Shown piece by piece: positions 1 to 64,000 of a stretch of 64,000 bases of DNA. Within the stretch, counting starts at the first letter, position 1, and each line of letters begins with the position of its first letter. Source of the DNA: Shewanella fidelis ATCC BAA-318 (GTDB taxonomy: Bacteria > Pseudomonadota > Gammaproteobacteria > Enterobacterales > Shewanellaceae); contig NZ_KI912458.1 in NCBI RefSeq assembly GCF_000518605.1, positions 62,001 to 126,000 of the forward strand. Reading direction: 5' to 3'. Under the pieces are notes generated by a model that had not been told where the DNA came from, did not search any database, and worked only from the letters and a program-made list of their open reading frames with translations. The position numbers and the translations under genes are program-made.

Positions 1-1857
1 ATCTGCTGCGCTGATAAAGCCGATTTCACGAGGAAGATCTGCTTTTAGTGGTTGCAGATAAAAATCCATCACATTTTGGTGCTCTTGCATCGCTGGTTGC
101 GTATGCATGGCAGTGACGCGATTTGCTGCAATGCCACGTTTACCCAGCGCCGCAAGTAATGCTTTGCACTGAGTTTCACAACCTGCAATTACACAGGTAT
201 CGCCTTGGATAATCGCGAGGTAAGCGTGGGGATAATCTTCTAGCAATGCCTCAATTGGCGCCGCGTCACTTCTAACCACAAAGCTGTTCCACTGGATCTC
301 AGCGTCGGCATCATCCAGTTGCCAAGCTTGTCTAACCGCGGTTAACTTGCCGGAAATAGCTGAAGTGAATAGCGGGTCGGTTTGGGTTTTGCTGATCAGT
401 GCATGGGGGTTTTGCCATACGCCAAGGCTTGCCCACATTGAGGCTTCACCCATAGAGTAACCTAACGCAAAATTAGGCTTAACATTAAACTCATCGGTTA
501 GTAGCTGAGTTAACAAGTAGCTGCTACCTACGCCAGCAATGGCTAAATCACCTAAGCTCATATTGGCGGCATGTTTAGCATCTAAGTGATAAATATGCTC
601 AGCTTGTAGCATCGACTTTAAATCGCCTTCACGCTCAAGTTTGGCGTAAAGAGCAGGGAAGTACTGATGCAACTCATTAAGCATATCGGCATATACCGTT
701 CCTACACCTGGATAGACAAATGCGAGACCCGCTTGGCTGTGGTCATTGCTATTGCCTAGTGGTGTAAGGGTTAAGTAACTGCCCGCCGGAGTTTTGTATT
801 GAATTAAACCTTTACTGGTTAAACTGGAGTCTGCTTGCTCAGCAAAAAGCGATGGCAATGCGTCGTTAAGCGCAGCTAACTCTTGTTTTGCCGCGCTCAC
901 AGAGCTTGCTTGAATGACGGCATGATAAGCGCTGCTATTATCGCTCTCGATGAGTTTGGCTGCATCAATTAAATTGTCTTGCATTATGCCAAGTAGCACT
1001 TTTTGCTGCTCTAAATAAAGCTCATCAGAACCTGTTATCTGTACGCTGTCTAATTGCTGTTTTAACAAAGTTATTGATGCTGCAATTTGTTGCTGATTAT
1101 TGCCCTGTAACACAAACATCAATCTTTGGCTGTTTAGCATCGACTTTGGTGCTAACAGACCTGAGCCTTGGGTGAGCACATAACTGGTTGTTTGTGGGCC
1201 ATTAATAAAGTTGATTGCGGCAACACGATTTTGATGAAATTCGCTAAACCAGTAATGGCTTTTAGCCTGTTTAGGGCCGAGCTCGACAGCTTTTCTTACA
1301 TGGGTGCGGCTAGCAAGCCGTTGAATAAGTGAATAGACCGCAGTGAACTGTTGTTTACTATTAAGCGCTTCAAAAGACTCATTCAGGCTGACATCGCTTA
1401 AGTTACGTTTAGCTTGGTTTAATGCTTGATCAAGGGCTTGATTTAGCGCGTGAGAGCCGGGCTGAAATGGCTGTTCGTTAACATCAACTTGGCTAACCTG
1501 TTGCATAGCAGCAAGCTGTGCATGAGGATGGATCCGCATTTGCGCCGCTTTTAAAGCAGGTAGCATTAACAAACCATGAGTCGCAGTAGCCAGCTTAACC
1601 ATGTAGCCATTGTTGATCGCTTCGGTCGCAGCGTTTAGCTGCGACTCAAAGTTATTGGTATCACTGTCATCAGAGATAGTGATACTCATCATATCAGCTG
1701 GCGCATCCGCTTTAAGCAGAGGGATTAGCTCTGGCTGCAGCGTTTGATAGTTGGCTAATACTGATGGCTCAACAGTGCTAAGATCAAATTGCGGCGTTGG
1801 CAGTAAAATCAGTGCGATGCGCAGCGGCATCGCACTAGCTTTAGGCGTTTGTTCCAC
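1..1857 (-). CDS. pfaB: PfaB, omega-3 PUFA synthase subunit (partial, C-terminus outside window)
   Basis: Acyltransferase-bearing subunit of the anaerobic polyketide-like PUFA (EPA) synthase; PfaB is associated with which final PUFA is made. The leftward frame is open to the window edge, giving 619 codons. The acyltransferase nucleophile motif GYSMGE is present, Ser about residue 468 (codon 454-456). I chose the GTG at 1855-1857: it shares one base with the pfaA stop (TAGTG) and has a GAGG ribosome site (1865-1868) seven bases upstream. The in-frame ATG at 1828-1830 lacks a ribosome site. The overlap implies translational coupling to pfaA. pfaC and pfaD are expected beyond the left edge. The family is certain; only the start codon is open. 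Confidence 0.95.
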   Translation of the reverse strand, partial: MEQTPKASAMPLRIALILLPTPQFDLSTVEPSVLANYQTLQPELIPLLKADAPADMMSITISDDSDTNNFESQLNAATEAINNGYMVKLATATHGLLMLPALKAAQMRIHPHAQLAAMQQVSQVDVNEQPFQPGSHALNQALDQALNQAKRNLSDVSLNESFEALNSKQQFTAVYSLIQRLASRTHVRKAVELGPKQAKSHYWFSEFHQNRVAAINFINGPQTTSYVLTQGSGLLAPKSMLNSQRLMFVLQGNNQQQIAASITLLKQQLDSVQITGSDELYLEQQKVLLGIMQDNLIDAAKLIESDNSSAYHAVIQASSVSAAKQELAALNDALPSLFAEQADSSLTSKGLIQYKTPAGSYLTLTPLGNSNDHSQAGLAFVYPGVGTVYADMLNELHQYFPALYAKLEREGDLKSMLQAEHIYHLDAKHAANMSLGDLAIAGVGSSYLLTQLLTDEFNVKPNFALGYSMGEASMWASLGVWQNPHALISKTQTDPLFTSAISGKLTAVRQAWQLDDADAEIQWNSFVVRSDAAPIEALLEDYPHAYLAIIQGDTCVIAGCETQCKALLAALGKRGIAANRVTAMHTQPAMQEHQNVMDFYLQPLKADLPREIGFISAAD

Positions 1858-4800
1858 TATTTAGCCTCACTATCAGTGATGAGCGCAGCAGGTAAAAATG
1901 CTGAGTTCAAACCTTTGCTAATAGTGACTTTAGCGGACTTAAACATGGCACTTAACTCACCGTTATCACGGTATAGCGCAACGTTTGCTTCGAGTGAGCG
2001 GCTGCTGTGTTTAATCACTTCAAGCTCAATAACGCCAGTTTCTCCAAATGCCATAGGTTGGTATGAGGTAAACTCAGCGATGCTTGATGGCAAACTTGCT
2101 GCGCCAGTTTTAAGGCGAGCCCACACTAGCATGGCTTGTAGCAGCAAATCTTCAGCAAATGGCTGACTACCGCCAACATGGGTTTGCGCTTTAAACTCAC
2201 CACAATCTGCTAGGTCAACTTTAGGCAGGACGACTTTGGCAATTAAGCCTTGATCATCGAAACGTGTTACAGAATCTATGCCTTGTAAGCGCGTTCCATG
2301 GAACAAGGTACCGTTGCTATAAAGCTCTTTAGCTGTAGTCATTGCCGTAGCGCTTAAATCAAACTGCTTGTTATGTTGCTTAATATCGGCATTATCACTG
2401 ACAAGTGTCGCCTTATATTGCGGACGGCCGTTACTGCTGATTAATGCTTGCAGTGTCGGCTGGTTTGCATCAACTGGCGTTAACTCAAGGGTTAATTCTT
2501 GTGGCGCATCAGTCTCGAATACAATGCCTTTTAATAGCTTGTAATCAAGTACCTTAACTTTAGCGCCAAGCATGTTGCTTGCAACTTCACGCATCCAGTC
2601 GATGGCGCATACCGTTGGCAACACACAGTTACCGCCAATGCGGTGATCTTCAATGAAGACCATCGAACTAGGGGTTAATGTGCGCGTTGCGGTTACCGCT
2701 TGCAAAGGTAAATTTTGTGCACCAGCACGCGGATGCGATGCCGTTAGCACCTCACCCGCATTAAGCTTTTTTACAGAAGCAGTCTCAGTTGTTTTGGTAT
2801 CGCTACCGCCTTGCATTGACGTACCAATCAGCAGCTGAACGCCAGTTTCAGCTAATAGCTGGGTGGCAAATAACTCTGCGCCCGCTTTGAGTGGAATAAC
2901 GTATACACCGCGCTCAGTAAACATCTTTTTAAGTGCAGGGTTTACCATACCGCCGTCCCAAGGCCCCCAGTTAAAGCTCATGACTTTAGCTTGTGGGTTG
3001 CGAGCAGTGAACTGCAATGCTGCCTTGTTAAGAATGTCATTCGACATCGCGTAGTCGCTTTGACCTGTGTTGCCGTAGAAACCTGCAGCAGATGAGAACA
3101 TAGCAAGTAACTTAAGCTTACTTGGCTCTAGCGCTGCTAGTAATGCTTTTAGGCCGTTAACTTTAGTACCGTAAACACGTGCAAGTTCTGCAAGGGTTTT
3201 ATCTTGAATATGCTTATCGGCTAACACGCCTGCACCGTGAATAAGACCGGTGATCTCATTCGAGCGACCATTAAGTGCCGCTTTGATTGCTGCGCTATCG
3301 GTCACATCCATGCTGACATATTCAGCTGTAGCGCCAACCTCGCTAAAGGCGGCTAAGGCAGCGTTGATTTCAATGCTACTTTGCACCGGCCACACCGCGG
3401 CCTCTACTTGTTTTGGCGTTGGCTTTTGACCGCTTGCGATAATATGCGCGATTGCCGCAGATTTTAGCTCGCTAGTTTGTTTACCTTCAGCCCAGCTTGG
3501 TAATGCTTGTAACTCGCTGCGACCCGCTAAGATAAAGTGTGATTGGCTGCGAGCCGCTAAAGCTAGCGCACATTCAAATGTCACCCCTTTTGCGCCACCG
3601 GTCACCAGTATTTTATCTGAGCTATTTAACTCGGCTGGTGCGGTTTTATTAGCGGCCTCTCCAGCAACCAGTGTTACGCGGTTAACTTGGCCTTCAATTA
3701 AGCTCAAGCCGACTTCAGGTAGCTGAGCTTGGCTATCAAATAGTTCACAGGTGATGGCATCAGCAAGATGGCTTGCATCAACATCTGTGGCAATATCTAG
3801 CGCGCGACAGAACACCTGTGGCCATTCATGGCTTAAGGTTTTAGTTAAGCCTGCCAGTGCTGCTTGGTTAAGTTCTGCTCCTTGTAGAGCATCCGTATTT
3901 AAGTAGCCAAAGCCACCGTCAATACGGCTTACTGTTACAAAACAGCGGCGCGCGTCTGCTGCTGCAACTAATTTTGGTTGCAACAGTTTTGCCCATAAGA
4001 ACGCATTGCTCACGTGTGTAAAGCTTTGCGGATCTAGGTTGACTGCTGTTTGCTCGGCAGTATTAGCTTCTGGTTGCAGGTGGATAAAGCCAGCAATTTT
4101 GCCAACCTGAGCTTCAATTTGTGCGATAACCGCAGTAATACTAGTTTCAAGCTCAGACTCTTTGTTTGAGGCAAGCTCAAAGCTGGCAACGTCACTTGAA
4201 AGTGGCGATTGAGGCTGACCTTTCGGTAAACGCACAACGGCAACTTTAAGACCTTGTTTAATTAGTTTCTCAGCTAAAACACCTGCGTTGTGACCATCAT
4301 CGTTGATCACAACACTTGCGTCTGCGGCGAAACAATTTTCTAGCTTGTCCGCCGCATTAAGCTTTTTTAGCGCCACCTCGCTATGAGGAGGAAGCTCCAC
4401 TCTTGCCTCTGCCGAGATAGCAGCTGGCTTTGCAGCATTTGCTGCACTTGTATTAGCAGCGCCGTCAGCTGTATTTGTTGACAGCTTAGAGCCTTCAGCC
4501 AGTTGAGAGCCTTCAGCCAGTTGAGAGCCTTCAGCCAGCTTAGAGTTCATGTACGCCACGATCTCGCCAAGAGTGCGACACTCAGCTAGATCTTCAGGGT
4601 TAAGCTCAGGCAAGCCCGGTAGCTCATCTTGAACTGTGCCAAGAATTTCTACACGCTTGATAGAGTCGATGCCTAAGTCGGCTTCCATATCCATGCCTAG
4701 CTCTAGCATTTCAGTTGGGTAGCCTGTTTTTTCTGCGACTACAGACATCATGGTTGCTTGTACCTTCTCTGTGCTTAGACCATTTAAAGCTGGTGCAATA

Positions 4801-7800
4801 GTCGCAGATGAAAGCGCAGAGCCTTCAGCGGCACTTGTAGACAGTTTAGAGCCGTCAGCGAGTTTAGAGTTCATGTACGCCACGATCTCGCCAAGAGTGC
4901 GACACTCAGCTAGATCTTCAGGGTTAAGCTCAGGCAAGCCCGGTAGCTCATCTTGTACTGTGCCAAGAATTTCAACGCGCTTGATAGAGTCGATGCCTAA
5001 GTCGGCTTCCATATCCATGCCTAGTTCTAGCATTTCTGTTGGGTAGCCGGTTTTGTCAGCAACCACAGACATCATGGTTGCTTGTACTTTCTCTGTGCTT
5101 AGACCATTTACAGCTGGTGCAATCGTCGCAGATGAAAGTGCAGAGCCTTCAGCGGCACTTGTAGACAGTTTAGACCCGTCAGCCAGTTTAGAATTCATGT
5201 ACGCCACGATTTCGCCAAGAGTGCGACACTCAGCTAGATCTTCAGGGTTAAGCTCAGGTAAGCCCGGTAGCTCATCTTGAACTGTGCCTAGAATTTCAAC
5301 GCGCTTGATAGAGTCGATGCCTAAGTCGGCTTCCATATCCATGCCTAGTTCTAGCATTTCTGTTGGGTAGCCGGTTTTGTCAGCAACCACAGACATCATA
5401 GTGCTTTGCACTTTCTGTGCAGAGAGGCCATTCGCGACTGGAGTCGGAGCAGCTTGAGGCGCCGCAGCGGCACTTGTATTAGCAGAGCCTTCAGCGGCAC
5501 TTGTAGATAGCTTAGAGTTCATGTACGCCACGATTTCACCAAGGGTACGACACTCGGCTAGATCTTCAGGGTTAAGCTCAGGTAAGCCCGGTAGCTCATC
5601 TTGAACTGTGCCAAGAATTTCTACGCGCTTGATAGAGTCGATGCCTAAGTCGGCTTCCATATCCATTTCAAGCTCTAGCATTTCCGTTGGGTAGCCAGTC
5701 TTTTCGGCAACCACTGACATCATGGTCTTTTGAACTTTCTCCGCAGAGAGGCTATTCGTGACAGGTGTCGCAGCAGCTTGAGGCGCCGCAGCCGCACTTG
5801 TATTAGCAGAGCCATCAGCGAGTTTAGAATTCATGTACGTCACGATTTCGCCAAGGGTGCGACACTCAGCTAAATCCTCAGGGCTAAGTTCAGGTAGGCC
5901 CGGTAGCTCATCTTGTACTGTGCCAAGAATTTCAACACGCTTGATAGAGTCGATGCCTAAGTCGGCTTCCATGTCCATTTCAAGCTCTAGCATTTCCGTT
6001 GGGTAGCCAGTCTTTTCTGCAACCACTGACATCATAGTAGCCTGTACCTTGTCAGCGCTAATATTAACAGCCGCCGCGGCGCTATCACTCATGGTCGCTG
6101 CAGATGCTGATGAAAGCGTTGCGCCTTCAGCGACACTTGTAGAAAGCTCAGAGCCGTCAGCCAGTTTAGAGTTCATGTACGCCACGATTTCGCCAAGGGT
6201 GCGACACTCAGCTAAATCTTCTGGACTCAGTTCAGGTAGACCCGGTAACTCATCTTGTACTGTGCCAAGAATTTCTACGCGCTTGATAGAGTCGATGCCT
6301 AAGTCGGCTTCCATATCCATTTCAAGCTCTAGCATTTCTGTTGGGTAGCCAGTCTTTTCGGCAACCACTTCAAGCATGGTGGCTTGAACCTTTGCAGCGC
6401 TCAAGGCTGAATCTGAGCTAATGTCGACAACTGGGGATGCTGCGCTTGCATGAGTGGGTTCAATAGCAGCTTGAGCAGGGGCGGCTTGACTGACAACTTG
6501 TGTTGCTGGTGCATTTACCACAGGAGCTGGTTGTACAGCTACTGTCTGTGTCGGTGCCGTTACTGGTGCAGATTGTGATTGCGGAGCTTGAGTTGACTGC
6601 ACTGGCGCATTGTTAACTGGCGCTACAATCGCAGGTTGAGCTGCAACTTGGCTTTGAATCGCTTGATTGTGAATAACTGCAGCGTAAGTTGCTTGGCCGC
6701 CATTAAGCAGGTTTAATGCCGCAATATTGCTGCCAGCTTGCATCTCAAGGAACTGAGTGTGGCTTTGTAATGTTTGTGCCTGTAACTGGTGGAACTGCTC
6801 CATTGAGCGCTGTAGGCTATCAGGAATAGCAATACCAGAACTAATTAACTTAGCGTGCTCAGTCATTAATGCTGTGAAAGTCTCGCCATATTGTTGTGGG
6901 ATCGCTAAGAACTGCTGATGTAACTGCGCCGTTTGTTGCTGCGCTGCAAAGAAATGAGTTAATGCATCACCGCTAACGCTATGAGTTGCTGGCTTACTAT
7001 TTTTAGACACGATTTGGCTCTCTATACGGGGATCGACAACAGAGGTGGCTTGAGTTGTATTAGTCGGGGCTGCAACCTCTACAACCTTTTCGACTTCAAC
7101 CACTTTCTCTACGATTTTTTCGACTTCAACAAGTTTTTCAACTTCGACCACTTTTTCTTCAACTACTCGCTCAACTTGTGAGGTTACAGTGCCAGTTTCT
7201 AAAGACTTGGCCATTTTTGCACGAGTCGCTTTGCTGATATGGTTTGCAGCATTCAGTGAAATACTCATAGGAGACTTCTTCGCCGGTGCGGCAATATCAG
7301 CTTGATATGGGTCAATTTCACTTAGCACTATGCCTGATACGGCCAGTTGCATTGCCGCTTGCTTAAGCTGCAGATCACTATCGCCCTTAGGGTTTGGGTT
7401 GATAGAGATGGTGCATACTTCTTGTTCGGTATTGGCTAGAGTACCTTGAACTAACTTTTGTAAGATGTTCTTTGGTCCAAACTCAACAAATACGCGGGCA
7501 CCGTCGTTGTACATGGCTTCAAGCTGGCTAGTGAAGCGTACTGATTGAAGCATATGTTTCTTAAACGAGGCTTTAATCTTTGCGGCTGTGGTTTCATAGA
7601 GCCCGCCAGTTGCATTTGAATAAAGGGCACGGCTGGCTTTACTAAACTTGGCTGCATCAATCGCTTTAGCAAATGGTGCTTGGGCATGACCAACCAATTC
7701 GGTATGGAATGCACCTGATACCGGCAGGCTTATTGCCTTATAACCAAGCTCACTAAGTGCTTTAGCCGCATCAGCGCTAGTTGCTGTTGGACCTGCGATT

Positions 7801-10160
7801 ACCGATTGCGTTGGCGCGTTATAGTTAGCGACTTTTACACCATCAAATTTAGCGATAGTGGCTTCAACGGTTTCAAGATCAGCAGCACTCTTGGTGATGA
7901 TTGCATACATGGCACCTGCATCAGCTTCAACGCCGTCTTTGGCTTCAGCTTTAGTCGCCATGGCATCGCCACGGGCAAAGGCCAGCTTATAGTAATCATC
8001 AGAGCTGATAACACCTGCAGCGCACAGTGCGCTTAATTCACCAAAGCTATGACCCGCTACCATATCGGCATTAAAACCTGCAGCGCTGAATAAGGCGTAT
8101 TGACCCATTGAAATTGCGCCGATGGCACTTTGGGCATTGGCGGTATTGGTCAGAATCGCTTCTTGGGCTTTTAAGTCATCCTTATTAAATACTGGCTTTG
8201 GATACAGAGTTTGAGAAAGTGGTGTCTTATCATTTGCGGCAAAAACTTTGTCAGCAGATACAAATTGCTGACGCATCTCAGGGTAGTAACAAGCCAGCTC
8301 GCGGCCCATATTGAGGTATTGTGAACCTTGTCCTGCAAACAGTGCGGCAACTTTTCCTTCAATTGCTGCGGCGCGGTAGCTAGTGCCACCAGGTAGCTGC
8401 CAAGTGTGATCGTCACTGCTCGCGAGTTTAGCAAGCGCTTGTTTAATTAGGCCTACTAACTCTTCAGCGGTATTTGCAACTAAACCGATACGTGGCGCAT
8501 TTTTATCAAGCTCACGCATACCATAGTTTGCTGCTGCATCTTTGAGAATAAACTCGTCTTGGTTTGCAGAGGCTGCTAGCGTGTTTAACTCGTTAACTAG
8601 CGATGCTTTATCGCTTGCGCTAACAAGGAAGCTTTGTGCGACTTGGCGTTGACGATATTTGGCTTTTTCGCTGTCATCGCGACTGTGTTCTTGCTTGTAC
8701 TCTTCAAGTACAAAGTGGAAGTTGGTGCCACCAAAACCAAATGAGCTAATACCAGCGCGGCGTGGCGTACCATCAACACGTGGCAGCCATGGGCGGGTTT
8801 CAGTGTTTAAGTAAAACGGTGAGTTTTCGATATCAAGCTTAGGGCTTGGCTGACTGACGTTAATGGTTGGCGGCAGTACTTTGTGATGCAAAGCAAGAGC
8901 TGCTTTAATCAAGCCTGCGGTACCTGCAGTTGACTTAGTATGGCCAATTTGCGATTTAACTGAGCCTAGTGCAATGTGCTGCTTGGTATCGTTGCCATCA
9001 GCAAACACAGAGCAAAGTCCGGCAAATTCTGCTGCGTCACCGGCTGCTGTGCCTGTGCCGTGAGCTTCAATCAGACCTAAAGTATGCGGCGCAAAACCGG
9101 CGTCATCATACGCGCGGTTAAGTGCTTTGGCTTGGCCCGACGGACGGGGAGCGTAGATAGATTTAAACTTACCGTCAGATGAGGCACCAATACCTTTAAT
9201 AACTGAGTAAATTCGGTCACCATCTCGCTCGGCATCTTCTAGGCGTTTTAGCGCCACCATACCTATGCCTTCACCGATCATCATGCCTTTTGAATCGATA
9301 TCAAATGGTTGAATGGTTTCGTTAGTCGTAAAGGCAGGCGTTTTTGAAAAGCTCATATACATAGATGGTGAGTTATCGGTACATACACCACCTGTGATCA
9401 TCATTTCAGAGCGACCTTCAGTCAGCTCAGTAAGCGCCATGCGCATCGCAGCCAATGAGCCGGCACATGCGGCATCAACTACACAGTTCATACCACCAAA
9501 GTCAAAACGGTTAGCGATTCGGCCAGCAATAACATTGCCTAAAGAGCCCGGGAATGAGTTTTCCTCCCAGTGCACGTATTGGTCTTGGAACTTTTTGATC
9601 AGCATTTCGCTGTCAGTGTCACTTATACCACTGTTTGCGAATACTTTTTTCAATACTGGGTATTGCAAACGTGCTGTTAGGCTGTGGCTAATTTTTTGAC
9701 CGCCACCAACACCTAAGGTGATACCAATTTTATCTCGGTCGTAATCTTCAGGTAGATTTGCGTCGGCTAACACTTCTTTAGCAACGATCAGCGATAACAG
9801 CTGTGATGAATCGGTAAGTTCTAAAATGTTTGGTGGTAGGCCAAACTCCATGGGATTGAAGTCAACTTCCGGTAGGAAGCCACCACGCTTACAGTAGCTT
9901 TTGTCTGCCGCAGTTTTATCGGCATCATAGTACTCTTCTGGTTGCCAGTGCGTCGATGGCAACTCAGTAATCGCATCGATTTTCTCACTGATTAAGTCCC
10001 AAAACTTATTTAGGTAGCGAGAGTTGGCAAAGATACTTGCCATGCCTACGATAGCGATAGGCATATCTTTAAGGCGCTTATTTAGGCGTGAATCAGCTTG
10101 TGAGTCTTGTGCTTGCTCAGTCGCTTTTGCTGATTTTGTAGGTTTAGAGGTCTGGCTCAT
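1857..10160 (-). CDS. pfaA: PfaA, multidomain omega-3 PUFA (EPA) synthase
   Basis: Iterative type I synthase subunit of 2767 residues that builds EPA from malonyl units. Domains in order: ketosynthase about 33-490 (Cys232 in DAACAGS, His367, His407); malonyl-CoA acyltransferase about 600-900 (Ser705 in GHSFGE, His819); a Val/Glu/Lys-rich linker about 995-1030; a Gln/Pro/Ala-rich linker; six ACPs with the LGIDSI motif (Ser1291, 1405, 1509, 1617, 1725, 1833); ketoreductase about 2180-2440 with TGGAKG at 2187 and Tyr2370 in YAMSN; and a C-terminal hot-dog dehydratase-like domain with an HxxxGxxxxP motif (His2506) and DxxxQ (Asp2671). About 300 residues between ACP6 and the Rossmann part probably form the structural half of the ketoreductase. 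The ATG overlaps the pfaR stop (TAATG), with GGAG seven bases upstream. PfaE must phosphopantetheinylate the ACPs. Confidence 0.98.
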   Translation of the reverse strand: MSQTSKPTKSAKATEQAQDSQADSRLNKRLKDMPIAIVGMASIFANSRYLNKFWDLISEKIDAITELPSTHWQPEEYYDADKTAADKSYCKRGGFLPEVDFNPMEFGLPPNILELTDSSQLLSLIVAKEVLADANLPEDYDRDKIGITLGVGGGQKISHSLTARLQYPVLKKVFANSGISDTDSEMLIKKFQDQYVHWEENSFPGSLGNVIAGRIANRFDFGGMNCVVDAACAGSLAAMRMALTELTEGRSEMMITGGVCTDNSPSMYMSFSKTPAFTTNETIQPFDIDSKGMMIGEGIGMVALKRLEDAERDGDRIYSVIKGIGASSDGKFKSIYAPRPSGQAKALNRAYDDAGFAPHTLGLIEAHGTGTAAGDAAEFAGLCSVFADGNDTKQHIALGSVKSQIGHTKSTAGTAGLIKAALALHHKVLPPTINVSQPSPKLDIENSPFYLNTETRPWLPRVDGTPRRAGISSFGFGGTNFHFVLEEYKQEHSRDDSEKAKYRQRQVAQSFLVSASDKASLVNELNTLAASANQDEFILKDAAANYGMRELDKNAPRIGLVANTAEELVGLIKQALAKLASSDDHTWQLPGGTSYRAAAIEGKVAALFAGQGSQYLNMGRELACYYPEMRQQFVSADKVFAANDKTPLSQTLYPKPVFNKDDLKAQEAILTNTANAQSAIGAISMGQYALFSAAGFNADMVAGHSFGELSALCAAGVISSDDYYKLAFARGDAMATKAEAKDGVEADAGAMYAIITKSAADLETVEATIAKFDGVKVANYNAPTQSVIAGPTATSADAAKALSELGYKAISLPVSGAFHTELVGHAQAPFAKAIDAAKFSKASRALYSNATGGLYETTAAKIKASFKKHMLQSVRFTSQLEAMYNDGARVFVEFGPKNILQKLVQGTLANTEQEVCTISINPNPKGDSDLQLKQAAMQLAVSGIVLSEIDPYQADIAAPAKKSPMSISLNAANHISKATRAKMAKSLETGTVTSQVERVVEEKVVEVEKLVEVEKIVEKVVEVEKVVEVAAPTNTTQATSVVDPRIESQIVSKNSKPATHSVSGDALTHFFAAQQQTAQLHQQFLAIPQQYGETFTALMTEHAKLISSGIAIPDSLQRSMEQFHQLQAQTLQSHTQFLEMQAGSNIAALNLLNGGQATYAAVIHNQAIQSQVAAQPAIVAPVNNAPVQSTQAPQSQSAPVTAPTQTVAVQPAPVVNAPATQVVSQAAPAQAAIEPTHASAASPVVDISSDSALSAAKVQATMLEVVAEKTGYPTEMLELEMDMEADLGIDSIKRVEILGTVQDELPGLPELSPEDLAECRTLGEIVAYMNSKLADGSELSTSVAEGATLSSASAATMSDSAAAAVNISADKVQATMMSVVAEKTGYPTEMLELEMDMEADLGIDSIKRVEILGTVQDELPGLPELSPEDLAECRTLGEIVTYMNSKLADGSANTSAAAAPQAAATPVTNSLSAEKVQKTMMSVVAEKTGYPTEMLELEMDMEADLGIDSIKRVEILGTVQDELPGLPELNPEDLAECRTLGEIVAYMNSKLSTSAAEGSANTSAAAAPQAAPTPVANGLSAQKVQSTMMSVVADKTGYPTEMLELGMDMEADLGIDSIKRVEILGTVQDELPGLPELNPEDLAECRTLGEIVAYMNSKLADGSKLSTSAAEGSALSSATIAPAVNGLSTEKVQATMMSVVADKTGYPTEMLELGMDMEADLGIDSIKRVEILGTVQDELPGLPELNPEDLAECRTLGEIVAYMNSKLADGSKLSTSAAEGSALSSATIAPALNGLSTEKVQATMMSVVAEKTGYPTEMLELGMDMEADLGIDSIKRVEILGTVQDELPGLPELNPEDLAECRTLGEIVAYMNSKLAEGSQLAEGSQLAEGSKLSTNTADGAANTSAANAAKPAAISAEARVELPPHSEVALKKLNAADKLENCFAADASVVINDDGHNAGVLAEKLIKQGLKVAVVRLPKGQPQSPLSSDVASFELASNKESELETSITAVIAQIEAQVGKIAGFIHLQPEANTAEQTAVNLDPQSFTHVSNAFLWAKLLQPKLVAAADARRCFVTVSRIDGGFGYLNTDALQGAELNQAALAGLTKTLSHEWPQVFCRALDIATDVDASHLADAITCELFDSQAQLPEVGLSLIEGQVNRVTLVAGEAANKTAPAELNSSDKILVTGGAKGVTFECALALAARSQSHFILAGRSELQALPSWAEGKQTSELKSAAIAHIIASGQKPTPKQVEAAVWPVQSSIEINAALAAFSEVGATAEYVSMDVTDSAAIKAALNGRSNEITGLIHGAGVLADKHIQDKTLAELARVYGTKVNGLKALLAALEPSKLKLLAMFSSAAGFYGNTGQSDYAMSNDILNKAALQFTARNPQAKVMSFNWGPWDGGMVNPALKKMFTERGVYVIPLKAGAELFATQLLAETGVQLLIGTSMQGGSDTKTTETASVKKLNAGEVLTASHPRAGAQNLPLQAVTATRTLTPSSMVFIEDHRIGGNCVLPTVCAIDWMREVASNMLGAKVKVLDYKLLKGIVFETDAPQELTLELTPVDANQPTLQALISSNGRPQYKATLVSDNADIKQHNKQFDLSATAMTTAKELYSNGTLFHGTRLQGIDSVTRFDDQGLIAKVVLPKVDLADCGEFKAQTHVGGSQPFAEDLLLQAMLVWARLKTGAASLPSSIAEFTSYQPMAFGETGVIELEVIKHSSRSLEANVALYRDNGELSAMFKSAKVTISKGLNSAFLPAALITDSEAK
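4490..4545 (-). repeat. Short 18-bp tandem repeat after the last ACP
   Basis: About three copies of an 18-bp unit encode the linker unit LAEGSQ/K in tandem just after ACP6. It lies in frame inside pfaA and looks like slippage-prone linker DNA. Copy number could vary between strains without breaking the reading frame. Confidence 0.85.
4549..6400 (-). repeat. Six tandem ACP-domain repeats inside pfaA
   Basis: Six near-identical DNA repeats encode the ACP array. The attachment-Ser codons lie at 6288-6290, 5946-5948, 5634-5636, 5310-5312, 4986-4988 and 4662-4664. Spacing in residues is 114, 104, 108, 108, 108. The first three copies carry LELEMDM and the last three LELGMDM before the DSI motif. 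The linkers ACP4-5 and ACP5-6 are almost identical, so the 324-bp unit seems recently duplicated or homogenised by gene conversion. Six ACPs is within the range known for PfaA proteins. Confidence 0.95.
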
Positions 10161-11026
10161 TATGAGTCTCCGCTGGGTGCCTGAGTGTCAGGCGTCTTGT
10201 TGATTGTTTCAGGCATTTCTTTAAAGGTGCGACGGTTTGGCGCCGCACCAGGAAAGCGCTGTAAAAAGGTGTGATAGTTACGTACCAGTAACTTTCGTAA
10301 ATGGAATGGCCCATGTTTGAGTACGTAGGCCATATATCGATTCGTGGCTTGTGTATTGCCATCTTGGTATATGTCGAGATAGATCCAATCGCTGTGTGGA
10401 TCTATTCCGAGCAAAATTGAGCTGGGCGCTTCTTCGGTTAATTTCGGTGGAATGGTAAGTGACACCACCTGCACCACATTGTCGCCGTCGTTGCTTGGTA
10501 GGGCTAAGGTTTGAGCCAGTGTTTCATAATGCAAGGTATAGGTTTGTACATCGCTACCTTGAGTGACTGGTAACTGGTTAAAGTAACGCATAGGCACACT
10601 TGGGCTCTCTATGTCGCTGACGCGGGATACGCCGTAACGCTTTAAACACCTTGCTAGTCCAGAACGCGAAACATTGGGATTAATAAATTTTTGTGTTGCC
10701 CTCAATAAGGTATCTAACGGCATCTTCAATTGGTAACGCAAACCAACCACCACATATTCTTGTAATGGCGTTAACGTGGTATTGAGGTGATGTGGGGTAT
10801 TGGGGCAGTTTTCGATAGAGTCGCGTTTGCGCCACTTACGGACGGTGGCTTCACTGATATTTAAAATCTTCGACAACTGACTCACGCTGAGATCCGACTC
10901 TTGTATAAATCGGCGCATCTCCGGCGTGGTTGTGGCATTGCGATGCCTAGCTTCATTTTCTATTTGCGTACACTTATTCGAAGAAATATTGGCTTCATTT
11001 AAGTGTTCGCTATTAATTTTTGCCAT
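10160..11026 (-). CDS. pfaR: PfaR, transcriptional regulator of the pfa operon (IS481-transposase-like)
   Basis: PfaR is known as a positive regulator of pfa genes in related deep-sea bacteria and always sits upstream of pfaA. The 288-residue protein has a helix-turn-helix at about 36-68 (ending TVRKWRKRD), then a second winged-helix-like block at about 83-135 (TLTPLQEY ... NPNVSRSGLARCLKR). Residues 160-258 resemble the RNase-H-like core of IS481 transposases (GID...W.Y..IY at 207-220). The positions of the catalytic acids appear changed: His166 at the first Asp, Arg249 in place of Asp of the TDNG motif. The chain stops before the catalytic Glu region. Its stop overlaps the pfaA start, so it is cotranscribed and translationally coupled. 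No clear ribosome site precedes the ATG. Function by family and position; transposase origin is my inference. Confidence 0.88.
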   Translation of the reverse strand: MAKINSEHLNEANISSNKCTQIENEARHRNATTTPEMRRFIQESDLSVSQLSKILNISEATVRKWRKRDSIENCPNTPHHLNTTLTPLQEYVVVGLRYQLKMPLDTLLRATQKFINPNVSRSGLARCLKRYGVSRVSDIESPSVPMRYFNQLPVTQGSDVQTYTLHYETLAQTLALPSNDGDNVVQVVSLTIPPKLTEEAPSSILLGIDPHSDWIYLDIYQDGNTQATNRYMAYVLKHGPFHLRKLLVRNYHTFLQRFPGAAPNRRTFKEMPETINKTPDTQAPSGDS

Positions 11027-11473
11027 CAGTTTAGCGGGTATCCGTTAATAATCTGTTGGGACTGAATAACGATATGAGTAAAGATGAACTTAGCGCTAAG
11101 CCACATTTTACCGTTATTTAGTCAATATTCTTTAGCTAATGGCAGAGCAGACTACCTGAGCTGATGTGGCAATACAATCACCTGGGACTGATTAATCACA
11201 GATACGACCAGATTGAGAGAACACTTGTGCGCTAAAGTGATATTTTATGTAGTAAAATCAAGGGTGAAATAAAAAGTGTGAGCTATGTTTGATAAATATA
11301 TATTTACACTTTGCTTACTCAAAGAGTGTTTGTAGGTAGCAAATGCTATTTGTGCTGATAACATTTACTAGTGGCAGCGTTGGTCTAATAATAACTTTCT
11401 TTAGTTAGGTTGCTGTTTTTTCAAAGTAAACAAGTCACAATAGTGACAAGACCAGTTTGTGATAGAGGATCTC
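11027..11473. promoter_or_regulatory. Divergent control region between pfaR and pfaE
   Basis: This AT-rich region of about 450 bp must hold the promoters for the leftward pfaR-pfaA-pfaB operon and for rightward pfaE. It contains a perfect 12-bp palindrome CTTAGCGCTAAG at 11089-11100, about 65 bp upstream of pfaR, a plausible regulator site. No promoter hexamers are convincing enough to place a transcription start. No other gene is visible. Confidence 0.55.
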
Positions 11474-12367
11474 TTGTCAGAATCTTATTCGATCAACCTT
11501 TACTTTTGTCCGTTAACCATAAAAGCGTGTGATAGCCAAGCCTCTGAATTGTTGAAGTCTTGGTTGCCTGAAGACGAATTGATCAAGGTTGACCGTTACA
11601 TTAAACAAGAGGCTAAAGCCCAAGGACTAATGGTGAGGGGCTATCTACGTGGCATACTTTCGCGGCACAGTGATTTATTGCCCAATGAGTGGTGTTTTGA
11701 ATATGGTGATAAAGGGAAGCCGAGATTAACAGATCCCCAATTTGAGCAAACTGGTATTCATTTTAATTTGAGTCACAGTGGTGCTTGGCTATTGGTTGGC
11801 ATCTGTGTACCTAAAACGGCCAATAATGAACTCGATGCTGTCGAATTTGGCGTCGACATAGAGCGATGTCGCAGCACGACTAACATTCACTCGATATTGA
11901 GTCATTACTTTTCTGAACCTGAAAAAAGAGCCTTGTTAGCGTTACCAGAGGCATTACAGCGAGATCGTTTTTTTGATTTATGGGCGCTTAAGGAATCTTA
12001 TATAAAAGCCAAAGGGCTTGGTCTTGCTTTATCACTTAAGTCTTTTGCTTTTGATTTTTCAACGGCAGTTAAAAGTAGCTTGCCGCTGCAGCTTGGCCAA
12101 AGTGATAGTCCACAAGCAGTTATTAAGCCGGTCGGTATAGATCTTAATAGTCAGATACAGCTAAATTTATTAAATGATAACCAGATAGATGAGCCAGTGC
12201 TTGGGCAAATATCAGAAGACGGCATAAGCGCTGCTAAAAACTGGCAGTGTGTGCTTGGTCACTTAGATGAAGATTATCGCTTTGCGGTCAGTGTTGGCGG
12301 CTGTGATAAACTCAATTTAAACGCTAAGCAAATGAACTTAAATGAATTATTAACAGTTTACAAATGA
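11474..12367 (+). CDS. pfaE: PfaE, 4'-phosphopantetheinyl transferase for PUFA synthase
   Basis: Sfp-type transferase that moves phosphopantetheine from CoA to the Ser of the PfaA ACPs; essential for EPA synthesis. Motifs (from the TTG start): NLSHS about 98-102, GVDIE with the Mg ligands Asp128 and Glu130, and WALKESYIKAKG from Trp170, with Glu174 and Lys178. The frame is open from a GTG at 11459, but GTG lacks a ribosome site. TTG at 11474-11476 has AGAGGA at 11464-11469 with normal spacing, so a TTG start is preferred. The C-terminal third is divergent, as usual for this subfamily. It is divergent from pfaR and followed by a strong terminator, so it is a single-gene unit. Confidence 0.95.
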   Translation: MSESYSINLYFCPLTIKACDSQASELLKSWLPEDELIKVDRYIKQEAKAQGLMVRGYLRGILSRHSDLLPNEWCFEYGDKGKPRLTDPQFEQTGIHFNLSHSGAWLLVGICVPKTANNELDAVEFGVDIERCRSTTNIHSILSHYFSEPEKRALLALPEALQRDRFFDLWALKESYIKAKGLGLALSLKSFAFDFSTAVKSSLPLQLGQSDSPQAVIKPVGIDLNSQIQLNLLNDNQIDEPVLGQISEDGISAAKNWQCVLGHLDEDYRFAVSVGGCDKLNLNAKQMNLNELLTVYK

Positions 12368-12370
12368 TGA

Positions 12371-12395
12371 AACGGGGCATCATGGCCCCGTTTTT
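12371..12395 (+). terminator. Rho-independent terminator of pfaE
   Basis: Perfect 8-bp stem AACGGGGC/GCCCCGTT with a 6-base loop (12379-12384), running into five T residues. It begins four bases after the pfaE stop. Confidence 0.92.
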
Positions 12396-12418
12396 AGTTT
12401 AAGTATTAGCTATAATAT

Positions 12419-14404
12419 TTAGTGTACAGGAGTCGGTACAATCTCAAATGCTGGATTAAACTCCACCATACTCTCTGCTATTTTACTAAAGGCTGATTTG
12501 TCGCCTGTAAGTTTGGCATCGCCATTTGCTAGCAACTCTTTTAGTGTGACTTGCCCTAGTAGAATACGATTTACATCAGCTTTATTGACGATAAGGTTGG
12601 CGTCGGCAGCTTGCTCTTTGTCGACCACTGCGTTGCTTAAGTTACCGTTGCTTAACTCTATATAGAGAATGTCTTTGGTATCAGGTGTAATCACATTCAT
12701 CTTAACGAGTCCGTGTTTTGCAGCCTTTAGGCTGTCAATCTTGACTGCAAGGAAATCAAATAGTGTTGGCATGTCCATCTCACTGATCACATCTGCTGAT
12801 GCCGTTTTAGGGGCGCCAGCTTGAATACCGACACGTAGCTCTTGGGCGCCAGTTAAGTAGATATTTCTCCAACCTGCGCCTTCAGCTTGATAGCCAAGTT
12901 GCTCATACGTATCGGCTAGTAATTGACGAGCTGCGTCATTTTCAGGCTCTGCCATTACAACCTTATTTAATGCGGTAGCAACAAAGCGGTATTCCCCTTG
13001 GGCGTAGTCGTCTTTAGCGCGTTTTATTGCTGCATCTGCACCGCCCATGTACTCAACAAACTTGGCAGACTCCTGCTTGGTGGGTAGCGGATTGAGATTA
13101 GCTGGATTCATATCAAAGTAACCTAGGTATTTGTTATAAACTGCCTTGGCGTTATGACTGTAGGTACCATGGTAGCCATTGGTGTGCCATGCGTTATAAA
13201 TTGACTCAGGAATGGTGTCTTGAATTGCATCGCCAATATCTTGAATGCCTACACCGTCGTTAGCGAGTCTCAAGGTTTGATTGTGTACTAAGCCGTAGTT
13301 GTCTCGTTGTAAACGTAAGAACGCATTGATCTCTTGATTCCCCCACACCGGTGCTGAGTGAGAGGCAAACAATACTTCGACATCTTGACCAAAGGCGTTA
13401 ATCATTTCATTAATGTCTTTTGACCACTTGAGCGCATCACGTACTTTAGCACCGCGCAGTGTGTAGATATTGTGCATGCCTTGGTAAGTTAGCTCGCCAG
13501 TCCATAGCGCTTTCTTTGATGGAATATAAGTGATCATTTCAGACTCGGCTTCGGTACCAGAGGCGTCCATAAACACCATTTCTAGACCATCAATAGTCAA
13601 TGTTTCCCACTTGCCTTCACCGTTTAACGTGTAGTCTGGTGCGACGTAGGTGATTTCGCCTTTTGATAGGCCCTTGCCAAGGGCTGCATCAACAATACCG
13701 TGATCATGTTTACCCAGCGTTGCCCCGTACTGATATGCAGCGCGGCGGCTCATAGCGTTACCAGCAAGTACGTTTTCATCGACAATTTCTTTAGTGATGT
13801 TATCTGAACCGTAGACTTTAACATTGGGGAACATCTCTTGAACACCACGAGAACCACCAAAGTGATCCGCATGACTATGGGAGTAAATCATTGCCACAAC
13901 GGGTAAATCACCATCTTTTGGTAGGTTCTTTAGCGCAAACTTTAGCGAAGCTTTTGCTGCTTCTTTAGTGAGCAATACATCGTAAGCTATCCAGCCGTTG
14001 TCGCTGCGGAGAAGTGTGAGGTTAGACAAGTCGGTACCACGCACTTGATAAATTCCTTCGCTGACTTTGTATAGGCCATTAGGCACCATATTAAGTTGAG
14101 CTTGGCGATATAATGATGGGTTAACTGAGTCTGGGATCTCATCGCTAATAAAGGCAAATTCAGCACGCAAGATCTCAGCTGTCGCTTTATCAAATTTTGC
14201 GACTAAGTTTTTAGAAGATTGCTCAAATGCACGGGTATCAGCAAAGTTAAGTGTCTCGGCTATCGCCTTGTTGTGGGCAATGGTATGTTCTGTCGCTTCT
14301 TTACCTTGGTAATGCACTGTGATGTGGTCATGCTCATGTTGAGCTGCTAGTACATTGAATGAGAATACCGACATGATTGAGATGGCGATTAAAGTCTGTT
14401 TCAT
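12419..14404 (-). CDS. Periplasmic alkyl/aryl sulfatase, metallo-beta-lactamase fold (SdsA1/BDS1-like)
   Basis: Binuclear zinc hydrolase of about 661 residues that cleaves primary or secondary alkyl sulfate esters (SDS-like detergents or natural sulfate esters). An N-terminal signal peptide (about 1-20, ending NVLAA) sends it to the periplasm. The metal-binding motif HSHADHFGG lies at 176-184, and further ligands are expected around EAESEMITYIP and FASHSAPVWG. The alkylsulfatase dimerisation domain follows (about 420-530), then a C-terminal SCP2-like lipid-binding domain. Length and domain order match the family. The divergent LysR gene is probably its regulator. Actual substrate cannot be read from sequence. 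Confidence 0.92.
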   Translation of the reverse strand: MKQTLIAISIMSVFSFNVLAAQHEHDHITVHYQGKEATEHTIAHNKAIAETLNFADTRAFEQSSKNLVAKFDKATAEILRAEFAFISDEIPDSVNPSLYRQAQLNMVPNGLYKVSEGIYQVRGTDLSNLTLLRSDNGWIAYDVLLTKEAAKASLKFALKNLPKDGDLPVVAMIYSHSHADHFGGSRGVQEMFPNVKVYGSDNITKEIVDENVLAGNAMSRRAAYQYGATLGKHDHGIVDAALGKGLSKGEITYVAPDYTLNGEGKWETLTIDGLEMVFMDASGTEAESEMITYIPSKKALWTGELTYQGMHNIYTLRGAKVRDALKWSKDINEMINAFGQDVEVLFASHSAPVWGNQEINAFLRLQRDNYGLVHNQTLRLANDGVGIQDIGDAIQDTIPESIYNAWHTNGYHGTYSHNAKAVYNKYLGYFDMNPANLNPLPTKQESAKFVEYMGGADAAIKRAKDDYAQGEYRFVATALNKVVMAEPENDAARQLLADTYEQLGYQAEGAGWRNIYLTGAQELRVGIQAGAPKTASADVISEMDMPTLFDFLAVKIDSLKAAKHGLVKMNVITPDTKDILYIELSNGNLSNAVVDKEQAADANLIVNKADVNRILLGQVTLKELLANGDAKLTGDKSAFSKIAESMVEFNPAFEIVPTPVH

Positions 14405-14630
14405 AGGTTAGCCTCGTAAGATTGACTCAGTTCAAAGCTTTGATGCCTCATGTGTTAAATATCTTGTTGCAACCGATGAGACATTTGCTTAATTGAGGTC
14501 AGTATAGGTAACTTGAACTGATTAATAATTAGCGCTAACTTAAGATTTAATATTTATATTATGAATGTGTAGGTGTTAAATAATCGACTTAATTGAGCCT
14601 TTCTGTTTGGGCAAAGGAGTGATTAGATTT
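14405..14630. promoter_or_regulatory. Divergent promoter region, sulfatase/LysR
   Basis: About 225 bp between the sulfatase and the LysR gene. It holds the palindrome TTAGCGCTAA at 14529-14538 in an AT-rich stretch, a candidate operator. The same 10-mer occurs in the pfaR/pfaE intergenic region. Promoter hexamers are not clear. Confidence 0.45.
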
Positions 14631-15551
14631 ATGTCGCAGCAAAAAGCATTTGATTTGAATTTATTTCGAATTTTTACCGCGGTTTATCGTACCTCGTCCT
14701 TTAGCCGAGCAGCTGAAGAGCTTGATTTAACTCAGTCTTCAGTTAGCAACGCTATCTCTAGACTGAAAAGCACAATGGGAGAAGAGTTGTTTATTCGGGT
14801 TGGCAGGGGAGTTAAACCTACAGCAAGTGCGATGAATTTATATCAGCAATTAGCTGCACCTATGTCAGAGGTGGAGCAGGTTGCTACTAGCTTTGAGTTA
14901 TTTGACGCCAGCGCCAGCGAGCGAACTTTCTATGTTTATGCTAGTGAGTCGGCAATTCTTTTACTACAGTCTGTTGTAGAGCGCTTACTTGATAACTTGT
15001 CGATGAGTATTGTGTTTCGTGAGCCGCCACTTATTGAGGAGGAACTGCAGATGGATTTGCAGTTGCAAAAAGTCGATTTAGCCGTAGATATTTGGTTGCC
15101 TGAATCGAGCTCTTTTAAAAGTGAAAAGGTGATGCAAGACAAATTGGTATGTGTCGCAAGGAAAGCGCATCCGCGGATTAAAGGCAGTATCACACATGAG
15201 CAGTACTTTAATGAAAAACACATCATCTTTAAGATGCGCCGCGATAATTTAAGTGTTGCCGATCTGCTGACTAAGCAGGTTTTACCCGCGCGCAAGATGT
15301 ACAGCGAACAATCATCAATTTTAAGTATGATGGCTTTAGCTTCTAAAAGTGATGCCTTAGCTATTGCTTCTAAGTCCTATGCTGATGAGTATGCACAGAT
15401 GTTTGGTTTACAGGTATTTGAGCTGCCATTTGATACAGAGCCGATTGAATACCACATGGTTTGGAGCCATAAATTACAACAAAATCCAGCCAATATTTGG
15501 TTAAGAGGCTTGTTAAATCGAGCGATAGCACTTCGGAGTGATCGTTTTTAA
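14631..15551 (+). CDS. LysR-family transcriptional regulator
   Basis: DNA-binding regulator of 306 residues. The winged helix-turn-helix occupies about residues 5-65 (FRIFTAVYRTSSFSRAAEEL, then LTQSSVSNAISRLK), followed by a LysR substrate-binding domain. I start at ATG 14631, with AAAGGAG at 14613-14619 upstream; the frame extends to a TTG at 14607 that has no support. The divergent position next to the alkylsulfatase suggests it controls that gene, as LysR regulators commonly do, perhaps with a sulfate ester or its alcohol as ligand (inference). Confidence 0.93.
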   Translation: MSQQKAFDLNLFRIFTAVYRTSSFSRAAEELDLTQSSVSNAISRLKSTMGEELFIRVGRGVKPTASAMNLYQQLAAPMSEVEQVATSFELFDASASERTFYVYASESAILLLQSVVERLLDNLSMSIVFREPPLIEEELQMDLQLQKVDLAVDIWLPESSSFKSEKVMQDKLVCVARKAHPRIKGSITHEQYFNEKHIIFKMRRDNLSVADLLTKQVLPARKMYSEQSSILSMMALASKSDALAIASKSYADEYAQMFGLQVFELPFDTEPIEYHMVWSHKLQQNPANIWLRGLLNRAIALRSDRF

Positions 15552-15568
15552 ATAATCGAATAGTAGGC

Positions 15569-15602
15569 AAAAAAATACCTGTAATGCTTAGCACTACAGG
15601 TA
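15569..15602 (-). terminator. Terminator of queF
   Basis: Stem TACCTGTA/TACAGGTA (15576-15583 with 15595-15602), with an inner TGC/GCA pairing. On the minus strand it is followed by a run of seven T residues. It sits between the LysR stop and the queF stop and mainly serves queF. Confidence 0.85.
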
Positions 15603-15617
15603 ATTATTGAGGCTTGA

Positions 15618-16475
15618 TTACTGACGAGCTAAACGTTGGTTTTCGGCTGGTTGCTCAAAATCACTACGATATGGATTAATATCCAAACCACCACGACGGG
15701 TGTAACGAGCATAAACAGTTAGTTTAGCGCATTGGCAGAAGCGTTTAAGATCAACGAAAATACGCTCTACGCATTGTTCGTGAAACTCATTGTGCTGCCT
15801 GAATGAGATTAAATATCTTAGCAGTTTTTCACGATCAATCTTTGGTCCTTGATAGCGGATCATCACTGTACCCCAGTCAGGCTGAGAGGTGATTAAACAG
15901 TTTGACTTCAATAGGTTTGAGGTCAGGGTTTCAGCTACCATGACTTTTTCATCAACACTATCGGCTAGATGGTCTGGATTAAAGCTATAGTCATCAACTT
16001 CGATATCCAAGTCGTCAATACAGTTACCAGGCATATCAACGACTCGTAGGTGATTAAACTGTTTAGGCTCGATAACCTTAACGCTCACTTCACCTTCGGC
16101 GCAGGCACTTAAATCTTCAGTTAAGCGCTGTTGAACTGCTTGCACACTATCAAAACGTGTTTGGTTGTAGCTATTCAGATAAAGTTTGAATGATTTAGAC
16201 TCAATCAGGTTTTTGCTATCAAAACTCAGATTAAAGTCAGCAATCGCAACCATAGGTTTGCCTTTGGCATTTAACCAAGACAATTCATAACCAGTCCAAA
16301 TATCGCAACCATGAAACGGTAGTTCATTGGTGAGGCCAATGGCATCACGATTTAATTTGCGTGGTACGCCTTGTAGTAAAGATGCATCATACTGCTCTTG
16401 ATAACCTGTCGACTTTCCTAAGGTTAATTCTGAAAGTTCGGGGGCGTTACTGTAGGGATCATGATGTTGTGTCAT
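15618..16475 (-). CDS. queF: NADPH-dependent 7-cyano-7-deazaguanine (preQ0) reductase QueF
   Basis: Reduces the nitrile of preQ0 to the amine of preQ1 in queuosine tRNA biosynthesis, in the cytoplasm. This is the long, E. coli-like form (about 285 residues). The QueF motif ESKSFK is at about 92-97 and the catalytic Cys193 in [13 protein letters not shown], with Asp200 nearby. I prefer ATG 16475, with GGAA upstream, over ATG 16490, because a perfect minus-strand -10 (TATAAT, 16507-16512) would leave almost no leader for the upstream ATG. It is divergent from syd, as in E. coli. Confidence 0.97.
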
Positions 16476-16534
16476 CAATACGGTTTCCATGTCAAAATAG
16501 ACCCCTATTATAACTGATTTTGGAACTGGCTTAA

Positions 16535-17176
16535 GTGTCTTCTTTACCTGCTTTAGATCTTTTTTTATCTAAATATCAACAAGCCTATATGGATAAGCTT
16601 GGTGAACAGCCAAGATATTACCCTCAAGGACAAACATCTGACTGTGTTATTGCTGAAGCGGGCGCTGATGGGGCTGTGTTTTGGCAAGCCGTTGTTCGCC
16701 AACAGTCTGGAGAGTTTACCAATGTTGAATCTGCGCTTGAGTTAACTTTATCGGCAGAGATCAATTCATTTTTTGGCAAACATTTTTCTGCGCCAGTGTT
16801 TTTTGATTCTCCTTGGGGAGCGGGTGAGCTTATTCAAGTATGGAACCAAACGGATTTTGAATACTTGCAGCAGAATATCATTGGTCACCTAATGATGAAG
16901 AAAAAGCTGAAGCAAGAAGCGACTTGGTTTTTTGGTATTTTAGATGAAGAAGATAAAATGCTGACAGTTAATAATAATGATGGCAGCGTATGGATTGAAG
17001 TTGCTGGAGAGGTACAGACTGTAAAATTAAGTGACAGTCTAGATGAATTTATAAGTCAATTAACTCCAAAAGTTACCCCTGCGATTAAACCCGTTGAGGA
17101 ACCAATGCCACAATTAGAGCATCCAGGTATTTGGCAAAGAATGAAAATCATGTGGGCTAATTTACGCGGAAAATAA
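16535..17176 (+). CDS. syd: SecY-interacting protein Syd
   Basis: Cytoplasmic protein that binds SecY at the inner membrane and monitors translocon quality. It starts at a GTG (16535), gives 213 residues, and shows the Syd signature ([30 protein letters not shown]). A C-terminal tail of about 35 residues ([20 protein letters not shown]) extends it beyond the usual 180 or so. Its promoter must overlap that of divergent queF in the short intergenic gap. queF-syd adjacency matches E. coli, where csrB follows syd; here six genes intervene. Confidence 0.95.
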
Positions 17177-17191
17177 TCTGCTGTTATATCT

Positions 17192-17235
17192 AAATGGCGC
17201 TTATCTAGGAGAAGTAGATAGGCGCCATTTTTATT
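17192..17235 (+). terminator. Terminator of syd
   Basis: Long inverted repeat: AAATGGCGC followed by TTATCTA pairs with TAGATA then GGCGCCATTT (with a small mismatch), running into TTTTATTTAT. Confidence 0.85.
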
Positions 17236-17285
17236 TATGGTGGCTAAACTCTAACGTGACAAGTGCTGCTTTATATCAATTGGTA

Positions 17286-18059
17286 TTATAAATGATCCCA
17301 AGAGATGTTAGACACTATGCGGCACGGCTCGCAGCGAAAATGGAACATATCTAATAAAGGCTCATCTAGTAGCCACTCTTTACTGCCACACTTAGGGCAG
17401 GCTCGTTGTTTTTCAGCTGCTAAGCTTTCTCCACCGACGCGATATAGATAGTAATAGGTTGGGATTTTCGTTAGATATTCGACTCTGCCACGTAGATCCC
17501 AGCCTCGTCTAAATAGATCGCTTTGGTGGTTAGTTAATTCTTCAAGTGCGGCAAATTCAGCCTTAGTTGCAGCCGCCATTTGTAATTCATCACATGCTTG
17601 CCACTCGGTTTGCCAACGGATCATGCGTTTATGATCGCCATTCGCCGTTGCTGGAATGTGATACAGCGGAATAGGCTGCAAGGTATCGCCATTTCTGAGC
17701 GGAGAGCACATATGGACATAACTGGTATAAAGCAGTTGCCAGCTTGGTGTGTCTTGGCTAGAGACTTCAGAGTTTATGTCTTGGCCAATATATTTCTCGC
17801 GTGGTGCTAGCAGTTTGGCTTCAGTGAGTTGGTTGAGTGCTGCATTAACCCAAGGGCTATTAAAACGTTTAGCTAAGCTGCTTTTTTCTGGGGTTAACAT
17901 GCGGGCTTTGAATTCACCTTCATTAAAAGCTACCGCAAACTCTCGTCCTAGCACTTGCCCATTCGCACGATACGCTTCGAGTAAACCATTTATTGCTTTC
18001 TCAGCAGCGGTAATTGTGGTGTTGTCAAAACATTCAAATCTAAGCTCAATTACATGCAT
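17286..18059 (-). CDS. Zn-ribbon-containing protein, DUF2310 family
   Basis: A 257-residue cytoplasmic protein of unknown function. A C-terminal zinc ribbon is visible: CPKC (Cys221, Cys224) and CEPC (Cys243, Cys246). The N-terminal part has no catalytic motif I recognise. Its start overlaps the 3' end of the 121-residue gene upstream by 10 bp, so the two form a small operon. The family occurs in Shewanella and Vibrio. Zinc binding is a safe inference; the role is not known. Confidence 0.85.
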   Translation of the reverse strand: MHVIELRFECFDNTTITAAEKAINGLLEAYRANGQVLGREFAVAFNEGEFKARMLTPEKSSLAKRFNSPWVNAALNQLTEAKLLAPREKYIGQDINSEVSSQDTPSWQLLYTSYVHMCSPLRNGDTLQPIPLYHIPATANGDHKRMIRWQTEWQACDELQMAAATKAEFAALEELTNHQSDLFRRGWDLRGRVEYLTKIPTYYYLYRVGGESLAAEKQRACPKCGSKEWLLDEPLLDMFHFRCEPCRIVSNISWDHL

Positions 18060-18415
18060 TGGGTATCACGCTCTTGTTTCATTTGGCTTTGTTGTAATTC
18101 TTCAAATTGGCTTTTAAGTGTAATGAATTCGGCTTTTAACTCATTAAGCGCTGTTTCTAACTGCACAATTCTATCAGCCTGTTCGGCTTGGGATAAGTTT
18201 GTTCGCTCATTATTTGAGGGACTTGTAGATGCTAAATCAGCAGGTATTGCTTGCTTGTCTGCTTCGGTCATAGATTTGAATTGTTGTAACCCTTGGATGA
18301 GCTCTCTCATTGGAATGCTATTACCAAGTTTAGTTTTAATTAATGCTAATGTAGGCTCTCTGCCGTCATTATAGATTTTTTTGGCTGCGGTTAGCACTTG
18401 CTCAATAGGAGTCAT
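18050..18415 (-). CDS. Small KfrA-N-like helix-turn-helix plus coiled-coil protein
   Basis: A 121-residue hypothetical protein. Residues 1-50 (VLTAAKKIYNDGREPTLALI, then KTKLG) resemble the N-terminal DNA-binding domain of the KfrA family, with its G-R-x-P-T motif. Residues about 80-115 form a Glu/Gln/Leu-rich coiled coil, as KfrA proteins have. It is much shorter than plasmid KfrA. It overlaps the DUF2310 gene by 10 bp and probably is translationally coupled to it. The family assignment is from pattern recognition and is tentative; the reading frame itself is well supported. Confidence 0.72.
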   Translation of the reverse strand: MTPIEQVLTAAKKIYNDGREPTLALIKTKLGNSIPMRELIQGLQQFKSMTEADKQAIPADLASTSPSNNERTNLSQAEQADRIVQLETALNELKAEFITLKSQFEELQQSQMKQERDTQCM

Positions 18416-18573
18416 TATTAGTCAAATTCCTTAAAAATTAGCATTTTTATCAAACAGTTCGAAAACTAAAAACGTGTTAAAACAAATAAAATCACTTAAA
18501 ACAATAACTTGTGTTTTGGCATGCTAGTTGCTTTATCAAAACAAAAAATAAACGTCATAACAGGAAGTTAAAA

Positions 18574-18945
18574 ATGAAAAACAAATTATTAAGTTTAGTG
18601 TTTTTTGGGATTGCAAGCTTAGGGCTAACCGGCTGTGTGGTCAATGTTGGTGATGGTGAATCTGATTGGGATAACCATGGCGGATGGGAAAAAACACAAA
18701 ATAAAAATCGTGATAATTTAGCTAAAATATCTTTAGGAATGAGTAAAGAGCAGGTCGTTACATTAATGGGTACAGCTGACTTTAATGAAGCCTATATCCA
18801 AGCTGACAAAGAAGTTTATGTTCTTTTTTATCGGACTCAACGCACACAAGGTGACGGTAAAACGACTAAAGATGAATGTACACCAGTTGTGATTAGCAAT
18901 AACGCTGTTGTAGGCTGGGGCGAAATGGCTTACAGCAAGATTTAG
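18574..18945 (+). CDS. DUF3192 lipoprotein, BamE/SmpA-like
   Basis: A 123-residue predicted lipoprotein. The signal peptide ends in the lipobox LTGC, with acylated Cys21. The mature part contains a BamE-like beta-lactamase-inhibitor-protein fold signature (LGMSKEQVVTLMGTAD). Start ATG 18574 is chosen for its ribosome site (AGGAAG, 18562-18567); the frame opens at 18511 without support. It was probably placed in the outer membrane or periplasm; no partner is known. It converges with the DUF2789 gene, whose stop is immediately adjacent. Confidence 0.87.
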   Translation: MKNKLLSLVFFGIASLGLTGCVVNVGDGESDWDNHGGWEKTQNKNRDNLAKISLGMSKEQVVTLMGTADFNEAYIQADKEVYVLFYRTQRTQGDGKTTKDECTPVVISNNAVVGWGEMAYSKI

Positions 18946-19194
18946 CTACAAAGTTTTGCTTTTAGTTTGTCTTAATAAGGTGTCCAATTGATCGATAACT
19001 TCTGTCCATTGGGCATCTTCATTTAACGACTCCGCTAAAAAATGTTTTTGAGACACCGTCCAAAAAGCCGCTTGTTGTAGCAATATATTACTAGGTAATT
19101 GATGCTCGTGAATAAACTTTTCGATAGCCTCATCGTCATTCGCTAGTCCTAATTGTGAAAAAAGATGAGGTAGATCTTGCGGTGTGGTATCCAT
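18946..19194 (-). CDS. DUF2789 family small protein
   Basis: An 82-residue acidic cytoplasmic protein of the DUF2789 family (start MDTTPQDLPHLFSQLGL; conserved QAAFW and FL.ESL segments). No function is known. It is tail-to-tail with the DUF3192 lipoprotein gene with no intergenic gap. Family recognised from the N-terminal pattern; small size limits certainty. Confidence 0.82.
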   Translation of the reverse strand: MDTTPQDLPHLFSQLGLANDDEAIEKFIHEHQLPSNILLQQAAFWTVSQKHFLAESLNEDAQWTEVIDQLDTLLRQTKSKTL

Positions 19195-19429
19195 AGCAGA
19201 CTCATTTCAAAGTACCCTCTATTTAGTATGGACGATAACTTAATTAGTTGTTGAAAAGTCATGCTTCATTATTTACGACTTCTTCGTTCAGTTTATCTAT
19301 TTATCAATTATATCTCTGTAAAATCTGTACTCAGCGAGTGCGGTTATCGGAACGATAGTTGATTATTAATTGCACTTATTTACATTCTTGTTACATTGGT
19401 ATTGTGTGAAAAAAGCAAGGACCACAACA

Positions 19430-20068
19430 ATGGAACAACAAGCCATGGAAGAGTGCCGCGCAGTATATCTCACGGCAGAAGACCTGCGCATTGCCGCTTC
19501 AATTATCTATAACGCTTATCATGACGATCCTTTTTTTATCGACACGCTTTTTAGTGGCGACCAAGCTCAGTACGAACAAAAGCTTCGCGGGGCGATCAGG
19601 GAAGAACTCAATGAACTCTGGCAGCAAGAGCAAGCATTGATAGGGATGTTTGTTGGTGAGAGGCTTATTGGTGTTGCTTGTATCGTTACTCAGCAGCTTC
19701 CCCTAGGAGAGGCTCGCTTCTGGCATTGGCGCTTGAAAATGTTATTTAGTACTGGATGGTACTCAACTCAAGCATTGATGAATAAGGAAACCCAAATTAT
19801 AGAAAGTTTGCCTAGTAGCCAGTGTGGTGTGTTGCAATTTATTGCCATCGCAAATGTAGAGCAAGGCAAAGGTTACGGTAGTAAGTTAATTAATGCCGTT
19901 CTGAGTTGGTGTGACGAACAACCTCATTTAGATGGGATAGGTGTGTTTGCTAATCATCAACAACATATTGAGCTATTTTCTAGTCACCATTTTGAAAAAA
20001 TTGAGTCACTTGCAATCGGCAAAGTGGATGGAGAATTACTGTTTTATAAGGGGGCTAGTAGTGAATAA
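19430..20068 (+). CDS. GNAT-family N-acetyltransferase
   Basis: A 212-residue acetyltransferase-fold protein. The acetyl-CoA pyrophosphate-binding motif is visible (IANVEQGKGYGSKLINAVL), after a beta-strand with LQFIAIAN. Start ATG 19430 is preceded by AAGGA at 19417-19421; the longer frame from 19370 has no ribosome site. The substrate is unknown. It overlaps the next gene (Mpo1-like) by 8 bp, so the two are cotranscribed and probably translationally coupled. Confidence 0.88.
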   Translation: MEQQAMEECRAVYLTAEDLRIAASIIYNAYHDDPFFIDTLFSGDQAQYEQKLRGAIREELNELWQQEQALIGMFVGERLIGVACIVTQQLPLGEARFWHWRLKMLFSTGWYSTQALMNKETQIIESLPSSQCGVLQFIAIANVEQGKGYGSKLINAVLSWCDEQPHLDGIGVFANHQQHIELFSSHHFEKIESLAIGKVDGELLFYKGASSE

Positions 20069-20360
20069 AGGTTATCAGACTTTTAGCGAGTTTTACCCAT
20101 TTTACTTATCTCAGCACCAGCACAAAATTTGCCGTGTTTTGCATTATATAGGTAGCAGTTTAGTCATAATGTTGTTTGCCTATATTTGCTTGAGTCAGCG
20201 CTGGAGCTTGATGTTGCTTTTACCTGTTATTGGTTATGGGTTTGCATGGGTTGGTCATTTTGTGTTTGAGAAGAATCGTCCTGCTACTTTTGAGTACCCT
20301 TTGTATAGTTTTATGGCTGATTGGGTGATGTTGTTTCAAGCGATAACCAAACGAAATTAA
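20061..20360 (+). CDS. Mpo1-like (DUF962) membrane protein
   Basis: A 99-residue membrane protein of the DUF962/Mpo1 family. Yeast Mpo1 is a dioxygenase in alpha-oxidation of 2-hydroxy fatty acids; the bacterial members are untested. The family pattern is present: FYPFYLSQHQHKICRVLHYIG, then hydrophobic segments and WVGHFVFEKNRPATFEYPLYS. His residues in HQHK, LHYIG and VGHF are candidate metal ligands. It starts at GTG 20061, with AAGGGGG at 20048-20054, and overlaps the GNAT stop. Confidence 0.87.
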   Translation: MNKGYQTFSEFYPFYLSQHQHKICRVLHYIGSSLVIMLFAYICLSQRWSLMLLLPVIGYGFAWVGHFVFEKNRPATFEYPLYSFMADWVMLFQAITKRN

Positions 20361-20388
20361 GCTTGAATTCACATTGAGATAATTTGTT

Positions 20389-20406
20389 TGTGCGAGATCT
20401 CTTACG
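20389..20406. promoter_or_regulatory. UvrY/GacA-type box upstream of first CsrB-like RNA
   Basis: Inverted repeat TGTGCGAGATCTCTTACG, matching the UvrY/GacA/VarA consensus TGTAAGAGATCTCTTACA at 15 of 18 positions. It is centred about 170 bp upstream of the inferred RNA start, a distance similar to that in enteric csrB promoters. Confidence 0.75.
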
Positions 20407-20570
20407 ATGGTGTGGGATATCGATAGGTTTATTGGCTGTATAGAGCGTTCAATAGATATTAAACTGTTTAATATTAGAGGTTTAACGTAAAAATCTCTTG
20501 TTGCGTCATTGTTGTCTCTTTGTTTGTTGGTGTTTTTTGTCAAAACAAGTACGCCTAATTAGGTAAACTG

Positions 20571-20903
20571 GGAACCAGAAATTGATTTGAACTGAAAGGA
20601 TTTGGTTTTAATCGGTTTTTTGTAAGATGTTTCATTATTTTGAGCTAAGTGCGTTAAAGGATTAAGAATGTAGATTAGCTGAAGATAATTAGCAGGATGC
20701 TACTAGGACAACCTCAGGATGAGGAGTTTAGCTTAGGGAAAGCTAATGAAAGGATTCGGTACGCAAGTACAAGGATATACAGGGAGTTACAAGGAAGAAG
20801 CAGGAAGCAAGTTAGCCAAGGATGATGCAGGGAATGCACATAATATAGCGGGAAAGCTAAAATAAAGCAGTACCAAGGGCGCACCATTAGGTGCGCCCTT
20901 ACT
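20571..20903 (+). ncRNA. csrB: CsrB/CsrC-family CsrA-sequestering RNA, copy 1
   Basis: No sustained reading frame, but about 16 GGA motifs, mostly as AAGGA, CAGGA or AGGGA, in about 330 bp. Several lie in hairpin loops: CCTC-AGGAT-GAGG at 20712-20724 and TTAGCTT-AGGGA-AAGCTAA at 20728-20746. It ends in a strong stem AAGGGCGCACC/GGTGCGCCCTT (20875-20900). Such RNAs bind many CsrA dimers and relieve CsrA repression. A candidate promoter has -35 TTGTCA at 20537. The 5' end is inferred, not seen. Context supports it: E. coli csrB lies in the same syd-yqcC interval. Confidence 0.88.
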
Positions 20904-20942
20904 TTGTGTTAATAGTCATTTGAACGCAATTGCTCGCATGTT

Positions 20943-20960
20943 TGTAAGAGATCTCCTACA
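20943..20960. promoter_or_regulatory. UvrY/GacA-type box upstream of second CsrB-like RNA
   Basis: Inverted repeat TGTAAGAGATCTCCTACA, one mismatch from the perfect UvrY/GacA palindrome. It is centred about 180 bp before the inferred start of the second RNA, matching the spacing at copy 1. Confidence 0.85.
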
Positions 20961-21129
20961 AGCTCGTAAGAAATACATACTTAGTATCAGTGATTTATCT
21001 GCTTAAATTAATTTTAAATTAATAAATACAGCAACTTATTTGTTTTCATCTGCAATTTAATATTAAAGTGCATGTTAAATAAATGTTCAGCTCAAGATCA
21101 AGGTGGATGTTTTGGTCTATTATTTAATT

Positions 21130-21537
21130 GTGCTAGGAAGCACGTTAGGAAGTAATAAGGTTTAGGGATAAACACAGTGTCGATGGAATGGCACTTAAAG
21201 GATGAAAATCAAGGAGGCGATTAAGGATGGATTGCCACAACAGCTAGAGGATAGCCAAATAATCCAGGATGGACTGTGTTACCTAGGAAGGTACATGCTA
21301 AGGACAGTAGCTGAAAGGATGCTCAAGGAAGAAACGGGACACGCTCAAGGTTGAGTATGCTTGATACAGGAATTATCAAGAGAAAGGAATCGTACTGTAA
21401 AGTACATGGAAGCATTGGATAAGGAAGATGCAGGAGCAAAGTTACGCAAGGATGGTGCAGGGAGCACTCATATATAGCGGGATGAGCTTACACAATGATA
21501 GAAAAGGCACGACCCTTCGGGGCCGTGCCTTTACTTT
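21130..21537 (+). ncRNA. csrC: CsrB/CsrC-family CsrA-sequestering RNA, copy 2
   Basis: About 25 GGA motifs in about 400 bp without an open frame. Textbook CsrA-site hairpins: GTGCT-AGGA-AGCAC at 21130-21143 (probably near the 5' end), TACCT-AGGA-AGGTA at 21280-21293, and CTTGATA-CAGGAAT-TATCAAG at 21360-21380. The terminator has stem GGCACG...CGTGCC with an inner CCC-TTCG-GGG UUCG tetraloop (21504-21532), then TTTACTTTT. It shares the 3' motif order of copy 1 (ATGCAGG...AAGTTA, GCAGGGA, ATATAGCGGGA). The symbol is provisional: either copy could be called csrB or csrC. Confidence 0.9.
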
Positions 21538-21590
21538 TCTATGAGCTTCTAGTTTTTTAGCTAGTTTTGCCGACTATCCTTGCTTAAAAC

Positions 21591-21986
21591 CTACTTACAG
21601 CCACCTGAGCTACAATTACCGCGAGAGCGACCGCCACAACCGCCACCAACCGAGCCTCTTGCTTCAGGTGCCTCATGCCATTCAGGCTCAGGGAAGATTG
21701 GCCATTGAATTTTTTGGATTTTCTTACCGTGCATCCACAGACTGCCACGATATTGGTTGATACCGTCGGTGCTAAACTCAAATAGGTATTTGACTTTCCA
21801 AGTGAGGCCACTACTGCCACCTAAGCTAGGCTTTGCAGATTCTTGAGCGATTGCAAGTAATTGAACTTTCTGCTTTTTACACTCTTTATTGGCAAATATT
21901 CGGCTTAGCTCAGCCATTTGTCGCAATTGCCAAAAAAATGCAGCAATCATGACTACTGCGGCAATTATCAAAAAATCAGTCATCAT
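21591..21986 (-). CDS. DUF3301 family membrane-anchored protein with Cys/Gly-rich tail
   Basis: A 131-residue protein with one N-terminal hydrophobic helix (about 4-20), then the DUF3301 pattern (CKKQKVQLLAIAQESAKPSL) and a beta-rich region (YLFEFSTDGINQYRGSLWM). The last 20 or so residues are a Gly/Cys/Arg tail (GGGCGGRSRGNCSSGGCK), low in complexity. Its ATG overlaps the stop of the DUF3549 gene (ATGA), so it is coupled to it; a second ATG follows immediately. Function unknown. The copy 2 RNA terminator may also act on this transcript in reverse. Confidence 0.85.
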   Translation of the reverse strand: MMTDFLIIAAVVMIAAFFWQLRQMAELSRIFANKECKKQKVQLLAIAQESAKPSLGGSSGLTWKVKYLFEFSTDGINQYRGSLWMHGKKIQKIQWPIFPEPEWHEAPEARGSVGGGCGGRSRGNCSSGGCK

Positions 21987-22996
21987 CCTTTTGTTACCTT
22001 GAAAAGTCCGCCAATTGCAGCTGCAAGCTCTGCGCTGCGGTTAGGGTTTCGCAGTTGCCCAAGAAGCTGCGTGCGAATTAATGGTATCGCCACAATATCA
22101 GCAAAAATCTGGTTAAAGAAGTGCTGCGGCTGTTTTGCTAAGGCTTCTAAGTAGATAGTGAGAGTTTGCTCATCTTTTAAGGCTGACCAGTTTCGGGCTG
22201 CAATGGTCACTAGCATTTCATCGCCGAGCTGGTTAGCTGCATCTAATTCAGCGATTGCTTGCTGGCTGAGTTTAGTTTGTGATGCAATTCCTCTCAGGAA
22301 AAATGGCTTATTTTCAACTTTTGCAGCTTGCAGATGTTCAACTAGCTTTTGTGCTAACGACTCATCAATATTTAAGTGTTCTAAACACTGACAAACGGCA
22401 ATTTTTACTTCTAACGCCCAGTTATCAAAACCTTTAGCTAAGATATCTTGATGATCCAGTTGTTGGCTTCTTACGCAGACATCAGCAATACCCTGTAAGC
22501 CAATATTTTGCCATTGTTCACTCGGGTATTGGCCTGATAGATATTGATAAGCAAACTCATATTGCGGTGATGCTTTTTGGCCTAATTGCTTTCTTACTAG
22601 TGCATTAAATACCGCAAGTTTTTCTTGAGTTGGCTTAAAATTAAATGGGTGGTTGGCCATCTGTTCTTGCTGTTGTTCGGTTAATGGCTGGGTAGGATCT
22701 CGGCCTAATGCTTCAACAATCATCTTAATAAACTGGATCCGTGGCGCTGGAGACAGTAATCCGCGTTCATCAAGAGGCAGTTTAATAAACCAAATATAAT
22801 GTTGCTGACTGGCGTCCCAGAATACGATTGCAAATTGCGCATGTCCTTGAATTGGCGATGGATAAGGACAATGTAATTCTTCTATCTGATGAAACGCCAT
22901 CATATCGATATGTTGTACTCGACGCCCCATGTCATAGACTTGGAATTGAGTATTAGCCGTTTTTAAAAAGTCGCTTAGGGTCGTTATTTGTGTCAT
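21983..22996 (-). CDS. DUF3549 family protein
   Basis: A 337-residue cytoplasmic protein with the DUF3549 pattern (TLSDFLKTANTQFQVYDMGR at the N-terminus; FWDASQQHYIWFIKLPLDE). The C-terminal half is alpha-helical with short repeated helices, HEAT-like in look. Function is unknown. It forms a two-gene operon with the DUF3301 gene, a pairing I recall from Shewanella and Vibrio genomes. It is divergent from yqcC. Confidence 0.88.
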   Translation of the reverse strand: MTQITTLSDFLKTANTQFQVYDMGRRVQHIDMMAFHQIEELHCPYPSPIQGHAQFAIVFWDASQQHYIWFIKLPLDERGLLSPAPRIQFIKMIVEALGRDPTQPLTEQQQEQMANHPFNFKPTQEKLAVFNALVRKQLGQKASPQYEFAYQYLSGQYPSEQWQNIGLQGIADVCVRSQQLDHQDILAKGFDNWALEVKIAVCQCLEHLNIDESLAQKLVEHLQAAKVENKPFFLRGIASQTKLSQQAIAELDAANQLGDEMLVTIAARNWSALKDEQTLTIYLEALAKQPQHFFNQIFADIVAIPLIRTQLLGQLRNPNRSAELAAAIGGLFKVTKG

Positions 22997-23120
22997 ATCG
23001 TTATCGAGTGTAGGAAAATTAGCGCATATTATAGGGATAACTCTGAACAGATGGTATCATCGCGCGTTAATTTTCCAACGCTGAGCATAGTGACTTTAAA
23101 CTACGTTGAGAGAGGCGAGT

Positions 23121-23441
23121 TTGGTAGCAGATAGCACGCGAAATAAGTTACGAATTTTAGAGGGTGAGCTTGCAAAGCAGGGCTTATTAAGTGAAACGCC
23201 GCCAAGTGAGCAAGCCTTGGCAAGTACAGCGCCTTTTGCCTGTGATGCAATGCCATTTGAGCAATGGCTGCAGTTTATATTTTTACCAAAAATGCATTAT
23301 TTGCTAGATAACGGTATGTCGTTGCCCGCCGCAATGAGTGTTGCACCGATGGCTGAGCATGTTTGGGCTGATAAAACTAACTACCAGAATATTATTTCGC
23401 TTCTTGCAGAGTTAGATAGGCTTGTTAGTAAGGCGAGATAG
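23121..23441 (+). CDS. yqcC: YqcC family (DUF446) protein
   Basis: A small helical protein of unknown function, aligned with E. coli YqcC (EWLQ..LIPRMH.LLDN pattern here as QWLQFIFLPKMHYLLDNGMSLPAAM). I start at TTG 23121, with AGAGG at 23111-23115; the frame opens at a TTG at 23106. That gives 106 residues. truC follows after 23 bp, in the same order as E. coli, so they probably share a transcript. Confidence 0.9.
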   Translation: MVADSTRNKLRILEGELAKQGLLSETPPSEQALASTAPFACDAMPFEQWLQFIFLPKMHYLLDNGMSLPAAMSVAPMAEHVWADKTNYQNIISLLAELDRLVSKAR

Positions 23442-23464
23442 TCGGTTAATAAGAGAGCTTTTTA

Positions 23465-24325
23465 ATGAGTGATAAAATCACACAACTCACCGAGCAGCAA
23501 AATGCGACTTTGATTGAGCAACAGCCTATTGAGATGGCGGATGCAAATGAAGAGCAAGAAGTTGCGCCGCATATTGAAATATTATTTGAAGATGACGATG
23601 TGGTTGTGATCCACAAGCCTGCCGGGCTATTAGTTCACCGCAGCTACCTTGCTCGTCGCGAACGTTTTTTTGCCATGCAATTAACCCGTGATCTTGTTGG
23701 TTGCCATGTGTTCCCTGTACATAGGTTAGATAGACCAACATCAGGTATTTTACTGTTTGCTAAAAGCAGTGAAATGGCCAATGTATTATGTGAACAGTTT
23801 GCTGCGCACACAGTTGATAAAGAGTATTTGGCGATAGTTAGGGGGAATATGCACCAAGCTGCGACCCTTGATTACCCGTTAAAAGAGGAACTGGATGATT
23901 TGGGTGATAAAGATGTGGATCCTAATAAAGCAGCCCAAGATGCAGTTACCTCATATAAACCACTGCTAAATAGTGAGATCCCTTATGCTTCGGGTCGCTA
24001 TCCAACTAGTCGTTATGGTTTAGTGCATCTATCTCCACATACTGGTCGCAAACATCAGTTAAGACGACACATGGCTCACTTACGCCATCCAATCCTTGGG
24101 GATACAACCCATGGAGATGGTAAGCAGAATAAGTTCTTCCGCACTCATTTTGGCGTTAACCGCTTGTGGTTGATAGCGAAGAAGTTGAGCTTCAATCACC
24201 CAAGAACTGGTGAGCGTATTAGTGTTGAAACAGAGCTAGAACAAGAGTGGCTAGATTTGTTCACTGGCCTTGGTTGGAGTGATACAGAGTTAGCAACTGA
24301 CAAATTATCAATTGAGTTTGTTTAG
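23465..24325 (+). CDS. truC: tRNA pseudouridine(65) synthase TruC
   Basis: Isomerises U65 to pseudouridine in tRNA acceptor stems. RluA-family catalytic motif HRLDRPTSG, with catalytic Asp89. Family segments KPAGLLVHRS and GRKHQLRRHMAHLRHPI are present. It has 286 residues, with about 35 extra at the N-terminus compared with the E. coli enzyme. It lies downstream of yqcC and ends in a clear terminator. Confidence 0.96.
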   Translation: MSDKITQLTEQQNATLIEQQPIEMADANEEQEVAPHIEILFEDDDVVVIHKPAGLLVHRSYLARRERFFAMQLTRDLVGCHVFPVHRLDRPTSGILLFAKSSEMANVLCEQFAAHTVDKEYLAIVRGNMHQAATLDYPLKEELDDLGDKDVDPNKAAQDAVTSYKPLLNSEIPYASGRYPTSRYGLVHLSPHTGRKHQLRRHMAHLRHPILGDTTHGDGKQNKFFRTHFGVNRLWLIAKKLSFNHPRTGERISVETELEQEWLDLFTGLGWSDTELATDKLSIEFV

Positions 24326-24348
24326 CCGATAATAAACGCTAATTGAAT

Positions 24349-24382
24349 AAGCTGGAGTACTTGTTAAGACTCCAGCTTTTTT
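24349..24382 (+). terminator. Terminator of yqcC-truC
   Basis: Perfect 10-bp stem AAGCTGGAGT/ACTCCAGCTT (24349-24358 with 24369-24378), 10-base loop, ending in six T residues. Confidence 0.93.
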
Positions 24383-24681
24383 ATGGCTTCACTTGATTAG
24401 CTTTACTGGGAAACGGGCTGAAGCTACTGGTTATATCCCGACTTTCATTGTCGTCGTTTATTGTCGCCTGCGCAGACTTAAAACATTGTATTGTATTGAA
24501 ATAGCACATTCTTCGAATATGAGCACTACGTTGAAGATGTTTACGGTGCCTTTGTCGACAAGAATGCTTCATGTGTTCGCCCTTTTTGAGGTCACTTATA
24601 ATTGCTACAAAGGCTTGCAGCAATGTTTGCTGATCCAGTATGTTAAGGATATAACTAAATGGCTTTTAGGCGAAGTAAAAC
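24383..24681 (+). promoter_or_regulatory. Intergenic region before yqcA with a candidate promoter
   Basis: About 300 bp without a convincing gene; the short open frames on both strands lack ribosome sites and family motifs. A perfect -10 (TATAAT, 24597-24602) lies 80 bp upstream of yqcA, but its -35 is weak. Probably the yqcA promoter. Confidence 0.45.
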
Positions 24682-25146
24682 ATGGAAAAAGTGAATCTAG
24701 TTTTTGGAACAGTTTATGGTGGTGCCCAATTTGTTGCCGAGAATTTACAGCAAGGGTTAACTGATGCAGGTATTGAAGCGACTCTGTATCAACCAGACCA
24801 ACTTGGCGGCTTTATTCCCCCAGAAAATGAGTTATTGCTAATAGTGTGTTCAACAACGGGTCAGGGAGATATTCCTGATGATATTCAGCCTTGGTTTTAT
24901 GAGATCCAGCAAAAAGCGCCTTACCTACCTAATTTGAAGTTTGGTTTGATTGGTTTAGGTGATTCGAGTTATGAGACGTTCTGTGGTGCCAGTGAGCAGT
25001 TTTTAGCACTTTTTGAAGAGTTAGGTGCTAAACGTTTAGGTGATTTCCTTAAGGTCGATGCAGGGGAGACCATGGAGCCAGAGGTTGAAGCGCTCGCTTG
25101 GTTGCCTAATTGGATAGAGTTGATCGCTAAAGAGCGCGCAGCTTAA
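24682..25146 (+). CDS. yqcA: Flavodoxin YqcA
   Basis: A 154-residue FMN-binding electron carrier. The flavodoxin phosphate loop FGTVYGGAQ is at the N-terminus. The isoalloxazine-contact segments STTGQGDIPDD and GLGDSSYETFCGA follow. It is a short-chain flavodoxin of the YqcA/MioC type. The place after truC matches E. coli, although a terminator and 300 bp separate them here. Confidence 0.94.
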   Translation: MEKVNLVFGTVYGGAQFVAENLQQGLTDAGIEATLYQPDQLGGFIPPENELLLIVCSTTGQGDIPDDIQPWFYEIQQKAPYLPNLKFGLIGLGDSSYETFCGASEQFLALFEELGAKRLGDFLKVDAGETMEPEVEALAWLPNWIELIAKERAA

Positions 25147-25170
25147 CTAAAATGCATGCTAGCTTAATTG

Positions 25171-25197
25171 AAGCGCGGCTTTTTAGTCGCGCTTTTT
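25171..25197 (+). terminator. Terminator of yqcA
   Basis: Stem AAGCGCG/CGCGCTT extended by GCT/AGT pairing, T-rich loop, five T residues after the stem. Confidence 0.9.
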
Positions 25198-25436
25198 CAT
25201 ATCAGTTTTATACCATCAATATAAGAATTTTTTCACCTAGCGGTTCGTTTTATATCAGATAGTCAAAGCTCATTTAAAACTCTCTTTAAGTTATTGCTAA
25301 TTTGATAACTATCATAGCTGATAATTCCACAATCTTTAGTTTACTGGCTAAGATCTCAGTAAATATCGCACTGATATTGAATCTAGATAGCTCACAAGGT
25401 ATAGCTAGAAAAACGTTTCAGAAGCTTGAGGGGATT

Positions 25437-26270
25437 ATGCAAAGAAAAGTATTAATAATTGATTGTGCGGACGCTTCTGGGCTGATCACTAAAATAACCG
25501 GAGTGTGTTTTGCCAATGGGCTAAATATTATTAAGAACAGTGAGTTTGTTGATAATGCTCAGGGGCGATTTTTTATGCGTACAGAGCTTGAAGGGGAGCG
25601 TTTTTCACCATCGCTTGCTAATGACATTCAAGCCATTTTACCTGAGCGTAGCCGTATTCGTTTGGTTGATTCGGGTAAAAAGCGTGTAGTGATTATGGTG
25701 ACCAAAGAGGCTCATTGTTTAGGTGATATTCTGATTAAGTCATACTCTGGTGCACTTGATATTGAAATTGCTGCAGTGATTGGTAACCATCAAGTATTAC
25801 AACCTTTGGTAGATAAGTTTGATATTCCGTTTTATTACGTTAGCCATCAAGACCTAAACCGCAGCGAACATGAATCAAAAATACTTGAAATCATTGCGCA
25901 ACATGCACCAGATTACATTGTACTAGCCAAGTTTATGCGGGTTCTTACGCCTGAGTTTGTCAGTCAATATCCTAGTCAAATCATCAATATCCATCACTCT
26001 TTTTTACCTGCATTTGTTGGGGCTTCGCCCTATAAACAAGCTTGGGAAAGAGGCGTTAAAATTATTGGTGCCACAGCGCACTTTGTCACAGACTCTTTAG
26101 ATGAAGGCCCGATCATTAAGCAAGATGTGATTCCTGTGGATCATAGTTATAGTGCTGAAGATCTTGCCCGTTGTGGCAGAGATGTAGAGAAAAGTGTATT
26201 GAGTAAAGCGTTGCAATTGGTTATCAATGAAGATGTCATCGTATACGGCAATAAAACAGTGGTGTTTTAA
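25437..26270 (+). CDS. purU: Formyltetrahydrofolate deformylase PurU
   Basis: Hydrolyses 10-formyl-THF to formate and THF, balancing one-carbon pools and supplying formate for purines. It has an N-terminal ACT domain (about 1-85; DCADASGLITKITGVCFANG) and a formyltransferase-fold hydrolase domain with HHSFLPAFVGA and DSLDEGPII catalytic segments. ATG 25437 is preceded by GAGGGGA; the frame opens at 25302 but the extra N-terminus is not homologous. That gives 277 residues, normal for the family. Confidence 0.95.
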   Translation: MQRKVLIIDCADASGLITKITGVCFANGLNIIKNSEFVDNAQGRFFMRTELEGERFSPSLANDIQAILPERSRIRLVDSGKKRVVIMVTKEAHCLGDILIKSYSGALDIEIAAVIGNHQVLQPLVDKFDIPFYYVSHQDLNRSEHESKILEIIAQHAPDYIVLAKFMRVLTPEFVSQYPSQIINIHHSFLPAFVGASPYKQAWERGVKIIGATAHFVTDSLDEGPIIKQDVIPVDHSYSAEDLARCGRDVEKSVLSKALQLVINEDVIVYGNKTVVF

Positions 26271-26291
26271 CCAAAGTTTACCAAGCCAATA

Positions 26292-26315
26292 ATAAAAAAG
26301 AGGCGTGAGCCTCTT
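26292..26315. terminator. Bidirectional terminator between purU and DUF3718 gene
   Basis: Stem AAGAGGC/GCCTCTT with GTGA loop. The T tract is strong on the minus strand (six T), serving the DUF3718 gene, and weaker on the plus strand after purU. Confidence 0.8.
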
Positions 26316-26328
26316 CTGGTTTTAGCAA

Positions 26329-26670
26329 TTAATAGTTAATTACATATAAGTCAGTATTGGATTTTAGTGCTGCAAGATCTTTAATAGTGACTGTACCTTG
26401 GTTATAAGGGGCTATTTTTCTAGCTGTCTTATCGGCACCCGCATTGACTGCAAAGTTATAGAAGCTCTCACCATTACAAACTAGGCGAGGGAATACTCTG
26501 TTTTTATTGATACGATAGTCTTTCATCGTTCTATTAAACTGAAAAGTATTATTACTTGCTCCTGCTTTACAGACTTGAATTAAGGTGTGTTCAATCTGAG
26601 GCGACATTGCTGCGCTACTGCTGAATGATATAGCTAAGGCAGCTCCAGCCAAAACGATTGTTTTAATCAT
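26329..26670 (-). CDS. Secreted DUF3718 family protein
   Basis: A 113-residue predicted periplasmic protein. It has an N-terminal signal peptide (IKTIVLAGAALAISFSSSAA). The mature part has two Cys (in IQVCKAG and LVCNGES) that could form a disulfide, plus the DUF3718 segment FNRTMKDYRINKNRVFPRLV. Start ATG 26670 has AGGAG upstream; the frame opens at 26700. Function unknown. It is a single-gene unit closed by a terminator. Confidence 0.83.
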   Translation of the reverse strand: MIKTIVLAGAALAISFSSSAAMSPQIEHTLIQVCKAGASNNTFQFNRTMKDYRINKNRVFPRLVCNGESFYNFAVNAGADKTARKIAPYNQGTVTIKDLAALKSNTDLYVINY

Positions 26671-26826
26671 ATTATGCTCCTGCATGATGTTGGGGTTCAT
26701 GCTTGAGTAAAGTGCAACTTACAGCAGTTGCTTGAAAAATTGCTAGAGACTTGTATCAAGATATTGGTAGCAGCACAGAGTGTGTCTGTGGGTTACAAAG
26801 TATGTCAATTGTGAATAAATAAAAAC

Positions 26827-26854
26827 AAAAATCCCGCATAAATGCGGGATTTTT
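26827..26854 (-). terminator. Terminator of dapD
   Basis: Stem AAAAATCCCGCA/TGCGGGATTTTT with a four-base loop, with A and T tracts on both sides, so it works in both directions. It lies directly after dapD. Confidence 0.92.
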
Positions 26855-26876
26855 AGTGGTTCATGCTCGAACTAAA

Positions 26877-27701
26877 CTAGTCTACGATGCGTAATAGTTC
26901 GTTGATGCCCACTTTACCGCGAGTTTTTTCATCAACCTTTTTAACGATGATGGCTGCATAAAGGCTGTAAGTGCCGCACTTCGATGGCAAGTTACCAGCA
27001 ACAACAACAGAACCCGCAGGAACACGACCGTAATGGATTTCACCGGTTTCACGATCAAAAATTCGTGTACTTTGACCAATGTACACACCCATAGAAATCA
27101 CAGAACCTTCTTCAACGATCACGCCTTCTACAATTTCAGAGCGTGCGCCGATAAAGCAGTTATCTTCAATAATGGTAGGGCCTGCTTGTAATGGCTCTAA
27201 AACACCGCCAATACCAACACCACCAGAAAGATGAACGTTCTTACCGATCTGAGCACAAGAACCAACAGTCGCCCAAGTATCAACCATAGAGCCTTCATCG
27301 ACGTATGCGCCTAGGTTAACGTAAGATGGCATCAATACTGTGTTCTTAGCAATGAATGAACCTTTACGTACAGCTGCTGGTGGCACGACACGGATCGCTT
27401 CTTTACGAAAACGAGCTTCATCGTAGTCAGCAAATTTCATTGGAACTTTGTCGAAGTATTTAGTTTCTGCACCGTCGATAACTTGGTTATCGAAAATACG
27501 GAACGAAAGCAGTACTGCTTTCTTTAGCCATTGATGTACGTGCCACTCACCATCAATTTTTTCAGCCACTCTGGCTTCACCAGTGTCTAGCATTGTAATG
27601 ACTTTCTCAACATCAGCACGTACGCTAGCGTCAACTGTTGCTGGAGTGATTTCTGCGCGTGCTTCAAAAGCCGCCTCAATACGTTGGCGTAAAGCCTCCA
27701 T
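26877..27701 (-). CDS. dapD: Tetrahydrodipicolinate N-succinyltransferase DapD
   Basis: Transfers succinyl from succinyl-CoA to tetrahydrodipicolinate in the lysine/diaminopimelate pathway. It has 274 residues, an alpha-helical N-terminal domain and a left-handed beta-helix of hexapeptide repeats ([20 protein letters not shown] region). It follows glnD by 35 bp on the same strand, the order known from E. coli. Confidence 0.97.
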
Positions 27702-27736
27702 TAACTTCTCCCAATATTCCGGTTAAATATAAAAGT

Positions 27737-30292
27737 CTATAAAGCGCTAGTGAGCGCTTCACGTAATTTGTTTTGCTGCTGCTCGTCCAACTGTTGTCCG
27801 TCTGCGGTTTGCAACAAAAAGAAATCTTCGGCTCTTTCACCTATGGTGGTGATCTTCGCTGCTAGCAAGGTTATTTCGCAGCGATAAAGCACTTCCCCAA
27901 CTCTTGCTAGTAGCCCAGGTGAATCAAGAGCAATTAGCTCCATCATACTTTTACCATGGCTTCGGGTTGTAGGGAAACTGACTTGGGTCCTAACTTTAAA
28001 AGGTTTCATCTTTCTTGAAAGATTTCTAAACTTTGGCAACTTTGGTGTTTCATTACTTAACGCTTTGATTAACGTCTTTTTGATCCCTTGGATCCGTGAT
28101 AGCTGAGTTACCGGTTGGCCATCTTGTTCTAAAATGACAAAAGAGTCTAGTGCGTAATTGTCTTTCGAGGTCATAATGCTGGCATCATGTACAGTAATAT
28201 TCTTATTATCTAAAATAGCCATCACAGTGGCGAATAATTTAGGCTTATCTTTGCCATAAACAAACAACTCTGTGCCCCCGCGAGTTGCATGTTTAGAGAT
28301 GAGTACCAAGGCTTCATCTTGTTTATGTTTTATGATGGCTTCAGCATGCCAAGCGATCTGGTTTGGTTGGTTACGTAAAAAATAATCAGCTTTAAAGCGC
28401 AGCCATAGTGCATCTAAATCTTTTTCTTTTATGCCACGGCGTAACAGTTCTTTTTTGGCTTTTGCTTGGTGTTCACGAACGCGGGCACGAATATCGATGG
28501 GCTTTTCTTTACCTCTGGCAAGTACGCGTTGAGTCGAAAAGTAAAGATCTCTTAGTAATGAGCCTTTCCAATTATTCCAAGTACGCTCGTTAGTTGCGCA
28601 AATATCGGCAACCGTTAAGCAGTAAAGGTAGCTCAAATGTACTGCGTCTCGCACTCGCTCAGCAAAATCAGCAACCACATCAGGATCTGATATATCGCGG
28701 CGCTGGGCTGTTACCGACATCACGAGGTGATTTTCTACGAGCCAACTGACTAAACGACCATCATGATCATTCATACCATGTAACTTACAAAATTCTAACG
28801 CGTCAGTGGCACCGAGTTTACTGTGATCGCCACCACGTCCTTTGGCGATATCATGAAAAATAGCGCCAAGTACCAATAAGCCTTTTTTAGGCAGCTGATT
28901 GATAAGTACTGAGCCTAAAGGGAACTCCTCTTTTTGTTCTGGTTGAGCAAAGCGTTCGATATTAAGCAGTAACCTATGGGTGTGTTCATCTACAGTGTAG
29001 GCATGGAAAAGGTCAAACTGCATTTGTCCTTCAATAGCACGCCATGCCGGCAGATAAGCTGATAATACGCCGTGTTTATGCATTAAAGATAAGGCCGTTA
29101 TTCCTCGTGGATGACGTAAAATCTGCATAAATAATTTACGGCAGGATTCATGGTACATCAGCGCTTGAGGTTGTGCGCGCCGAGCGCGACGCAAACTACG
29201 TAGCGTTGCGGCGTATACAGCTTGAATATTGGAGTTTTTTGCTACCCACAAAAATAGCTTAAGTATGTTTTCTGGATTATCGAATAGATCGTTACTGAGG
29301 CTTTCGATAAATTTACCGCGGCGCTGAAAATGCTCATCAATTGCTACGATATCAAGGGTTTTACCATGCTCTAAGGTTGCACGCTTAAATAGCTGTAATA
29401 GCATCTGATTGAGCTCCATTACTCGCCTTACAGTGCGGTAATAGTTTTTCATCATCTGCTCAACAGCGAGCTGAGTACCATCTTCATAACCCATTAATTT
29501 GGCAACTTGAGGCTGCAAGTCAAACAATAAACGGTTTTCGTCTCGGCCTGAGATTAAGTGTAATGAGCAGCGCAATTGCCATAAAAAGTGCTGTGCTTCC
29601 ATTAGCTCATCAAGTTCAACTGGCTCTAAAAAGCCGTGATGAACCAGTTCTTCTAGCTTTTCGGCATTGAAATGACGCATGGCAACCCAAGCGACGGTTT
29701 GAATATCACGCAATCCCCCAGGGCAACTTTTTAAGTTAGGCTCTAAATCGAAGGCGCTGGCTTTGCTATGGCGAGTCATTTGCTCGTGTTTCTTTGCCAG
29801 ATAAAATTCACTACTTGGCCAGAAGTCCTCCTGACGAATAGCGCGATAGAGCAGAGTGTAAAGCGCTTGAGGACCACAAAGTAAGCGCGATTCGAGCAAG
29901 TTAGTGGCTACAGTGATATCAGCGCGGCCTTGCTCAAGGGTTTGTTCAATTGAACGTACGCTATGCCCAACTTCTAAGCCAGCATCCCAAATAAACGCGA
30001 TAAAAGCACTCAATGCTTGCTCGGCATCGTTTGAAAGTTCAGCCTCTGTGAGAAATAAAAGATCGACATCTGATTGTGGATGCAGTTCGCCACGGCCGTA
30101 GCCGCCAACTGCAACTAGGGCGATAGGGTACTGTTCTAAATGATGGGCGTGCCACTGTTGTTGTAATAACTTATCGACATGTTGGCAGCGAGTGCTCACT
30201 ATCGAACGAACATCTGATTTTGCATTAAAGCTATCGAGTATCGTTTGGTTTAATTCGATTAACGCCTGTTTGGCTGACTGAGCACTATTCAT
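27737..30292 (-). CDS. glnD: [Protein-PII] uridylyltransferase/uridylyl-removing enzyme GlnD
   Basis: Bifunctional nitrogen sensor that uridylylates PII when glutamine is low and deuridylylates it when high. The nucleotidyltransferase motif [16 protein letters not shown] is at about residues 63-78, with Asp75 and Asp77. The HD hydrolase motif [12 protein letters not shown] follows, then two C-terminal ACT domains (glutamine sensing). I prefer ATG 30292, with AAGAGA upstream, over the TTG at 30307; that gives 851 residues. It lies downstream of map in the conserved map-glnD-dapD order. Confidence 0.97.
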
Positions 30293-30462
30293 CAAATCTC
30301 TTTTCAAAAACGGATCCGTTGCACCGATTATCTATGCAAAAAAAACTAATTTAAAGGGCTTTATAACGATTAGTCATGCTTAAATGAGCTTTTGTTTGCA
30401 ATGCTTTATTTTAGTGCAGTCATTGCGCTGTATTTGATTACTCATATTTCAAAATGCACAAA

Positions 30463-30490
30463 CAAAAAAGGCGCGCCTAAGGCACGCCTT
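30463..30490 (-). terminator. Terminator of map
   Basis: Stem AAGGCG...CGCCTT extended by GCC/GGC across one mismatch, TAA loop. Six T residues follow on the minus strand. It separates map from glnD, which must then have its own promoter or read-through. Confidence 0.85.
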
Positions 30491-30513
30491 TGAAATGCTT
30501 TTTCAAATTGTAA

Positions 30514-31314
30514 TTAGTGATTAATTACGCGAGGCAACTCGGTTTCTTCTTCACGAAGCGTTAATACTTCAACACCGGTTTGGGTGACAAGAAGAGTATG
30601 TTCCCACTGTGCAGAGTTTTTTCCATCGGCAGTTGTCACTGTCCAGTTATCATTTTTATCCAGTACGCTAGTATGGCGACCGGCATTAATCATTGGCTCG
30701 ATGGTGAAACACATACCAGGGCGCAATACTGTTTTATCATTGTTTTTGTAGTGCATCACTTGCGGTTCTTCATGGAAGCCTGCACCGATGCCGTGGCCGC
30801 AATAGTCAGTTACAATGCTGTACTTCTCAAGGCCAGTTTTTTTCGACTTAACAAACTTTTCAATAAGGGTACCGATTTCGCCTAGTTTCATACCTGGGCG
30901 AACTTTTTTAATGCTGGCGTATAATGCTTCTTGTGCGATGCGGCATAGGCGCGTGTCTTTAGGGCTAACGTTGCCGATCAAGAACATTTTAGAGGTATCG
31001 CCATGGTAACCATCTTTGATAACAGTGATATCGATATTGATAATATCGCCATCAACCAATGGACGGTCTTCAGGGATCCCGTGACAAATTACCTCATTAA
31101 TTGAGGTACAAATTGATTTTGGAAATCCATGGTAATCAAGTGGAGCAGAAATGGCACCTTGCTCTTCAGTGTATTTTGCACAAATGTCATTTAATTGGTT
31201 GGTCGTAACACCTGCAACTACATGTGGAGCGATCATCTCAAGTACTTGTGCGGCTAGCTTGCCGGCTGCGCGCATTTTTTCGATCTCTTCCGCTGTCTTA
31301 ATTACTATACTCAT
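30514..31314 (-). CDS. map: Methionine aminopeptidase type I
   Basis: Removes the initiator Met from nascent proteins. It has 266 residues and the pita-bread fold metal ligands: Asp in INIDITVIKDGYHGD, His in GHGIGAGFHEEP, Glu in TIEPMIN and in QWEHT. HGIPEDR holds the substrate His. It is divergent from rpsB, as in E. coli and relatives. Confidence 0.97.
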   Translation of the reverse strand: MSIVIKTAEEIEKMRAAGKLAAQVLEMIAPHVVAGVTTNQLNDICAKYTEEQGAISAPLDYHGFPKSICTSINEVICHGIPEDRPLVDGDIINIDITVIKDGYHGDTSKMFLIGNVSPKDTRLCRIAQEALYASIKKVRPGMKLGEIGTLIEKFVKSKKTGLEKYSIVTDYCGHGIGAGFHEEPQVMHYKNNDKTVLRPGMCFTIEPMINAGRHTSVLDKNDNWTVTTADGKNSAQWEHTLLVTQTGVEVLTLREEETELPRVINH

Positions 31315-31385
31315 TCTGCTGTCTCTTAGTCTTAAAATTGTCGTCTTTCAATGTGACGATTATGCATGAAAAACGACGTAAATAT

Positions 31386-31414
31386 TTGTGCTTTTTTTCA
31401 TATTATGGTATAAA
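31386..31414 (+). promoter_or_regulatory. Promoter of rpsB-tsf
   Basis: -35 TTGTGC (31386-31391) and -10 TATAAA (31409-31414), 17-bp spacer, followed by a GC-rich discriminator (GCGCGCC), typical of stringently controlled ribosomal promoters. The implied start near 31421 gives a leader of about 185 nt. Confidence 0.75.
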
Positions 31415-31509
31415 GCGCGCCGTTATGTTTGACTCTTGCCGATGTCACTTTAGGTGATTCGTTCGAGTTAAGATGGCGGCCATTATACATGGCTATTGAA
31501 AAATACTAA

Positions 31510-31590
31510 ATCACACACATATCGACACGTTCTTCGGGGTGCCCATAATCGGGTCGAAGATATGGGATATGTGGAGGTCTAACCCCCCAT
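31510..31590 (+). promoter_or_regulatory. Structured rpsB 5' leader (S2 autoregulation element)
   Basis: The leader holds a paired element: ACATATC (31515-31521) with GATATGT (31566-31572), enclosing a second hairpin around CTTCGGGGTGCCC. Gammaproteobacterial rpsB leaders carry a conserved structure bound by S2 to repress rpsB-tsf translation. The position and pairing fit this; the fine structure was drawn by eye only. Confidence 0.65.
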
Positions 31591-31606
31591 TTTTAAGGTA
31601 AATAAA

Positions 31607-32335
31607 ATGACTACAGTTTCAATGCGCGACATGCTACAAGCCGGTGTTCACTTCGGTCACCAGACTCGTTACTGGAACCCAAAGATGAAGCCATTCATCT
31701 TCGGCGCTCGTAACGGTGTACACATCATCAACCTAGAGCACACTGTACCTATGTTCAACGAAGCACTTGCTTTCATCAGCAACGTTGCATCTAAGAAAGG
31801 TAAGGTTCTTTTTGTTGGTACTAAGCGTGCTGCAAGCGAAGCTATCAAAGAAGCTGCTGTTTCTTGTGACCAGTACTACGTTGATCACCGTTGGTTAGGT
31901 GGTATGTTGACTAACTGGAAAACAGTTCGTCAATCAATCAAGCGTCTAAAAGACCTTGAAAGCCAGTCTGTAGACGGTACTTTCGACAAGCTAACTAAGA
32001 AAGAAGCGCTAATGCGTACTCGTGAACTTGAGAAGCTAGAGAAATCTCTAGGTGGTATCAAGAACATGGCTGGCCTACCTGACGTAATTTTCGTTATCGG
32101 TGCTGACCACGAGCATATCGCTATTAAAGAAGCTAACAACCTAGGTATTCCTGTTGTTGCTGTTGTTGATACAAACTCTTCTCCAGACGGTATCAACTAC
32201 ATCATTCCTGGTAATGATGACGCTATGCGTTCTATCCGTCTTTACACTCAGTCTGTTGCTGCTGCTGCAAAAGCTGGCCGTGGTCAAGACCTAGCTGTTC
32301 AAGCTGAGCAAGACGGTTTCGTAGAAGCTGAATAA
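31607..32335 (+). CDS. rpsB: 30S ribosomal protein S2
   Basis: Late-assembling small-subunit protein that binds S1 to the ribosome. It has 242 residues and the S2 signatures ([39 protein letters not shown]). Codon use is strongly biased, as expected for high expression. It is first in the rpsB-tsf operon. Confidence 0.98.
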
Positions 32336-32385
32336 TAACGGTTGATGAATTTCATCACCCTTATTAACCAAGGTATATGATTGGT

Positions 32386-32425
32386 GAGCAGGGGCGAAGT
32401 GACTAAAGGTGACTAGCCCCTGCTC
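32386..32425 (+). terminator. Intercistronic hairpin between rpsB and tsf
   Basis: Perfect 10-bp stem GAGCAGGGGC/GCCCCTGCTC with a 20-base loop and no T tract. It is probably an attenuator or RNA-stability element that sets the S2 to EF-Ts ratio, rather than a full terminator. Confidence 0.6.
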
Positions 32426-32468
32426 TATATCTATTGAATTTGAAGAATTATCTGTAGAGGATTTAGCA

Positions 32469-33320
32469 ATGGCAATTACTGCTGCCCAAGTTAAAGAACT
32501 TCGTGACCGCACTGGCGCGGGCATGATGGACTGTAAAAAAGCACTGACTGAAACTAACGGTGACATCGAACTAGCGATTGATAACATGCGTAAGAGCGGT
32601 GCTGCTAAGGCTGCTAAAAAAGCAGGTAACATCGCAGCAGAAGGCACAATTCTAATCAAGAAAGGCGAAGGTTTCGCTGCTCTTGTAGAAGTTAACTGCC
32701 AAACTGACTTCGTAGCAAAAGACTCTAACTTCCTAGCTTTCGCTAACGAAGTTCTAGACGTTGCTGCTGCATCAAAAGTTACTATCGAAGCACTTAAAGA
32801 GCAGTTTGAAGAAACTCGTGTTGCTCTAGTTGCTAAGATCGGTGAAAACATCAACGTACGTCGTGTTGAGTACATCGATGGTTCTAACCTAGCTGAATAC
32901 CGTCACGGCGACCGTATCGGTGTTGTTGTTACTGGTGACGCTGACGAAGAAACATTAAAGCACCTTGCAATGCACGTTGCTGCTTCTAAGCCAGAGTACG
33001 TAAACCCAACTGACGTTCCTGCAGAAGTTGTTGAGAAAGAAAAGACTCTTCAAATCGAAATCGCAATGAACGAAGGTAAGCCTGCTGATATCGCTGAGAA
33101 AATGGTTATCGGTCGTATGAAGAAGTTCACTGGCGAAGTTTCTCTAACTGGCCAAGCTTTCATCATGGAACCAAAGAAAACTGTTGGCGAATTCCTAAAA
33201 GAGAAAGGCGCTTCAGTATCTAACTTCATCCGTTTAGAAGTTGGTGAAGGTATTGAAAGAAAAGAAGAAGATTTTGCTGCTGAAGTAGCTGCACAAATCG
33301 CTGCTAGCTCTAAGGCTTAA
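32469..33320 (+). CDS. tsf: Elongation factor Ts
   Basis: Nucleotide exchange factor of EF-Tu. It has 283 residues; the family signatures [16 protein letters not shown] and [11 protein letters not shown] are present. Start ATG 32469 has AGAGGA upstream; the frame opens 20 codons earlier without homology. It is highly codon-biased and cotranscribed with rpsB. Confidence 0.98.
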
Positions 33321-33340
33321 TCTCCTTAGTTAGCAAACAT

Positions 33341-33366
33341 AAGACCGTAGCAATTGCTGCGGTCTT
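33341..33366 (+). terminator. Probable terminator after tsf
   Basis: Stem AAGACCG.AGC/GCT.CGGTCTT with AATT loop, followed by a weak T-containing tail (ATCGTATAT). Read-through to pyrH is possible. Confidence 0.6.
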
Positions 33367-33463
33367 ATCGTATATACTCAACAGGTTTTTGTGCAGGCTT
33401 AGCTCTGTATGGAAAATGCGTTAAGTATATAACTCCCTATCGCCATAATCAGGACTAATAAAT

Positions 33464-34192
33464 ATGAGTACCAATCCTAAACCTGCATTTCGTCGTGTTC
33501 TTTTAAAGTTAAGTGGTGAAGCCCTAATGGGTGAAGAAGGCTTCGGCATCGATCCTAAAGTACTTGATCGTATGGGACAGGAGATCAAAGAGCTAGTAGA
33601 GTTAGGTATTCAAGTGGGTGTTGTCATTGGCGGTGGTAACTTGTTCAGAGGTGAAGGCCTAGCAAATGCAGGCATGAACCGCGTTGTGGGTGACCACATG
33701 GGCATGTTGGCGACCGTGATGAACGGTTTGGCAATGCGTGATTCATTGCACCGTGCATATGTAAATGCGCGTTTGATGTCAGCCATTCCGCTTAAAGGCG
33801 TTTGTGATGACTACAACTGGGCTGAAGCAATTAGTTTGCTTAAATCTGGCCGTGTTGTTATTTTTGCTGCTGGTACAGGTAACCCGTTCTGTACAACTGA
33901 CTCTGCTGCGTGTTTACGTGGTATTGAGATCGAAGCAGAAGTTGTGATTAAAGGCACAAAAGTTGATGGTGTTTATTCAGATGATCCATTTAAGAATCCT
34001 GAAGCCGTCAAGTACGATGTTATGGGGTACAACGAAGTACTCGAAAAAGAATTGAAAGTAATGGATTTGGCTGCATTCACTTTGGCCAGAGACCATAATA
34101 TGCCATTGCTAGTATTTAACATGAATAAGCCAGGTGCATTGCGCCGAGTGATCATGGGCGAGCAAGAAGGCACCTTGATTAAAGCTGACTAA
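33464..34192 (+). CDS. pyrH: Uridylate kinase (UMP kinase)
   Basis: Phosphorylates UMP to UDP, feeding pyrimidine nucleotides and UDP-sugars. It has 242 residues of the amino-acid-kinase fold, with KLSGEALMG at the N-terminus, GGGNLFRG, and [16 protein letters not shown]. It lies between tsf and frr in conserved order. Confidence 0.98.
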
Positions 34193-34224
34193 GCTATATT
34201 TAGTGACTTAAAAGGACATATAAC

Positions 34225-34782
34225 GTGATAAACGAAATCAAAAGTGATGCGAAAGTTCGCATGGAAAAGTGTGTTGAGTCTACCAAAACTCAAATGGCTA
34301 AAGTTCGTACAGGCCGTGCACACCCAAGCTTATTAGATACCATCCAAGTACCTTACTACGGCTCGCTGACTCCGCTTAAGCAAGTAGCTAGCATCTCTAT
34401 TGGTGATGCGCGTACGTTAACAGTATCTGTGTTTGACCGTACGATGATTGCCGCAGTTGAAAAAGCAATCATGAGCTCAGATTTGGGTCTTAACCCAATG
34501 TCAGCTGGCGCGACTATTCGTATTCCGTTACCAGCATTGACTGAAGAGCGTCGTAAAGACTTAATTAAAGTTGTGCGTGCTGAAGCTGAAAACGGTCGTA
34601 TTGCAATCCGTAACGTACGCCGTGATGCTAACTCAAGTGTTAAAGAACTTGAAAAAGAAAAAGAGTGTACAGAAGATGATGTTCGTCGTAGTGAAGATGA
34701 CGTACAAAAGCTTACTGATGCGCACATTAAGCTAGTAGATGAAATTTTAGCTGCAAAAGAAAAGGAGCTAATGGAGTTCTAA
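34225..34782 (+). CDS. frr: Ribosome recycling factor
   Basis: Splits post-termination ribosomes together with EF-G. It has 185 residues, starts with GTG (34225) after AAAAGGA, and carries the family segments [13 protein letters not shown] and [15 protein letters not shown]. It follows pyrH by 32 bp. Confidence 0.97.
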
Positions 34783-34978
34783 TTAGACTTTCATTAGTGC
34801 GTAGTGCTGTTGATAATGTGAGTTTATATTTTTTAGTGTAGATACAGATTTTGTATTTTAATGAGAATTAGCAATATTTTTATAGAGGGCATAAGGCTTC
34901 ATAGCTCACGCCTTGCAATAAAAGCGGCTAACTCGAACAAAAATTAAACTTGAACGGTCAACATGCCCTAGAGTTCAG

Positions 34979-35010
34979 ACGCCGTGTAGAGTTATACTAC
35001 ACGGCGTTTG
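34979..35010 (+). terminator. Terminator between frr and uppS
   Basis: Perfect 11-bp stem ACGCCGTGTAG/CTACACGGCGT with a 7-base loop, followed by TTTGTCTATTTTT. It separates the translation block from the envelope block, 23 bp before uppS. Confidence 0.88.
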
Positions 35011-35033
35011 TCTATTTTTAAGGGTTGTAATAG

Positions 35034-35834
35034 ATGTCAATCGATTCCCAGTCTGATACTGAAGCAGTTCAGACATTACCAAGTGAGATTTCATCCTTGG
35101 TGAAACAGTCTATTCCTAAACACGTTGCTATCATTATGGATGGTAACGGACGTTGGGCACAGGCTCAGGGAAAACCTCGTGTTATGGGTCATAAGGCCGG
35201 TGTTAAGGCCGTTAGACGAGCGGTGAGTACTGCCCGTAACTTAGGTATAGAGTCATTAACGTTATTTGCGTTCTCAAGTGAAAACTGGCGCAGACCTGAC
35301 AAAGAAGTCAGCTTGTTAATGGAACTGTTTTTTACGGTTTTGCAACGTGAGCTTAAGTTGTTACACAACAATGGTGTTCGCCTTAATATTATTGGCGATA
35401 CCAGCCGTTTTTCAGCGCGTTTGCAAAAGCAAATTGCAACCGCAGAAGAAAAAACCGCAGACAATAATGATTTAGTGCTGAATGTGGCGGCGAACTATGG
35501 TGGCCGTTGGGATATTATGCAAGCAGCCCAAAAGCTTGCGCTAAAAGTTGAATCTGGTGAAATGAGCAGCAGTCAGTTCACCGAAGCAGCGTTAAGTGAA
35601 CATTTATGCATGCAAAATCAAGCTGAAGTTGATTTAATGATCCGCACTGGTGGTGACTATCGCATCAGTAATTTTGTGTTATGGCAAGCAGCATATGCAG
35701 AGTTAGTCTTTACTGACACCCTGTGGCCAGATTTTGATGAGGATGCGTTTAAAGATGCGATCGCTATATTTGCAAATCGCCAACGCCGATTTGGTCTAAC
35801 AGGGACTCAAATCGACAGCATCCGCTCTTTGTAA
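35034..35834 (+). CDS. uppS: Undecaprenyl diphosphate synthase
   Basis: Makes the C55 lipid carrier for peptidoglycan and O-antigen from FPP and IPP. The cis-prenyltransferase motif is IMDGNGRWA with catalytic Asp36; FSSENWRRP and the C-terminal [11 protein letters not shown] are present. It has 266 residues, with an N-terminal extension of about 20. It is the first gene of the envelope operon. Confidence 0.97.
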
Positions 35835-35854
35835 TAATTAGTGAGGGAAGTTTT

Positions 35855-36712
35855 TTGCTAAAACAACGAATAATAACAGCAATTTGGTTAATCCCCTTAG
35901 TTTTTGGTGCCATTTTCGGTTTACCGACAGAGTATTTTTGTTGGGCACTATTGGGAGTCTTTTTAATTGCCGCTAAGGAATGGGGGCGTATTATTGATAG
36001 TCGCTGTCAAATGACGCAATGGAGTTTTACGGTTACTATTGGTGTATTACTAACCGCTCTTAATTTATTGGTACCTGCCGATGAAATCTGGAACCGAGGC
36101 ATGTTACACCCTATTTATTTAGCGGTGATCATTATCGGTGGCTTTTGGTGGTTCCTGTCATTTGTTATGGTGTTATCTTTCCCTAAAAGTGCAAGCTTTT
36201 GGGAGAAAAGCCATATGTTCAAGTCCATGTTTGGTCAACTAACACTTATCCCTTGCTTTGTTTCTTTACTCTCGCTTAAAGCACTTGGTACACAAGGTTC
36301 ACCCTATTACGGTGCAACATTGGTATTTTTAGTTATGCTAGTTGTATGGGCTACGGATTCTGGAGCCTATTTTGCAGGTAAAACATTTGGTAAGCGTAAA
36401 CTGATGCCGAATGTGAGTCCTGCAAAAACCATAGAGGGTTTATTAGGCGGCTTGCTGACAACGATGTTGATTGTTGCTGGTGTTATGTATGTATCGCCGG
36501 AACAAGAGCTTGGCTTATTGATTGCGGTGACGCTATTTACCGCACTCGCATCTGCAGTGGGCGATCTCTCTGAAAGTATGTTTAAGCGCGTAGCTAAAAT
36601 TAAAGACTCCGGCACTATTTTACCTGGGCATGGCGGCGTGTTGGATCGAATCGACAGTTTAACTGCAGCCTTACCGGTATTTACCTTAATCTATATAGCT
36701 TTTTGGATGTAA
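35855..36712 (+). CDS. cdsA: Phosphatidate cytidylyltransferase
   Basis: Integral-membrane enzyme making CDP-diacylglycerol, precursor of all phospholipids. It has 285 residues, about eight hydrophobic segments, and the CDS signature near the C-terminus (SMFKRVAKIKDSGTILPGHG, then GVLDR). The start is an unusual TTG (35855-35857), supported by GAGGGAAG just upstream. Confidence 0.96.
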   Translation: MLKQRIITAIWLIPLVFGAIFGLPTEYFCWALLGVFLIAAKEWGRIIDSRCQMTQWSFTVTIGVLLTALNLLVPADEIWNRGMLHPIYLAVIIIGGFWWFLSFVMVLSFPKSASFWEKSHMFKSMFGQLTLIPCFVSLLSLKALGTQGSPYYGATLVFLVMLVVWATDSGAYFAGKTFGKRKLMPNVSPAKTIEGLLGGLLTTMLIVAGVMYVSPEQELGLLIAVTLFTALASAVGDLSESMFKRVAKIKDSGTILPGHGGVLDRIDSLTAALPVFTLIYIAFWM

Positions 36713-36716
36713 CTAA

Positions 36717-37907
36717 ATGCAAAATATGGTGATTTTAGGCGCAACAGGCTCAATTGGAGCTAGCACCTTGAGTGTGGTTGCGTGTAATCCAGAGCAATAT
36801 AAAGTGTACGCATTAGTTGCTCATACTAATGTCGAAAAGATGCTGCAGATCTGTATTGCGCATCAGCCTAAAATTGCCCATATGGTTGATAGCAAAGCTG
36901 CAACCGCACTGAAGGCACAATTGCCTAGTTCGCTTAATATTGAAGTCACAACCGGTGAAGATGAATTGTTAGCACTAGTCAGTGCTGCCGAAGTCGATAC
37001 TGTGATGGCTGCTATTGTTGGTGCTGCGGGTTTACCCTCAACATTGGCTGCGGTAAAAGCAGGTAAACGAGTACTGCTAGCGAATAAAGAGTCCTTGGTG
37101 ATGTCGGGACAATTATTTATTGAAGCAATGCAGCACTCTGGGGCACAAGTTCTGCCAGTTGATAGCGAGCATAATGCCATTTTTCAGTGCCTATCTGAGC
37201 GTTCTCAACTTGAAATTGGTCGCTGTGACTTAGCTGGCGCCGGCGTTTCTCATATATTGTTAACCGGCTCAGGCGGACCATTCTTGACTTCAGATTTATC
37301 TTTGCTGCCTGCGATGACACCTGAGCAAGCGTGTAAGCATCCCAATTGGTCAATGGGGCGAAAAATCTCGGTAGACTCTGCAACCATGATGAATAAAGGT
37401 CTTGAGTATATCGAGGCTCGCTGGTTGTTTAATGCTTCTCCTGAGCAATTAAAGGTTGTTATTCATCCGCAAAGCGTTATTCACTCCATGGTTCAGTATC
37501 GCGATGGTTCGGTACTTGCCCAGCTTGGTAACCCTGATATGCGTACACCAATTGCGCATTGTATGTCTTTTCCAGAGAGAATTACCTCAGGAGTTGAACC
37601 TTTAGACTTTTTCAAAGTCGGACAGTTAAGCTTCTTAGAACCGGACTTTAACCGTTTTCCATGCCTAGCACTTGCAATTGAAGCGTGTAAACAAGGGCAG
37701 GAGGCAACGACAGTTGTCAATGCGGCTAATGAAATTTCAGTGCAAGCATTTTTAGACGGTAAGATTCGTTTTACTGATATAGCTAAAATAAACGAACAGA
37801 GCTTAATTAATACGGCAACGCATCCATTAAATAATATTGAAGACATTCTTGCTTTAGATACTCAAAGTCGTCGATATACGTTAGAAGCCATCAGCAAGCT
37901 GAATTAG
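36717..37907 (+). CDS. dxr: 1-deoxy-D-xylulose 5-phosphate reductoisomerase
   Basis: Second enzyme of the MEP isoprenoid pathway (NADPH-dependent, Mn/Mg). The NADPH loop is [11 protein letters not shown], the metal site [13 protein letters not shown], and [20 protein letters not shown] is the flexible substrate loop region. It has 396 residues, starts four bases after the cdsA stop, and feeds uppS in the same operon. Confidence 0.97.
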
Positions 37908-37920
37908 TCCCGAGGGAAGG

Positions 37921-39288
37921 ATGATAGATTTTTTATGGAACCTAGGTTCCTTTGTTGTAGCGTTAGGGATTTTGATCGCGGCCCATGAGTATGGTCACTT
38001 TTGGGTTGCACGTAAATGCGGCGTTAAAGTTGAGCGTTTCTCAATTGGCTTCGGTAAAGCCATTTGGCGTAAAACAGGCCAAGATGGTACTGAATATGTC
38101 ATTGCGATGATCCCCCTCGGCGGTTACGTGAAGATGCTCGATGAGCGTGTAGAAGACGTACCTGAAGAGTTAAAAGAGCAAGCGTTTAATCGCAAAAGCG
38201 TATGGCAACGAATTGCCATAGTCAGTGCTGGGCCCATTGCTAACTTTTTGTTTGCAATAGTCGCGCTTTATGCCATGTATTTGATTGGCGTACCGGCGAT
38301 AAAACCTGTCATTGATTCAACGATTGCAGGCACTCCCGCAGCACAAATTGTGGTTAAAGAGCCTATGCAAGTGATGGCCGTTGGCGGCCAAAAGGTGAGA
38401 GATTGGGAAGAAGTCAATTTAGCGCTTGCTGGACATATTGGTGACAGTGAAGTCGAGATTACTTTAGCACCGCTCGAACGTCTTGAGGGCAGTGACAATG
38501 GCCAACACTACATTCTCAATACTAAGGATTGGCAGGTAAATCCTGAAAAACAACTGCCAATTACGGCAATTGGGCTTGGTATGTTCCGCCCATCAGTATT
38601 ACCTGAACTGGCTATGGTGAGTAAAGATGGTGCCGCTGGGCTTGCAGGATTAGCAGTTGGTGATACGTTAGTCGCTATTAATGGCGAAAAATACACTGAT
38701 TGGCCAAGATTTGTAGAAATCATTCAAAACTCAGCTAATAAGCTTGTTAGTATTACAGTGCGCCGCGATGGTGAGCAGCTAAGTTTTGATGTTACGCCTA
38801 AATCTCGAGAAAATGCCGCCGGCAAACTTGAGGGGGTTATTGGAGTTGCACCAACAGCTCAACCGTGGCCAGATAATATGAAAGTGCAACTAGAATACGG
38901 ATTTTTTGAATCTTTTCCGGTTGCAGTCGATAAAACATGGCAACTTGTCTCTGTCAGCATTAAGATGATTGGCAAGTTATTTACTGGTGACGTTTCGGTT
39001 AAAAATTTAAGCGGCCCTATTTCGATTGCACAAGGTGCGGGAAATAGCGCAGACGTTGGACTGGTATATTTTTTAGGTTTTCTTGCATTGATTAGCGTTA
39101 ACTTAGGCATTATTAACTTATTGCCTTTGCCAGTGCTCGATGGAGGACACCTTTTGTATTACTTCATAGAGGTAATTACAGGCAGACCTGTACCGGAGAA
39201 GGTACAGGAAATTGGATTCAGAATTGGGGCAGCTTTGCTGCTGATGTTGATGAGTGTTGCACTCTTTAATGACTTTTCCCGACTCTGA
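37921..39288 (+). CDS. rseP: Site-2 intramembrane zinc protease RseP
   Basis: Inner-membrane protease that makes the second cut in anti-sigma factor RseA, releasing sigma-E in envelope stress. It has 455 residues, the zinc motif HEYGH at 22-26 in the first membrane helix, two PDZ domains, and the second catalytic motif NLLPLPVLDGGH near the C-terminus. It sits immediately before bamA, whose expression the sigma-E pathway controls in relatives. Confidence 0.97.
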   Translation: MIDFLWNLGSFVVALGILIAAHEYGHFWVARKCGVKVERFSIGFGKAIWRKTGQDGTEYVIAMIPLGGYVKMLDERVEDVPEELKEQAFNRKSVWQRIAIVSAGPIANFLFAIVALYAMYLIGVPAIKPVIDSTIAGTPAAQIVVKEPMQVMAVGGQKVRDWEEVNLALAGHIGDSEVEITLAPLERLEGSDNGQHYILNTKDWQVNPEKQLPITAIGLGMFRPSVLPELAMVSKDGAAGLAGLAVGDTLVAINGEKYTDWPRFVEIIQNSANKLVSITVRRDGEQLSFDVTPKSRENAAGKLEGVIGVAPTAQPWPDNMKVQLEYGFFESFPVAVDKTWQLVSVSIKMIGKLFTGDVSVKNLSGPISIAQGAGNSADVGLVYFLGFLALISVNLGIINLLPLPVLDGGHLLYYFIEVITGRPVPEKVQEIGFRIGAALLLMLMSVALFNDFSRL

Positions 39289-39319
39289 GCAAGGACAGAC
39301 AAATAATTAGAAGTGCTCT

Positions 39320-41803
39320 ATGAGATTGAATAAACTTTTTGCCTCGATGTTATTAGTCGGAGCGTCTTTTTCAGGGAACGGTTGGGCAGAAACATTCCAG
39401 CCTTTTGAAGTAGCTGATATCCAAGTTGAAGGTTTACAGCGAGTTGCGCTCGGTGCGGCTTTGCTTAACTTGCCTGTAAAGGTAGGGGATACTGTTGATC
39501 AATTAAAACTGCAGCAAGCGATTAAAAGCTTGTATGCATCAACCAACTTCGAAAAAATTGAAGTGCTGCGTGATGGCAACGTTCTTGTCGTCAAAGTGAC
39601 TGAACGTCCAACAATTAGCTCAGTTACCTTTGAAGGTAACAAAGACATTAAAGATGAGCAATTACAAGAGAGTCTTGATGGCTCTGGTGTAAAAGTTGGT
39701 GAGTCACTCGATCGCACTATGCTGTCAGGCATTGAAAAAGGTCTGCAGGATTTTTATTACGGTGTGGGTAAATACGGCGCGAAAGTTAAGGCTGAGATTA
39801 TTAATCTGCCTCGAAATCGAGTCGAGCTGAAATTTACCTTTACTGAAGGTTTAGCTGCAGAAATCCGTCAAATTAACGTAGTGGGTAATACTGAGTTTAG
39901 CGATGCTGAGCTTATCGGTATGTTAGAGCTTAAAGACTACGTTGCTTGGTGGGATCTATTTGGTGAGCGCCGCTACCAAAAGCAAAAGTTACAAGCTGAT
40001 CTTGAAACCATTAAAACTTACTACCAAAACCGTGGTTACATTCGCTTTGATGTCACTTCAACTCAGGTTGCAATGACACCAGACCGTAAGGGCTTATACA
40101 TCACCATTAACGTTGATGAAGGTGAGCAATATAAGGTTAAAGAAGTTAACCTAACCGGTGACTTGATGGGTAAAGAAGAGGTGTTAGAAGCCATTTTGCC
40201 ATTGAAGTCAGGTGATATGTATAACGGTGGTGATGTTACCTTTACTGAAGAGATGTACGGTAAATACCTAGGCCGCTTTGGTTACGCTTATCCTGAGGTG
40301 AAGACTTATCCGGAAATTGATGATGAGACTAAAGAGGTTAACCTCAACATCAATATTAAGCCGGGTAAACGTGTTTATGTACGTAATATTAACTTCTCTG
40401 GTAACACAGTAACCAAAGACGAAGTTATGCGTCGTCAACTACGTCAAATGGAAGGTGCATGGCTAAACTCTGCTCAAGTTGAGTTGTCAAAATCTAACCT
40501 AAACCGTCTAGGTTACTTTGAAACGGTTGATACTGAAACTGTACAAGTACCGGGTACTGATGATTTGGTTGACGTCTCATTTAATGTGAAAGAGCAGCCA
40601 TCAGGTTCATTTAACGCTGGTGTCGGCTACGGTACCGAGTCTGGGTTAAGTTTACAGTTTGGTGTTCAGCAAAGTAACTTCTTAGGTACAGGTAACCAAG
40701 CTGGTGTTAACTTAAATACCAATAAATACTCGAAGAACGTCAATATTAACTATACCGACCCATTTTTTACTAAAGATGGCGTGAGCTTAGGTGGCAGTAT
40801 TTATTGGAGTGAGTTCGACGCCGATGAAGCAAACTTAGAAGCCTATAAGAACAGCTCATACGGTATCGCGTTAAATTCAGGTTTCCCAATCAACGAATAT
40901 AACCGTATTAACGGTGGTATCGGTTATCGTCATAACGAAATTTCTGAAATTTCAGCCTATGAGCAGGCGATCCGATTCTATGATATTTATCGTGATAGTG
41001 ATGACCCTAACGCTGGCTTAAGCTTTGATAACTTTGAGGTCAGTCTAGGTTGGTCACGTAGTAGCTTAAACCGAGGTACCTTCCCATCTGACGGTTCTTC
41101 ACAGCGTCTAAATGGTAAGATGACGGTACCAGGTTCTGATCTACAGTATTTTAAAGCTGACTTTGATACTAACTTTTACTTCCCAATTGACCGTAAACAC
41201 AGTTTTGTTGTGTTAGCCCGCGGTCGTCTTGGTTATGGTAATGGCTATGGTCAATTCAACGATAATGATCAAATCTTACCGTTCTGGGAAAACTATTATT
41301 CTGGTGGTAGCAGTTCATTACGTGGCTTTAAATCAAACTCTGTTGGTCCGCGTTCATTCTACCTATACCGCGGCAGTGAGCCATGTTCGCCTGATCCTTC
41401 AGGAGATGGATGTAGCTTACCTGGGGATCCTAACCAAATTCAGGTGAGTTCGGGTCGCTCTATTGGTGGTAATGCTATCGCAACAGCCAGTTTAGAATTG
41501 ATTGTGCCAACACCATTCTTGGATGAGGCTTATACAAATTCTGTACGTACCAGTTTCTTCGTTGACGCAGGTAACGTATGGGATACTGAGTTTGACTACG
41601 ATTCGTATCGTTATCTTCCTGTTGAAGAGTTTGATAAACTGCAAGATTATAGCGATCCGGGCCGTATTCGTGCCTCTTGGGGTATGAGCGTGCAATGGCT
41701 ATCGCCGATGGGACCTATGGTATTTAGCCTTGCATGGCCAATTAAGGAATACGAGGATGATGAAACAGAGATCTTCTCGTTTAATATTGGTAAAACTTTC
41801 TAA
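39320..41803 (+). CDS. bamA: Outer-membrane protein assembly factor BamA
   Basis: Essential Omp85 channel that folds and inserts beta-barrel proteins. A signal peptide (about 1-23, ending GWAE) precedes five POTRA domains (about 24-425) and a 16-strand beta-barrel ending in Phe (NIGKTF). The lid-loop motif region GGSSSLRGFKSN is present. It has 827 residues, normal for Shewanella. Confidence 0.98.
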   Translation: MRLNKLFASMLLVGASFSGNGWAETFQPFEVADIQVEGLQRVALGAALLNLPVKVGDTVDQLKLQQAIKSLYASTNFEKIEVLRDGNVLVVKVTERPTISSVTFEGNKDIKDEQLQESLDGSGVKVGESLDRTMLSGIEKGLQDFYYGVGKYGAKVKAEIINLPRNRVELKFTFTEGLAAEIRQINVVGNTEFSDAELIGMLELKDYVAWWDLFGERRYQKQKLQADLETIKTYYQNRGYIRFDVTSTQVAMTPDRKGLYITINVDEGEQYKVKEVNLTGDLMGKEEVLEAILPLKSGDMYNGGDVTFTEEMYGKYLGRFGYAYPEVKTYPEIDDETKEVNLNINIKPGKRVYVRNINFSGNTVTKDEVMRRQLRQMEGAWLNSAQVELSKSNLNRLGYFETVDTETVQVPGTDDLVDVSFNVKEQPSGSFNAGVGYGTESGLSLQFGVQQSNFLGTGNQAGVNLNTNKYSKNVNINYTDPFFTKDGVSLGGSIYWSEFDADEANLEAYKNSSYGIALNSGFPINEYNRINGGIGYRHNEISEISAYEQAIRFYDIYRDSDDPNAGLSFDNFEVSLGWSRSSLNRGTFPSDGSSQRLNGKMTVPGSDLQYFKADFDTNFYFPIDRKHSFVVLARGRLGYGNGYGQFNDNDQILPFWENYYSGGSSSLRGFKSNSVGPRSFYLYRGSEPCSPDPSGDGCSLPGDPNQIQVSSGRSIGGNAIATASLELIVPTPFLDEAYTNSVRTSFFVDAGNVWDTEFDYDSYRYLPVEEFDKLQDYSDPGRIRASWGMSVQWLSPMGPMVFSLAWPIKEYEDDETEIFSFNIGKTF

Positions 41804-41853
41804 AAATCAGTTTATAAAAGTCGGCAAGTTTTGCTGAGATAAAGGAGTTTGTT

Positions 41854-42360
41854 TTGAATAAGATGTTAAATCGCGCAATGATGGTTTTGGTTCTTTTAGG
41901 TGCACCTTTAGCGGCGCATGCTGAAAAAATCGCAGTTGTTGATATGCAAGCAGTATTTGAGCAGTTACCACAGCGTGAACAGGTAAACGAAACGTTGAAG
42001 GCTGAATTTGGTGATCGTGTTGCTGCTGTGCAAAAAATGCAGGAAGAGCTTCGTGGTCTGCTAGAAAAGCAGCAACGTGATGCAGCCTTGATGAGCGAGT
42101 CTCAAAAGACTGAAATGGTTCGAAAAATGGAATCTATGAAAGCTGAGCTACAATTAAAGGGCAAAGCGCTAGATGAAGATATGCGTCGTCGTAACGGCGA
42201 AGAGCAAAACAAACTGTTATTGCAAGTTCAAAAGACAATCAATTCTATTGCTGAAAAAGAGCAATATGACATGGTGCTTCAACGTGGTGCAGTTATCTAT
42301 GTTAAGCCAAGTGCTGACATCAGTAACAAAGTGGTTGAAGCTTTAGGTAAAGGCAACTAA
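41854..42360 (+). CDS. skp: Periplasmic chaperone Skp (OmpH)
   Basis: Trimeric jellyfish-shaped chaperone that carries unfolded outer-membrane proteins to BamA. It has a signal peptide (ending AAHAEK), then IAVVDMQAVFEQLPQ and long charged helices. It has 168 residues. TTG 41854 is preferred as start because AAAGGAG (41841-41847) is six bases away; the next ATG (41863) is too far. Confidence 0.95.
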   Translation: MNKMLNRAMMVLVLLGAPLAAHAEKIAVVDMQAVFEQLPQREQVNETLKAEFGDRVAAVQKMQEELRGLLEKQQRDAALMSESQKTEMVRKMESMKAELQLKGKALDEDMRRRNGEEQNKLLLQVQKTINSIAEKEQYDMVLQRGAVIYVKPSADISNKVVEALGKGN

Positions 42361-42364
42361 TTAG

Positions 42365-43381
42365 ATGAAAAGCTATACATTAAGAGTATTGGCTGACCAT
42401 TTAAATGCAGACATCAAAGGTGACGAAACAGTTGAGATTTCAGCTGTTGGCACCTTAGATGGTGCAGGTTCTGGTCAAATCTCTTTCTTGGCTAATTCTA
42501 AGTATCGTTCGCAGCTGACAAGTTCAGCTGCGTCTGCGATCTTAATGACGCCAAAAGATGCTGAAGATTTTGTAGGCAATGCGATCGTACTAAACGACCC
42601 ATATGTGGGTTTCGCACGCATTGCACAATTTCTTGATACAACACCAAAAGCAGCAGACAGCATCCACCCATCAGCACAAATAGCAGCATCTGCTATGCTA
42701 GGTGATGATGTAGCTATCGGTGCTAATGCAGTGATTGGTGAAAACGTTATTTTAGGCAATGGTGTGCAAGTAGGTGCTGGCTGCGTTGTCGGTCAAGACA
42801 GTGTCATTGGCTCTAACACACGCTTATGGGCCAATGTGACTATTTATCATAATGTGCATTTAGGCCAAGACTGTATTATTCACTCTGGTGCTGTTTTAGG
42901 ATCAGATGGTTTTGGTTATGCCAATGAGCGTGGTCAATGGATTAAGATCCCACAAACTGGTGGTGTTCGTATTGGCGACCGTGTCGAAATTGGTGCAAAT
43001 ACTACTGTTGATCGTGGTGCAATTGAGCACACTGAAATCCATGACGGTGTTATTTTAGATAACCAAGTTCAAATCGCGCATAACGATATCATTGGTGCTA
43101 ACACTGCGATTGCAGGTAGTACGGTTGTTGCTGGTAGTGTCACTATTGGTAAGCACTGTATTATTGGTGGTAACTGCGCAATCTCAGGACATTTGAGTAT
43201 TTGTGACGGTGTACACATCAGCGGAAGTACTAATGTTACTGGCCTTATTCGCGAACCGGGTGTTTACTCATCTGCTACGGTTGCAATGGATAACAAGCTA
43301 TGGCGCAAGAATACAGTTCGTTTTAGACAGCTAGATACGCTATTCCAACGCGTAAAAGCTTTGGAAAATAACGTAAAGTAA
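42365..43381 (+). CDS. lpxD: UDP-3-O-(3-hydroxyacyl)glucosamine N-acyltransferase LpxD
   Basis: Third step of lipid A synthesis: adds the N-linked hydroxyacyl chain. It has 338 residues: an N-terminal uridine-binding domain, then a left-handed beta-helix of hexapeptide repeats, with the catalytic His in QIAHNDIIG, and a short C-terminal helix. It starts five bases after skp. Confidence 0.97.
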
Positions 43382-43413
43382 ATAACTGCTTTAAGCAGAG
43401 AAAGGAAAGTTTT

Positions 43414-43875
43414 GTGTCAAATCAATTGAATACAATGGATATTAAAGAGATCTTAAAATTTTTACCTCATAGGTATCCATTTTTATTGATCGATAGAGTT
43501 TTAGATTTCACTCCAGGTGAATCATTACATGCTATCAAAAACGTCACGATTAATGAGCCATTTTTCCAGGGACATTTCCCGGTTCAACCTGTGATGCCTG
43601 GTGTGTTGATCTTAGAAGCTATGGCGCAAGCTACCGGCCTTCTAGCGTTTAAAACCATGAGCACAGAGCCATCTAATGATGTGCTTTATTATTTTGCTGG
43701 TATTGATAACGCTCGCTTTAAGCGCGTTGTTGAGCCAGGTGATCAACTTCATTTTGAAGTACAGATGATTAAAGAGCGCCGCGGGATTGGCGTGTTTACT
43801 GGCGTTGCAAAAGTGGATGGCGAGGTTGTTTGTTCAGCAGAAATCATGTGTGCACGTAGAGAGATTTCTAAGTGA
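43414..43875 (+). CDS. fabZ: 3-hydroxyacyl-[ACP] dehydratase FabZ
   Basis: Hot-dog-fold dehydratase of fatty acid elongation. The motif [11 protein letters not shown] and the catalytic segment [20 protein letters not shown] give His54 and Glu68. It has 153 residues. The start is GTG (43414) with AAAGGAAA upstream. It competes with LpxA for hydroxyacyl-ACP, and its stop overlaps the lpxA start. Confidence 0.97.
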
Positions 43876-44642
43876 TAGATAAATTAGCTTATATCCATCC
43901 TGATGCCAAAATTGGCAAAAACGTAACAATTGGTCCTTGGACATACATTGGTGCGGATGTTGAGATTGGTGACGATTGTTGGTTTAGCTCACACGTTGTG
44001 GTGAAAGGTCCAACTGTTATTGGTAAAGGCAACAAGTTCTACCAATTTGCTTCAGTGGGTGAAGACTGCCAAGATAAAAAATATGCAGGTGAACCAACTC
44101 GTCTGATTATTGGTGATAATAACGTTATCCGTGAGTCGGTAACCATTCACCGTGGTACCACTCAAGATGAGTGGGAAACGCGTATTGGCTCAAATAACCT
44201 GTTTATGGCATATGTACATATTGCCCATGACTGTGTTGTTGGTAACAACGTGATTATGGCAAACAACGCATCAATTGCTGGCCATGTGCACGTTGGTGAC
44301 TGGGCTATTTTAGGCGGCATGACTGGTGTGCATCAGTTTGTGCATATTGGTGCTCACGCGTTTACAGCGGGTAGTTCACTGATATTGAACGATGTTCCGC
44401 CATTTGTGATGGCGTCAGGTTCGCCAGCTATCCCACGCGGTTTAAATATTGAAGGCCTTAAGCGTCGAGGTTTTTCAAAAGAATCTCAGCTTTCAGTGCG
44501 CCGTGCATATAAAACCCTATATCGCAGTAGCTTAACTGTTGCCGAAGCGATTGAGCAGCTTAAAGAAGCTGCAGTTGATGATGAACAGGTTCAAATGCTA
44601 ATTGAGTTTGTAGCCTCCTCCCAACGGGGCATTATCCGCTAA
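43872..44642 (+). CDS. lpxA: UDP-N-acetylglucosamine O-acyltransferase LpxA
   Basis: First step of lipid A synthesis. It has 256 residues, a left-handed beta-helix of hexapeptide repeats, with the catalytic His in AYVHIAHDC, and a C-terminal helical domain. It starts with a GTG that overlaps the fabZ stop (GTGA), so it is translationally coupled. Confidence 0.97.
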
Positions 44643-44652
44643 GTCAATTATC

Positions 44653-44680
44653 GAACCCGTGTAAAAGCGGGTTCTTTGTT
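44653..44680 (+). terminator. Terminator-like hairpin between lpxA and lpxB
   Basis: Stem GAACCCG/CGGGTTC with an 8-base loop, followed by TTTGTTT. It may reduce transcription into lpxB-rnhB-dnaE, or be partly read through. Confidence 0.65.
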
Positions 44681-44709
44681 TCCCACCTTTCAATAATAGA
44701 CTTTACTTT

Positions 44710-45861
44710 ATGAGTTCAAACAATCCTCGTGTTTTTGCTATGGTTGCTGGAGAGATCTCCGGTGACATTTTAGGAGCAGGTCTAATCAAGGCACTGCAGA
44801 AACAGTACCCTGATGCTCGGTTCGTTGGCATAGGTGGGCCACGTATGGACGCCTTAGGCTTTGAGTCAATCTTCTCTTATGAAGAACTCGCTGTTATGGG
44901 GATTGTCGAGGTGTTATCACGGCTACCACGACTGTTAAAAGTCCGCGCTACACTCGTAGATGAGATCACTGCTTTACAACCAGATTGTTTTATCGGAATT
45001 GACGCCCCTGATTTTAATATCGGGCTGGAATTAAAGTTAAAAGCTAAAGGCATCAAAACGGTGCATTACGTTAGTCCATCTGTGTGGGCATGGCGACCAA
45101 AACGTATTTTCAAAATTGCTAAGGCCACCAATATGGTACTGTCGCTTTTGCCGTTTGAAAAAGCGTTTTATGACGAGTACCAAGTTCCTTGTACCTTTGT
45201 TGGTCACACGCTGGCTGACGATATTCCGCTAGTTAGTGATAAGCAGCAGGCAAGGCAAGTACTTGGTTTAGAACCGCACGCTGAATATCTTGCTATTTTA
45301 CCGGGTTCTCGTGGTGGCGAGCTAAAAATGTTGGCAGAACCCTTTGTTAAGGCTGCGACTTTAATCAAGCAGCGCTACCCGGATATCAAATTTGTGACGC
45401 CTTTGGTTAATCAAGCAAGGCGAGCACAGTTTGAGCAAGCGCTAAAAGAGTACGCGCCAGATCTTGAAATTCATTTAGTAGAAGGTCAGTCTCGTGAAGT
45501 GATGGCCGCAGCTGATTGCATCTTGTTAGCTTCGGGTACCGCAACCCTAGAAGCCATGCTCGTTAAGCGCCCTATGGTGGTTGCTTATCGTGTTAGCCCA
45601 ATTACCTATCGAATTGCTAAAGGGATGATGCTAACTAAGCGTTACTCCTTGCCAAACTTATTGGCAAATGATGATGTGATTGATGAACTGATCCAAGCAG
45701 ACTGTACACCAGAGAAAATAGCACAGGCAGTAGCAGTGCAGTTGGATAATGATTTCACTCCGACTTATGAGCGGTTTATGGACATGCATAAAACCCTGAA
45801 ATGCGACGCCAGTGCACGAGCAGCAGATGCGGTGATTAAGTTAATTGAGGAGCAAGCATAA
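44710..45861 (+). CDS. lpxB: Lipid-A-disaccharide synthase LpxB
   Basis: Glycosyltransferase (GT19) that joins UDP-diacylglucosamine and lipid X at the inner membrane. It has 383 residues; the motifs [31 protein letters not shown] and LPGSRGGE are visible. Its stop overlaps the rnhB ATG by one base (TAATG). Confidence 0.97.
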
Positions 45862-46478
45862 TGGCAGTTATTAAGGGGATTACTCCTGAGCAAGTCGCGC
45901 AAATTTGTGTGGGTCATTATGCCGGTGTTGATGAAGTTGGCCGTGGCCCATTAGTGGGTAATGTGGTAACTGCCGCAGTGATTTTAGATCCAAACAACCC
46001 GATAGAGGGCTTGAACGATTCTAAAAAATTATCTGAGAAAAAACGTGAGTTATTGTTTGAGCAGATCCAGCAAAAAGCGCTAAGTATCAGTGTCGGTTCA
46101 GCAACGCCAGCTGAGATTGATGAGCTTAATATCTTACACGCCACTATGCTGGCTATGCAGCGCGCAGTAGCCGGGCTCAATGTGAAACCAACAAGTGTGC
46201 TTGTCGATGGTAATCGAACCCCTGACTTCGGAGTTGAGAGCCACGCAATTGTAAAAGGTGACGGTTTAATTGATGCCATTAGTGCGGCATCTATCATTGC
46301 CAAAGTTGTGCGCGATCGTGAAATGGATGCGTTAGCAGCTCAATATCCACAATTTGGTTTTGATAAGCACAAAGGTTATCCAACGAAAGCACATTTTGAA
46401 GCGTTAGCTGAGCATGGCGTATTGCCTGAACACCGCAAGAGCTTTAGACCTGTGCGTGAAGCGTTAGAACAAAGCTAG
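45861..46478 (+). CDS. rnhB: Ribonuclease HII
   Basis: Removes ribonucleotides and RNA-DNA hybrids. The catalytic residues lie in the N-terminal segment [12 protein letters not shown] and in [10 protein letters not shown], with the later [15 protein letters not shown]. It has 205 residues. It starts within the lpxB stop and lies before dnaE, as in E. coli. Confidence 0.97.
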
Positions 46479-46678
46479 TACATCTCTTAAGTGCTCAATA
46501 ACTAGCGCTATAACCATTATATTGTGGTTAATCGGTTTAACTAAGGCTAACTTGCGCGAAAACTAACACATCTATCACTCGGGCTAATAGTTTAACTTGT
46601 TTGCTGTTAGCCCATGTTTTACCCTGTAAGATTGACCAGCAGTCTTCATCTATCAAAAATTAAAGATACTCCATAATT

Positions 46679-49600
46679 ATGTCAGATCCACGTTTTGTGC
46701 ATTTACGCGTCCATAGTGATTTTTCTATGTCAGATGGACTTTCTAAAGTTAAGCCTATTATCGGTAAAGTGGCAGAACTTGGAATGCCCGCTGTTGCATT
46801 AACAGATCAAACCAATATGTGTGGTCTAGTAAAGTTCTATGGTGGCTGCCATGATGCAGGGATCAAGCCGATTATTGGCACAGATTTTTGGTTGCGAGTA
46901 CCGGGTTTTGATGACTTTTGTTCGATTACTGCACTGGCAATGGATAACACTGGATACTCAAATCTGACTTTGCTGATTAGTGATGCTTACCTGCGTGGTA
47001 ACATCAATGATAAAGCTGTTATTGATCAAGAGTGGTTAGCAAAATACAGTGAAGGCTTGATCTTGCTGTCGGGCGGTAAAGATGGGGATGTTGGCCGCGC
47101 GCTTCTGAAAGAGAACCGTGGGCAAGTAGATAGCTTAATTAGTTTCTATCAAACTCACTTTCCAGATCGCTATTATTTGGAACTTTTGCGTACAGGTCGA
47201 CCTGATGAAGAACGCTATTTGCATATGGCGGTCGAGCTAGCAGAGCAAAAAGATCTGCCTGTTGTGGCAACTAACCAAGTGGTATTTGCCAAACCTGATC
47301 AATTTGACGCCCATGAGATCAGGGTTGCGATTTACGATGGTTTTACCCTTGCAGATCCACGTAGGCCAAAGAAGTACAGTGATCAGCAATATTTTAAAAG
47401 CAGCGAAGAGATGTGTGAGCTGTTTGAAGATATTCCTGAAGCGATTGAAAACACAGTTGAGATCGCGAAGCGCTGTAACGTTACGGTGCGTCTACACGAA
47501 TACTTCCTGCCTAATTTCCCAACGGGTGATCTGACGATTGAAGATTATTTGGTTGATGTATCTGAAAAAGGCTTAGAAGAGCGCCTTGAGTTCCTGTTTC
47601 CAGATCCTGAAGTTCGCGCTGAACGCCGTCCAGAGTATGATGAACGCCTTGATGTTGAACTCAAAGTTATTAACCAAATGGGATTCCCGGGTTACTTCCT
47701 CATCGTAATGGAGTTCATTCAGTGGGGTAAAGATAACGATATTCCTATTGGTCCGGGGCGTGGTTCGGGTGCGGGTTCGCTCGTGGCATACGCACTTAAA
47801 ATTACTGACTTGGATCCGCTTGAATACGACTTGCTGTTCGAACGATTCCTCAACCCAGAACGTGTATCTATGCCCGACTTCGACGTCGACTTCTGCATGG
47901 ATAGACGTGATGAGGTTATTGATCACGTTGCAGATCTTTATGGTCGTGACGCGGTATCGCAGATTATTACCTTTGGTACTATGGCCGCAAAAGCGGTAAT
48001 TCGCGACGTAGGTCGTGTGCTGGGGCATCCCTATGGTTTTGTTGACCGCATTTCAAAAATGATCCCAGCAGAGCCAGGTATGACACTCGCAAAAGCGTTT
48101 GAAGTCGAGCCGGGTTTACAAGAGTCCTATGATGCTGATGAGGAAGTTAAAGATCTCATCGACATGTGTCGCATTTTGGAGGGGGTGACTCGAAATGCGG
48201 GTAAGCATGCTGGTGGCGTGGTTATTGCGCCAACCAAAATTACTGACTTCTCGCCTATCTATTGTGATACCGAAGGCCTTAACCCAGTAACCCAATTTGA
48301 TAAAAACGACGTTGAAACCGCAGGTCTAGTTAAGTTTGACTTCTTAGGACTAAGAACGCTGACTATTATTGATTGGGCACTGCAGATGGTTAACGCCGTC
48401 AAAGATAAAAACGGTGAAGAGCGAGTAAGAATTGAATCGATCTCATTAACGGATCTTAAGTGCTTTAAGTTGTTGCAACGCTATGAAACGACAGCGGTAT
48501 TCCAGCTTGAATCTCGCGGTATGAAAGATTTGATTAAGCGTCTACAACCAGACTGCTTTGAAGATATGATCGCACTGGTAGCACTATTTAGACCCGGACC
48601 GTTACAGTCAGGCATGGTTGATAACTTTATTGAGCGTAAACATGGTCGTGAAGAGGTATCTTATCCTGATTCGCAGTATCAGCATGAGTCGCTAAAAGAA
48701 TTATTATCACCAACTTACGGTATTATTTTGTACCAAGAGCAGGTGATGCAGATTGCTCAGGTACTTGCTGGTTATACCCTAGGTGGCGCTGACATGTTGC
48801 GTCGTGCAATGGGTAAGAAAAAACCTGAGGAGATGGCAAAGCAGCGCGGTACCTTTAAAGAAGGTGCGATTAAAAACGGTGTCGATGGCGAGTTGGCGAT
48901 GAAAATCTTCGACTTGGTAGAAAAGTTTGCCGGCTATGGTTTTAACAAATCCCACTCGGCAGCATACGCATTAGTTTCTTACCAAACGCTATGGTTAAAA
49001 ACCCATTATCCAGCACAGTTTATGGCAGCGGTAATGTCGGCTGATATGGATAACACCGATAAAATCGTGACCTTGGTGGATGAATGTGAGCGTATGGGCT
49101 TGCCATTACTGCCGCCAGATGTAAACAAAGGTTTGTTTAGGTTTACGGTAGATGATGATTTAAACATTGTTTATGGTATTGGCGCAGTAAAAGGTGTTGG
49201 TGAAGGTCCTGTCGAGTCTATTCTAAAAGCCCGTGAAAATGGGCCGTTTATTGATCTATTTGATTTCTGTGCTCGAGTTGATTTAAAGAAGCTTAATCGC
49301 CGCGTGATCGAAAAACTAATATGTGCCGGCGCCTTAGATAATCTAGGTCCACACCGCGCAGCAATGATGGCTACTTTGCCTGAAGCGATTCGAGCCGCCG
49401 ATCAACATGCCAAGGCAGAAGCGATTGGTCAACATGATATGTTTGGTTTACTCAATAGTGAGCCGGAAGACAGCAAGCAGCAGTTTGTTGATTGTACACC
49501 GTGGCCGGATAAAGTTTGGCTTGAAGGTGAGCGTGATACCTTAGGCCTTTATTTAACAGGCCACCCGATCAATCAATATTTAAAAGAGCTGAAACATTAC

Positions 49601-50149
49601 ACTTCTGGCAGACTGAAAGATGTGCATCCAACTGATCGTGGTAAAACCATGAAGGCCGCTGGGCTTGTGGTGGCTACTCGAGTGATGATGACCAAACGTG
49701 GCTCAAAAATGGGGCTCGTTACCCTTGATGATAAAAGTGCGCGTTTAGAGGTGATGTTATTTACTGAAGCGTTCGAGAAGTTTAATCACTTGCTTGAAAA
49801 AGACCGGATCTTGATCATCGAAGGTGAAGTGAGCTTTGATGATTTCTCCGGTGGCAACCGCATGACTGCACGTAACATTATCGACATGGGGGAGGCGCGT
49901 AGCCATTTTGCCCATGCTGTCGAAATTGACTTAGAAGCAGATAAAGTCAATGAGCAATGGTTGAACCAATTTCAATCCGCCGTTGAGCCTTGGAAAGCGG
50001 GAGCTGTACCTGTAGTGATTAACTATGCGCAGCCACAATCACAAGCGCAGTTTACCTTAGGTGATGATTGGCGAGTTAATCCAACCGATGAGCTTATGCT
50101 TGCACTTGAGTCGTTGACCGGCTCAGACAAGGTTAAGATTGTTTTTTAG
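46679..50149 (+). CDS. dnaE: DNA polymerase III alpha subunit
   Basis: Replicative polymerase catalytic subunit, 1156 residues. An N-terminal PHP domain ([13 protein letters not shown]) is followed by the palm with PDFDVDF (Asp400, Asp402, Asp404), the fingers, a helix-hairpin-helix region ([13 protein letters not shown] type), and an OB fold. It is preceded by 200 bp with no gene, possibly its own promoter region. Confidence 0.98.
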
Positions 50150-50166
50150 GTTAATGATTTTCTAAC

Positions 50167-51648
50167 ATGAATATTAACGCTCTCATTCAAAATTGTTTAG
50201 CGCAGCTACCAAGTGTCCCAACTCCGCAGCAGGCTAGGCGTAAGCTGGTGCTTGCCTATAGTGGTGGTGTGGATTCAGAGGTGTTGGCCTATGGTTTGGC
50301 GCAGTTCAACAATAGTCATAGCGGTTTTGAATGCTTGCTGGTGCATGTGCATCATGGCTTAAGTGCTAACGCAGATAGTTGGGCTAGCCACTGTCGTGCC
50401 CAAAGCACAAATTATGCGCTTGAGTGCAAAGTTAAACAGGTTAGCGTAAAGCGAGCACCGCGCTTAAGTATTGAGGCTGAAGCGCGACAGGTTCGTTATC
50501 AGGCACTACTTGAAGAGCTTAACGAAGATGATGTGTTGATCACCGCTCATCATCAAGATGATCAGTTAGAAACAGTATTGTTAGCACTTAAACGTGGTTT
50601 AGGGCCGAAAGGTCTAGCAGCAATGGGAAAAGTGCAACGACTACAGCAAAAGTATTGGTTGCTCCGCCCATTGCTGGACTATAGCAAAGAGCAAGTAGAG
50701 GCCTATGCGGCTAAGCACAACATCATTCACATCGAAGATGAAAGTAATTTTGATGATAAGTACGATCGTAACTTTTTACGCCTAGCCATCATTCCTAAGC
50801 TCAAACAGCGCTGGAGCGCGATTGCAACAACGGCTAGCCGCAGTGCTGAGCTATGCGCTTTACAACAGTCAGTACTTGATGAAGAGATCGCTGCTAAATT
50901 GCCTTTAGTCAAGCAGCAGTCCGCTAATGATTGGGTGTTAAAGCTCGATGTTTTAGCACAATACTCAGCAGCGTGGCAGTCGCTATTATTGCGCGGCTTT
51001 ATGGATGAGCATGGCTTTGCTCCGCCTTCTAAAGTGCAATGCGAGCAAATACTTGCCCAGTTACTAAGGGCAAAAGATGATGCCAAGGTTGAGATCCGCT
51101 TAGCCGATGTGGTAATTCGACGGTTTAAACAAGCAGGTTATTTTATTGCATTAAGCAGTGTAAAGAATAGTGCAGAGCCGCTTGCCCCAATTGAAATTAG
51201 CATTGAGCAATTAACCAGTGGCAAGTTACAGTTGCCGAGCGGGGAAAGCTTAACTGCCAGCTTGGTTGAGTTGACGCGTCGGCAAGGGGAAGAGCATAGT
51301 TCATTTGAACCTCAAGCGGATTCAGACCGAGTATTATGTCGATTACCACTCGCCTCTGAAAAGATCACCATAGTATATGCTTTACCCGGTAGTACACGCT
51401 GTCAGCCACATTATAGAAATAAAGGTCGTGAACTTAAGAAGCTGTGGCAAGAGTTACAACTGCCGCCATGGAAACGAGGCCGGGTACCATTATTGTGCTA
51501 CAACGGTGAACTCGTCGCTGCGATAGGCTATTGGGTGGAAAAACGCTTTTTGCTTGATGCGGGCTTTACAAAGCAGACGTCTGCACAAGCTGATTTACAC
51601 ACTGAAAACAGTGACACAAGCTTAGGTCTGAGTTTTCAGCTCAGTTAA
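50167..51648 (+). CDS. tilS: tRNA(Ile)-lysidine synthase TilS
   Basis: Converts C34 of tRNA-Ile(CAU) to lysidine, so that it reads AUA and accepts Ile; essential. The N-type ATP pyrophosphatase motif is SGGVDS at 32-37; HHQDDQLET is also present. It has 493 residues with the C-terminal domain. It follows dnaE by 18 bp. In E. coli and Vibrio accA lies between them; here it does not. Confidence 0.96.
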   Translation: MNINALIQNCLAQLPSVPTPQQARRKLVLAYSGGVDSEVLAYGLAQFNNSHSGFECLLVHVHHGLSANADSWASHCRAQSTNYALECKVKQVSVKRAPRLSIEAEARQVRYQALLEELNEDDVLITAHHQDDQLETVLLALKRGLGPKGLAAMGKVQRLQQKYWLLRPLLDYSKEQVEAYAAKHNIIHIEDESNFDDKYDRNFLRLAIIPKLKQRWSAIATTASRSAELCALQQSVLDEEIAAKLPLVKQQSANDWVLKLDVLAQYSAAWQSLLLRGFMDEHGFAPPSKVQCEQILAQLLRAKDDAKVEIRLADVVIRRFKQAGYFIALSSVKNSAEPLAPIEISIEQLTSGKLQLPSGESLTASLVELTRRQGEEHSSFEPQADSDRVLCRLPLASEKITIVYALPGSTRCQPHYRNKGRELKKLWQELQLPPWKRGRVPLLCYNGELVAAIGYWVEKRFLLDAGFTKQTSAQADLHTENSDTSLGLSFQLS

Positions 51649-51706
51649 TTGAATATCGATATGACTATCAAAATAGGCTGGCGCCCTTTGCTTTAGCTAT
51701 TGATGG

Positions 51707-52615
51707 TTAGTCTATTATTATCTTGTTAGCCTCTCGATTACTATCGGTTTGAAAGCACTGTCTGCCGGCAGCTTTGGCTTTGTAAAGCGCATTATCAGCT
51801 CGTGCATATAAGCTTTGTTCTGAGTCGTTAGTACGCCATTGCGCGATCCCCATACTGGTGCTGACTTGGTATTTTTCGAGGTAGTCATGGTTGGCGAGGG
51901 CATCTAAGATCCGTTGGCAAAGTAACGCTGCAACTTGGCTGTCAGCCTGCAATAAAATAGTGAATTCATCACCGCCAATTCTAAACGCCAAATCAGTGTC
52001 TCTGATGGTAGCATTGAGTAATTGTGCAAACTCAATGAGGGCGTTATCTCCCAGTTGATGCCCAAAATCATCATTGAGTTGTTTGAAGTTATCTAAATCT
52101 AATGCAATAAGGCTTAACGGTTGTTGGTTCCTTTCGGCGCGGGCGATCTCTTTTCTAAGGCTTTCACGATAGTAGTGTCGATTACCCAGTTTTGTCAGCG
52201 CATCATACATGGCTTGTTGTGACATTTCTTGATATTGCAGCGCATTAAATAGGGGTTGCAGTACTAATTTTTGTAGCTGGATTAGCCTTTGAGTTTGAGA
52301 CGGTACTAATGGCGCTTTTAACATATAGTTGATGGTAAATTGACGCTCAGCGAAGCTAAGTTTTTGCTCGATGGCGTAGCCTTGCTGTTGTCCCCAATGC
52401 AACAACTGACCTTTGTGTTCAAGGCAAATACCATAAAGCGGCAAGTGTTGCCCCATGATTTTTCCGAAACAGGCAAATACTGACCGTGGGTCAAGATGCT
52501 GATGCAGTTGCTGGATAATATCGACAAGATCAACCTCAGGTAGCGTCGCTATTCCTGCGCCCATAGGCTTACGGTATTCAATAGGCAGAGACTCGGTCGC
52601 TAAGCCAAATTCCAT
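51707..52615 (-). CDS. GGDEF-domain diguanylate cyclase
   Basis: Makes cyclic di-GMP. It has 302 residues. Residues about 1-130 form a soluble sensor-like region with no recognised family. The GGDEF domain starts near the DALTKLGNR segment (138-146) and holds an intact GGDEF at 214-218. The product-inhibition I-site RDTD (205-208) is five residues upstream, so the enzyme should be active and feedback-inhibited. No signal peptide or membrane helix is seen, so it is cytoplasmic. It is divergent from the antiporter gene. Confidence 0.93.
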   Translation of the reverse strand: MEFGLATESLPIEYRKPMGAGIATLPEVDLVDIIQQLHQHLDPRSVFACFGKIMGQHLPLYGICLEHKGQLLHWGQQQGYAIEQKLSFAERQFTINYMLKAPLVPSQTQRLIQLQKLVLQPLFNALQYQEMSQQAMYDALTKLGNRHYYRESLRKEIARAERNQQPLSLIALDLDNFKQLNDDFGHQLGDNALIEFAQLLNATIRDTDLAFRIGGDEFTILLQADSQVAALLCQRILDALANHDYLEKYQVSTSMGIAQWRTNDSEQSLYARADNALYKAKAAGRQCFQTDSNREANKIIID

Positions 52616-52820
52616 AGTTGTTTTCTCCCCGTATATCGCGCTACTGTTTTAACTGTGAGTTAACCTTAGTTGTAATAATTAAAAGCAAAAATCACGCCAT
52701 AGTTGAGGGTAATAATATTTGTCTTTATTTGTCATTAGGTTACTCTCTAGTTAACGATATGGAATAAAATAGTGTCGGCATTTTGACGAGTGCAGATTTA
52801 ACAAGGAGGACACAATACCG

Positions 52821-54770
52821 ATGGAACACAGCTTTTTGATCCAGATTTTGCTGATGTTGGTGATTGCCATTGTGTCTATCGCCATTTTGAGGCGAGCGGG
52901 GTTGCCTGCGATATTGGCTTATTTAATCACCGGGGTAATTAGCGGTCCGAGTGGTTTTCATTGGTTTACTCAACATCAAATGCAATCTGTTGCTGAGCTT
53001 GGGGTTGTTTTACTCATGTTTAGCTTAGGGCTTGAGTTTTCTTTGCCAAGGCTTTGGGCGATGCGTCGCACCGTGTTCGGTTTAGGTAGTGCCCAAGTGA
53101 TTGTGACAACGATTATAAGCATGGCAATCGCTTTACTGTGCAACTTAAGCGTTACCGAGTCAGTGGTTGTGGGATCAGCTATCGCTTTATCTTCTACTGC
53201 AATTGTACTTAAATTGCTTAATGAGCAGGGCTGGTTAAGACGGCGTCATGGTGAGCTATCGGTCAGTGTATTGTTATTCCAAGATATTGCAGTTGTGCCG
53301 CTACTCATTTTGCTGCCTTTGCTGGCCAGCGACGGTGAAGCATTATTGTGGAATGATGTGGTTTTTGCTCTATTCAAAGGGGTGTTAGCGTTTATCGCCT
53401 TGATGGCGTTTGGTAAATGGGCACTACCAAAACTGTTCGATGAAGTTGCCCGCTCTCGTTCAAATGAGCTCTTCGTTTTATCTACCTTAGTGGTTGCGCT
53501 GGTAACAGGTGCAATAACTCAGTGGTTAGGCTTATCTATGGCACTGGGCGCTTTTATGGCTGGTATGCTGCTGGGAGAAAGCCAGTACCGTCGCCAATTA
53601 GAAGCCGATATTAGACCATTTCGCGATCTACTTATGGGACTGTTCTTTATCTCTATCGGCATGCTACTCGACTTTGAGCTGGTGGCTCAATATTGGTGGC
53701 AGATCATCTTTATTCTTATCGCGGTGATCTTAGGTAAAGCCTTGGTGATTTTCGGTTTGCTTAAGATTGCTAAAGAGTCTTTTCGTTCCTCTGTCGCAAC
53801 AGCCCTAAGCTTGGCGCAAGTGGGCGAATTTAGTTTTGTGGTGTTGGCATTAGCAGTTAATTATCAGTTGTTAGACGGTAAAACCAGCACCACTTTAGTG
53901 ATGGTAGCAGTGCTGTCTATGGCATTAGCGCCATGGCTAGTTCGCCACAGTGTCGATATCGCCAGAATGTTACAAGGGCTTAAGCCTAAGGCGGATAATA
54001 AAGAGTCGCTTAATGTCACTGTTGACGCTAAAGAAGATTTAGTACTGATCTTAGGTTATGGCCGAGTTGGGCAAACGATTGCTAGATTTATGAAAACCGA
54101 AGCGATTCCGTACTTAGTGCTCGATCTTGATCCAACACGAGTCTCAGAGGCAAGAGCTGCAGGCGAGCCGGTATATTTTGGTGATGTGTCGAAAAGAAGT
54201 ATTTTAAAGCAGGCTAAAGTGCGTGACGCAAAGCTAATTGTGATCACCTTCAGCAGTGAGCGAATTTTAGAGGAAGTATTGCCTTTATGCCGTCAGTTAG
54301 CTCCAGACGCTAATATTTTGGTAAGAACGCGTGATGATTCAGGCATGGAAGCGCTAGAAGAGGCGGGTGCTAGCCAAGTGATCCCTGAAACCTTAGAAGG
54401 CAGTTTAATGTTGGTGTCGCAGGTCTTGTATCAATGTGGCGTACCATTAGCACGCATTTTAAAACGGCTTGAGATTGAGCGGCGTAACCATTACCAATAT
54501 TTACATGGCTTTTTCTCGGGTGCAGAAACCGACTTTACCCTTGAATTGCTGCACGCAGTGGCTTTGCCCAAGGGCTCCAATGCCGTTGGTCAAACCTTGG
54601 CAGATATTCCGTGGCAAAAATTAAAGGTGGAATTAAGAGCGGTAAGACGCGCTGGCGCCGAGGTTGAAAGTCCTGAGCTTGATTGGCAGATCAAGGCTGG
54701 AGATATCTTGATACTGCTTGGTAAACCAAGACGAATTGAAAAGGCTGAGATCTTTCTTTTGCAAGGTTGA
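52821..54770 (+). CDS. CPA2-family cation:proton antiporter (YbaL/KefB-like)
   Basis: An inner-membrane monovalent cation/proton antiporter of 649 residues. About 12 membrane segments occupy residues 1-385, with the CPA2 pattern (ALSSTAIVLKLL; GAFMAGMLLGES). A cytoplasmic TrkA-N (RCK) domain starts near 407 with the Rossmann loop GYGRVGQ, and a TrkA-C domain ends the chain (about 565-649). AAGGAGG precedes the ATG. Whether it moves K+ or Na+, and whether it is gated by glutathione like KefB, cannot be told. No KefF/KefG ancillary gene is adjacent. Confidence 0.92.
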   Translation: MEHSFLIQILLMLVIAIVSIAILRRAGLPAILAYLITGVISGPSGFHWFTQHQMQSVAELGVVLLMFSLGLEFSLPRLWAMRRTVFGLGSAQVIVTTIISMAIALLCNLSVTESVVVGSAIALSSTAIVLKLLNEQGWLRRRHGELSVSVLLFQDIAVVPLLILLPLLASDGEALLWNDVVFALFKGVLAFIALMAFGKWALPKLFDEVARSRSNELFVLSTLVVALVTGAITQWLGLSMALGAFMAGMLLGESQYRRQLEADIRPFRDLLMGLFFISIGMLLDFELVAQYWWQIIFILIAVILGKALVIFGLLKIAKESFRSSVATALSLAQVGEFSFVVLALAVNYQLLDGKTSTTLVMVAVLSMALAPWLVRHSVDIARMLQGLKPKADNKESLNVTVDAKEDLVLILGYGRVGQTIARFMKTEAIPYLVLDLDPTRVSEARAAGEPVYFGDVSKRSILKQAKVRDAKLIVITFSSERILEEVLPLCRQLAPDANILVRTRDDSGMEALEEAGASQVIPETLEGSLMLVSQVLYQCGVPLARILKRLEIERRNHYQYLHGFFSGAETDFTLELLHAVALPKGSNAVGQTLADIPWQKLKVELRAVRRAGAEVESPELDWQIKAGDILILLGKPRRIEKAEIFLLQG

Positions 54771-54807
54771 TAGCGCATAGACGACTCGAATTGACTAAGG
54801 AAAATTG

Positions 54808-55524
54808 ATGCACTACTTCATTTTAATTGTGTTAGCGCCTTTATTTATACTCCAAGGTAAACGAGTCAAGCGCTCAGCGCCAAGACTCGCTGAAGCACAA
54901 GGAGAAAGGGCTGGTCAGTCTGGGCAGGGAAAACCGTTTTCACTGCTGGTTTTTGGTGATTCTGCGGCAGCTGGAGTTGGGGTTGAGCATCAATCAAAGG
55001 CTTTACTTGGCGTTGTTAGCCAGTCTTTAGCTGAGCTTTATCAGGTTAATTGGCAGCTGTTGGCTAGATCCGGTTATAACACAGAAAAAGCACTGCGCAT
55101 GTTGCAAAAAGAATTGCTTGCAGCACCTGAGTTGCAACTTGACGCAGTCGTGGTTTCGTTAGGGGTTAACGATGTTTTAAGCCCATTATCGGCTAAAACT
55201 TGGATTAAGCAGCAGCGGATGTTAGTTGAGCTGTTAACGCAGCAAACAGGTTGTCAGAGGTTAATTATAACCCGAGTACCACCTATGGGAGACTTTCCGC
55301 TGTTGCCGCAGCCACTGCGTTGGTTTTTAGGTAAACGCAGCCAAGAGTTTAATCGGCACTTAGCTCGCTATGTTGCGAGTGAACCACGCTGTACTTTACT
55401 CGATTTTGGTGAGCAACTTGATAGCAAGGCTATGGCATCAGACGGCTTTCACCCTGGTGCTGTTATATATCAAGATTGGGGCAAAGCCGCTGCTAAAGCG
55501 ATATTGCAACATAAACAAGTTTAG
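54808..55524 (+). CDS. SGNH/GDSL-type hydrolase (lipase/esterase family)
   Basis: A 238-residue hydrolase. The catalytic Ser52 lies in VFGDSAAAGVG (block I), GVNDV is block III, and Asp212 and His215 lie in SDGFHPG (block V). A hydrophobic N-terminus (HYFILIVLAPLFIL) could be a signal anchor. ATG 54808 has AAGG upstream. It is in the same direction as the antiporter, 37 bp downstream, so possibly cotranscribed. It converges with a patatin-like phospholipase gene. Substrate unknown. Confidence 0.88.
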   Translation: MHYFILIVLAPLFILQGKRVKRSAPRLAEAQGERAGQSGQGKPFSLLVFGDSAAAGVGVEHQSKALLGVVSQSLAELYQVNWQLLARSGYNTEKALRMLQKELLAAPELQLDAVVVSLGVNDVLSPLSAKTWIKQQRMLVELLTQQTGCQRLIITRVPPMGDFPLLPQPLRWFLGKRSQEFNRHLARYVASEPRCTLLDFGEQLDSKAMASDGFHPGAVIYQDWGKAAAKAILQHKQV

Positions 55525-55526
55525 TG

Positions 55527-56651
55527 TCAGTTAATATCAAAGAAGCGTTTGATGTCATCAATTTGGCACATCGCATCTTGATAACCAAGCTCAATTAGCG
55601 AGCTGCAATATCCCTGCTCAAATAATAAATATGACACGATACTCGAATCTGAATGCTGGTTTATGCCAAGGGCTCTGAGCATCATTTTAATCGCAAAAGG
55701 CATATCATCAAAATAGCGCGACGCCATGGCGCTTAAATCTTCACTGGGCTTAATCACTAAGGTATCTATGCGTTTCAAGGCCAGCTGATTACGGCTTTCT
55801 TCTGGGATCAATTCAAGGGTGCTATTAATTCGCTCAAGCCTTTCAAGATCGCTATTTAAGGTGTCAGAGAAAATGGTATCGAGTAAATGACCTGCAATGG
55901 TTGCTGTTTTGGGATGATGGGCTAACTCTTTAGCTTGTACTTTATGTGGGCTTTCAAGATTTATCACCATAATTTTGTCAGCACCCAGATGAATTGGGCC
56001 ACTTAACGGCGCCAATTGATGTACTGAACCGTCGCCATAGTACTCTTGATTTACCCTTACTGATGGAAACACTAAAGGGATTGCTGCACTTGCTAATAAG
56101 TGGTCAGTATTAAGCCTGGTGCGCACGCCATGTCGTCTGGCTCTTTGCCAGTTATCAATGTGGGCATCTGCTTGAAAAAAGGTGACTGAGCGAGAGTTGT
56201 TATAACAAGATGTGTCTAGACTCACCGCTTCTAAGGCACCGTTATTAATGTTACGGTCTATGCGCTCGAAACTGATTAGATTATTAAGCAGTTGTCGCAG
56301 TGGATCACTATTGAATAAGCTGGCAGCACTATTAGATGCACTATTGCTTTGTAATCCTTTTAACGCCATTTTACTTAAGTGTTTTAATACGCCGCCAATG
56401 GAGGCATGGTAAACTTTTTTGGCATGAATATGGCGCCAAACCCATTCGAGTTTTCTTACGCCTAGGTGAAAGCATGAAGCATGGGTGGCTAATGACGTGG
56501 CATTAATTGCACCGGCTGAAGTGCCGCAGACGATTTTAAACGGAATACCATGGTTACGTGGGTAGAACTGTACAATCGCCTTAAGCACGCCAATTTGATA
56601 GGCTGCCCTAGCACCACCTCCGCCAAGTACTAACGCCGTTTTTTGTGGCAA
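55527..56651 (-). CDS. Patatin-like phospholipase
   Basis: A 374-residue acyl hydrolase with the Ser/Asp dyad. The oxyanion loop GGGGARAAYQ is at 10-19, the nucleophile Ser45 in GTSAG (43-47), and Asp207 in YGDGSVH. There is no signal peptide, so it is cytoplasmic. A C-terminal extension of about 120 residues follows the catalytic domain. It ends two bases from the SGNH hydrolase stop, tail-to-tail. Confidence 0.93.
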   Translation of the reverse strand: MPQKTALVLGGGGARAAYQIGVLKAIVQFYPRNHGIPFKIVCGTSAGAINATSLATHASCFHLGVRKLEWVWRHIHAKKVYHASIGGVLKHLSKMALKGLQSNSASNSAASLFNSDPLRQLLNNLISFERIDRNINNGALEAVSLDTSCYNNSRSVTFFQADAHIDNWQRARRHGVRTRLNTDHLLASAAIPLVFPSVRVNQEYYGDGSVHQLAPLSGPIHLGADKIMVINLESPHKVQAKELAHHPKTATIAGHLLDTIFSDTLNSDLERLERINSTLELIPEESRNQLALKRIDTLVIKPSEDLSAMASRYFDDMPFAIKMMLRALGINQHSDSSIVSYLLFEQGYCSSLIELGYQDAMCQIDDIKRFFDIN

Positions 56652-56796
56652 GTCGACGCTCCTTATCGTTTGAAAAATACAAGGTATTTATAATGTTGGT
56701 ATTAATTTCAGCATATGTGACTCCATAGGCTTGTTCAAGAAAAAAGCATAAATTTTATTGTGAAAAAAAGTGCGAGTTGAAACGTTAGCCATAAAA

Positions 56797-56823
56797 AAAC
56801 GCCGATACTAAGATCGGCGTTTT
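56797..56823 (-). terminator. Terminator of proS
   Basis: Stem ACGCCGAT/ATCGGCGT with a 6-base loop, A/T tracts on both sides. The T tract after the stem on the minus strand serves proS. Confidence 0.92.
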
Positions 56824-56842
56824 TAATTAAGTTATTGCTCGT

Positions 56843-58555
56843 TTAAGCTTGTTGTGCTTTTAAGAACTCAACGATTTGGTCTAGTGGAATATCTTGCTTC
56901 TCACCAGTACGACGGTTCTTGTATTCGAACATGCCGTTGTCGATGTTACGATCGCCAACAACCACTACATGCGGAATACCAACGAGTTCCATATCTGCAA
57001 ACATGACGCCTGGACGCTCTTTACGATCGTCAAACATCACTTCAATACCGGCATCGTTTAGGTCTTGATATAGTTTCTCTGCGATATCTTTAACGCGATG
57101 AGATTTGTGCATGTTCATTGGTAAAATACCAACAGTGAACGGCGCAATCGCATCTGGCCAGATAATACCGCGGTCGTCGTGGTTTTGCTCGATTGCGGCA
57201 GCCACCATACGGCTAACACCGACACCGTAGCAACCCATCAGCAAGGTTTGCGCTTTACCGTTTTGGTCAAGCACGCTAGCGTTCATTGCTTCTGAGTAGT
57301 TAGTGCCTAATTGGAAAATATGGCCAACTTCGATACCACGAAGCAGGGCGATAGTGCCTTTACCACATGGGCTAGGCTCACCTTCAATGATGTTACGTAG
57401 ATCGAATGCAGGTGCTTCTGGAAGATCGCGCTCCCAGTTGATGCCAAAGTAGTGTTTACCATCTTGGTTTGCACCAGCGCCGAAGTCGCTCATGATGCTC
57501 ACGCTATGGTCAACAAATACTGGCATGTTTAGACCTACAGGGCCAATAGAACCCGTGCCAGCACCTACTGCAGCACGAATAGCGGCTTCATCAGCAAATT
57601 CAAATGGTGCTAATACTGCATCTAGCTTTTCAGCTTTCACTTCGTTTAGTTCGTGGTCGCCACGGATAACGATAGCCACTAATGGCGCTTCTTCAGTTGC
57701 ACCCTTAACGATTAGTGTCTTAACGGTTTTTTCAATCGCAATACCGTGTTGTTCAACAAGTTCTGCAATAGTTTTTGCATTTGGTGTGTCAACTAATGTC
57801 ATTTCGCTGCTAGCAGCTTGACGAGTTTCAGTTGGCATTGGCGCTTCACATTTTTCAATGTTTGCTGCGTAATCACTTTCAGTTGAGTAAGCGATTAAGT
57901 CTTCACCACTGTTAGCCAATACGTGGAATTCATGAGATAAGCTACCGCCGATTGAGCCTGTATCAGCCATTACAGGGCGGAAAGCTAAACCTAGACGCTC
58001 AAGAATGTTGCAATACGCTTTGAACATTGCGTCATAAGTTTCATCCATGGTTTCTTGATCGATATGGAAAGAGTAGGCATCTTTCATCAAGAACTCACGT
58101 GAACGCATTACACCAAAACGTGGACGAACTTCGTCACGGAATTTGGTTTGAATTTGGTAAAGGTTTAGCGGTAATTGCTTATAAGAGCTGACTTCTTTAC
58201 GAATAATGTCTGTGATCACTTCTTCGTGAGTTGGACCAAGTACAAAGTCACGGTTGTGACGGTCTTGGAAACGAAGTAGTTCTGGGCCAAACTTTTCGAA
58301 GCGACCAGTTTCAACCCAAAGATCTGCAGGTTGAACCATAGGCATCAGAATTTCAACTGCGCCAGCTTTGTTCATCTCTTCACGAACAATAGCTTCGATT
58401 TTACGTAGAACACGTAAACCTGACGGCAACCAGCTGTATAAGCCTGATGCGTTACGACGGATCATACCCGCACGTAACATTAATTGATGACTAATGACTT
58501 CTGCATTGGCAGGAGTTTCTTTTTGAGTTGATAGCAGGTACTTGCTTACGCGCAT
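56843..58555 (-). CDS. proS: Prolyl-tRNA synthetase
   Basis: Class II synthetase of the bacterial (ProS type 1) form, 570 residues. It has the catalytic motifs 1-3 (motif 3 near [16 protein letters not shown]), an inserted YbaK-like editing domain (about 225-405) that hydrolyses Ala-tRNA-Pro, and a C-terminal anticodon-binding domain. In E. coli it neighbours trmO-rcsF; here two other genes separate them. Confidence 0.98.
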
Positions 58556-58963
58556 TACCGGTGTCCAAATTTGAGTTGAATGGGCGCTATTTTATCACTT
58601 GTAGAGGTTCTGTCACCTACGGATTGAGGCTATTTCCCTATTTTATTCGTTTTGCCTGTTTTTGAGGCCACGATAGCTGCTGCTAGTAGGCAAAGTTAAG
58701 GCTTCTTGGAACAAAGTTTTAGCTGTTCATTAAATATAGCTATTTGAATTTGTCAGCTTGAGCAGAAGTGAAATAGTCTTGAAAGAGTTTTGTAAAGGAA
58801 GAAATGTACAGCATAAAGAGTAGATATTACTTTTGTAGCTAATATTGTAGCAATATGTAACTATTTGTATGGTTTTAATTTAATCACGTTAATGTTGTTC
58901 TTTGTTGTAAAGAATCAGGGATGTTGTCGCATTAGCAAAATAAGCTCATATAAAGGATTAATT
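58556..58963. promoter_or_regulatory. Divergent intergenic region, proS/serine hydrolase
   Basis: About 400 bp, AT-rich, without a convincing gene, repeat or hairpin. It must contain the promoters of proS (leftward) and of the serine hydrolase. I see nothing else in it. Confidence 0.35.
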
Positions 58964-60841
58964 ATGAAGCGTGTTTTATTTACATTGATCGCAATCTTAT
59001 GGTCGCATCAATTGTTAGCAGAAACTCCGCAGCAAAAAGTTAAGATAGACACAACACCAACGACCTTATCTGAATTAAAGATAGCAATTAGTGACATTGT
59101 TGAAGCAGAACAGTTACCAGCTGTATCGATCGCTATGGTAGACAAAGATGGCCCTGTTTGGGTAGAGGCATTAGGGCTTGCCAATATCGCTAATCAAACT
59201 CCCGCAGACAGTGATACTCTATTTCGTATTGGCTCTACATCTAAAATGTTTGTCTCATTATCAATACTGAAATTGGTAGAAGAGGGAAAGTTATCTCTCG
59301 ATGATAAGCTTGCGGATTTGTTGCCAAATTTTGTTTTTACTAATCAATGGGAGGCATCAGATCCTGTTCGCGTGGTTCATTTATTAGAGCATACGACTGG
59401 TTGGGATGACATTCATATTGTTGAGTATGCACACAATGATCCTAAGCCTGCAACACTCAAACAAGGTTTGGATTATCACCCCCACTCTCGAGTTTCACGC
59501 TGGAAGCCGGGTAGTCGAATGGCTTATTGTAATGCAGGTCCTCCAGTTGCGGCTTTGATAGTTGAAAAGATCTCAGGGCAAGTTTTTGAAGATTATGTTG
59601 CTGATAATTTTTTTACACCTATAGGCGTGGAAACAATGACTTATTTTCAAACCGATGATGTTAAAAATAAAGGAGCGACGTTATATTCCAACGGAAAAGA
59701 GCAAGAGTATTGGCACATTATTATGCGTCCGTCAGGCTCGATTAATGCTTCAGCAAATGATATGGCAAAGCTGTTGAAATTTTTTATTAACAGGGGAAAT
59801 GTAGACGGTCAGGCTTTAATTTCAGCAGCTTCGTTTTCAAGAATGGAGCAGGTGACTTCAACTCCGGGGGCGCAAGCGGGCCAAACAGCCGGATATGGGT
59901 TGAGTAATTATACGACTCCTTACAAACAGTGGGTTTACCGTGGGCACGATGGCGGGGTAAATGGCGGTATTTCTAAACTCGAGTATTTGCCTGAAGCCAA
60001 TAAAGGCCATGTTGTGATGATAAACTCAGATAACGGCAAGGCAATGAATAAGATTGTCGGGCTTATTAGAGCGTTTGAAACTCAAGATTTGGCGATTAAG
60101 CAGATAAATGCAGACATGGACATCACTGAGTCAATGAAAAGGTTAGAAGGTTATTACTATCCTATTAACTCGCGCATGCAATTGACCCACTTTCTTGAGC
60201 GAGTGCTCAATATTTATAAATTTGAAATTCACGATAATAAACTTGTGCGCAGTAATCTTTTAGGTGGAGAACCTAAAGAATATTTCGCGGCATCAGAAGT
60301 GTTGTTTAAATCTACAGAGTCAGGTGAATTCAATCTTGCATTTGTTGAAGATCCTATAGCTGGACCAGTTTTCCATTCAGGTTCATCAGTCTATAAACCT
60401 GTAAGTGCAGTGGTCGTGTTTGGTCAATTTGCTGTCTTAGCGCTTTGGCTAGTCATAAATGTCAGCAGTTTACTTTATGCTCTTGTATGGGGTGTTCGTA
60501 AATTTATGGGTAGGCAAATTACCGGAAAATCACTGTTGATTAGATTGTGGCCTTTATTGGCCAGCTTATCTTTGTTGTATTTTATGGTGATGTTTCAGCT
60601 AGGTGGTGCTGATCCATTTAAATTGTTGGGTGCGGTTACTTACGTTTCTGTTGGTATTCTTATTTCAAGTATCACCTTCTTTGTGTTTGCGGTTCTAGGT
60701 GTGTATGTCGCGTTAACTGCAAAGGCAAGCGAGATGAATAAAGTGAATTATTGGTATTGCAGCCTAGCATCTTTTATTCATTTATTGGTTGGCTGCTATT
60801 TAGCTTGGTTTGGTATTATTGGCTTACAAACCTGGGCGTAG
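58964..60841 (+). CDS. Beta-lactamase-family serine hydrolase with C-terminal membrane domain
   Basis: A 625-residue class C beta-lactamase/DD-peptidase-fold hydrolase. It has an N-terminal signal peptide (about 1-19, ending LLAE). Catalytic motifs: Ser91-x-x-Lys94 (GSTSK), Tyr188 in YCNAG, and HDGGVNGG (His328) in place of KTG. After the catalytic domain and a small beta domain, four hydrophobic helices (about 480-625) anchor it in the inner membrane. ATG 58964 has AAAGGA upstream; the frame opens at 58865. The substrate is unknown, probably a peptide or ester in the periplasm. Confidence 0.9.
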   Translation: MKRVLFTLIAILWSHQLLAETPQQKVKIDTTPTTLSELKIAISDIVEAEQLPAVSIAMVDKDGPVWVEALGLANIANQTPADSDTLFRIGSTSKMFVSLSILKLVEEGKLSLDDKLADLLPNFVFTNQWEASDPVRVVHLLEHTTGWDDIHIVEYAHNDPKPATLKQGLDYHPHSRVSRWKPGSRMAYCNAGPPVAALIVEKISGQVFEDYVADNFFTPIGVETMTYFQTDDVKNKGATLYSNGKEQEYWHIIMRPSGSINASANDMAKLLKFFINRGNVDGQALISAASFSRMEQVTSTPGAQAGQTAGYGLSNYTTPYKQWVYRGHDGGVNGGISKLEYLPEANKGHVVMINSDNGKAMNKIVGLIRAFETQDLAIKQINADMDITESMKRLEGYYYPINSRMQLTHFLERVLNIYKFEIHDNKLVRSNLLGGEPKEYFAASEVLFKSTESGEFNLAFVEDPIAGPVFHSGSSVYKPVSAVVVFGQFAVLALWLVINVSSLLYALVWGVRKFMGRQITGKSLLIRLWPLLASLSLLYFMVMFQLGGADPFKLLGAVTYVSVGILISSITFFVFAVLGVYVALTAKASEMNKVNYWYCSLASFIHLLVGCYLAWFGIIGLQTWA

Positions 60842-60858
60842 TGGTTAGTTATAAATTT

Positions 60859-60890
60859 AAAAGCCGCGCTATTCACGCGGCTTTTATTTT
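60859..60890. terminator. Bidirectional terminator, serine hydrolase/acetyltransferase
   Basis: Stem AAAAGCCGCG/CGCGGCTTTT with a 7-base loop, followed by ATTTT; A/T tracts on both sides fit two convergent genes. Confidence 0.9.
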
Positions 60891-60897
60891 GACTCGC

Positions 60898-61542
60898 TTA
60901 GGCTTTATCACGCCTATCACCAATGACTCGAGCTGGGTTACCGGCAACAATAGCGTAATCGGCCACATCTTTAGTTACGATAGCGCCCATGCCAATCACT
61001 GCATGATTGCCTATGGTCACGCCATCAACTATGCCTGCTTGAGCGCCAATCCACACGTCTTCACCTATGACCACGCCTTTGGAGTTTGATGCTTGTTGGT
61101 AAATAGGTGTATCGGGTGCCATACCATGGTTAAAGGCATAAATGGTGACGTTATTAGCAATGCGAGTTTGATTGCCTATGGTGATCCCATGACGCCCACC
61201 ATCGAGAGAGCACCCATGGTTGATCGCCACTTCATTACCCATAGTAATGGGTCCATGTAAGAAGCTGTCTGCGGCAATCATACATTGGGCACCAATAGAA
61301 ATATTACGTCCAGGTTCGGCAAATAAATTCGCTTCTGGGGCAACAAAACTGCGTTCACCTATGGTTATTGTTTCAACGGCGCAAAAATGTGCTTGTACCT
61401 CATCCTGCCAAGGTTTGGCCCACTCAAGATGTTTGTCTTTAAGTGAAAAGTATAACCACGGCATATAAGACAAGCGCTTTTTATGCTGAGTGCGGTAGTC
61501 AGGTTTAGCTTGCAAATTAGCAGACATGTTTGAGGCTGGCAT
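60898..61542 (-). CDS. Hexapeptide-repeat acetyltransferase (LbH family)
   Basis: A 214-residue acyltransferase with a left-handed beta-helix. Hexapeptide repeats run from about residue 75 to 205 (IGAQCMIAADSFLHGPITMG; IGEDVWIGAQAGIVDGVTIG), with the catalytic-His candidate in AFNHGM. It resembles maltose/galactoside O-acetyltransferases and WbbJ-type sugar acetyltransferases, with an unusual N-terminal part of about 60 residues. It begins two bases after trmO ends, so it is cotranscribed with trmO. Acceptor unknown. Confidence 0.87.
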   Translation of the reverse strand: MPASNMSANLQAKPDYRTQHKKRLSYMPWLYFSLKDKHLEWAKPWQDEVQAHFCAVETITIGERSFVAPEANLFAEPGRNISIGAQCMIAADSFLHGPITMGNEVAINHGCSLDGGRHGITIGNQTRIANNVTIYAFNHGMAPDTPIYQQASNSKGVVIGEDVWIGAQAGIVDGVTIGNHAVIGMGAIVTKDVADYAIVAGNPARVIGDRRDKA

Positions 61543-61544
61543 AG

Positions 61545-62294
61545 TTAGTCATGGGCCTGTGAAGTCAGCTTTTGGCCAATGGTAGAAGCTCTTAATTCTA
61601 TGACTTCAATACCTGCAGCCGTGACAATCCAAAGAATATCCAAATCGTATAATGCCACTTGGTATAGCTTTGGATCTTCCTTAGCTTTTTTATAGGCTGG
61701 TCGTGGATCTTGGGCTAATACCCCTTCAATAAGTGCCTGTAGGCGAGGGTAAGCTGGATTGCTCTGGTACAGTTCAAGTTGTGACTTTGCCTGCTCGTTA
61801 AAGTAAACATTCGCTAAAACTGGCGCTTCTTGGGCAATCCCACCTTGCGCATTTGCAATGGCATCAGAAAACGGAATATAAGGTTTGATATCAATAATCG
61901 GCGTACCATCGAGTAAGTCCATGCCAGAGATCTCAAGACTCACTTTACCGTTATGATTGTGCACAGCATGCAGTTTAACCACAGACTGGCCGATACCGTT
62001 AGGTCTGAATGTTGAGCGGGTTGCAAACACACCCAGCTTTTCATTACCGCCAAGCCTTGGTGGTCTTACCGTGGTTTTCCAGCCCGCAGCTAAGTTTTCA
62101 TGAAAGCAAAACAGTAGCCACAAATGCGAGTATTGCTCTAAGCCTCTAACAGCATCTATTTGATTAAAAGGCGGCGCTAATTCAACAAAGCCGCGGGCAG
62201 CACTAACCAGCCCTGGTTGTCTGGGAATACCAAACTTTTGTTTATAGGGAGTTCGGCAATACGCGACGGCTTGAATTTGGCTATTAAAAGACAT
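61545..62294 (-). CDS. trmO: tRNA (N6-threonylcarbamoyl-A37) methyltransferase TrmO
   Basis: SAM-dependent methylation of t6A37 to m6t6A37 in tRNA-Thr. UPF0066 beta-barrel fold: YCRTPYKQKFGIPRQPGLV at the N-terminus; GVFATRSTFRPNGIGQSVVK is the SAM-binding signature. It has 249 residues. It follows rcsF by 29 bp on the same strand, as in E. coli. Confidence 0.95.
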   Translation of the reverse strand: MSFNSQIQAVAYCRTPYKQKFGIPRQPGLVSAARGFVELAPPFNQIDAVRGLEQYSHLWLLFCFHENLAAGWKTTVRPPRLGGNEKLGVFATRSTFRPNGIGQSVVKLHAVHNHNGKVSLEISGMDLLDGTPIIDIKPYIPFSDAIANAQGGIAQEAPVLANVYFNEQAKSQLELYQSNPAYPRLQALIEGVLAQDPRPAYKKAKEDPKLYQVALYDLDILWIVTAAGIEVIELRASTIGQKLTSQAHD

Positions 62295-62323
62295 TTAGGT
62301 TACTTCTAAAATAGTAAAAGTGA

Positions 62324-62704
62324 TTACTGTTGGTTGGTGGTTACAATCGCTTGGCCAATGCAAATTGCGCGGCTAACACAGTTTTGGCTGGCCTCTTCAA
62401 TAAATAAGCAGTTCTTGATGACTAACCCATTGGCTTGCTTGTCTGCTGCTGCTCGGCGAGCAAGAGTGCGAGCCTCGGCAATTGATGCGGGCGCATCATT
62501 ATCTGCAATCTGACAGGTTTCACCTTCAACTAAGCCTTTTATCTCAAAAGGGCCTACAGGCTGTAATGTGCCTTCATAAACGGTGACATCAGACGCCTTG
62601 AAGTAATCATTAATGGCATCGCTATCAAGGTTACTATTAAAGGTGTAGTCACCAGCACAGCCGCTAACAGCGATGATGACTGCAGACAAAAGTAAGTTTT
62701 TCAT
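62324..62704 (-). CDS. rcsF: RcsF-like outer-membrane stress-sensor lipoprotein
   Basis: A 126-residue lipoprotein. The lipobox VSGC gives acylated Cys16. The mature domain has the RcsF fold pattern and its four Cys (GETCQ, KNCLF, QNCVS, AICIG), which form two disulfides in E. coli RcsF. RcsF signals envelope damage to the Rcs phosphorelay in enterics. Whether an Rcs system exists in this genome cannot be seen here. Order rcsF-trmO fits E. coli. Confidence 0.85.
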   Translation of the reverse strand: MKNLLLSAVIIAVSGCAGDYTFNSNLDSDAINDYFKASDVTVYEGTLQPVGPFEIKGLVEGETCQIADNDAPASIAEARTLARRAAADKQANGLVIKNCLFIEEASQNCVSRAICIGQAIVTTNQQ

Positions 62705-62759
62705 GGTGCAGGCCTATTTTATTATTGAAGTAATGGTAATCCACATTTTGTGGCAAATA

Positions 62760-62787
62760 AAAAAGTGCTCATTAAGAGCACTTTTTA
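62760..62787 (-). terminator. Terminator of the amidohydrolase-like gene
   Basis: Perfect stem AAAAGTGCTC/GAGCACTTTT with an ATTAA loop and A/T tracts on both sides, between the amidohydrolase-like gene and rcsF. Confidence 0.92.
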
Positions 62788-62822
62788 CGGTTAGGCTGTT
62801 GTAGCGCTTTAAGTTAGAAATT

Positions 62823-64000
62823 CTAGCGCTTTAGGTACTTTTGATAAAGCTGTTGATGACGATTATTCAAATCAATTTTGCGGCCATCAATATAGATAGA
62901 CTCTATTCCAGCTTGCATAGGATCTAAAATATCGCCAGTTGCTAAAATAATATTCGCTTTATAGCCGGGAGCAATCGCTCCCATATTATCAATACCCAAT
63001 ACTTTTGCTGCATCTAAAGTAATACTTTGCAATGCCTCATCTTTGGTTAATCCGTAGGCAACACTTTGCCCTGCAGCAAAAGGCAAATTACGACTATTCC
63101 AATCGGATGAGAAACCTAATGCAAAAGGCACCTGAGCTTGTTTGAGTAGCGCAGGGATCTTAAAGGCAAGATCAATTGGCTCATCTTTACGCTTTGGTAG
63201 TGCTAAGGTTTGGGTATAAATGACTTTAGCATTCACTTCAGCCAATGCACTGGCTACGCGCCAAGCATCGTAGCCACCCACAATCACGATATTAAAATTG
63301 TACAGCTTAGCAAGCGCTATCGCTTGTTCAATTTGTTGTTGTGATTGGGCGTGGATAAAGAGTTGGCCTTTGCCTTCATAAAGTGGTGCTAGTGCTTGCC
63401 AGCGAAGATCGATTTTTTCAACTTTACCCGCTTGTTGAGCGAGTAGGTAACGTTTACCGTCAGCAAAAGCATTGAACACCTTGTCGATACGACGTTCTAA
63501 ATCTGCCAGCTGCTCTTTGCGCTTATCTTCATCGGTAGATAGCCAACGTACGTGAGGCCAATAAAGGTGAAACTGCTTATCAGACTCAACCAATGCATCT
63601 TCAATGGTCCAGCTATCCATTGAGACTAATGCCGATTGTCCCGCTAGTCCGTCGCCTTGCGGCACAACTTGCGCGTGAGTAATACCATTCACTCTAACTG
63701 TGGGGATAATTTCCGAATCAGGATTAAATGCCGTAATCGCCTCTAATTGTGGGTTGATAAAACCGACCTCATAGGCGTCGTTACTTGGGCGCATCATTTC
63801 AACTTCAACTAAACCCATGGTGGTATCTAGGGCAATTAACCCTGGGTACAAATGTTTGCCGCTAGCATCGATTATGTGCGCTGTCTCTAACTCAGCTAAA
63901 TAGTCCGCTTTTGCGGCTTGAGTGAGTTCGCTACCAGTGGCGTTATTGCTGTTAACTTGTTCCTGTTTATCAAGATCTTGACCAACAGCGATAACTTCAC
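62823..64000 (-). CDS. Amidohydrolase-superfamily protein, likely metal-site-degenerate (partial, N-terminus outside window)
   Basis: The leftward frame is open to the right edge, so this is the C-terminal 392 codons; the TTG at 63851 is internal, not the start. The composite-domain pattern (EVIAVG ... IIDASGKHLYPGLIALD) and the C-terminal return (AAKVLGIDNMGAIAPGYKAN) are those of imidazolonepropionase-like amidohydrolases. The metal-ligand motifs look lost: HxH after PGLI is replaced by ALD, the later HAH reads HAQ, and EHG reads VGG. It may be a non-catalytic subunit or a periplasmic/extracellular protein; a partner could lie to the right. Confidence 0.85.
   Translation of the reverse strand, partial: EVIAVGQDLDKQEQVNSNNATGSELTQAAKADYLAELETAHIIDASGKHLYPGLIALDTTMGLVEVEMMRPSNDAYEVGFINPQLEAITAFNPDSEIIPTVRVNGITHAQVVPQGDGLAGQSALVSMDSWTIEDALVESDKQFHLYWPHVRWLSTDEDKRKEQLADLERRIDKVFNAFADGKRYLLAQQAGKVEKIDLRWQALAPLYEGKGQLFIHAQSQQQIEQAIALAKLYNFNIVIVGGYDAWRVASALAEVNAKVIYTQTLALPKRKDEPIDLAFKIPALLKQAQVPFALGFSSDWNSRNLPFAAGQSVAYGLTKDEALQSITLDAAKVLGIDNMGAIAPGYKANIILATGDILDPMQAGIESIYIDGRKIDLNNRHQQLYQKYLKR

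Follow-up and report, generated by a model that had tools for sequence, protein, structure and literature searches.

PfaR of Colwellia psychrerythraea was proposed in 2016 to be an inactive transposase relative that acts as a regulator, and in the accessible portions of that report it is modelled on MuA (4FCY) rather than on an IS481 transposase (PMC4744452). The protein considered here bears the same gene name and belongs to the same pfa cluster; the IS481 assignment, the triad mapping and the operator given below do not appear in those portions. As far as they go, the idea of a dead transposase serving as regulator was already known for PfaR, and what is new here is a conserved block upstream of the gene that resembles an IS end. 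Our literature search, which took in few subscription papers, turned up this one paper on PfaR and none that we recognised as describing an operator of IS481-end type; whether the operator is new is therefore uncertain.

Mobile elements of the ISGlo3/ISKpn27 subgroup of the IS481 family share with PfaR the tandem helix-turn-helix (HTH) domains, an HxNATTT-like N-terminus and the first half of the DDE core. PfaR differs from them in lacking the DDE triad, its core ending after the TDNG site, and pfaR differs in being single-copy, without a right end and fixed before pfaA. TldR, like PfaR, is a bacterial transcription factor that comes from a transposon protein, in this case TnpB; unlike PfaR, it is RNA-guided and is not known to be related to DDE transposases. 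Its role as a transcription factor is described in PMC13418256.

Ancestry and domain map of PfaR

ORF finding places the pfaR coding sequence (288 aa) at 10160..11026 on the minus strand of the window, the 64,000-nucleotide stretch of Shewanella fidelis DNA that we analysed. The NCBIfam IS481 model NF033577 matches residues 39–257 (profile 7–203 of 284) with E 5.6e-21 and 75.3 bits, a score under its curated cut-off of 224 bits; Pfam returns HTH-type matches only, all under their cut-offs. In single hhalign comparisons with the IS481 profile, E is 2e-54 over the whole length and 3e-12 for the core without the HTHs, and homology covers the two HTH domains as well as the first half of the DDE core. 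Searches by tblastn matched named IS481 transposases, including ISGlo3 and ISKpn27, and the PfaR sequences form one clade (support 100/99). These sequence comparisons place the origin of PfaR in an IS481-family transposase of the ISGlo3/ISKpn27 subgroup.

Alignment divides the protein into four parts. The portion closest to intact IS481 transposases is the HTH pair, residues 28–138 (10613..10945, minus strand), with helices at 35–67 and 87–130 in the AF2 model. It is followed by a PfaR-specific insert or linker, residues 139–180 (10487..10612, minus strand), mostly missing from intact IS481 proteins and predicted to form a strand pair (151–164) and a helix (167–173). The shortened DDE core, delimited by alignment, hhalign and the model, covers residues 181–258 (10253..10486, minus strand) and contains the GID..W.Y..IY and PFHLRKLL stretches, which do align with the IS481 core as had been predicted. 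An unconserved tail, residues 259–288 (10163..10252, minus strand), has pLDDT values below 50 from residue 265 onward.

D152, D213 and E262 are invariant in 11 of 11 intact relatives. The original prediction put the first catalytic Asp at His166; that assignment is rejected, as His166 lies in the insert that separates the core from the HTHs, in a column that reads N 87, H 26, S 21, D 2, C 2 and T 2 among 140 PfaR rows. The catalytic Asp, HVDV in intact relatives, instead aligns with Val188 (10463–10465, minus strand). This register agrees with hhalign and with the structural match to integrase cores, in one example of which integrase residues 56..139 superpose on model residues 39..111, or PfaR about 180–252. 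The predicted replacement of the second Asp (TDNG) by Arg249 holds in the alignment, where the site is Arg249-Asn250-Tyr251 (10274–10282, minus strand). Across PfaR it has become xNY, with N-Y in 140/140 rows where intact relatives have N-G. Asp is absent from both sites in all 140 of these orthologous rows, the check that the prediction had proposed, and Glu occupies them in 15 and 7 rows. The chain ends short of the catalytic Glu region, again as predicted, and the 140 rows contain no reliable or conserved third Glu (the tail column has E in 34 and a gap in 34). PfaR thus lacks the DDE triad that marks a mobile IS481 element.

Constraint, genomic setting and predicted structure

Among 15 Shewanella PfaR sequences (105 pairs), median dN/dS is 0.02 for the HTHs (32/105 pairs usable), 0.04 for the core (79/105 usable) and 0.58 for the tail; the HTHs and core are strongly constrained and under selection as parts of a host gene. 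The gene occurs once in its own genome, not in the several copies that transposition would leave. An ORF in the PfaA position (1857..10160, minus strand; TIGR02813, 4270 bits) adjoins it, and PfaA stands next to PfaR on the same strand in 59/59 and 80/80 loci of two locus sets, the stop of pfaR and the start of pfaA often overlapping. In two loci (L030 and L049) an apparent PfaR–PfaA gene fusion was rejected, the ORF extension having crossed a stop. On the other side, a divergent 4′-phosphopantetheinyl transferase gene, which we take to be pfaE-like, occupies 11459..12367 on the plus strand, with a GTG start according to the ORF finder; its HetI-type profile match (E 4.4e-28) scores under the curated cut-off. 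Since 26 of 84 PfaA genomes are without a PfaR match, PfaR is dispensable for having a pfa system.

A shortened chain and a lost triad are also what a decaying, functionless IS remnant would display, but this reading is refuted by the constraint on the HTHs and core and opposed by the fixed position before pfaA and by a split reading frame in just one of 80 loci (L174). The predicted domesticated, catalytically dead transposase of IS481 type is thus well supported by the profile, hhalign, the tree, the loss of the triad and dN/dS.

It is also conceivable that PfaR is an unrelated HTH regulator whose C-terminal domain has a different fold. The structural matches are indeed weak. With the core-only model, HIV-1 integrase 3ao1 is matched at E 0.70 (Foldseek; prob 0.87, 57 columns, rmsd 2.5) and 4ojr at Z 3.8 (VIA; rmsd 2.5, 59 aligned), whereas unrelated porphobilinogen deaminases reach Z 4.2, the top VIA value; moreover, the strand of the IS481 TDNG site appears as a helix in the AF2 model. 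The whole model, again with weak matches, ranks IstA first (E 0.016) and MuA eighth among the matches listed, and its HTH pair resembles Pax-6 and Tc3 weakly (Z 5.8 at rmsd 11–12). A sequence-profile search of solved structures gave a single weak match, to stage III sporulation protein D (E 0.034). Against a different fold, retroviral integrases, many of them near-identical HIV entries, make up, by our count, 28/50 of the listed Foldseek rows and 36/50 of the VIA rows for the core-only model, and the hhalign match of the core survives removal of the HTHs. We consider an unrelated fold very improbable, and IS481 descent remains the preferred reading.

A conserved block upstream of pfaR

The proposed PfaR operator, AGTCCCAGGTGATTGTAT (11172..11189, minus strand), was delimited by motif search, conservation and comparison with IS ends. 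Its 13-bp core (11176–11188, minus strand), 150–162 bp upstream of the pfaR ATG, is the best-conserved DNA in the pfaR upstream region. Over 25 other loci, chosen by us for diversity, the best-kept 16-mer upstream of pfaR in the window averages 2.44 mismatches; the mean over all 16-mers is 5.71 (sd 0.52). An EM motif search of all 26 loci, the window's included, scored 291.9, compared with 53.8–58.4 for three shuffled sets; the motif lies on the same strand in 26/26, and the site is clearly of this type in all except a weak Motilimonas locus. There the upstream match scores 14.1 versus 19–30 elsewhere; three Motilimonas species have 3–4 mismatches to the IS core, and so do some Psychromonas-type loci. 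The next best-kept distinct block, AGTCCCAACAGATTAT (11048..11063, minus strand; about 22–37 bp upstream of the ATG), is of the same type and has counterparts in several Shewanella loci; it is weak alone, and its score may partly stem from matches to the first block.

The site is also dedicated to pfaR. Its exact sequence occurs once in its own genome, the sole close match there. A strict degenerate pattern is found in 25 of 59 PfaR genomes, once in each and just upstream of pfaR; seven more occur in genomes lacking PfaR, a number close to the five that the reversed pattern gives in total. Only 2 of the 26 PfaA genomes that lack PfaR contain the pattern, and both sites are far from pfaA.

In the nearest intact IS481 elements, it is the inner terminal repeat that the 11176–11188 block matches; ISGlo3 has a clear inner GTCCCGGATGATT-like repeat at its left end, and the left end of ISKpn27 is without a clear one. 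In our reading the block is a fossil left end, retained as a putative operator. Alternatively, with PfaR still derived from IS481, it may be a later operator, or a site for another factor, that resembles IS ends by chance. The loss of the terminal TGT of the IS repeat, the modest match length of 13–18 bp and the widely varying spacing would suit such chance likeness. The outer TGTC half has been lost and the signal sits in the inner core, so that the full 22-bp end matrix, run over whole upstream regions, rises only slightly (mean 3.71 versus 2.38). The core itself is found with at most two mismatches in 118/138 PfaR upstream regions versus 21/690 shuffles, a count that includes species duplicates and uses a core string fixed after both PfaR sites and IS ends had been seen. 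In the 26 loci, none of 10,000 column permutations matched a matrix of 10 IS ends as well as the PfaR motif did, these ends having been found solely as self-inverted repeats, without knowledge of the PfaR block. This is stronger than an earlier run (17 loci and 17 ends; 2/20,000 permutations as good) that omitted Motilimonas together with a weak Psychromonas locus and whose ends were picked using the core string.

Further points oppose chance likeness. The window's 18-mer closest to the IS-end matrix coincides with the best-kept block, and in compact PfaR loci both orientation and spacing are those of a real IS left end: relative to the HxNATTT codon, its position is −87 to −116 (16 compact PfaR rows), and that of the left core in IS relatives is −98 to −119 (the 11 of 15 in which such a core is recognised). 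The spacing fits in compact loci only, the Shewanella block lying at −176 to −370 (−243 in the window). The rarity of the strict pattern in PfaA genomes without PfaR, and the recurrence of a similar block in a second lineage (below), argue in the same direction. We regard chance likeness as unlikely and prefer the fossil left end. The original prediction saw no terminal inverted repeats; this stands for the right end, of which no relic was found after pfaR (80 loci, no better than shuffles), and fails for the left, where an end-like repeat is present upstream.

A second lineage and a model for pfa control

An HTH protein linked to a PTS/peptidase operon (L061, L063–L069, L245–L258), probably hosted by Pasteurellaceae and Enterobacteriaceae, is another degenerate, single-copy IS481 relative; E. 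coli genomes gave no blastn match to its gene. As with pfaR, a TIR-like block lies upstream of the protein's own gene (12 loci), in a similar, weaker pattern. With the comparison to IS ends anchored, 23 of 5,000 permutations were as good over 26 columns; over an 18-column core chosen by us, none of 5,000 were. Unlike PfaR, this protein keeps the C-terminal part of the core; it differs also in its pattern of loss and in its operon. Both regulators may trace back to a single transposase that was dead already, instead of having been domesticated separately. They are sisters in the full-length tree (support 90/92), yet the HTH-only tree does not unite them, branches are long, AU tests reject none of three arrangements (p 0.216, 0.535 and 0.403), and different core parts were lost. 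A single origin is a serious possibility, if somewhat the less probable one. We lean modestly towards IS481 elements having been domesticated in place as whole regulatory units, here and beside the PTS/peptidase operon, with ends and dead transposases forming a recurrent source of autoregulated transcription factors.

For PfaR, we suggest that an IS481-family transposase of the ISGlo3/ISKpn27 subgroup was domesticated in the ancestor of the clade. The catalytic residues were lost together with the C-terminal part, the DNA-binding half with its tandem HTHs and the opening half of the DDE core were kept, and the gene came to stand before pfaA. Most likely PfaR binds a single site upstream of pfaR, presumably a remnant of the transposon's left terminal repeat of which the inner half survives. 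With pfaR and pfaA on a putative single transcript, it would so control itself and pfaA onward, as the activator originally predicted or as an autorepressor. Self-binding of a transposase at its own end would thereby have become the control circuit of an omega-3 fatty acid operon. We hold it likely that an IS481-derived PfaR acts in this way from a fossil left end.

In the marine Shewanella, then, a long-dead jumping-gene enzyme has probably turned into a gene switch beside the omega-3 fatty-acid genes. The comparison yields a probable operator for the omega-3 synthase genes, the control of which bears on EPA/DHA production, and leads us to expect further regulators derived from dead IS481 transposases. 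It also suggests, in testable form, how a bacterial transcription factor could arise together with its operator: a transposase binds from the start to its own promoter-proximal end, so that a ready-made autoregulated switch would remain once catalysis is lost.

pfaR and its association with pfaA

The pfaR gene occupies positions 10160-11026 of the reverse strand and encodes 288 amino acids; its stop codon overlaps the start of pfaA in the window sequence TAATG. Profile searches match pfaA to TIGR02813 (4270 bits) and place a divergent phosphopantetheinyl transferase gene upstream of pfaR. The genome carries a single pfaR copy, whose product is 92–93% identical to those of S. pneumatophori and S. 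sairae, placing the genome near these two Shewanella species. A short terminator-like hairpin with a T-rich tail (11434-11447, reverse strand; 1 found versus 0.3 expected) is situated close to where the phosphopantetheinyl transferase gene begins.

Matches to PfaR occur in 69 genomes of an order-wide sample of 394, and in 59 of these PfaA is encoded next after PfaR on the same strand. Of the remaining ten genomes, one has an intact IS481 in two copies, and the others carry different degenerate relatives that do not adjoin pfaA. PfaA also neighbors PfaR in all 80 loci from named contigs (the 80 listed of 210 confirmed matches). PfaA is present in 84 of 388 genomes, 26 of which have no PfaR match, 21 of these coming from two genera. 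The pfaR of the draft Shewanella canadensis genome is split between two frames (6001-6863 of fetched locus L174), which may reflect gene breakage or faulty assembly.

IS481 ancestry and the lost active site

The original prediction assigned PfaR to the IS481 family, and this is borne out by profile matches, plasmid matches and trees. The NCBIfam IS481 model matches residues 39-257 (E 5.6e-21, under the curated cut-off). In single hhalign comparisons, a profile of 32 PfaR sequences aligned with 11 intact IS481 relatives over 221 columns (E 2e-54), and the core, stripped of its HTH half, gave E 3e-12. Among 40 listed of 1371 matching records, a plasmid protein search returned IS481 transposases including ISGlo3 and ISKpn27; such matches, among those listed, cover 80–86% of the query at 30–35% identity. 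In trees, PfaR forms a single clade (100/99) near these IS481 elements. PfaR is a real domesticated transposase.

In the AlphaFold2 model (32 sequences; mean pLDDT 72.4), the two HTHs are followed by an additional strand pair with a helix, and then by three strands of the core and a helix; a further helix is predicted where IS481 should carry the TDNG strand. For a core-only model (mean pLDDT 71.1), retroviral integrases make up, by our own count, 28 of 50 Foldseek rows and 36 of 50 VIA rows listed, with weak scores, many near-identical HIV entries, and porphobilinogen deaminases equal in VIA. Typical rows pair integrase residues 56–139 with PfaR residues ~180–252. If the aligned stretch is ungapped near its start, the integrase catalytic Asp, which we take to be D64, falls near PfaR residue 188, in agreement with the sequence alignment.

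That alignment comprises 11 relatives and 140 PfaR rows: the window, 59 genomes of the order-wide sample (the window's own included) and 80 named contigs, with some species present twice and one row covering just the latter half of a split gene. In the window, Val188 occupies the first Asp site, rather than His166 as first proposed, which sits in a PfaR-specific insert. Across the 140 rows this site holds V 73, E 15, A 11, S 10, Y 9, M 7, N 7, R 4, K 3 and L 1, and the second Asp site R 89, K 16, A 13, G 9, E 7, S 5 and N 1. Neither site has Asp in any of the PfaR orthologues aligned. Within the TDNG motif, N is retained and G replaced by Tyr in 140 of 140. By contrast, in a set of 11 intact relatives D152, D213 and E262 are kept by all.

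Selection was gauged from the 105 pairs among 15 Shewanella sequences, leaving out pairs whose dS was saturated or very small. Median dN/dS is low in the HTHs (0.02, 32 pairs), the linker (0.03, 57 pairs) and the core (0.04, 79 pairs), and higher in the N-terminal extension (0.33, 100 pairs) and the tail (0.58, 84 pairs). The low core value indicates that the dead core is maintained, not decaying. The tail column facing the third Glu has E in 34 rows and a gap in 34; we rejected this E as a retained third Glu because the tail, with the dN/dS just given, is unconserved.

A candidate operator resembling an IS481 left end

The ends of the nearest intact IS481 elements read roughly TTGTCGGGTCCCGGATGATTCC, and a candidate PfaR operator block, GTCCCAGGTGATT (11176-11188, reverse strand), matches their inner part. 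Using an IS-core string set after viewing both PfaR regions and IS ends, we counted 0, 1, 2, 3 and 4 mismatches in 46, 30, 42, 11 and 9 of 138 PfaR upstream regions (L009 and the truncated L070 omitted), versus 1, 2, 3, 4 and 5 mismatches in 1, 20, 189, 433 and 47 of 690 shuffles. The best-kept 16-mer upstream of the window pfaR, found without IS input against 25 other loci that we chose for diversity, is the same block. An EM motif search places a block-type site in 26 of 26 loci, on a single strand, scoring 291.9 versus 53.8, 58.4 and 58.2 in shuffled sets; the weakest site is that of Motilimonas (14.1). A matrix was built from 10 ends, belonging to five IS elements, that had been detected purely as self-inverted repeats; scored against it, the motif beats 10,000 of 10,000 column permutations. 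In an earlier version with 17 ends, 2 of 20,000 permutations were equally good, and the window 18-mer closest to that matrix is the candidate block.

The genome itself has one exact site and two more at 3 mismatches, versus 2 matches for the reversed control. Of 388 genomes, 32 contain a strict degenerate pattern: once each, just upstream of pfaR, in 25 PfaR genomes (of the 59 in the order-wide sample), and in 7 genomes without PfaR, near the reversed-pattern total of 5. Five of these 7 loci were fetched, and none has PfaR, an IS481 relative or PfaA. The core is also present, with zero mismatches, in Vibrio sp. Of7-15 (L158), beside pfaA and a Shewanella-like pfaR (~65% identity), which suggests horizontal transfer of the unit together with its candidate operator.

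Position was measured from the HxNATTT codon, an N-terminal landmark. The left core is recognized 98-119 bases before it in 11 of 15 IS481 relatives (L183 and L190 with truncated frames, L059 and L060 copies of one element); the other four lack one when 3 mismatches are allowed. The core of 16 compact PfaR rows (Psychromonas-type, Vibrio, Parashewanella) lies 87-116 bases before the codon, oriented as in IS. In Shewanella it is farther away (-243 in the window). At L033 an operator-like site occurs twice upstream of pfaR, in nearly identical form but opposite orientations, ~140 and 328 bases ahead of this codon.

A right-end relic of the element was searched for in 80 loci and not found; the earlier statement that terminal inverted repeats are not seen thus holds for the right side, and is qualified by the left-end-like block upstream of pfaR. 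Because transposases bind their own ends and PfaR still has its DNA-binding half, we infer that this upstream site is a fossil left end.

A PTS-linked relative and what is new

Further degenerate IS481 relatives, perhaps from a second domestication, occur in L061 and L063-L069, one per genome in the order-wide sample. In 8 of 8 loci, in two arrangements, their neighbors are lactose/cellobiose-type PTS IIC, beta-aspartyl-peptidase-like and leucyl-aminopeptidase-like genes. The PTS-linked gene is present in 14 of 149 genomes of the family of genome G166; in the short loci fetched (L245-L258), IIC adjoins it in 12 of 14, the aminopeptidase in 2 of 14. Each of the 12 IIC-adjacent loci has a block like TATAAATCTCATATGATTGGTTA at most ~50 bases from the gene start; it is not shown by the more distant L257 and L258 and is not clear in L061 and L063-L065. 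Compared with IS ends, 23 of 5,000 permutations are as good over 26 columns, and 0 of 5,000 over an 18-column core that we chose. Its spacing is unlike that of intact IS, and this TIR-like block may equally be a promoter element. A CRP-like sequence, seen by eye, lies farther upstream in the same 12 loci. L062 (genome G113) encodes, at 5612-6451, one more degenerate IS481-like protein, whose branch in the trees is very long; the fetched stretch shows no pfaA and no PTS operon.

The idea that PfaR is an inactive transposase relative serving as a regulator is not new, being already in print (PMC4744452). The IS481 assignment, the IS-end-like candidate operator, the corrected active-site map and the conserved xNY signature are not recognized in those portions of the earlier PfaR literature that were searched. 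The novelty, which is testable, lies in the candidate operator of PfaR: it is probably the left end of the transposon from which PfaR came.
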